42,094 nt of DNA from Alphaproteobacteria bacterium (GTDB taxonomy: Bacteria > Pseudomonadota > Alphaproteobacteria > Puniceispirillales > UBA1172): assembly GCA_024639485.1 (NCBI GenBank), contig JAHEII010000005.1:1-42094 (forward strand). The letters run 5' to 3'. Under the pieces are notes generated by a model, which was not told the DNA's origin, did no database searches, and was given only the letters and a program-made list of their open reading frames with translations. Numbering within the stretch: position 1 is the stretch's first letter; each line of letters starts with the position of its first letter. Positions 1 to 42,094 of the stretch are shown piece by piece. Both the position numbers and the translations under genes were made by a program.

Positions 1-363
1 CGCTTGCAAGCCAAGCAGGAATTGATGGATGAGCTGGCTAAAATCAACCGCGTGTTAGGAAAAAAAGATATTGCCGCCCCGCATGCCACTATTCTGGTGC
101 TGGATGGCACAGTTGGCCAGAACGCCATATCACAGGTCAAGGCCTTTCATGAGGCGACGCCATTAACCGGATTGATTGTCACAAAGCTGGACGGAAGCGC
201 ACGCGGCGGCATTGTGGTCGCGCTAGCCGAACAATTCGGCTTTCCTGTTCATGCGGTCGGGGTTGGAGAATCCAAAGATGATCTGAAACCGTTTGATGCA
301 CTGGATTATGGCCGGGCATTAGCCGGATGCGATGATCCGTTTGATGATCAAACCAACCGTTAA
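1..363 (+). CDS. ftsY: Signal recognition particle receptor FtsY, C-terminal part (truncated by window edge)
   Basis: C-terminal SRP GTPase motifs: ILVLDGTVGQNA, GLIVTKLDGSARGG, GVGESKDDLKPF. The frame is open to the left edge. Confidence 0.95.
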   Translation, partial: RLQAKQELMDELAKINRVLGKKDIAAPHATILVLDGTVGQNAISQVKAFHEATPLTGLIVTKLDGSARGGIVVALAEQFGFPVHAVGVGESKDDLKPFDALDYGRALAGCDDPFDDQTNR

Positions 364-613
364 GGGCATTTTTGTGCTATTGTCCTGATGTGGCTTTATT
401 CTTGACAAACCGGTTGTTTTGCCGCATGACCAGCATAACATTTTATGGAAATCCATAATATTGTTGAAAAGGCATCATGATATTTATGCCACGACCAGAC
501 CCTAGCGGGTTACGCATGTCCCTGAAATCAGGCACAGGCGCCGTTTCTGTTTGGTAAGGTTTTGGATCAAGATGACGAATGAATAACACGGTATTACGAC
601 AACGGCAGGTGAC

Positions 614-2128
614 ATGTTTGAGGGCTTAAGCGAAAAATTAGGATCGGTATTTGATCGCCTACGGGGGCGCGGTGCGCTTACCGAAGCGGACGTTGATACC
701 GCTTTGCGCGAAGTCCGGCTCGCCTTGATTGAGGCTGATGTTGCGTTGTCTGTGATCAAGGCTTTCATGACAGTGGTCAGAGAAAAAGCCGTTGGCAGTG
801 ATGTTCTGAAATCAGTCACCCCCGGCCAGATGGTTGTCAAAATTGTTAATGACGCGCTGATTGATATGCTGGGGCCGGATGATGCACCGCTAAATCTGAA
901 CGCGACACCGCCGGCGGTTATTCTGATGGTTGGCTTACAAGGTAGCGGTAAAACCACCACCGCTGGTAAACTGGCCAGACAGCTATTCAAGAAAGATAAA
1001 AAATCAGTCATGCTGGCATCGCTTGATGTGACCCGTCCGGCGGCGCGTGAACAATTGCGATTGCTGGGCGAAGAAGCAGGCGTTGGCATTCTGCCGGAAC
1101 AGGATAACGAAACGCCGGTTGCGATTGCCAAACGCGCCATGCAGGCCGCAAAGCTTAAATCCGCAGATGTGCTGATCCTTGATACCGCTGGCCGGACAAC
1201 GGTTGATGCGGCTTTGATGGCAGAAGCACAGGACATAGCCAAACTGACCAAACCGGTTGAGATTTTGCTGGTGGCTGATGCTATGACCGGACAGGATGCG
1301 GTCACAACGGCCACGGCATTCAATGAAGCGATGGATGTCACCGGTATTATTCTTACCCGTGCCGATGGTGATCAACGCGGTGGGGCGGCGCTATCCATGC
1401 GGCATGTCACGGGATGCCCGATCAAGTTTCTGGGCGTTGGCGAAAAACAGGACGCACTAGAACAGTTTAGCGCAGATCGGATGGCCGGCCGGATTCTGGG
1501 CATGGGTGACGTGGTCGGTCTGGTCGAAAAAGCGGCTGAGAATATTGAGGCAGAAGAAGCCGAACGCATGGCCAAGCGCATGGCCAAAGGCCAGTTTGAT
1601 ATGACGGATTTTCTGTCACAATTGAAACAGTTGAAAAAAATGGGTGGCATGGGTGGCTTGTTAGGCATGCTTCCGGGGATTGGGAAAATGCAGAAAGCCA
1701 TCAAAGCGGCTGGCATTGACGATAATTATTTTAACAAACAGGAAGCCATTATCCTGTCGATGAATAAAAGAGAACGCCGTCAGGTTGCCTTGCTGAACGC
1801 GTCCCGACGCAAACGCATTGCCGAGGGCTCAGGTACGTCTGTTCAGGATGTTAATAAGCTGGTCAAGCAATATCAGGATATGGCCAAGATGATGAAACGT
1901 CTGGGTAAAGGCGGCGGCGGTGATCCGGCGGCATTGGCATCCATGTTCGGGGGTGGAGCGCCAGGCGGTGATGCAGGCGCGTCAGGTTTACCACCGGGTG
2001 AGATGCCGGATTTGTCAAAACTGGGCGGCATGCCGGGTTTGGGCGGTGGTATGCCGGGACTTGGTAAAGGTGGATTTCCGGGGCTAGGCGGTATGTCGCG
2101 CCTCGGCGGGAAGAAGAAAAAACGCTGA
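614..2128 (+). CDS. ffh: Signal recognition particle protein Ffh (SRP54)
   Basis: MFEGLSEKLGSVFDRLRGRGALTEADV start, GLQGSGKTTTAGKLA P-loop, DTAGRTTVD, M-domain, and a Gly/Met-rich tail ending KKKKR. Confidence 0.97.
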   Translation: MFEGLSEKLGSVFDRLRGRGALTEADVDTALREVRLALIEADVALSVIKAFMTVVREKAVGSDVLKSVTPGQMVVKIVNDALIDMLGPDDAPLNLNATPPAVILMVGLQGSGKTTTAGKLARQLFKKDKKSVMLASLDVTRPAAREQLRLLGEEAGVGILPEQDNETPVAIAKRAMQAAKLKSADVLILDTAGRTTVDAALMAEAQDIAKLTKPVEILLVADAMTGQDAVTTATAFNEAMDVTGIILTRADGDQRGGAALSMRHVTGCPIKFLGVGEKQDALEQFSADRMAGRILGMGDVVGLVEKAAENIEAEEAERMAKRMAKGQFDMTDFLSQLKQLKKMGGMGGLLGMLPGIGKMQKAIKAAGIDDNYFNKQEAIILSMNKRERRQVALLNASRRKRIAEGSGTSVQDVNKLVKQYQDMAKMMKRLGKGGGGDPAALASMFGGGAPGGDAGASGLPPGEMPDLSKLGGMPGLGGGMPGLGKGGFPGLGGMSRLGGKKKKR

Positions 2129-2187
2129 TCAACGGGATCAGTGTTAACTAACGGAATACGTCATATGTTTGAAGGAAAGGAAACAAC

Positions 2188-2703
2188 ATGGCACTGAAAA
2201 TTAGACTAGCGCGTGGTGGTACTAAGAAAAGACCATTTTACCGTATTGTTATTGCCGAAGCATCATCCCCACGGGATGGCCGCTTTGTTGAAAGAATCGG
2301 ATCATATAACCCTATGCTTCCAACAGGTCATGAAAACAGACTTGTGCTTGATGGTGAGCGGGCAAAATACTGGATGTCCAAAGGCGCCAAGCCAACGCTT
2401 CGGGTGCATAAGATGATGGCTGGCATCGGCCTGCTTGACAGCCCTGAGATCAGAGAACAGCCAAAGAAATCAGCATTTGGTAAAAAGCGTCAGGAACGCG
2501 AAGATGCTGCTGCTGAAGCCGCTGAAGCCGCTGCAGCAGAAGCCGCAGAAGTAGCAGAAGCTGCTGCCGCCGCACCAGCTGAAGAAGCCGCTGCTGAAGA
2601 AGCCGCTGCTGAAGAAGCACCAGCTGAAGAAGCCGCTGCTGAAGAAGCACCTGCTGAAGAAGTACCGGCTGAAGAAGTACCGGCTGAAGACAAAGCGGAA
2701 TAA
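2188..2703 (+). CDS. rpsP: 30S ribosomal protein S16 with long Ala/Glu-rich C-terminal extension
   Basis: [42 protein letters not shown] is the S16 core; AGGAAA Shine-Dalgarno upstream. Confidence 0.97.
2578..2682 (+). repeat. Seven tandem 15-bp units (GCTGAAGAAGCCGCT and variants) coding AEE[A/V][A/P] in the S16 tail
   Basis: Direct reading of seven consecutive 15-nt units at 2578, 2593, 2608, 2623, 2638, 2653 and 2668. Confidence 0.9.
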
Positions 2704-2706
2704 CAT

Positions 2707-3345
2707 ATGTCAAAGCCGGGACGTGACCATAATCATGAAGATACTCATGATGCCGATACCATGTCCCGGCGTATTCTACTGGCGGTTATCACTGGCGCGC
2801 ATGGCATCAGGGGCGCGGTAAAGATCAAGCCATTTACCGAAAGGCCGGAAAATATATCGGCCTATGGTGCGTTATGCGATAAAACAGGCAAGGCCTATGA
2901 AATCCGGATAGAGCGACAGGCTAAAGACCTGCTAATTTGCCGGATTAAAGGGATAAATGATCGTAACGCCGCAGAAGCCGTAGCAAAAACCCAGCTTTAC
3001 ATTGACCGGTCGCGTTTGCCCGAACAGCCAGACGCGATGTATCAAACAGATATGATCGGGGCTGATATCAAAGACGCAGATGATAATCTGATTGGAACGG
3101 CCACCGGTTTTTTTGATTTTGGTGCTGGTGAAATGATAGAAGCCGCGTTATCTGGCGGCCGGCGCGTTATGCTTCCTTTTGCAGAAAGTCATAAAATTAT
3201 GCTGGATACAGATAACCGGTTCATCCAGATGCATATTGATCCTGTCTGGCTAGAACAGCCCAAAAAATCAGACCCTGAAAAATCTGATATCCAAAAATCT
3301 GATATCAAAACATCAGATAACGATACTTCATCAGGGCAAGACTAA
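2707..3345 (+). CDS. rimM: 16S rRNA processing protein RimM
   Basis: RRILLAVITGAHGIRGAVKIKPFTE N-terminus and PRC-barrel-like VMLPFAESHKIMLDTDNRFIQMHIDPVWLE; sits between rpsP and trmD. The start could be internal (2761). Confidence 0.93.
   Translation: MSKPGRDHNHEDTHDADTMSRRILLAVITGAHGIRGAVKIKPFTERPENISAYGALCDKTGKAYEIRIERQAKDLLICRIKGINDRNAAEAVAKTQLYIDRSRLPEQPDAMYQTDMIGADIKDADDNLIGTATGFFDFGAGEMIEAALSGGRRVMLPFAESHKIMLDTDNRFIQMHIDPVWLEQPKKSDPEKSDIQKSDIKTSDNDTSSGQD
3265..3324 (+). repeat. Four imperfect 15-bp units coding KSDPE/KSDIQ/KSDIK/TSDND in the RimM tail
   Basis: aaatcagaccctgaa / aaatctgatatccaa / aaatctgatatcaaa / acatcagataacgat read directly. Confidence 0.8.
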
Positions 3346-3363
3346 CTGGCAAAGGCGCATGTC

Positions 3364-4158
3364 ATGACAGAACAAAACCAATCCATATCTGCCCAATCCG
3401 CACAAACAAAACCGTGGCAAGCGGCGGTTCTCACCTTGTTTCCGGATATGTTTCCGGGGGTACTGGGGCAATCGCTGGCGGGCAAGGCCCTGCAATCTGG
3501 TATCTGGTCACTTGATGTGACTGATATCCGCGAGCATGGGGTTGGGGTTCATCATAAAGTGGATGATCCGCCATTTGGTGGTGGCCCCGGCATGGTCATG
3601 CGGCCGGATGTGATGGCGGCGGCCATTGATTCTGCGGCGCAAACCATGCCAGCTGATACGCGCCGCATATATCTGAGCCCGCGTGGAAAGCAACTGGATC
3701 AGGCGCTTGTGCGTGAATTGTCAACGGCATCAGGCGTGATGCTGGTTTGTGGGCGATACGAAGGGCTGGATCAGCGCATTATTGATCAATCCGGTCTGAT
3801 GGAAATCAGTATCGGTGATTATGTTCTGTCAGGCGGTGAGATGGCGGCACAAGTTTTGATAGATGCTGTGGTCAGATTATTGCCCGGCGTGATGGGAAAT
3901 CCGGATGCTCATCATCAGGACAGTTTCGAAGACGGATTGCTTGAACATCCATTATATACCCACCCCCGCGAATGGTCAGGCGTGACGGTGCCAGATATCT
4001 TGCTAAGTGGGGATCATGGACGCATTGCCACTTGGCGGCATGAACAGGCCAAACAGATCACCCGCGACAGGCGCGATGATTTATGGCAAAAATGGTTGTT
4101 ATCACAGCCATCTTCTGATGATGGCGGTAAAAACAGTAATAAAAAACCGTTAAAATAG
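3364..4158 (+). CDS. trmD: tRNA (guanine-N1)-methyltransferase TrmD
   Basis: AAVLTLFPDMFPGVLGQSLAGKAL, DDPPFGGGPGMVMRPDV, GRYEGLDQRIID, SIGDYVLSGGE motifs. Confidence 0.97.
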   Translation: MTEQNQSISAQSAQTKPWQAAVLTLFPDMFPGVLGQSLAGKALQSGIWSLDVTDIREHGVGVHHKVDDPPFGGGPGMVMRPDVMAAAIDSAAQTMPADTRRIYLSPRGKQLDQALVRELSTASGVMLVCGRYEGLDQRIIDQSGLMEISIGDYVLSGGEMAAQVLIDAVVRLLPGVMGNPDAHHQDSFEDGLLEHPLYTHPREWSGVTVPDILLSGDHGRIATWRHEQAKQITRDRRDDLWQKWLLSQPSSDDGGKNSNKKPLK

Positions 4159-4267
4159 CGTGACATATGCGGTAAGTGGTGCTATATGACCACAATCCTA
4201 ACGGATAGTTTATAACAGTTTAATTGATGGCGCCATTAATGGCCGCCCATAACGTGGAGAATGTGTC

Positions 4268-4675
4268 ATGAATATCCTTGACCAGATTGGCCAAATCGAA
4301 ATGAACAAAACCCTTGCTCAGCGCGACATTCCCGTGTTTGGAGCTGGCGATACTGTTCGTATCGATGTTAAGGTCGTGGAAGGCACACGCGAACGTATTC
4401 AGGCTTTTGAAGGGGTTTGCATTGCCCGTAAATCCGATGGAATTAATTCATCATTTACTGTTCGCAAGATTTCTTATGGCGAAGGTGTTGAACGTATCTT
4501 CCCGTTATATTCCCCGCGTGTGTCCGGCATTACGGTTATTCGTCGTGGTAAAGTCCGGCGTGCAAAACTGTATTACCTGCGTGGACGCACAGGTAAGGCG
4601 GCACGAATTGTGGAAAGCACACGCGATCGCAATAAGCCTACCGCTAAAGGGGCTAAAACTTCCGCTACTGCCTAA
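4268..4675 (+). CDS. rplS: 50S ribosomal protein L19
   Basis: [31 protein letters not shown] and [17 protein letters not shown] Shine-Dalgarno. Confidence 0.96.
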
Positions 4676-4680
4676 TTTCT

Positions 4681-4760
4681 GGCGGTTTCTGCTGACCCTC
4701 TTTCCATACAACAGGCATTACCATGTTGACGGGTCAATTGACCGCCGGACATAATGCCTG
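4681..4760 (+). promoter_or_regulatory. Candidate structured leader of leuCDB with alternative stems and a 12-codon ORF (4723-4761)
   Basis: CAGGCATTA (4712-4720) pairs with TAATGCCTG (4752-4760). GGCGGT (4681-4686) pairs with ACCGCC (4741-4746). TGACCC (4693-4698) pairs with GGGTCA (4731-4736). There is also a palindrome GGTCAATTGACC (4732-4743). Confidence 0.4.
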
Positions 4761-4780
4761 AAGTATTTCTGGAGAGAATC

Positions 4781-6184
4781 ATGTCAGAACCAAAAACACT
4801 CTTTGATAAAATCTGGGACACCCATCTGATCCAGCGTGACGATGATGGCTCCTGCCTTATTTATATTGATCGCCATCTGGTGCATGAAGTCACTAGCCCG
4901 CAAGCCTTTGAAGGATTGCGACAGGCTAATCGTGATGTTGCCAATCCTGAGCGGACTCTTGCGGTGGCTGATCATAATATTCCAACCAGTGACCGGTCTG
5001 AAGGGATTACAGACGAAGAATCCCGCATCCAGATCGAAGCGCTGGAAAAAAATGCCAAAGATTTTGGCGTTCCATATTTTGCCATGGATGATATCCGGCA
5101 GGGCATTGTGCATGTGATTGGCCCTGAACAGGGTTTCACCCAACCCGGCATGACGATTGTTTGCGGGGATTCGCATACCGCTACCCATGGCGCATTCGGG
5201 GCGCTGGCATTTGGCATTGGCACATCGGAAGTCGAACATGTTCTGGCCACCCAGACATTGATCCAGCAACCGGCAAAAAATATGCGCATCACGGTTGATG
5301 GCTCGCTCCGTCCGGGGGTAACCGCCAAAGACGTTATTCTTGCCATTATTGGCCAGATCGGAACCGCTGGCGGAACCGGCCATGTAATTGAATACGCGGG
5401 TGAGGTAATTCGTGCGCTCAGCATGGAAGGCCGGATGACCATATGCAATATGTCAATCGAAGCCGGTGCTCGCGCAGGCATGATTGCGCCAGATGAAACC
5501 ACTTTTGCCTATCTCAAGGGTAAGCCAATGGCGCCATCTGGCGATATGTGGGATAAAGCGGTGGCATGGTGGTCACAGCTAACATCAGACGAAGGCGCCC
5601 GTTATGATCGCGAAGTCGTGATCAAGGCAGAAGATATTGTCCCGACCGTAACATGGGGAACCAGCCCCGAAGACACCGCACCGATTACCGGATATGTGCC
5701 TGATCCGGCAAAAGAAAAAGACCCGGCACGGCAGGCAAAAATTGAACGCTCTCTGTCTTATATGGGGCTAACCGGTGGCATGAAAATTGAGGATATCAGC
5801 ATTGATACCGTATTTATCGGATCATGCACAAACAGCCGGATAGAAGATTTACGCGCCGCCGCTGATGTTGCGAAAGGCCGTAAAGTTGCCGCCAATGTTC
5901 GGGCAATGATTGTACCGGGGTCAGGGCTGGTAAAACAGCAAGCCGAAGAAGAAGGCCTGGCTGATATCTTTATTGCGGCCGGATTTGACTGGCGTGAAGC
6001 CGGATGTTCCATGTGTCTGGCCATGAACGCTGACCGGTTGAGCGAAGGTGAGCGTTGTGCCTCAACGTCTAACCGGAATTTCGAAGGCCGGCAGGGACGT
6101 GGCGGCAGAACCCATCTGGTAAGTCCTGAAATGGCTGTGGCCGCCGCTGTATCGGGCCGGCTTACCGATGTCAGATCACTTTAG
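4781..6184 (+). CDS. leuC: 3-isopropylmalate dehydratase large subunit
   Basis: [71 protein letters not shown]. The start at 4781 follows GGAGAG; the ORF-track start (4754) is less likely. Confidence 0.97.
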
Positions 6185-6198
6185 GAAGGGGTAAGCTT

Positions 6199-6804
6199 AT
6201 GCAGAAATTTGAAACTCATAAGGGCATTGCCGCGCCGATGGATATCATGAATATCGATACCGATATGATTATCCCGAAGCAATTTCTTAAAACTATTAAG
6301 CGCACCGGACTTGGCGTAAATCTGTTTGATGAAATGCGCTATAATAAAGATGGCTCAGAAAATCCGGATTTTATTCTGAATCAACCAAGCTACCGGTCAG
6401 CCAGTATTCTGGTAACTGGTGATAATTTTGGTTGTGGGTCTAGCCGTGAACATGCGCCCTGGGCTTTACAGGATTTTGGGGTCAAAACGGTGATTTCCAC
6501 CAGCTTTGCTGATATTTTCTATAATAACTGTTTCAAGAACGGGATTCTGCCAATTGTTGTTTCTGCCGCAGAACGCGAAGCATTAATGGCTGATGCTAAA
6601 GATCCAGAAAACCCTGAACTTGATATTGATTTACCGAATCAGCTGATCCGCCGCCCGAATGGTGCTGATATTTCTTTTGAAATTGATCCGTTCCGCAAAC
6701 AATGTCTGTTAGACGGACTTGATGATATTGGTTTGACCATGGGGAAAGCCGAGCAGATCAGCACATACGAAGATCAGCGCAAAAATACCCATCCGTGGCT
6801 GTAA
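6199..6804 (+). CDS. leuD: 3-isopropylmalate dehydratase small subunit
   Basis: [22 protein letters not shown] and [25 protein letters not shown] Shine-Dalgarno. Confidence 0.97.
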
Positions 6805-6873
6805 ACTCTGATCACTCAGATCATTATATAGGCCAAATCAGGCCATAACTTTTGAGCAAATAAGGATAGTAAG

Positions 6874-7983
6874 ATGAGCAACCGCAAGATTATGATTATG
6901 CCGGGTGATGGCATTGGCCCCGAAGTTATGGCCGCAACCATGAAAGTTGCCGACTGGCTGGCAAAGCACCGGTCATTTTCATTTGATACCATGCACGGTT
7001 TGTGTGGCGGTGTATCCTATGAAAAACATGGCGTGCCACTCACGGATGAAACCATGGCAGATGCGATGGCATGTGACGCGATTCTTTTCGGGGCGGCGGG
7101 TGATCACCGCTATGATAATCTGCCTTTTGAACTCAAGCCTGAACGTGGGCTTCTGCGGATGCGGAAAGAGCTAGACCTTTATGCCAATCTACGGCCAGCG
7201 ATTGTATTTCCGCCATTGGTATCATCATCAACGCTGAAAGAAGATGTGATTTCAGGGCTGGATATCATGATCGTGCGTGAGCTGACAGGCGGCACTTATT
7301 TTGCCGAACCGCGTGGCCGCGAAGAAAGAGACGGCGTGGTATATGCCTATGATACCAATCTGTATTCTGTTCCGGAAATTGAGCGCATTGGCCGAGTGGC
7401 TTTTGATCTGGCGCGTAAACGCGGCCAGAAAATCACCAGTGTCGAAAAAGCTAATGTGATGCATTCCGGTGTGCTTTGGCGGGAAGTCATGACCGCGCTT
7501 CACGCCGCCGAAGGCGATGGGCTGGAATATGAAAACATGTATGCTGATAACTGCGCCATGCAGCTTGTCCGCCAGCCAAAGCAATTTGATGTGATTGTCA
7601 CCGATAATCTGTTTGGTGATTTGTTGTCGGATTGCGCCGCCATGCTGACCGGATCACTGGGCATGCTTCCATCAGCATCGCTTGGTGATATTGATCCGGC
7701 CACTGGTGTTCGCCGGTCGTTTTATGAACCGGTTCATGGTTCTGCCCCTGATATTGCAGGCAAGGGCATTGCTAATCCGCTAGCCCAGTTATTGAGCTTT
7801 GCCATGATGCTTCGCTATTCATTTGATATGGGTGAAGACGCTGATCTGGTTGAAAAGGCTGTTGAAAAAGCATTGGAAAGTGGTAAGCGGACAGGTGATA
7901 TCATGTCACCGGGCGCGACCGAAACAGGCACTGACGGCATGGTGGCTGAAGTTATTGACGCGCTAGATCATCTGGCAAGATAG
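6874..7983 (+). CDS. leuB: 3-isopropylmalate dehydrogenase
   Basis: MPGDGIGPEVM, LDIMIVRELTGGTYFAEPRG, VTDNLFGDLLSDCAAMLTGSLGMLPSASLG. Confidence 0.97.
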   Translation: MSNRKIMIMPGDGIGPEVMAATMKVADWLAKHRSFSFDTMHGLCGGVSYEKHGVPLTDETMADAMACDAILFGAAGDHRYDNLPFELKPERGLLRMRKELDLYANLRPAIVFPPLVSSSTLKEDVISGLDIMIVRELTGGTYFAEPRGREERDGVVYAYDTNLYSVPEIERIGRVAFDLARKRGQKITSVEKANVMHSGVLWREVMTALHAAEGDGLEYENMYADNCAMQLVRQPKQFDVIVTDNLFGDLLSDCAAMLTGSLGMLPSASLGDIDPATGVRRSFYEPVHGSAPDIAGKGIANPLAQLLSFAMMLRYSFDMGEDADLVEKAVEKALESGKRTGDIMSPGATETGTDGMVAEVIDALDHLAR

Positions 7984-7991
7984 GAAACAAA

Positions 7992-9017
7992 ATGAGCTAT
8001 AATGTTGCTATTGTTGGGGCTACCGGTGCGGTTGGCCGTGAAATGATAAAAACTCTGGCCGAGCGTGAGTTTCCTGTTGATAAAGTATTTGCGCTAGCGT
8101 CAAAAAACTCTGTTGGTAAAGAGATTAGCTATGGTGAAGACGAAATTTTAACTGTGCAGTCTGTTGATAAGTTCGATTTCGCCAATGCTGACATTGCGCT
8201 GTTTTCTGCCGGATCAGAGCTGGCCAAACAACTAGGCCCCAAGGCGGGTGCCGCCGGGTGTGTTGTCATTGATAATTCTTCCGCTTTCCGGATGGATGAA
8301 GACGTACCGTTGATTGTGCCTGAGGTAAATGGTCATGTGCTTGAGTCGTATTTCAAGGATCAGGATCGCCGCAACATTATTGCCAATCCTAACTGTTCGA
8401 CGGCTCAGCTGGTGGTTGCGCTGAAGCCGCTTCATGAAGCCTACGGGATCAAGCGGGTTGTTGTGTCAACATATCAGGCGGTGTCCGGTGCCGGAAGTCC
8501 TGCTATGGATGAGCTGTTTGAACAGACACGCGGCGTTTACGTTAATGACTTCAAAAAACCGCAAAACTTTACCAAGGAAATTGCGTTCAACGTGATCCCG
8601 CATATTGATATGTTTATGGATGACGGTTTCACCAAAGAAGAATGGAAGATGGAGGTCGAGACCAAAAAGATTCTTGATCCGGCCATAGAGGTGGTTGCCC
8701 ATTGTGTTCGTGTTCCGGTTTTCATTGGTCATAGCGAAGCGGTGTTTATTGAATGCGAAAAACCACTTGATGAAGATGCCGCCAGAGATATTCTGCGTGA
8801 AGCCGAGGGCGTGGCAGTCATTGATCATCGTGTTGACGAAGGGTACGTTACGCCGAAAGAAGCCGCTGGCGAAGACGCGGTTTATATCTCACGCTTGCGC
8901 CGTGATAAAACGGTTGATCATGGGCTGGTGTTCTGGTGTGTGTCCGATAATCTACGCAAAGGCGCGGCACTTAATTCTGTTCAAATAGCAGAAGAATGTG
9001 TGCGGCGCGGGCTTTAA
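7992..9017 (+). CDS. asd: Aspartate-semialdehyde dehydrogenase
   Basis: NVAIVGATGAVGREMIKTL, VIDNSSAFRMDEDVPLIVPEVN, IANPNCSTAQLVVALKPLH. Confidence 0.97.
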   Translation: MSYNVAIVGATGAVGREMIKTLAEREFPVDKVFALASKNSVGKEISYGEDEILTVQSVDKFDFANADIALFSAGSELAKQLGPKAGAAGCVVIDNSSAFRMDEDVPLIVPEVNGHVLESYFKDQDRRNIIANPNCSTAQLVVALKPLHEAYGIKRVVVSTYQAVSGAGSPAMDELFEQTRGVYVNDFKKPQNFTKEIAFNVIPHIDMFMDDGFTKEEWKMEVETKKILDPAIEVVAHCVRVPVFIGHSEAVFIECEKPLDEDAARDILREAEGVAVIDHRVDEGYVTPKEAAGEDAVYISRLRRDKTVDHGLVFWCVSDNLRKGAALNSVQIAEECVRRGL

Positions 9018-9032
9018 TTCCGGTGCTTTGCA

Positions 9033-9854
9033 TCAGATTGTTTTAAGGCATGCCGCAATCGCCTGACGGGTGACATCGCGTTTTTTCTGTTTATCCAGAT
9101 AGCTCAGGATGCGCGCAGTCTGATCAGCGGTTTTAGCAAAAGCCACGTCCATATCATGGCCTTGCATGTGATACGTTGACAGCAGTGATGCAAATAAATC
9201 ACCGCCACCGGCAAACCCGTTTGCATTATGGGCAAGCCGTGGGGCGTGGTGTTGCCGGATATGATCAGGCTGGATCAATATATCTGTACAAGACTTATCC
9301 TGAACAATACCGGTAATAATCACAGCAGACATTTGTGGATTATCCGCTAGCAATGCTTGACCGGCGGTGGTTGCTGACGCGGCATCGGTGATATCAATAT
9401 CGCTGAGGAAACTGGCTTCAAACCGGTTCGGGGTAATAATATCGGCAACCGGAAGCAATTGATCACGAATGGCATGGGCAATGCTGGTATCATTATAATG
9501 CCGGCCATGATCACCAAATGCCGGATCAATCAGCACCGATAGCGGCGTGATGGCTTTGCCGGCATCTATGGCATCACGGGTTAATCTGACCTGTTCGGCT
9601 TTAGCCATGTATCCGGTTGTTACCATGCCGATGTGATCCCACAGATCAAGCGCAGATATCGCGTCCAGCATAGCCGCCATGTCATCATCATTTATTGCCC
9701 CGCCAGCGCGAATACCATATCCCGGATGTGCAATCAGGCTGATTGTATTGATGGTGGCAATATCACTATTCATCACACCGGCGACCATAGTTGCTAATGT
9801 GTTACCTACGGCACCGAAGCTCACTTGTGACTGAATGGATAAAATAGTTTTCAT
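9033..9854 (-). CDS. pdxY: Pyridoxal kinase, PdxY-like
   Basis: MKTILSIQSQVSFGAVGNTLATMVAGVMN start (ORF-track start 9962 is too far upstream), SVLIDPAFGDHG, ADIITPNRFEASFLS, NANGFAGGGDLFASLL. Confidence 0.85.
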   Translation of the reverse strand: MKTILSIQSQVSFGAVGNTLATMVAGVMNSDIATINTISLIAHPGYGIRAGGAINDDDMAAMLDAISALDLWDHIGMVTTGYMAKAEQVRLTRDAIDAGKAITPLSVLIDPAFGDHGRHYNDTSIAHAIRDQLLPVADIITPNRFEASFLSDIDITDAASATTAGQALLADNPQMSAVIITGIVQDKSCTDILIQPDHIRQHHAPRLAHNANGFAGGGDLFASLLSTYHMQGHDMDVAFAKTADQTARILSYLDKQKKRDVTRQAIAACLKTI

Positions 9855-9945
9855 TATACTCAACATGATGCTGGACGGATATGCGATTAGATTTGTATTC
9901 AGGTTTTCCAAAAATGGAATGCGACGTTTTAGTACGGCAGTTTTA

Positions 9946-9975
9946 TTGACGCCTGACCACATAAGGTATTATGAT
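9946..9975 (+). promoter_or_regulatory. Candidate sigma70-type promoter for sdhCDAB
   Basis: TTGACG (9946-9951), 18-nt spacer, TATGAT (9970-9975); about 90 nt upstream of sdhC. Confidence 0.5.
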
Positions 9976-10068
9976 AAAGACAATCACAACACTCAAGCAT
10001 TTCACCCGTTTTGGCAAGCCATAGGCATTTTGACTGGGTTTAGTTAAGAATAATCGATAAGAGGCATT

Positions 10069-10449
10069 ATGACACAGAAAAGACCATTATCGCCGCATCT
10101 GATGATTTATCGTCCGCAATTGACATCCATGATGTCGATAACGCACCGGCTTTCCGGGGTTGCGCTGGCATCCGGCTCTATTTTTCTTGTCTGGTGGCTG
10201 GTTGCTCTTGCCTATGGCGGCGATTATTACCAGATGGTGCAGGGGATAGCCGAACATATTCTTGGCCGACTGGTTCTGCTCGGCTTTTTCATTGCGGTTA
10301 GCTATCATATGGCGAATGGGATCAGGCATCTGTTCTGGGATTTCGGCATTGGGTTGTCACTGGATGGCGTTTATCGCGGTGGCTATATTGTTATCGGCTT
10401 CACGGCGTTGTCTGCACTGGCTGGCATTGCCATTCTTTTTCTGGCCTAG
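10069..10449 (+). CDS. sdhC: Succinate dehydrogenase cytochrome b556 subunit
   Basis: RPLSPHLMIYRPQLTSMMSITHRLSGVALASG and SYHMANGIRHLFWDFG; three hydrophobic segments. Confidence 0.96.
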   Translation: MTQKRPLSPHLMIYRPQLTSMMSITHRLSGVALASGSIFLVWWLVALAYGGDYYQMVQGIAEHILGRLVLLGFFIAVSYHMANGIRHLFWDFGIGLSLDGVYRGGYIVIGFTALSALAGIAILFLA

Positions 10450-10469
10450 ATGAGCATCTTCAGGAGCAT

Positions 10470-10883
10470 ATGATGAGCAAAAATACATCAGCACCACAAT
10501 CATTACGCTCACCACTTGGGCGGGCAAGAGGGCTAGGGTCATCGCGGTCGGGTGTATCGCATTGGTGGGTGCAGCGTTTAACCGCTATGGGTATGTTGCC
10601 GCTGGTTTTATACTGTCTGATCAGCTTTATTCTGATTGCCGATGCTGATCTGGATACGGCCAGAGCATGGATTGGACAGCCATTTAACAGTGTCGCCATG
10701 ATACTTTTGCTTGCTGTTGGCTTTTATCATGCCAGCTTGGGGTTGCAAGTTGTGATCGAAGACTACATATCAACTAAGACAAGACGAATTCTCACATTAG
10801 CATTCACAAAGATGATCATGACGGCATTTGCGGTTATGTCCATATACAGTATTTTACTTATCGCCTTGGCTGACGGAGTCTGA
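10470..10883 (+). CDS. sdhD: Succinate dehydrogenase membrane anchor subunit
   Basis: [43 protein letters not shown]; follows sdhC. Confidence 0.94.
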
Positions 10884-10884
10884 C

Positions 10885-12675
10885 ATGCCTTCCTACGAAA
10901 TTACAGATCACTATTTTGACGTTGTTGTTGTTGGTGCTGGCGGTGCCGGACTTAGAGCCACGCTTGGCATGGTGACATCCGGCTTGAAAACCGCTTGCGT
11001 CACCAAAGTATTCCCGACACGCAGCCATACGGTAGCGGCGCAGGGCGGTATTGGTGCCGCGCTGGATAATATGGGGCAGGGCGATAACTGGCGTTATCAT
11101 ATGTATGATACCGTCAAAGGCTCTGACTGGCTGGGCGATCAGGATGCTATCGAATATATGTGCCGGAATGCCATTCCATCGGTGATTGAGCTTGAACATT
11201 ATGGTGTGCCGTTTTCGCGTACCGATACGGGCAAGATTTTCCAGCGGCCATTTGGCGGCCATACTGTTGATTACGGAAAGTCACAGGCTAGACGCGCATG
11301 CGCGGCAGCCGATAGAACCGGCCATGCTATTCTGCATACGCTTTACCAGCAATGTCTGAAACATGACGCTGAGTTTTTTATTGAATATTATGCGCTTGAT
11401 CTGTTGATGGATGATGATGGCGTTTGCCGGGGCATGCTGGCATTGAAACTGGATGATGGCACGCTTCACCGGTTTAATGCACATCGTGTGGTGCTGGCTA
11501 CTGGCGGTTATGGCCGTGTTTATTTTTCATGCACATCGGCACATACCTGCACCGGTGATGGTAATGCCATGGCTTTACGCGCCGGACTTCCGCTTCAGGA
11601 TATGGAGTTTGTTCAGTTCCACCCCACCGGCGTTTATGGCGCGGGTGTTCTCATCACCGAAGGCGCACGCGGCGAAGGTGGATACCTCACCAATTCCGAA
11701 GGCGAGCGATTTATGGAACGCTATGCCCCGACCAGCAAAGATTTGGCTAGCCGTGATGTGGTGAGCCGTGCCATGACAGTTGAAATTAACGAAGGCCGTG
11801 GGGTTGGGCCTAATAAAGATCATATCTTGTTGCATCTGGAACATGTTGATCCTGCCACATTGCATGAACGCCTGCCGGGGATTACCGAAACCGCGCGGAT
11901 TTTCTGTGGGGTGGATATCACCCAGCAACCAATACCGGTTCTGCCGACCGTGCATTATAATATGGGCGGCATCCCGACCAATTATCATGGTGAGGTGTTA
12001 TCCCCGAATAAATCGGATCAGAACGCCGTTGTTCCCGGATTGATGGCCATTGGTGAGGCGGCATGCGTGTCTGTTCACGGGGCAAACCGGCTTGGCACCA
12101 ATTCGTTGCTTGATATTGTTGTATTTGGACGGGCGGCGGCTTATCGGGCGGCCGAAACCGTGCAGGCAGGGGCAACACATGCGCCTATTCCGGCAAAGGC
12201 CACCGAAAAAGCGCTTCAGCGGCTTGACCATATCCGTCAGGCTAAAGGCAAAAGCACAACAGCAGAAGTCCGGCTTCAGATGCAACATGCTATGCAGCGT
12301 CATGCGGCGGTGTTCCGGTCGAGCCAGTCGCTGACCGAAGGCGTGGAAAAAATGGATAACGTATCTGCTGGTATGCAGGATATTGGCGTTCAGGATCAAT
12401 CACTGATCTGGAACACAGACCTGATCGAAGCGCTTGAGCTTGATAATCTGATGAGCCAGGCGCTTGTTACGATGCGTTCGGCCGAACACAGAACCGAATC
12501 CCGTGGGGCGCATGCCCATGAAGATTTTCCTGATCGTGATGATAAGGACTGGATGAAACATACGGTCATGTGGCTGGATGAAAATAACAAATCCCGCATT
12601 GATCACCGGTCGGTTATTCTGAATACCCTAACAAATGAAGTGGAAAGTATTCCACCTGTTGCCCGTGTCTACTAA
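10885..12675 (+). CDS. sdhA: Succinate dehydrogenase flavoprotein subunit
   Basis: [69 protein letters not shown]. The start at 10885 directly follows the sdhD stop. Confidence 0.97.
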
Positions 12676-12693
12676 TCAGTAAGGATAATTCTC

Positions 12694-13473
12694 ATGGCTG
12701 AGTTTACGTTGCCAAAACATTCCAAGGTTCAAAAAGGTAAGATACATCCCACCCCCGAAGGCGCGGAACGGACAAAAACCTTTAACATTTATCGTTGGTC
12801 ACCGGATGACGAAGATAATCCCCGGATGGATAGCTATACCATTGATCTGGATGAATGTGGCCCCATGGTTCTTGACGCACTGATCAAGATCAAAGGTGAG
12901 CAGGATCAGACTGTGACGTTCCGGCGGTCATGCCGTGAGGGGATTTGCGGATCATGTTCAATGAATGTGGACGGGACGAATACCCTAGCCTGTTTGAAGC
13001 CTATTGATGAAGTCAAAGGCGATGTAACGATAACACCATTACCGCATATGCCGGTCATCAAGGATTTGGTGCCTGATCTCAGCCATGCTTACGCTCAGTT
13101 GCAATCGATTGAACCATGGCTAAAGTCAGACACGCCAGCACCTGAAAATGGTGAAAGACTACAAACCCCGAAAGAACGCGAAGAGCTGGACGGAATGTGG
13201 GAATGTGTCCTGTGTTTCAGCTGTTCGACAGCATGTCCTAGTTATTGGTGGAATGGTGACAAATATCTGGGGCCGGCGGTTCTTCTGCAAGCCTATCGGT
13301 GGATTGCCGATAGCCGTGATGAAAGCACAGGCGAACGTCTGGACGCGCTAGAAGACCCGTTCCGGCTTTATCGCTGTCATACCATTATGAACTGCACCAA
13401 AACATGCCCTAAAGGATTAAATCCGGGCAAAGCCATTGCCAATATCAAAAAGCTACAGCTAGAACGTCATTAA
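12694..13473 (+). CDS. sdhB: Succinate dehydrogenase iron-sulfur subunit
   Basis: [63 protein letters not shown]. Confidence 0.97.
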
Positions 13474-13487
13474 CCATTCGCGAAGCC

Positions 13488-13520
13488 ACTGGCGAATTAT
13501 TACTGGCGATTTATTACTGG
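13488..13520. repeat. 14-bp tandem repeat (ACTGGCGAATTATT / ACTGGCGATTTATT / ACTGG) between convergent genes
   Basis: Copies at 13488-13501 and 13502-13515, plus a partial copy at 13516-13520. Confidence 0.8.
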
Positions 13521-13523
13521 TTT

Positions 13524-14273
13524 TTATGATTTTCTGCCACGCATCAAATGGATAGCGTCACCGCTATGTGATTGCTTTGAAAAATGCTGCGCCGAAAAAC
13601 GGTTAAGCATATCTTGCCGTGCATCAACGGTCATGTCAGCGGTATTTATGATCAGATGCCGCAACGCCAGCGGGATTAATGTATCCGCCAGCCGGACAGC
13701 CATATCGCTCTGGTTAATCAATATCACCGTATATGGTCTGGCGCTGATCAGATCAAAGCTGTCTTCTGGTGTGCCGTCTTTTTGGGATATAATAAGGAAT
13801 TGTAAGTGATTGAGATCAGCAATTTTATGGATATGGGATAGATCAGTCGATTCTTTTTCACCAGAATAATGATAGCTGACCGGATTGCTTTTCAAAGCTG
13901 TATGAAAGGCATAATGCAACTGGTTTCCACCCAATTCCAGAACAGAATCATATGGTTTGATCAGCCGACTAGCCAAAGTATACAAAGGATGTTCAATCCA
14001 TCCAGTAAGCAGGCTCAATGCCATTGCCGGATGCAAATCACTGGATTTAACCAGCACCGGTTTGCCGGAAATAGGCGTAACCAGCGTCATTGGGAGCTTA
14101 ATGCTTTTGATGCGATTTACCATATCATTCTGTAAAGTATCGCGGGATAATAGCCCCATGCGGAAGCACAGCCGTTCAACCATATTCATGCTGATATGAC
14201 TTACCTGTTCCGGATCACGATGATTTTGTTTTTTTGGTAGTGGTTTTAACTGGGTTTCCATGTTTACACTCAT
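13524..14273 (-). CDS. Hypothetical protein, possibly a degenerate SAM-binding/FkbM-like fold
   Basis: Intact ORF (start choice 14273, 14261 or 14330). IKPYDSVLELGGNQLHYAFHTAL resembles a weak methyltransferase motif I. No confident family assignment. Confidence 0.6.
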   Translation of the reverse strand: MSVNMETQLKPLPKKQNHRDPEQVSHISMNMVERLCFRMGLLSRDTLQNDMVNRIKSIKLPMTLVTPISGKPVLVKSSDLHPAMALSLLTGWIEHPLYTLASRLIKPYDSVLELGGNQLHYAFHTALKSNPVSYHYSGEKESTDLSHIHKIADLNHLQFLIISQKDGTPEDSFDLISARPYTVILINQSDMAVRLADTLIPLALRHLIINTADMTVDARQDMLNRFSAQHFSKQSHSGDAIHLMRGRKS

Positions 14274-14413
14274 TCTGGATAAAATAATTTCTGGATAAAA
14301 ATAACAATGGGTAAACCTTATCAGACACAAGTTAACAAAAAGTTAACGGAAAGCATTTTTTCGAATTTGCATGATGATTGTCAAAAAGCCGGTGGTGATT
14401 TAAAACTATTACC

Positions 14414-15520
14414 ATGACTGCAACAGCCTCGTCTGAACATTCGGTTAACACGCTGACCAATTCCCTTGATCGCCAGATCAGATCTGGCCATCTGGCCGTG
14501 GATATGGCGCAACGTGATATCGCTATCCGGCTGGATATGCTGATTGATGCGCTGGCAGTAAAAAAACCGGTTGGGCTTTTCGGGTTTGGCCGGAAAAAAT
14601 TGCCCGTAAAGGGGCTATATCTGTGGGGCGGGGTTGGGCGCGGCAAATCCATGCTTATGGATATGTTTGTGCAACTGGCTAGTCGGGAACACGGCATACA
14701 TGTCTGCCGGTATCACTTTCATGATTTTATGACAGCGGTACATGCTATCGTCCATAAAGAACGGGAAATGGGCAATGCAGACCCTACGGCATCGGTCATG
14801 GAACAATTGACCAAAGGCGCGGATGTGATCTGTTTTGATGAAATGGAAGTGCGGGATATCGCCGATGCCATGATTATTGCCCGTGTGATGGATGGCTATA
14901 TGCGGCGTGGTGGGGTGCTGGTGGTAACATCAAACAGGCATCCGGATGATCTTTATCTTGATGGTCTGCAACGTGAGCGATTCCTGCCATTTATTGCGGC
15001 ATTGAAAGAATATAATGCTGTAGTGGAAATGGGCGGTGATACCGATTGGCGCCAGCGGGTGCTGGATAGTGTTTCGGGGTGGTATTATCCGCTGGATGAT
15101 AAGGCTGATGATGCGATGGTGGCGGTGCTGGATCAACTCACCGGCGGGGTAGAACAACAACCAGTTACAGTCATGATTGCTGGTCGTGAGGTGACTATTC
15201 CGGCGGCGGCAAACGGGGTGGGGATGATTGATTTTTCTGCCATATGCGGCGTTCCATTAGCGGCGGCAGATTATCTGGTGCTGGCAGAGCGCTTTGCCGG
15301 ATTGTTGATCTGTCATATTCCGCGCCTATCCGATGCGCTTCAAAACGAAGCCAGACGGTTTATCTGGCTGGTTGATGCATTTTATGATCGCAAGCGGTTT
15401 CTGATTGCGTCTGCTGAATGTGATATTGATCAGATATATACAGGCAATCAATGGCAAGCGGAGTTTCCGCGTACGGTATCACGGCTAGGCGAAATGACCC
15501 GGTTGATGCACCGGTCATAG
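14414..15520 (+). CDS. zapE: Cell division ATPase ZapE (AFG1-like)
   Basis: KGLYLWGGVGRGKSMLMDMFVQLA Walker A, RYHFHDFMTAVH, ADVICFDEMEVRDIADAMI, VLVVTSNRHPDDLYLDGLQRERFLPFI. Confidence 0.94.
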   Translation: MTATASSEHSVNTLTNSLDRQIRSGHLAVDMAQRDIAIRLDMLIDALAVKKPVGLFGFGRKKLPVKGLYLWGGVGRGKSMLMDMFVQLASREHGIHVCRYHFHDFMTAVHAIVHKEREMGNADPTASVMEQLTKGADVICFDEMEVRDIADAMIIARVMDGYMRRGGVLVVTSNRHPDDLYLDGLQRERFLPFIAALKEYNAVVEMGGDTDWRQRVLDSVSGWYYPLDDKADDAMVAVLDQLTGGVEQQPVTVMIAGREVTIPAAANGVGMIDFSAICGVPLAAADYLVLAERFAGLLICHIPRLSDALQNEARRFIWLVDAFYDRKRFLIASAECDIDQIYTGNQWQAEFPRTVSRLGEMTRLMHRS

Positions 15521-15685
15521 CCGCTTATCCGATCTATGGTTTAAGTTGCAAAGGATGTTCTGTTTTTGTTGCGTATCCTATGATGATTGACTATGGTTAG
15601 GCATTGGCGGCGTGGGGCATCTGCGCTGGTTTTTCAAATATTGCGACAGCTCATATTTTTATTTACAACAGGGCTACTCGTATAG

Positions 15686-16654
<969 letters not shown>

Positions 16655-16703
16655 ATTTTTTATGTGATGATGTTTTAACGATAGACACGATAGAGGTATC
16701 CCC

Positions 16704-19619
16704 ATGGCGGCCCCAAATGAGGAATCCAATCCTGAGCATGAGTTTCTTTCAGGTGCAAACGCCGTATATATTGCACAGCTCCAACAGAAATGGCGACAGA
16801 ATCCTCTATCGGTTGATCAGGAATGGTCACGCTGGTTTGAACAGCTTGATCATCTGGCAACAGAAACTGCACAGGGCAAGGCAACCGATGCCGCCGAACG
16901 CCGCCCGTCATGGGGGCTAAACGGTAGCGCGGTTATTAATGCCGCCAGCCAGACCGATGAAGACAGCCACCATCCATCAACGGTAACAAGCTCAGTCGAT
17001 ATTCGTGCCGCTACCATGGATTCGATTAAGGCGATTATGCTGATCCGTGCTTTTCGTATTCGTGGCCATCTGCAAGCCTCGCTTGATCCGCTGAATCTGG
17101 TAGAAAAAACATATCATCCCGAACTTGATCCGGAAACATACGGCTTCACGGATGCCGATATGGATCGACCGATTTTCATCAATTATGTGCTAGGGCTGGA
17201 AGTCGCCACCCTGCGGCAGATTCTAGATATCGTCAGAGAAACCTATTGTGGCACCATTGGTGTTGAGTTTATGCATATTCAGAATCCGGAACAGAAATCC
17301 TGGATTCAGGAACGCATGGAAGCGATACGCAATCACACAGAGTTTACCAGTCTTGGCAAGAAAACCATTTATGAACGTCTGGTATCGGCTGAAAATTTTG
17401 AACAGTTTCTTCATAAAAAATATGTTGGCACCAAGCGATTTGGTATGGACGGGGCGGAGGCTATTGTTCCGGCACTGGAACAGATACTGAAACGCGGCAC
17501 TCAACTGGATTTGAAAGAAGTTGTGATAGGAATGTCACATCGGGGGCGGCTTAATGTTCTGCACAATGTATTGAGCAAGCCTTTTCGCGCTATTATTTCA
17601 GAATTTCTGGGCAATCCGGCACATCCCGAAGACGTGGGCGGGTCAGGTGATGTAAAATACCATATGGGCGCATCTTCGGATCGTGGATTTGATGATAATG
17701 AGGTGCATTTGACGCTTAATGCCAACCCATCCCATCTTGAAATTGTTAACCCGGTGGTGGTCGGACGTACCAGAGCAAAGCAGAAACAGCGTCAGGATAC
17801 CGATGGCACAAAGGTCATGGGGCTTCTGATACATGGTGACGCGGCCTTTGCTGGTCAGGGGATTGTTTCAGAAACCTTTGCGTTTTCGGCATTGCGCGGA
17901 TATCGCACTGGCGGCACCATGCATATTATTGTTAATAACCAGATTGGCTTTACTACTGATCCGGCTTATTCGCGGTCATCACCATACCCTACCGATGTGG
18001 CAAAAATGGTGATGTCGCCTATTTTTCATGTCAATTCGGATGATGTTGAGGCGGTGGTTCATGTGGCGCGTATCGCCACAGAATTCCGTCAGAAATTTAA
18101 AACCGATGTTGTCATTGATATGATCTGCTATCGCCGTTTTGGGCATAATGAGGGTGATGAGCCGATGTTCACTCAGCCAAAAATGTACCAGAAAATTGCC
18201 GCCCATCCATCGGTACGGAAAATGTATGCAGATAAGCTTGCCGCAGAAGGCGTGATGAGCGCCGAAGAAACACAGCAAATTGTTGATGATCACTGGGCGC
18301 ATCTGGAAGCAGAGTTTGAGGCAGGCACAAGCTATAAGCCAAACAAAGCCGACTGGCTGGAAGGCAAATGGGCAGGTTTGCGCGCCGCCCATGGTGATGA
18401 TCGCCGTGGCGCAACTTCAGTTAGTAAAGATGTTATTGATAATGTAGCCAGAGCAATGACAACAATCCCCGATGGTTTGACCATTAATTCCAAATTGAAG
18501 CGGGTGATTGAGGCACGCAAGACGGCCATTGCGTCAGGGGCAAATATTGACTGGTCAACCGCTGAACATCTGGCTTTTGGCACGCTTCTGGTTGAGGGGA
18601 ATATTGTCCGGCTGTCGGGGCAGGATTCGTGTCGGGGGACGTTTTCACAACGGCACGCGGTATTTGTTGATCAGGAAACGAATGAGCGTTACACCCCGCT
18701 TCATCATATTTCGCCTGATCAATCCACTTTTGAAGTGATTGATTCGCCACTATCAGAAGCCTCAGTGCTTGGTTTTGATTATGGTTTTAGTCAGGCAGAA
18801 CCCAAAGCGCTGGTGATGTGGGAAGCGCAATTTGGCGATTTTGCCAATGGCGCGCAGGTGATTGTTGATCAGTTCATTTCATCGGGTGAGGCAAAATGGC
18901 TCCGTATGAGCGGCTTGGTCATGTTACTCCCACATGGTCACGAAGGCCAGGGGCCGGAACATTCATCTGCACGGCTGGAACGCTATCTTCAGCTTTGTGC
19001 CGAGGATAATATGCAGGTGGTTAATTGTTCGACTCCGGCTAATTATTTCCATGTGTTAAGGCGGCAGATGCGGCGTGATTTCCGTAAGCCGCTTATCATT
19101 ATGACCCCAAAATCGCTTTTGCGGCATAAGGCATGTGTATCAAAAATAGATGATTTTCTGGAAGGCTCATCCTTTCATCGGGTTATCGAGGAATCCGATG
19201 CCAGTATCTCAACATCACCTAAGCGCATCGTGCTATGTTCAGGTAAAGTCTATTATGATTTGATTGACGAAAGACAAAAGCGCGGCATCACGGATGTTGC
19301 CATTGTTCGTGTGGAACAGCTTTATCCGTTCCCGAAAGGGCCGCTAAAGCGCGTGTTTGAAGCCGCGCCGGATGCACAGATTGTCTGGTGTCAGGAAGAA
19401 CCCATGAATATGGGATCATGGGATTATATCGACCCAAGACTGGAAAAATTACTGGTATCTATGGGCACCAGTAAACATACACGGCCAATTTATGTTGGAC
19501 GAAACGCGGCGGCCTCACCAGCAACAGGCAGTTTATCCAGACATTTAAAAGAACAGCAGAAACTGGTTAATGACGCGCTTGACCTGAATGCCGAAGGCGT
19601 TCGGTTTGTGGCAGAGTAA
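16704..19619 (+). CDS. sucA: 2-oxoglutarate dehydrogenase E1 component
   Basis: [98 protein letters not shown]. Confidence 0.98.
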
Positions 19620-19651
19620 CGATTAGGATTAGCAATCAGAAAGGCGTATCC

Positions 19652-20902
19652 ATGAGCATGGAAATCAAGGTTCCCCCACTTGGCGAATCAGTCACAGAAG
19701 CCACGGTTGCCCGCTGGACAAAAGCCGTTGGCGATCATATTGGCAAAGATGAAAATCTGGTTGAACTGGAAACCGATAAAGTCACGCTTGATGTTCCATC
19801 GCCCGTTGATGGCAAGGTGATCAGCCTTTCTGTTAGCGAGGGCGAAACGGTTGGGGCTAATGCCGTGCTTGCGGTTATCGAAGAAGGCGCGGCGGCGGAT
19901 AAACCAGCCGAAAAACAGCCGGAAAAACAGCTGGAAAAACCAGCAGCGGCGGCTACTCCGGCATCTGCTCCGGTATCGGCACCGGCATCTGAAGCCCCAT
20001 TATCACCAGCCGTGCGGCGGTTAGTTGATGAAAATAATCTTGATCCGAACGCTATCGCCGGGACAGGAAAAGACGGTCGTCTGACCAAGGGTGATGTGCT
20101 TTCAGCAATGGAAACGCCATCTGTGGCAGTTTCCGCACCAGTAACCCCACCGGCTCCGGCTCCGGCCGCTTTAGCGCCACGAACGGATCAGCCGCGCGAA
20201 GAACGCGTGCCTATGTCACGTTTGCGGCAGGTGATTGCCCGCCGGCTCAAAGATGCCCAGAATACCGCCGCCATGCTCACTACCTTTAACGAAGTGGATA
20301 TGAGCGCGGTAATGGCGATCCGCGCCGAATATAAAGACAGTTTTGAAAAACGCCACGGCGTGAAGCTTGGCTTCATGAGCTTTTTTGTTCATGCAGTGAT
20401 TGAGGCATTGAAAGACTATCCTGCGGTTAATGCAGAAATCCACGGGACAGACATTATTTATAAGAATTATTATAATGTTGGTGTTGCCGTTGGCACGCCG
20501 CAAGGATTGGTTGTTCCCGTTCTGAAAGATGCCGATCAGATGAGTTTTGCCGAAACCGAAGCCACCATCAACAGCTTTGGTGAAAAAGCCCGTCAAGGCC
20601 AGTTGAGTATGGCGGATATGTCTAACGGCACATTCACCATATCAAATGGCGGGATTTATGGCTCAATGCTATCAACGCCTATTCTGAACCCGCCACAAAG
20701 CGGCATTCTGGGCATGCATAATATCCAGAAACGGCCGGTGGTTGTATCTGGTAAGGATGGTGACAGCATTGTCATTAAACCGATGATGTATCTGGCGCTT
20801 TCCTATGATCACCGTATCATTGACGGGCGTGAGGCGGTATCATTCTTGGTACGCGTCAAGCAATCCATCGAAGACCCGAAACGTCTGTTAATCGGACTAT
20901 AA
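19652..20902 (+). CDS. sucB: Dihydrolipoyllysine-residue succinyltransferase (E2 of 2-oxoglutarate dehydrogenase)
   Basis: [33 protein letters not shown] lipoyl site, [35 protein letters not shown], catalytic [19 protein letters not shown]. Confidence 0.97.
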
Positions 20903-20916
20903 CCAGATAAGGATAT

Positions 20917-22341
20917 GTGACCGTTATGAGCGATGCCGAAAAAACTGATCTGGCCATTATTGGTGGTGGGCCGGGGGGCTATGTTGCCGCTATCCGTGCC
21001 GCCCAGCTTGGGATGACTGTTACGATCATTGAAACGCGGTCAACGCTTGGTGGTACTTGTCTGAATGTGGGGTGCATCCCGTCAAAAGCCTTGCTTAATA
21101 GTTCCGAAAAATATGCAGAACTGGCATCTGGTGGCTTGGCTGATCTGGGGATAACGGCTGGTAAGCCAAAACTTGATCTGGCACAGATGATGGCAAATAA
21201 AGATCAGATTGTGGCCGGTCTGACCGATGGTATCCGGCTATTGATGCGGAAAAATAAAATCACGCATATCGAAGGCAAGGGCGCAATTACCGCCGCCAAT
21301 ACCGTCACGATAACGGATCATGCTGGCAATCAGCAAAATCTTCATGCCGACCGGATTCTGATTGCCACTGGCTCAGAGGTGCAACCGCTCAAGGATGTTC
21401 CGATTGATGAGATACAGATTGTGTCTTCGACAGGTGCGCTGGCATTGGCGAAAGTGCCAAAACGCATGATTGTAATTGGTGGTGGATATATCGGGCTTGA
21501 AATGGCCACTGTCTGGCGGCGGCTTGGCGCAGAAGTTGAAGTGGTAGAATATCTGCCGCGTATCCTGCCGGGGATGGATGCTGATCTGGCCAGTAAGTTT
21601 AAAACCATCATGGAAAAGCAGGGCATCACATTCCGCATGGGAACGGCGGTGACTTCTGCTAAGGCCAATAAATCTGGCGTTGTGCTGAATATTATGCCGG
21701 CTGATGGTGGTGACACCGAAAAGCTAACCGCAGATGTGGTGCTGGTGGCGGTTGGCCGCCGGCCATATACCGATGGTCTGGGGCTGGAAGCTATGGATAT
21801 CCAGACCAATGAACGTGGCCGCATTGCCGTAGACGCGCATTTTGAAACCTCAGTCAAAGGCATATTTGCCATTGGCGATGTCATAGACGGCCCGATGCTG
21901 GCGCATAAAGCCGAAGAAGACGGCGTCGCCGCAGCAGAAATCATGGCCGGTCATAGCGGACATGTGGATTATGATCTGGTGCCGGGGATTGTTTATACTG
22001 ATCCGGAAATCGCGACACTGGGCAAAACCGAAGAACAGCTGAAAACCGCTGGTATTGATTACCATAAAGGCGTGTTTCCATTCATGGCAAATAGCCGCGC
22101 GCGTGCCACTGGCCATAACGAAGGCTTTGTCAAAATCCTTGCTGATGCCAAAACCGATCAGGTGCTTGGCGTGCATATCATTGGCCATGATGCCGGAACA
22201 TTGATCCATGAATGCGCTATCGCAATGGCGTTCGGGGCATCATCCGAAGATATCGCCCGCACATGTCACGGCCATCCAACATTGAGCGAAGCAGTAAAAG
22301 AAGCCGCCCTAGCCGTCGAAGGCCGCGCCATCCATATCTAA
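20917..22341 (+). CDS. lpdA: Dihydrolipoyl dehydrogenase
   Basis: LAIIGGGPGGYVAAIRAAQLG, GGTCLNVGCIPSKALL, FAIGDVIDGPMLAHKAEEDG, HPTLSEAVKEAAL. The start could be GTG 20917 or ATG 20926. Confidence 0.97.
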   Translation: MTVMSDAEKTDLAIIGGGPGGYVAAIRAAQLGMTVTIIETRSTLGGTCLNVGCIPSKALLNSSEKYAELASGGLADLGITAGKPKLDLAQMMANKDQIVAGLTDGIRLLMRKNKITHIEGKGAITAANTVTITDHAGNQQNLHADRILIATGSEVQPLKDVPIDEIQIVSSTGALALAKVPKRMIVIGGGYIGLEMATVWRRLGAEVEVVEYLPRILPGMDADLASKFKTIMEKQGITFRMGTAVTSAKANKSGVVLNIMPADGGDTEKLTADVVLVAVGRRPYTDGLGLEAMDIQTNERGRIAVDAHFETSVKGIFAIGDVIDGPMLAHKAEEDGVAAAEIMAGHSGHVDYDLVPGIVYTDPEIATLGKTEEQLKTAGIDYHKGVFPFMANSRARATGHNEGFVKILADAKTDQVLGVHIIGHDAGTLIHECAIAMAFGASSEDIARTCHGHPTLSEAVKEAALAVEGRAIHI

Positions 22342-22361
22342 AAATTGTTGCTTTAATAATA

Positions 22362-23288
22362 CTATTTTTTAGCAGGGGTTTTTGGTGAATGGGCGCGGGG
22401 ATGTGTGGCGCGGTGGATGTCTGTTAATGTGCTTTCGTCAACATGGGTGTAACGCTGTGTTGTGGTCAGGCTGGCATGGCCTAGTAAGGCTTGTATCGCG
22501 CGCAAATCTCCTCCACCGGCCAGCATATGCGTGGCAAAGGCATGGCGGAGAGCATGGGGCGTGGTATGGTTTTCCAGCCCCAGTTGATAGCGCAGGGTTT
22601 CGACTAGCCGTTGCACCGCCCGCGCATGTAAAGGCCCGCCTCTGTTTGCAATAAAAAGCGGTGCATCCGCCCGCTCGCTCGCTGGCGATAGGGTCAGCCA
22701 GTGATCTGTGGTTGCCCGAACAATATTCAGTACCGGCACATCACGGGTTTTGCCACCCTTGCCAGTAATCCGGAGCCACTCACCAAATGGCGCATCATTG
22801 CGGGTCAGGCTCAATGCCTCAGATATCCGCAAGCCAGTTCCATATATTAATGTCAGCACCGCGATATCTCTGGCTTCCATCCATGCTGGTTGCCCTAGTG
22901 ACTGGATGGAACGGATCATATCTTTGATATCTGGCGCGGCAATGCTTTTGGGGAGAGGCGGTTTTGCCCGTGGGGATTTTAGCGGAGTCAGATCAACATC
23001 GCCAAAAAACTGCTGGCGCATGGCAAAACGGTAATAGCTTCTGATTGATGATAATTTGCGTGCAATGCTTGTGGCGGCCATGGTCTGATCGGCCAGATGC
23101 CCCAGATATTCGCGGGCATGTTTGCGATGAAACTGATCAGGCGGGCATGATTGTTCATCCAGAAATGCCAGCCATGCTTTAACGTCACGGCCATAAGCCT
23201 CACATGTTTTTGGTGATGACCGGCGTTCCCGTTCCAGCCATTCCAGCCATGCATCAATAACAGGTCTGGATACATCCGAGCCGGACAT
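22362..23288 (-). CDS. xerC: Tyrosine recombinase XerC
   Basis: Integrase catalytic set R..K..HxxR..H..Y: GTGLRISEAL, GKGGKTRDVPV, TPHALRHAFATHML, LGHASLTTTQRYTHV. N-terminal SAM-like domain present. Confidence 0.92.
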   Translation of the reverse strand: MSGSDVSRPVIDAWLEWLERERRSSPKTCEAYGRDVKAWLAFLDEQSCPPDQFHRKHAREYLGHLADQTMAATSIARKLSSIRSYYRFAMRQQFFGDVDLTPLKSPRAKPPLPKSIAAPDIKDMIRSIQSLGQPAWMEARDIAVLTLIYGTGLRISEALSLTRNDAPFGEWLRITGKGGKTRDVPVLNIVRATTDHWLTLSPASERADAPLFIANRGGPLHARAVQRLVETLRYQLGLENHTTPHALRHAFATHMLAGGGDLRAIQALLGHASLTTTQRYTHVDESTLTDIHRATHPRAHSPKTPAKK

Positions 23289-23878
23289 TATGTGTCTGAT
23301 ACTGGCCGTGCCGCCAGCGCAACAGCAATTTTCATGACCAGTTGTTCTAGCAATTCCGTGCCATGACTGGCGGTAAAGCTGTCTTTGTTTTTGCCGGTCA
23401 GCATCAGCAAAGCAGCACCGTTAGTGCCGGGCAAATCATCAGGCAGACGGACACAGGCTATGCTATCCGGTTTTGTGATATTTGCCGCCGCACAGATCGC
23501 TTGCTGAGCCGGATTAGCAGGCCCCAGAAAAATACCATTCATGCAGGTCAGTTCATGAAAAGCATCCATGGGAATCACATGAACATGACTGGCATTGGCA
23601 CATGCGCTTTCTGGCGTAGATATCAACCTTGCCGCTGCCACATCCAGAATATCCGGCAAAATAGTGGCAATGGCATTTGTGATATCATTCTGGCTATGGG
23701 CGGCCAGCAGAATCAGATCAGCATGATACAGCCGCAAAATAGCATCCCGATTAGCCACGCTGTTATCAACCAGCATTTTATGCTGGCGTTTGACATTGCG
23801 CATATCTTCTTGCGCTTTCAGTGTCAGCGCATGATTTAAATCAATGATGCGGTTTTTATCGGTATCGGTCATTCGCAT
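23288..23878 (-). CDS. DUF484 family protein
   Basis: Position upstream of xerC with TAATG overlap; RQHKMLVDNSVANRDAILRLYHADLILLAAHSQNDITNAIATILPDIL fits DUF484 character. Confidence 0.75.
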   Translation of the reverse strand: MRMTDTDKNRIIDLNHALTLKAQEDMRNVKRQHKMLVDNSVANRDAILRLYHADLILLAAHSQNDITNAIATILPDILDVAAARLISTPESACANASHVHVIPMDAFHELTCMNGIFLGPANPAQQAICAAANITKPDSIACVRLPDDLPGTNGAALLMLTGKNKDSFTASHGTELLEQLVMKIAVALAARPVSDT

Positions 23879-23898
23879 ATGATCTCAAATCTGGGGAT

Positions 23899-24552
23899 TT
23901 AAAGGATAGACTGTCCGGTTTTTTCCCAATCGGTAAGAAACGCGGCCAGACCTTTATCGGTTAACGGATGCTTGAACATGGCTGATATGACTTGCGGGGG
24001 AACGGTGGCAACATCTGCGCCCATCATGGCCGCATCAACCACATGCTGAACCCCGCGAACCGATGCAACCAGAACTTCGGTCGGCATGTCATAATTAGCA
24101 TAAATAGTGACAATTTCTTCAATCAGGGTCATGCCGTCACTGCCGATATCATCTAGCCGTCCGACAAAAGGCGAGATGAATTTTGCACCTGCTTTGGCGG
24201 CTAGTAATGCCTGTGCCGCTGAAAAACAAAGCGTCACATTTACCATTGTGCCTTGATCGCTTAATGTTTTACATGTCATGAGCCCGGCTTCGGTTAGCGG
24301 CACTTTGACCGCCACATTATCAGCAATAGCAGCCAGTTTCAGACCTTCTTTCAGCATGGTATCTGCATCTGTTGCGGTGACTTCGGCGCTAACAGGGCCA
24401 GATACTAGCTCACAAATTTCTGCGATAGTATCCATCAGATCATGTCCCGATTTTGCAATCAGTGACGGATTTGTTGTCACGCCATCAACGAATCCGGTGT
24501 CTTTAAGCGCTTTGATTTCGTCTATATTGGCAGTATCAAGAAAAAGTTTCAT
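23899..24552 (-). CDS. tal: Transaldolase / fructose-6-phosphate aldolase-like
   Basis: [75 protein letters not shown]. Confidence 0.94.
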
Positions 24553-24718
24553 GCGTTCAGTATCCTTCGATTTACACTATTACTATTGTTGCGTGCTGTT
24601 GTTGTGGCTGTTAATGACGGCGGGTATTCATCAGGATGTCACCCATTTTCTGGATTGCATATTAGCCCAAGACGACAGAAAGTGCTAGCCTTGCATCCAT
24701 AACGATAAAGACACATAA

Positions 24719-24745
24719 ATTGAGAATCATAGATTGAGAATCATA
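24719..24745. repeat. Two direct copies of ATTGAGAATCATA (14-bp period) immediately upstream of priA
   Basis: Copies at 24719-24731 and 24733-24745, perfect 13-bp identity. Confidence 0.85.
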
Positions 24746-24752
24746 ACCATTC

Positions 24753-26960
24753 ATGTCACCTATTGATGCCCATATCCCGAAAGATACGCCGATTAAAGTT
24801 GTGCCAGCCACCGCGCTACCACATATTGATGGGGCGTTGAGTTATCGGGCAAATGCACCCGTGCGTGTTGGTCAGCTGGTATCAACGCCGCTGGGCAAGC
24901 GCGAGGTGGTGGGCATGGTTATTGGTGCCGCTAATGATACTGATATCAACGGCATGACATTAAAAACCGTCACGCCATATGATGCTGATTATCATCTCAC
25001 CCCCGACATGCGGCAATTCATGGATTGGGTGGCGAAATGGTATCTGGAAAAACCGGGGCTGGTTTTGAAAATGGCCAGTTCCGTGCCATCAGCATTGAAA
25101 CAGGATGCTTTGACCATGGGCTATCATGCTGTGGCAACCCCTGATCAGGCGAATACTGTGCGGCGGCAGAATATTCTCAAAAACCTATCCGGAAAGATGC
25201 CGGAGTCACTGGCCGCTATCCGTGAATTGACAGGCGCCACTGCCAGCACGATTAAAGCCATGTGTAAAGACGGCTTGCTGGCGGCTGTTCCGATTAAACC
25301 GGATCATGATCAGCAATATCAGGCTGATAGCAACTTGATCAGCGGCCGCCAGCAAAAGCTGACTGTTGAACAGGCCGCCGCCGCAACAACACTGGCCGAT
25401 GCTGTCACGGAACAGAAATATACGGCGTTTCTGCTTGATGGCGTGACTGGATCAGGAAAAACAGAGGTTTATTTTGAAGCCGTGGCAGAAGCCTTGAAAG
25501 CCGGACGACAAGCGCTGATTTTGTTGCCGGAAATCGCTCTTTCGCAAGCGTTTGAGGCACGATGCCATGAGCGATTTGGGTTTCGTCCGCATCTATGGCA
25601 TTCGGGGTTGGGGGATAGCCGTCGCCGCGCTGTCTGGCGTGAGGCGATACGCGGTACTCCGATGGTGGTAGCTGGTGCCAGATCAGCGTTATTTTTGCCG
25701 TTTCGCAACCCCGGTGTTGTTGTGGTGGACGAAGAACATGAGCTTAGCTATCGTCAGCAGGACGGGGTGCGTTATCATGCGCGGGATATGGCCGTCCTAC
25801 GCGCCAGATTAAGCCGGATTCCGGTTATCTTATCCTCAGCAACACCGTCCCTCGAATCGCTGGTTAATGTTGAACAGGGCAAATATCAGCATATCCGGCT
25901 GTTTTCACGGTTTGGATCGGCCGGCATGCCGGATATCAAGCTGATTGATCTGGGTAAGACGCCGGCAGAACGCCGCCGCTGGATATCGCCGCCACTGGTT
26001 GATGCTATTGGTAAGGCGCTGGAAAAAAAAGAACAGGTGCTTTTATTTTTGAACCGGCGCGGCTACGCCCCGATGTCGCTTTGTCTGTCTTGTCGGGAAC
26101 GTATTGTCTGTCCGAACTGTTCGGCATGGCTGGTCACGCATAAATCCGCAGGGGAATTGCGATGCCATCATTGCGGTCATAACAGCCGGTTTCCAACGGT
26201 TTGCCCATCTTGCCAGACCGAAGGCATGATCATGCCATGCGGGCCCGGGGTCGAACGATTATCAGAAGAAGTCGAGTTGCGGTTTCCAGATGCGCGGCAG
26301 GGGATTTTTTCTAGTGATGCGATCACAACACCAGCGCTGGCCGAACAGTTTTTCAATGCGGTATATAATGATGAGATTGATATCATTATCGGCACACAGA
26401 TGGTCGCCAAAGGCCATCATTTCCCTGATCTAACGCTGGTTGGGGTGGTGGATGCTGATCTGGGGCTTGGTGGTGCGGATTTGCGTGGAGGTGAGTTAAG
26501 CTGGCAGTTGTTGACGCAAGTCGCTGGTCGGGCTGGTCGGGAGAGCCGTCCGGGGCAGGTGCTTTTGCAAACCGCCATGCCAGAGGCAATGGTGCTACAA
26601 AGTTTGATCCATGACGATAGGGAAAGCTTTATTGCGGCCGAAAAAGCCGCACGCAGGGAAGCCGCCATGCCGCCATATGGCCGTCTGGCCGCGGTGATTC
26701 TGTCTGGCCGTGAGGAAGCCCGATTGATGATGATGGCAAAACAGATGGCTAATGACTGGCCACATTTTGAAGGTGTGACGCTGTTGGGGCCGGCACCAGC
26801 CCCATTGCGTTTGTTGCGCCGGAACTATCGCGTGCGATTCTTGCTCAAATCCAGCCGTGAAGTGAACTTACAGCGCGTGATTTCATCATGGCTGGACAGA
26901 ATAACCATTCCATCGGCTATCAATTGTCAGGTTGATATTGATCCGGTGAGTTTCTTTTGA
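24753..26960 (+). CDS. priA: Primosomal protein N' (PriA helicase)
   Basis: LLDGVTGSGKTEVYFEAVAEAL, VVDEEHELSYRQQDGVRYHARDMA, Zn-binding CLSCRERIVCPNCSAW..CHHCGHNSRFPTVCPSC, GTQMVAKGHHFPDLTLVGVVDAD. Confidence 0.97.
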   Translation: MSPIDAHIPKDTPIKVVPATALPHIDGALSYRANAPVRVGQLVSTPLGKREVVGMVIGAANDTDINGMTLKTVTPYDADYHLTPDMRQFMDWVAKWYLEKPGLVLKMASSVPSALKQDALTMGYHAVATPDQANTVRRQNILKNLSGKMPESLAAIRELTGATASTIKAMCKDGLLAAVPIKPDHDQQYQADSNLISGRQQKLTVEQAAAATTLADAVTEQKYTAFLLDGVTGSGKTEVYFEAVAEALKAGRQALILLPEIALSQAFEARCHERFGFRPHLWHSGLGDSRRRAVWREAIRGTPMVVAGARSALFLPFRNPGVVVVDEEHELSYRQQDGVRYHARDMAVLRARLSRIPVILSSATPSLESLVNVEQGKYQHIRLFSRFGSAGMPDIKLIDLGKTPAERRRWISPPLVDAIGKALEKKEQVLLFLNRRGYAPMSLCLSCRERIVCPNCSAWLVTHKSAGELRCHHCGHNSRFPTVCPSCQTEGMIMPCGPGVERLSEEVELRFPDARQGIFSSDAITTPALAEQFFNAVYNDEIDIIIGTQMVAKGHHFPDLTLVGVVDADLGLGGADLRGGELSWQLLTQVAGRAGRESRPGQVLLQTAMPEAMVLQSLIHDDRESFIAAEKAARREAAMPPYGRLAAVILSGREEARLMMMAKQMANDWPHFEGVTLLGPAPAPLRLLRRNYRVRFLLKSSREVNLQRVISSWLDRITIPSAINCQVDIDPVSFF

Positions 26961-27036
26961 CGATAATCTTGGTTTTTTTTAATTTTTTATAAAAAGAATG
27001 CGGTCATTTTGCCGCTGATAGCGTAAAATTAACGCA

Positions 27037-27066
27037 TTGATCTTGCTTTAGGGTTTTTCCTATGAT
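27037..27066 (+). promoter_or_regulatory. Candidate sigma70-type promoter for the atp operon
   Basis: TTGATC (27037-27042), 18-nt spacer, TATGAT (27061-27066), in the AT-rich 208-bp priA-atpH gap. Confidence 0.4.
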
Positions 27067-27168
27067 AGCAACCTTCTCAATATGTATTTTATAACAATCA
27101 GGTTGTGTGATCGATGGATATTCCATCCAGAAATTTACTAACCATTTTGGCCGGGGGATTACCGCTCC

Positions 27169-27720
27169 ATGTCATCTAGTGCTAGTATAGCCAAACGATA
27201 TGTCAAAGCTCTTTTTGAGCTTGCTGATTCCATGGGCAAAATAGATGTTATTGCCCGTGACCTTTCTGATCTGGATGCCATGATTGGCGCATCTGATGAC
27301 CTGCGTGACGTCATTAAGGCCTCTGCTATGAGCCGTGATGATCAAGCTAAAATCATGGAGTCTATTCTGACAAAAGCCGGGGCAGATGATCTGATGGTCA
27401 AGTTTGTTGGAACAATATGTATGAATGGCCGGCTTTTTGCCCTGCCACAAATGATTAAGGGTTTCTTGGCCGATCTGGCCAAACGCCGGGGTGAGATTTC
27501 TGCTGAAGTCATCTCGGCTGTTCCACTTGATGCGTCGCATCAGGCTGACGTCATGGAAGCAATTGCAAGCGTGACCAAGAGTGATAAAATTGCCTTGGAA
27601 ACATCTGTTGATCCTTCTCTGATTGGTGGTCTGGTGGTACGCATCGGATCTCGCATGATTGATACATCGATCAAAACGAAACTGAACCGGCTAGAAGCCG
27701 CTATGAAGGGTGTTGGGTAA
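27169..27720 (+). CDS. atpH: ATP synthase F1 delta subunit
   Basis: [58 protein letters not shown]; first gene of atpHAGDC. Confidence 0.96.
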
Positions 27721-29255
27721 TGGACATTCGCGCCGCTGAAATTTCAGCTATTATTAAAGAGCAAATCACCAATTTCGGAAGTAAGGCGGAAGTCGCCGAA
27801 GTTGGACGCGTATTATCGGTTGGTGATGGTATCGCCAGAGTATACGGACTTGATGAAGTGCGTGCCGGTGAGATGGTGGAATTTGACGGTGGCATCAAGG
27901 GCATGGCGCTAAACCTAGAAAGCGACAATGTCGGTATCGTTATTTTCGGTGATGACCGCGAAATTAGCGAAGGCACAATTGTCCGCAGAACAGGCGCTAT
28001 TGTTGACGTGCCAACCGGCAAAGGATTGCTGGGACGGGTTGTTGATGGTCTTGGTAATCCGATTGATGGCAAAGGCCCAATCGAAGGTGGTGAACGCCGC
28101 CGGGTAGAAGTCAAAGCCCCCGGAATTATGCCACGGAAATCAGTGCATGAGCCGATGCAGACAGGTCTCAAGGCAATTGATAGCCTTATCCCGATTGGCC
28201 GTGGCCAGCGTGAGCTTATCATTGGTGACAGACAGACAGGTAAAACAGCTATTGCTATTGATGCGTTTATTAACCAGAAAGCAACTAATGATGCGGCTGG
28301 CAAAAACGATGTGGATAAGCTGTTCTGTATTTATGTTGCGATTGGCCAGAAACGGTCAACAGTGGCACAGATTGTTCGGACGCTAGAAGAAAACGGCGCG
28401 ATGGAATATTCTATCGTTGTTGCGGCTACCGCATCTGATCCAGCCCCGCTTCAGTTTATTGCACCATATACGGCTTGCGCAATGGGTGAATATTTCCGCG
28501 ATAATGGCATGCATGCTGTGATCGTTTATGATGATCTATCCAAACAAGCCGTGGCCTATCGTCAGATGTCACTGCTTCTTCGTCGTCCTCCGGGTCGTGA
28601 AGCTTATCCGGGTGACGTGTTCTATCTGCACTCACGTTTGTTAGAACGTGCCGCCAAGCTTAACGAAGATAACGGTCTGGGTTCACTCACAGCATTGCCA
28701 GTGATTGAAACACAGGGCGGTGACGTATCAGCCTTTATTCCAACTAACGTAATTTCAATTACAGATGGTCAGATTTTCCTAGAAACAGATCTATTCTATC
28801 AGGGTATCCGGCCAGCGGTGAATGTGGGTCTATCGGTTAGCCGAGTGGGTTCTGCCGCACAGATCAAAGCCATGAAACAGGTAGCTGGTTCGATTAAGCT
28901 GGAACTGGCCCAGTATCGTGAAATGGCCGCGTTTGCACAGTTTGCCTCCGATATGGATGCCTCAACCAGACAATTGCTGGATCGTGGTGCGCGTCTAACC
29001 GAACTGCTGAAACAGCCGCAATATTCACCAATGCCAGTGGAAGAACAGGTTGTTTCCATCTTTGCCGGTGTGAACGGTTATCTGGATAAAATTGCATTAT
29101 CAGATGTTGGTCGTTTTGAAGAAGGCTTCCTCAATCACATGCGTGGTGCAGGTGCCGCTATCCTCAATACCATCCGCGAAGAAAAAGCCGTGTCAGACGG
29201 AACCAAAGAAAAGCTGGTTGCCGAACTTGACGGTTACACCAAGAGTTTCGCATAG
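27720..29255 (+). CDS. atpA: ATP synthase F1 alpha subunit
   Basis: [16 protein letters not shown]-loop, [66 protein letters not shown]. Confidence 0.98.
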
Positions 29256-29286
29256 GTCGGTGCTTTAATAATCAGGATTTTGCCCA

Positions 29287-31627
<2,341 letters not shown>

Positions 31628-31661
31628 GCATCTGGATAGAGATTGAGAACAGGGTTGGAAC

Positions 31662-32027
31662 ATGGCTGAAACCACTGCATTTGAACTGGTTACACCAGCA
31701 CGCATCATGATGGCAATAGATGCCAGCATGGTTGTTGTGCCCGGAAGCATGGGGCTATTTGGCGCCATGCCACGTCATGCGCCAACCATCTCAACGCTTC
31801 AGCGTGGTGTGGTTGAGGTTTATGTCAATGGGAACGTTAGCAACCGGATTATGGTTGATGGCGGCATTGTTGATGTGACCGAAGATCGTTGTACTGTGCT
31901 GGCTGAACGGGCTGTTAATCTTGATAACGCTGACCGCTCAGATCTGGAAGCCCAGCGTCAGACCGCAAATAATAATGGCAATGCAAGAGAAGAAGAATTT
32001 CTTGATGCCGCTATTTCAGCGCTATAA
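31662..32027 (+). CDS. atpC: ATP synthase F1 epsilon subunit
   Basis: FELVTPARIMMAIDASMVVVPGSMGLFGAMPRHAPTISTLQRGVVEVY; last gene of the operon. Confidence 0.94.
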   Translation: MAETTAFELVTPARIMMAIDASMVVVPGSMGLFGAMPRHAPTISTLQRGVVEVYVNGNVSNRIMVDGGIVDVTEDRCTVLAERAVNLDNADRSDLEAQRQTANNNGNAREEEFLDAAISAL

Positions 32028-32513
32028 TCAATTTGCAAAGATATCTTTGAAATCAGCAATAATTTTGCTGTAAACCGGCCGTTTGAATGGAACCGCCAGT
32101 TGATGCAGACTGTCAACTGATGACCATCGCCATTCACAAAACTCAGGCTGTTCAGTGGCAATATTGATATCTGCATCATCACCCATATAACGAAACGCTA
32201 GCCATTTCTGTGTCTGGCCACGATACTTGCCATCCCAGAGCTGGTTGGCCAGTCCTTCCGGTATATTATACGATAGCCAATCCGGATGCTCACATAATAA
32301 TTCGGCTTTATTCGTGCCAATTTCCTCATACATTTCGCGAAAACCGGCTTCTATTGGTGTTTCGCCAGCATCAATACCGCCTTGCGGCATCTGCCACGCG
32401 TCACCATGATTATCAAAACGCTGGCCAACAAAAATCTGATTGATCGAATTAATCAGCATGATGCCAACGCAAGGGCGATAGGGGCGACTGTGATAATCGA
32501 TAGGCTGGCTCAC
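32028..32513 (-). CDS. rppH: RNA pyrophosphohydrolase (Nudix) RppH
   Basis: YRPCVGIMLINSINQIFVGQRFDN; Nudix box GGIDAGETPIEAGFREMYEEIGT. GTG start overlaps the ctpA stop (GTGA). Confidence 0.95.
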   Translation of the reverse strand: MSQPIDYHSRPYRPCVGIMLINSINQIFVGQRFDNHGDAWQMPQGGIDAGETPIEAGFREMYEEIGTNKAELLCEHPDWLSYNIPEGLANQLWDGKYRGQTQKWLAFRYMGDDADINIATEQPEFCEWRWSSVDSLHQLAVPFKRPVYSKIIADFKDIFAN

Positions 32514-33841
32514 TGCATCACTCCTTTAAATACCTTCAGACCATTGAGCAAATCGACGGCGCGGGCAAGTTGATAATCCTTGATGCCTTCTTCTTCGTCA
32601 TTATCATCATCATCATCATCCGCCAGTTCTTCTTCAGACGGTAATTCTGTTGCATCCTGATTTTCCAGTGAGCCTTTGAGGTCTTCCTCACGGAAGGCGC
32701 CATCGTCAATATTTTCAACAATGGCCAGCTCAACAATAATATCGGGTGTAATGCCTGTCCCCTGAATGGAAACGCCGGATGGGGTGTAATATCGGGCGGT
32801 GGTTATCCGCATGGCGGCATCTCTGCCAATGGGTACGATGCTCTGGACTGATCCTTTGCCGAATGACCGTGTTCCCATGATCAAGGCACGTTCATGATCT
32901 TTCAACGCGCCAGCAACAATTTCAGACGCGGATGCCGACCCTGAATTAATTAGCACAACGATAGGCATGCCGTTTGATATATCACCTTCGCGGGCAAAAT
33001 AACGCGAGGCTGAGCTTTCGTTGCGGCCACGGGTGGATACAATCTCACCCTGATCAAGAAACGCATCAGTAACAGAAATGGCCTCGCTCAGCAATCCACC
33101 CGGATTATTCCGCAAATCAAGCACAACCCCGATCAGCTTTTTGCCATGTTCTTCGCGCAAATCTGTCATAGCTTTTAGCAAGCCGGGGGTTGTTTGTTCG
33201 GTGAAGTTGGTAATCCGGATATAACCAACATGCCCATAGCTATCAGAACGTACGCTTCGCATTTTGATCACATCACGTTTAAGGGTGACATCAAATGGTG
33301 CTATTTCACCACGTTTGATGGTTACCGTGATTTCACTGCCTATTTTGCCGCGCATCAAATCAACGGCTTCTGTTAGTGTCATGCCAAGCACATTCTGGCC
33401 ATCAATCCCGATAATCAGATCGCCGGATATGATGCCTGCCCGCGCGGCAGGGGTATCATCAATGGGGGATACAACTTTGACGAACCCGTCTTCCATGGTG
33501 ATTTCAATGCCTAAGCCGCCAAACTCTCCTTTTGTCCGTTCCTGCATCTGATCAAAATCATCAGAAGTAAGGAAACTGGAATGCGGATCAAGTGAGGTCA
33601 GCATGCCATTAATAGCCGAATGTATTAATTCTTTATCATCGACAGGTTCTACATAATTATTGCGGATGCTTTCAAACACTTCACCAAAAAGCGATAAATC
33701 CTGATACACCTGATCGCGTGATGTCTGGCTATTGGATGGCGAAGACATGATCGTTACCACTCCGACCATCATGATAACGCCCAGAAGCGTCAGATAGAGA
33801 TATCGTGATGATGTTGGTGATTTCTGTGGAGTAACGGTCAT
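32510..33841 (-). CDS. ctpA: Carboxy-terminal processing protease (S41 family)
   Basis: PDZ domain GGLGIEITMEDGFVKVVSPIDDTPAARAGI; catalytic VVLINSGSASASEIVAGALKDHERALIMGTRSFGKGSVQ; N-terminal TM segment. Confidence 0.95.
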   Translation of the reverse strand: MTVTPQKSPTSSRYLYLTLLGVIMMVGVVTIMSSPSNSQTSRDQVYQDLSLFGEVFESIRNNYVEPVDDKELIHSAINGMLTSLDPHSSFLTSDDFDQMQERTKGEFGGLGIEITMEDGFVKVVSPIDDTPAARAGIISGDLIIGIDGQNVLGMTLTEAVDLMRGKIGSEITVTIKRGEIAPFDVTLKRDVIKMRSVRSDSYGHVGYIRITNFTEQTTPGLLKAMTDLREEHGKKLIGVVLDLRNNPGGLLSEAISVTDAFLDQGEIVSTRGRNESSASRYFAREGDISNGMPIVVLINSGSASASEIVAGALKDHERALIMGTRSFGKGSVQSIVPIGRDAAMRITTARYYTPSGVSIQGTGITPDIIVELAIVENIDDGAFREEDLKGSLENQDATELPSEEELADDDDDDNDEEEGIKDYQLARAVDLLNGLKVFKGVMQ

Positions 33842-33918
33842 ATCAATTGGTCCAGACTATAAAAGGTATCTATTACTTATGTTGCCAATAGAACATGGCA
33901 AGATCAAGACAGGAAACA

Positions 33919-35469
33919 TTAATTAGGTTCAATAAGGGAGTGGCCAGTCATTTCAGAAGGCACGGGCAATCCCAGTAATTCAAGCAAAGATGGTGCCAGA
34001 TCGCTCAATCCGCCATCACGAAGATGATAATGTGGCGGTGCACCAATCCAGTAAACAGGAACCGGATTGGTGGTATGGGCGGTATGCGGGCTATTGCTTG
34101 CTTGATCCCACATAAGCTCACAATTGCCGTGATCTGCGGTTAGTAACATAGTGCCGCCGCATGTGTTCAGTGCAGATATCACCTTATCCAGTGCCTGATC
34201 TATCACTTCAACAGCTTTAATCGCGGCTTCTAGTACACCGGTATGGCCGACCATATCCGGATTGGCAAAGTTAACAATGATCAAATCATGGCTCTGGTTA
34301 TGAATTGCATCCAGAAGCGCGGATAGCACTTGATCCGCGCTCATTTCCGGTTGCAAATCATAGGTCGCAACTTTGGGTGAGGGGATTAGGCATCTATCCT
34401 CACCTTTATGGCTATCTTCGTTACCGCCATTCAGAAAAAACGTCACATGGGGATATTTTTCTGTTTCGGCTAGCCGCAATTGGCGTAATCCTGCCGCCGC
34501 CACAACATCACCAAGCGTATGTGTTAGCGCAATGGGCGGAAACAGGATATCACAAACGGCATCCAGTTTTTCTGAATATGATGCCATAGCAACAGCGGTA
34601 CTGATTGTGCCTTTGGCCAGAGGCCGATTAATAGGCGTATCACAAAGCAGAAGCCCATCAAGCAACTGCCGGACACGGTCAGCGCGGAAATTCGCCATGA
34701 TGATACCATCACCACTGGATATACCTGCATAATCACCAATGATTGCCGGTAAGAAAAACTCATCCGTCTCACCCCGTTGATAGGCATCAGCAATAGCCGC
34801 GTTCGCATCAGCAAAATGATAATCCGCCTGCGCATAGGCGATAGCATCACTGGCAAGTCCTGTGCGTTCCCAGCGCTGGTCTCTATCCATGGCGTAATAG
34901 CGGCCAGTTACTGTTGCTATTTTAGCACCAGCCGGAGAGGTTTTGATAAACTGGTCAAAATGCTCAGTTGCGCCCCCCGGCATGGTATCACGGCCATCGG
35001 TAAACAGATGCAACCAAACCGTAATGCCGCGATCACACATGGCGCTAGCAAGCGCCAGAATATGGTCAGAATGGCTATGCACGCCGCCATCGGATGCCAT
35101 GCCAAGGATATGAACAGCCGCATGATTTTGCCGTAACTGGCTAGCCATATGATCCAGAATAGGGCTTGTTTCGAACATGTTATCAGCAACCGCATCACCA
35201 ATCCGAACCAGGTCCTGTTTGAGGATACGGCCAGCCCCGATGGTCATATGCCCGACTTCGGAATTACCAACCTGTCCGGATGGAAGCCCAACGGCGGATT
35301 CCGATGCGTTTAGAAATGCTTTTGGTACTGTGCTGTCCAGACGATCAAGCACAGGTGTTCTGGCCTGTTTGACCGCGTTATATTGATTGTCTTCGCGGTG
35401 CCCTAGCCCATCCATGATAGCTAGCACAACAGGCAGATGTGTTGAAGTCGGCATAGGTGTAGAAGTCAT
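33919..35469 (-). CDS. gpmI: 2,3-bisphosphoglycerate-independent phosphoglycerate mutase
   Basis: PVVLAIMDGLGHREDNQYNAV, GLPSGQVGNSEVGHMTIGAGRI, LTADHGNCELMWD, SDLAPSLLELLGLPVPSEMTG. Confidence 0.97.
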   Translation of the reverse strand: MTSTPMPTSTHLPVVLAIMDGLGHREDNQYNAVKQARTPVLDRLDSTVPKAFLNASESAVGLPSGQVGNSEVGHMTIGAGRILKQDLVRIGDAVADNMFETSPILDHMASQLRQNHAAVHILGMASDGGVHSHSDHILALASAMCDRGITVWLHLFTDGRDTMPGGATEHFDQFIKTSPAGAKIATVTGRYYAMDRDQRWERTGLASDAIAYAQADYHFADANAAIADAYQRGETDEFFLPAIIGDYAGISSGDGIIMANFRADRVRQLLDGLLLCDTPINRPLAKGTISTAVAMASYSEKLDAVCDILFPPIALTHTLGDVVAAAGLRQLRLAETEKYPHVTFFLNGGNEDSHKGEDRCLIPSPKVATYDLQPEMSADQVLSALLDAIHNQSHDLIIVNFANPDMVGHTGVLEAAIKAVEVIDQALDKVISALNTCGGTMLLTADHGNCELMWDQASNSPHTAHTTNPVPVYWIGAPPHYHLRDGGLSDLAPSLLELLGLPVPSEMTGHSLIEPN

Positions 35470-35527
35470 GTTATTTTATACGCTAATCAGGGGTATTTTG
35501 CCAAGCCGCTATCATTCATACAAATGG

Positions 35528-35983
35528 TCAGGCGTGGTGATAGGGGTGACGTGCCAGAATCATTTCTGCCCGATAAAGCTGTTCGGCCAGCATAGCTCTG
35601 ACCAGCATATGCGGCCATGTCTGCACGCCGAAAGCCAGCGTTTTATCAGCGGCAGCCAATACGTCTTCGCTATGGCCATCAGCGCCGCCGATAGCAAATA
35701 CCGCGTCCCTTATGCCGGCATCACGCCAGCTGGAAATCTGTTCTGCCCATTTTACAGATGACAAATTAACCCCGTTTTCATCAAGTACCACCAGCTTACA
35801 CTGTGCTGGTAATGCCGCAAGCAAACGCTTGCCTTCGTCACGTTTGCCGGCAAGGCCTGATGTTTTTGAGCTATCACGTTCAATTAGCGCCCCTTTATGG
35901 GGCAAGCGGTTAAAATAGCGGTGAACAAGGTCATGTTCAGGAGATTGTCCGGATTTTCCAATGGCGGCGATGCTGATGCGCAT
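35528..35983 (-). CDS. rlmH: 23S rRNA (pseudouridine1915-N3)-methyltransferase RlmH
   Basis: VVLDENGVNLSSVKWAEQI, FAIGGADGHSEDVLAAADKTLAFG, WPHMLVRAMLAEQLYRAEMILARHPYHHA. Confidence 0.95.
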   Translation of the reverse strand: MRISIAAIGKSGQSPEHDLVHRYFNRLPHKGALIERDSSKTSGLAGKRDEGKRLLAALPAQCKLVVLDENGVNLSSVKWAEQISSWRDAGIRDAVFAIGGADGHSEDVLAAADKTLAFGVQTWPHMLVRAMLAEQLYRAEMILARHPYHHA

Positions 35984-35997
35984 AATCGGGTTCTGGT

Positions 35998-36408
35998 CTA
36001 AATACCAGCGGTCTGATCAGCGGATTGGCCAGATGCCGCCCCAGTTGATGAATTGGTGGAATTGGTATTTGGTTCCAGCCACATTTTTTCAAGCTGATAA
36101 AAATCGCGTACTTCCGGCCGGAACAGATGAACAATAATGTCACCGGCATCAATCAATATCCAGTCCCCTTGCTGGGCGCCTTCTGTGCCAGTGCTTTTAA
36201 CGCCATTGTCTTTGAGCGTCTTTCCCAAGTGATCAGCCATAGCCATCAATTGCCGCGAGGACGTTCCTGAGGCAATGACCATGTAATCAGCAATTGAGGA
36301 TTTACCAGCAAGCGGTATGGCAACAACGTCCATTGCCTTATCGTCGTCTAATGATGACAAAACCATCTGAAGCAGATGATCGCCGTCTGTAATGTGATGA
36401 TCAGAAAT
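35998..36408 (-). CDS. rsfS: Ribosomal silencing factor RsfS; proposed AUU start (ORF-track ATG start is 36366)
   Basis: LLQMVLSSLDDDKAMDVVAIPLAGKSSIADYMVIASGTSSRQ family signature. AAGGAG lies 6 nt upstream of in-frame ATT at 36408-36406. No SD is visible before ATG 36366. Confidence 0.85.
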   Translation of the reverse strand: MSDHHITDGDHLLQMVLSSLDDDKAMDVVAIPLAGKSSIADYMVIASGTSSRQLMAMADHLGKTLKDNGVKSTGTEGAQQGDWILIDAGDIIVHLFRPEVRDFYQLEKMWLEPNTNSTNSSTGAASGQSADQTAGI

Positions 36409-36452
36409 AGGTTACTCCTTCACGCTGAACATATCTGACACTTATATAACCT

Positions 36453-36481
36453 AAAATAAGATAGATATAGTGATATTCCAA
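36453..36481 (-). promoter_or_regulatory. Candidate promoter for rsfS
   Basis: On the minus strand: TTGGAA (36481-36476), 17-nt spacer, TATTTT (36458-36453), in an AT-rich gap. Confidence 0.3.
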
Positions 36482-36525
36482 TATGTATTGATAAAGATAA
36501 TTGTTCTGTCCGGGTTATTATTGGG

Positions 36526-37182
36526 TTATTTTTGGCGTGATTCCCGAATAGCGGTGGCAGAAAGCGGATTTAATCTGGTCTGAATAAAGCTCCAGTAATG
36601 GTGGTGCTTATGGCGAAATGGTTTATGCCGTAACCGACGGGCAGGACAGCGTGTCATGCGATGGGCTATCCGGCTGGCTAATGCTGATGCTTGATATCCG
36701 GGGCGATTAACCACAATCAGATGGGCGTTCCGGATAATATCATCGGTTCGGTGCCATTGATGAAATGTTGCCATATTATCCGCGCCCATTAACCAGTAAA
36801 ATGTCATGCGCGGGCAAGTTCGGGCAAGAAAACGGATGGTATCTGCGGTATAGCGCATCTGTGTGATATGTTCTAACGCGCTAACCTGCATGCGTTTATG
36901 GTGCTTGCAATGCTGTGATATGGCTTCAGCGCTGGCAAAGCGGTCGGCAAATGGCGCCATATCATGTGTCGGTTTATGGGGGTTTTGTGGGCTTGCCAGC
37001 CATATGACCTGATCCAGCTGTAATTCGGATATGGCTACATCCGCTATATGAGCATGGCCGTGATGCGCCGGATTAAATGATCCACCCAGCAACCCGATAT
37101 GCCCATGCCGTCTGGCGCGCAATCGCGCCAATAACATATGGCTGGTCGGGGTCATAGCCGGGGTCATCACGGGGGTCATCAT
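36526..37182 (-). CDS. nadD: Nicotinate-nucleotide adenylyltransferase NadD
   Basis: HIGLLGGSFNPAHHGHAHIADVAI, WLASPQNPHK, FYWLMGADNMATFHQWH; in the proA-nadD-rsfS-rlmH order. Confidence 0.94.
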   Translation of the reverse strand: MMTPVMTPAMTPTSHMLLARLRARRHGHIGLLGGSFNPAHHGHAHIADVAISELQLDQVIWLASPQNPHKPTHDMAPFADRFASAEAISQHCKHHKRMQVSALEHITQMRYTADTIRFLARTCPRMTFYWLMGADNMATFHQWHRTDDIIRNAHLIVVNRPGYQASALASRIAHRMTRCPARRLRHKPFRHKHHHYWSFIQTRLNPLSATAIRESRQK

Positions 37183-38444
37183 GGCCGCGTCTGTCCGTTG
37201 CCTCTGACAATATATTTAAAACAGGTGAGCTGTTCTATGCTAACAGGCCCCCGCGCATGGATTCGGCCGGTAGCAATGCCTAGCTCCGCGCCCATGCCGA
37301 ACTCACCACCATCGGCAAACTGGGTTGAGGCATTTATCATGACAATGGACGAATCGATTTGCGCCACAAAATATTCAGCCACTTCATTATTCGCGCTTAG
37401 GATGGATTCGGTATGATCGCTACCATGTTGGCGGATATGGGCAATGGCGGCATCCACATTATCAACCACCTTAACGGCAATGACAGCATCCAGAAACTCA
37501 TGTCCGAAATCATCAGAACTGGCGGCATCAATCCATGGGCAAGCGGTTTTAGCGGCCGCATCGCCGCGAATCTGGCATCCGGCATCACGCAATGCGGCGG
37601 CAATATCCGGCCAGATCGTATGAACAACCGCCTTATCAATCAGCAATGTTTCTGCCGCGCCACAAATCCCCGTGCGGCGCATTTTGGCATTTACCACAAC
37701 GGATATGGCCAGCTGCGGGTCAGCATCGGCATGTACATAAATATGGCAAATGCCTTCCAGATGGGCAAAGACAGGGATTTTTGCTTCTGCCTGAACACGT
37801 TCTACCAATGATCGGCCACCTCTGGGGACAATCACATCAATGCCGCCTTGCGCCCGCAACATAGCACCAACCATAGCGCGATCTGTATTCGTGATAACCT
37901 GAACTGTGTCTTCGGGCAGGCCAGCATCGCGCAAACCGTGGCGCATCATATCACCCAGCATGATAGCGCTATTAATAGAATCGCTTCCCCCGCGTAAAAT
38001 GACACAATTGGCTGATTTTATAGCAAGCGCGGCGGCATCAACGGTCACATTAGGGCGCGATTCGAAAATGACTCCCAATACCCCAAGTGGCGTGCTGATT
38101 CGGCTGATATCCAGCCCATTTGGTCGTGTCCACCGCGCCAGTTCAACACCAACCGGATCATCAAGTCCGGCAATAACATGCAAGGCTTCGATCATGCCGG
38201 CAATGCGATCTTCGGTTAATGTTAGCCGGTCAATATAGGCTTCGGTTAAGCCATTAACCCGTGCTTGCGCCACATCTGTTTTATTGGCATCCAGCAACGC
38301 GCTGATCCGGGTCTTCATATGTCCGGCCGCCGATAGAAGCGCCGCGTTGCGCTGATCTATATCGGATTGATACATATGCTGTCTGGCCAGATGCGCCTGA
38401 TCTGTTAATGCGGTCATGGCCGCTTTGGCATCGTCTTCTGTCAT
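37179..38444 (-). CDS. proA: Gamma-glutamyl phosphate reductase
   Basis: GVLGVIFESRPNVTVDAAALAIKSANCVILRGGSDSINSA, VPRGGRSLVERVQAEAKIPVFAHLEGICHIYVH, NASTQFADGGEFGMGAELGIATGRIHARGP. Confidence 0.97.
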   Translation of the reverse strand: MTEDDAKAAMTALTDQAHLARQHMYQSDIDQRNAALLSAAGHMKTRISALLDANKTDVAQARVNGLTEAYIDRLTLTEDRIAGMIEALHVIAGLDDPVGVELARWTRPNGLDISRISTPLGVLGVIFESRPNVTVDAAALAIKSANCVILRGGSDSINSAIMLGDMMRHGLRDAGLPEDTVQVITNTDRAMVGAMLRAQGGIDVIVPRGGRSLVERVQAEAKIPVFAHLEGICHIYVHADADPQLAISVVVNAKMRRTGICGAAETLLIDKAVVHTIWPDIAAALRDAGCQIRGDAAAKTACPWIDAASSDDFGHEFLDAVIAVKVVDNVDAAIAHIRQHGSDHTESILSANNEVAEYFVAQIDSSIVMINASTQFADGGEFGMGAELGIATGRIHARGPVSIEQLTCFKYIVRGNGQTRP

Positions 38445-38447
38445 GTT

Positions 38448-39614
38448 TTACATGTCCTTTTTTTGTGATTGTCTTGCTACCGCATCAACCACCAGATCAT
38501 CGGCATGGATCACTTCATCATGATCACGATAACCCAGTATGGTTTCAATCTCACCACTATTATGTCCCTTGATCAGCTGAATGTCACTGGCGCTATATCG
38601 GGTTAATCCCCGCGCGATAGTGGCATTTGATTGATCAGTAATAGCAATCAGATCACCTTTATCAAAGTCGCCTGTGACGGCGGTGATGCCAGCGGCCAGT
38701 AAGCTTTTGCCCCGCGATAAGGCCAGACTTGCACCATCATCAACCATAATCGTGCCTTTGGGGGTCAAGCCGCCATCAATCCATGTTTTGCGGGCTTGCA
38801 AAGGCTGGCTATTGGCGCGAAACCATGTGGCGATACCGCCATCATATAATTGCTGAATAGGGTGATCATCCCCACCATGACAGATTGCCATATGGCAACC
38901 GGCGCTAGTGGCAATGCGTGCAGCTTCCAGTTTCGTGATCATCCCACCACTGGAAAACGCATGCCGGGCAGGGCCGGCCATCGCCATGATATCCGAAGTC
39001 ATATTGGTGACTTCGGGGATATGTGTAGCGGTATTATCGCTATTGGGATCACCGGAATAAAGTCCATCTACATCGGATAATAGAATAAGCGCATCGGCGC
39101 TGATCATCTGGGCGACTCTGGCGGCCAGACGGTCATTATCACCATAACGGATTTCAGCGGTGGCAACGGTGTCATTTTCATTTACTACCGGAACGATTTG
39201 ATGTTCTAGTAATGTGATCAGCGTGGCTCTGGCATTTAAATGCTTGCGGCGGGTTTCGGTATCATCCGGAGATAATAAAATCTGTGCTGTTGTCATATCA
39301 TGCTTGGCCATCGCCTGTTGCCATTCGGTGTTCAATCTGATCTGGCCAATAGCCGCCGCCGCCTGTTTTTCGGCTAGACTGAGGCGGGCGTTATTGCGTT
39401 GTTGATCGGCGCCTATAATCATGTTCCGGCCAAATGCGATAGCACCGGATGAAACAATCACAATGTCATAGCCACGGCGTTTTAATCCGGCCAGATCATG
39501 CGCCAGACCGTCAAGCCAGGCGGCACGCAAGGTGCCATCCGTATTGACCAGAAGCGCTGATCCAACCTTAACAACGATGCGGCGGGCAGATGTCAGATAG
39601 GTTAGGGCTGCCAT
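38448..39614 (-). CDS. proB: Glutamate 5-kinase
   Basis: [54 protein letters not shown]-terminal PUA domain. Confidence 0.96.
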
Positions 39615-40639
39615 GGCTCTGGCTCACTATTAGCGGCGATTTCGGCGGCATAGTTCTGATCAATTTCCTGTTGCAGTAAGCGCAGGGTTTCGGCAACGCC
39701 ATGCCCGCTAACCGATGATAGCGTCACCACATGATTGGCACCGGCCTGTTCCAGTGCCGTTTTGATTTCTGCCATCCGTTCGGGATCACAGGCATCAGCT
39801 TTGGATATTGCCGTGACTTCTTTCCGGTAGGCTAGATCAGCATCATATGCGGCTAGCTCATTGCGGATCACGCGCCAGTTTTCCACCGGCTGTTCGGATG
39901 TAGCATCCACCAGATGCAATAATACCCGACACCGTTCAACATGCCCAAGGAACCGATGCCCAAGCCCGATGCCTTCATGCGCGCCTTCTACCAGTCCGGG
40001 GATATCGGCCAGCACAAACTCACGCTGGTCATTGCGGACAACGCCTAACCCCGGATGCAGGGTGGTGAAAGGATAATCGGCAATTTTCGGCTTGGCTGAT
40101 GACACGCTAGACAGAAAAGTTGATTTGCCAGCATTGGGCATGCCCAGTAATCCGGCATCGGCGATTAGCTTGAGCCGTAACCACACCCACATTTCCTGTC
40201 CGGGAAAACCGGTTTCATGGCGGCGGGGGGCTTGATTAACTGATGATTTGAAGGACGCATTGCCGCGCCCGCCATCACCGCCTCTGGCCAGAACGATTTG
40301 CTGGCCGACTTGCGTCAGATCAGCAATCACCATGTCATTATCGTCATTCAGAATTTGTGTGCCGACCGGTAATTTGAGAATGATATCTTCGCCGCTAGCG
40401 CCATTTTTATTGCGGCCAGCACCGGGGCGTCCGGCCTGTGCTTTAAAATGCTGTTGATAGCGATAGTCAATGAGCGTGTTTAATCCGTCCACACATTCGG
40501 CCAGCACGCTTCCACCACGGCCGCCATCACCACCATCGGGGCCACCGCGTGGGACATGGGCTTCGCGCCGGAAACTGACAGAGCCGGGGCCGCCATTGCC
40601 GCTTTGAATAAAGATTTTAGCCTGATCAAGAAATTTCAT
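39602..40639 (-). CDS. obgE: GTPase ObgE
   Basis: [43 protein letters not shown] Obg fold; [37 protein letters not shown]-domain. Start at 40639 (second Met). Confidence 0.97.
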
Positions 40640-40723
40640 ATCGATTTCAAAAGAAAAGCGCACCCCCGATCATTTGAGGATGCGCCGCAAAAAAGTGACT
40701 GCAATAATGACCGGGAAGCGCGT

Positions 40724-40993
40724 TTACTCAGCTGCCTCGGCATTCGGGACGACATTAGCAAATGTTCTGCCGCCGGTTTTGCGGGTGAATGCGACCTTAC
40801 CGTCGGTCAATGCAAACAGGGTGTGGTCTTTACCCATACCAACATTACTGCCGGGATGGAATTTTGTGCCACGCTGGCGAACAATAATGTTGCCGGGGAT
40901 CACGGCTTCACCACCGAATTTTTTAACGCCTAGGCGACGACCGGCGGAATCACGGCCGTTACGGGAGCTACCACCTGCTTTTTTATGTGCCAT
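40724..40993 (-). CDS. rpmA: 50S ribosomal protein L27
   Basis: [67 protein letters not shown] Shine-Dalgarno. Confidence 0.97.
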
Positions 40994-41028
40994 CGTGCTA
41001 TTCCTTCTCTGATCTCAACTCGATTTAT

Positions 41029-41550
41029 TTAAGCATCTTTGCTTTTGCTTGTTGATGCTTTTTTGGCCGGCGCTTTTTTAGCCGCTGGCTTTTTGGCTTC
41101 GGTTGCTTTTGCCGGTGCTTTTTTAGCCGCTGGCTTGTCTGCCGCTGGCTTTTTAGCTTCGGCGGGCTTTGCCGCTGGCTTTTCTGCCGCTGGCTTCTTA
41201 GCTTCTGCTGGCTTTGCCGCTTTCAGCTTTCCGTCAGGGGCGATATCAGTGATCTGCAACAAGGTCAGGTCTTGACGATGGCCTCTGATCCGGCGAAAGT
41301 TTTTCCGGCGCTTACGGCGAAATACCATAATTTTGTCGCCGCGTGTGTGACGCAGGACAGTTGCACCAACAACCGCATCTTTGACGGTAGGCGCGCCAAC
41401 ATCAACCTGATCACCATTGGCGACCATAAGAACCTGATCAAGAACCAGATTTGAGCCGGCTTCAGCCTCAAGCCGGTCAACGACAATCTTGTCGTCTTTG
41501 GCTACTTTATATTGCTTGCCGCCTGTTTTTACCACAGCATACATATTCAA
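41029..41550 (-). CDS. rplU: 50S ribosomal protein L21 with long basic Lys/Ala/Pro-rich C-terminal extension
   Basis: MYAVVKTGGKQYKVAKDDKIVVDRLEAEAG and HTRGDKIMVFRRKRRKNFRRIRGHRQDLTLLQI. The start could be 41550 or 41544. Confidence 0.96.
   Translation of the reverse strand: MNMYAVVKTGGKQYKVAKDDKIVVDRLEAEAGSNLVLDQVLMVANGDQVDVGAPTVKDAVVGATVLRHTRGDKIMVFRRKRRKNFRRIRGHRQDLTLLQITDIAPDGKLKAAKPAEAKKPAAEKPAAKPAEAKKPAADKPAAKKAPAKATEAKKPAAKKAPAKKASTSKSKDA
41032..41220 (-). repeat. Degenerate repeats coding the EAKKPAA[E/D]KPAAK-type tail of L21
   Basis: Tail reads AAKPAEAKKPAAEKPAAKPAEAKKPAADKPAAKKAPAKATEAKKPAAKKAPAKK; the nucleotide motif gccgctggcttttt(a/g)gcttc recurs. Confidence 0.8.
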
Positions 41551-41636
41551 TCATCCGTTACAGGTGATGGCATCAACCGGAAAAACGTTGTCGTTCTGGC
41601 AATGCTTCATCACAATATGTTTCATCACGATAAGTG

Positions 41637-41661
41637 GGGACAGCATAAGCTCACCTGTCCC
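41637..41661 (-). promoter_or_regulatory. Hairpin in the rplU 5' leader with a competing RBS-proximal pairing
   Basis: Minus strand GGGACAG-GTGAGCTTATG-CTGTCCC (7-bp stem). Its CAGGTGA (41657-41651) is perfectly complementary to TCACCTG (41567-41561) next to the RBS. Confidence 0.45.
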
Positions 41662-41683
41662 AATAAAGTTATCAGACTGGCGA

Positions 41684-41711
41684 AATATAGACACAAGCCA
41701 CGTTTTGTCAA
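41684..41711 (-). promoter_or_regulatory. Candidate sigma70-type promoter for rplU-rpmA
   Basis: On the minus strand: TTGACA (41711-41706), 16-nt spacer, TATATT (41689-41684); predicts a leader of about 130 nt. Confidence 0.55.
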
Positions 41712-41913
41712 GGCGATTTACGGCCTCTGGCCTGATTTTCTTCAACGCGCCAATAGGTCGCTTTATAAGGCATTACATAAGGCGTTACATCCGCCCCGTA
41801 ATCCAAACGTAATCTACACGTAATCCAGCCCATATTCGGCAGTATATATAGTATAGCCGGTTTCAAGATGACTTGCCAGCCCGCGATTGCCGCGCTAGAC
41901 AAGACATGTCGCA

Positions 41914-42003
41914 GGAGAGGTGGCAGAGTGGTTGAATGCGCCGGTCTCGAAAACCGGTATGGGCGAAAGCCCATCGGGGGTTCGAATCCCCCTCTCTCCG
42001 CCA
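41914..42003 (+). tRNA. tRNA-Ser (anticodon CGA), CCA encoded
   Basis: Acceptor GGAGAGG/TCTCTCC, anticodon arm CCGGT-CTCGAAA-ACCGG, long variable arm (TATGGGCGAAAGCCCATC), T-arm GGGGGTTCGAATCCCCC, discriminator G plus CCA. Confidence 0.97.
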
Positions 42004-42094
42004 CTATCTATTATCTTTAATTCTAATTACTGCTTTTATTCCTCTGTTTAATCCCTGTATTTATGGGATAATACTTGATTATCTGTGCATAAAA

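Follow-up and report, generated by a model that had tools for sequence, protein, structure and literature searches.

To our knowledge, very few bacterial genes begin at near-cognate start codons, and among them infC alone is conserved widely. Start codons other than AUG, GUG and UUG are repressed by IF3 in E. coli and Streptomyces (PMC5472188), and in S. aureus conserved AUU and AUA starts combined with an extended Shine–Dalgarno sequence (SD) lower expression (PMC13009471). For Caulobacter, a ribosome profiling report puts CTG at 0.7% of starts and the other near-cognate codons at 0.25% (PMC4117421). The ribosome-silencing factor RsfS of E. coli and S. aureus binds uL14 and blocks the joining of ribosomal subunits (PMC7125091, PMC13246957). 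In E. coli cells without RimM, IF3 persists on immature 30S subunits, and RsfS and IF3 both rise (PMC13246957). We found no report of non-AUG rsfS starts in Alphaproteobacteria, or of IF3 control of rsfS, in the freely readable main-text literature.

Here we analysed an rsfS gene that very probably begins at AUU and not at AUG. It lies in a 42,094-nucleotide stretch of alphaproteobacterial DNA (the window) from a 1.88-Mb draft genome of 198 contigs, to which, among named genomes, MAGs of marine alphaproteobacteria come closest, a SAR116 MAG included. The gene is flanked by nadD and rlmH. Read from the ATT, its coding sequence occupies 35998–36408 of the minus strand and encodes 136 amino acids. 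The product is the sole RsfS of the host genome according to the PF02410 profile, which it matches above the cut-off (E 5.1e-33) over profile positions 2–98 of 98. By homology, it would bind uL14 and block subunit joining.

The minus strand around the start reads AAGGAG TAA CCT ATT TCT GAT CAT CAC ATT ACA GAC GGC GAT CAT CTG CTT CAG ATG GTT TTG. The initial annotation had proposed that translation begins at the first ATT (36406–36408, read as fMet), with AAGGAG located 6 nt upstream (36415–36420), an in-frame TAA closing the frame (36412–36414) and no ATG, GTG or TTG in the rsfS frame between this stop and the ATG at 36366; each of these elements is exact to the base, and CCT alone separates the TAA from the ATT. 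The sequence also bears out that the internal ATG (36364–36366, minus strand), which encodes Met15 and is the start offered by ORF callers, is the sole ATG of the rsfS frame and is preceded by no SD in the window. A TTG two codons 3' of it would give a still shorter product. The window holds a single AAGGAG-N(4-8)-ATT, against 1.48 expected in shuffles, so that the motif count alone is not significant. As the motif is about as common by chance, a single genome cannot decide the start, while a comparison across genomes can.

The ATT is conserved in all relatives belonging to SAR116 family f1, and the SD is kept in them. Throughout the genus (seven genomes) and in further members of the family, the ATT is followed by TCT or TCC (TAC in one lineage) and stands at a constant distance from AAGGAG or AGGAG. 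The named MAGs likewise carry ATT-TCY with AAGGAG or AGGAG, and the upstream stop codon varies in kind and distance. Where the window has the ATG at 36366, L003 and L004 have TTA, L007 has ATT, L011 and L121 have GTT, L118 and L120 have CTT, and L122 has ATC. Two of these relatives (L011 and L121) lack any ATG, GTG or TTG from the upstream stop as far as the conserved LDDDK core, yet possess the ATT, and in L120 the ATT is present and no upstream ATG, GTG or TTG leaves a usable RsfS N-terminus. Comparison of the N-termini of relatives, proposed earlier as a check, thus found the ATG-only short form in no close relative. Counting against an AUU start, L003, L004 and L118 have a GTG that overlaps the SD in the rsfS frame with no stop in between. 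In the more distant, AT-rich SAR116 sister family f176 the corresponding codon is an ATG, with no clear SD before it.

Translation could in principle begin at the ATG at 36366, with the conserved upstream peptide representing an untranslated leader. This is the start that automatic callers propose, being the only ATG in frame, but it has no SD, and two relatives offer no ATG-type option for a short rsfS. Solved structures provide a further line of evidence. The RsfS of the window is similar to 3ups (E 1.7e-35), 28ye, 9q40 and the E. coli protein 30qz; the last aligns as GKALQDFVIDKIDD, in agreement with the E. coli N-terminus given in the initial annotation. The solved chains align from query residues 8–14, so a start at Met15 would cut residues that match their N-termini. 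The codons for residues 2–14 (SDHHITDGDHLLQ; 36367–36405, minus strand) would be missing from the product. We therefore rejected the ATG start, unconserved and lacking an SD as it is, and consider it most improbable. It is the conservation of the ATT together with the SD and the upstream peptide, while the ATG varies within the genus, and not the rarity of the motif, that decides in favour of the ATT.

Because the window stems from a draft genome in many contigs, the ATT might have been a sequencing or assembly error for a true ATG. However, over ten genomes, each assembled separately, share this ATT, and two of them consist of a single contig: L007 and L235, the latter a SAR116 genome of 2,753,527 bp. 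This refutes an error, which can be dismissed with near certainty.

The leader contains a mini-ORF in the rsfS frame, ATG TTC AGC GTG AAG GAG TAA (36432–36412), which includes the SD and stops two codons before the ATT. Ribosomes might reach rsfS by re-initiation after this mini-ORF, which the window shares with L002 and L008, a variant occurring in L005 and L009. Five relatives (L003, L004, L007, L011 and L120) nonetheless lack it or have it in another frame and still retain the ATT, and its own ATG lacks an SD; re-initiation is thus very unlikely. A search of the rsfS leader against Rfam returned no family above threshold, and the predicted fold of the leader is no better than that of shuffled sequences (z about 0). 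The only promoter-like sequence within 36300–36700 is one chance-level match on the opposite strand.

To place the AUU start of the SAR116 gene in a wider context, we gathered RsfS loci from Alphaproteobacteria and other Pseudomonadota and retained 203 representatives below 80% identity (170 alphaproteobacterial, 33 non-alphaproteobacterial). For every codon that precedes the core in frame, we looked for an SD with at least 5 matches to AAGGAGGTGA at an aligned spacing of 4–8. The sampled loci lean toward high-scoring matches, and the proportions given below describe the sample and not the whole class. Among the alphaproteobacterial representatives, 127 of 170 have an SD with at least 5 matches (AAGGAG in the window), and the codon at SD distance is CTG, ATT, ATC or ATA in 100 of 170 as opposed to ATG, GTG or TTG in 12 of 170. 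Random codon sets matched for frequency (2000 sets) give a mean of 9.6, with a standard deviation of 7.2 and a maximum of 41, against the 100 near-cognate codons observed. The SAR116 representatives use ATT (16 near-cognate vs 0 canonical, n=23) and the Rhodobacterales nearly always CTG-TCT (41 vs 2, n=43), while the remaining alphaproteobacteria use chiefly ATA, CTG, ATT and ATC (43 vs 10, n=104). In Rhizobiaceae, Sinorhizobium meliloti among them, the shared sequence is AAAGGA (or AAAGGG) followed by CTG ACA ACA. Outside the class the counts are 1 near-cognate vs 5 canonical (n=33), and in most representatives an ATG or TTG precedes the core by about 13 codons. A TTG at a distance of exactly 13 codons is frequent in the non-alphaproteobacterial loci (e.g. 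L252, L269, L272, L277, L284, L287 and L291), which means that rsfS has a weak start in other Pseudomonadota as well.

In 35 of the 170 alphaproteobacterial representatives, a start at any canonical codon would leave fewer than 8 residues before the core, and 18 of them have no canonical codon at all; a near-cognate codon with an SD is present in 32 of these 35 genes without a usable canonical start. Comparative sequence evidence thus points to near-cognate starts (AUU, AUC, AUA and CUG) as a class-wide design, predicted for most of the alphaproteobacterial rsfS genes examined. The AUU start proposed for the window gene stands, while the scope first given to it was too small, as near-cognate rsfS starts extend through the Alphaproteobacteria. 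A case that counts against such readings is Caulobacter dnaA, where an upstream SD and CUG give a toeprint in vitro and are unused in vivo (PMC8443254). In many Rhodobacterales an in-frame ATG occurs 3' of the CTG, and may serve as a second start for a shorter product. The rsfS leader of many Rhodobacterales (L014–L087) also contains a GC-rich palindrome similar to CCCCGGCGCCGGGG, 5' of AAGGAGGAC and the CTG.

Two other genes served as controls. The start of rlmH, the gene next to rsfS, is ATG, GTG or TTG exactly at the aligned position in 171 of 181 cases at the same loci, which indicates that neither the loci nor the method generate false non-canonical starts; rlmH was chosen because the alignment start of nadD is unreliable. 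As a positive control, infC begins with ATA behind an SD-like sequence wherever its start was readable, the infC anchor having been located in about half of the loci only and nothing read in the remainder. In the window's own genome, infC (L308, outside the window) reads AAGGAGATACGTCA-ATA behind AAGGAG, and relatives agree.

Existing annotations of rsfS place the start inconsistently. In four annotated loci (L338, L339, L340 and L341; three Rhizobiaceae and one Rhodobacterales) the start is put at four different places relative to the conserved CTG: 26 or 10 codons before it, or 9 or 26 codons after it, with S. meliloti at 26. On the present reading, the starts of rsfS are frequently misannotated. 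Elsewhere in the window, obgE (40663–39602) is offered with a GTG several codons 5' of MKFLDQ, which we take to be the usual N-terminus of ObgE, and its start is probably over-extended.

The pattern of substitutions agrees with translation from the near-cognate codon. In 38 independent close pairs, none of the 114 sites of the rsfS start codon changed, and the 36 bases upstream of it vary without codon periodicity. The stretch from the start to the core has an excess of third-position changes (p = 8e-12); for the codons preceding the first canonical codon alone the signal is weak (p = 0.019). From a tree built on RsfS and RlmH we counted, as rough figures from short proteins with automatic start assignment, ~14 switches among ATT, ATC and ATA and ~2 from these codons to ATG. 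Since ATG is one mutational step away either way and such switches are nevertheless rare, the tree gives a hint of selection against ATG at the rsfS start, which we regard as suggestive.

These observations can be accommodated in a mechanism in which the strong SD would select the AUU in rsfS mRNA, yielding a 136-aa RsfS with fMet at position 1. AUU, AUC, AUA and CUG each differ from AUG by one base, and IF3 discriminates against all four. Joining a weak codon to a strong SD would tie the output of rsfS to start-codon proofreading and not simply make it low. When free IF3 is plentiful, rsfS would be held down; when IF3 is scarce or tied up on defective 30S subunits, more RsfS would be made. 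RsfS would then stop 50S joining, mirroring the action of IF3 on the 30S side. Initiation at the AUU itself, deduced from the comparison of sequences, is very probable. The IF3 circuit, which the initial annotation had likewise offered as a tentative step, and its physiological purpose are inferred, and we give the circuit a little less than an even chance. A broader version, in which IF3 represses RsfS through near-cognate starts kept under selection against AUG, and the loss or sequestration of IF3 raises the 50S block, would make this an ancient and still maintained alphaproteobacterial circuit; we put it at somewhat under an even chance.

Alternatively, the AUU start may be genuine and only set a low level of rsfS expression that does not change with the amount of IF3 or the state of the cell, a possibility to which we also give a little less than an even chance. 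In S. aureus reporters, AUU and AUA starts reduce expression, and the AUU of cvfC1 shows no effect of the medium (PMC13009471). Many Gammaproteobacteria-like non-alphaproteobacterial genomes use TTG for rsfS, and UUG is used in E. coli (PMC10917681), which fits a need for low output. Low output, however, would be obtained more simply through a weak SD, whereas rsfS pairs a strong SD with a near-cognate codon, as does infC, and the rarity of switches to ATG on the tree also speaks for more than low expression. Near-cognate starts in rsfS suggest that start-codon proofreading and ribosome silencing are directly linked, in a way that is easy to test.

Among known systems, infC (AUU in E. coli, AUC in Streptomyces, AUA in S. 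aureus) resembles rsfS in its near-cognate start, strong SD and wide conservation. It regulates itself, whereas rsfS would be a target and not a regulator, and infC has ATA where rsfS has ATT (SAR116) or CTG (Rhodobacterales). With the starts predicted here, rsfS would be a second gene with near-cognate starts across much of a class, and it encodes the 50S counterpart of the anti-association role of IF3. The E. coli rsfS differs from that of the window in having a canonical start, about 13 codons before the core, in the form of UUG, which is less sensitive to IF3 than near-cognate starts. It is the same gene (ybeB), again with a weak start codon (PMC10917681). The S. aureus genes cvfC1 (AUU) and ccpN (AUA) share with rsfS a conserved near-cognate codon and an extended SD (PMC13009471), but they belong to Firmicutes, do not encode ribosome factors and were mapped by Ribo-Ret and reporters. 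Streptomyces sigR, with a GTC start, resembles rsfS as a regulator whose output is limited by a non-canonical start, one that annotation pipelines put in the wrong place (PMC5472188). Unlike rsfS, it encodes a sigma factor, uses another codon and has its repression by IF3 established by experiment, while the case for rsfS is built here from comparison of genomes.
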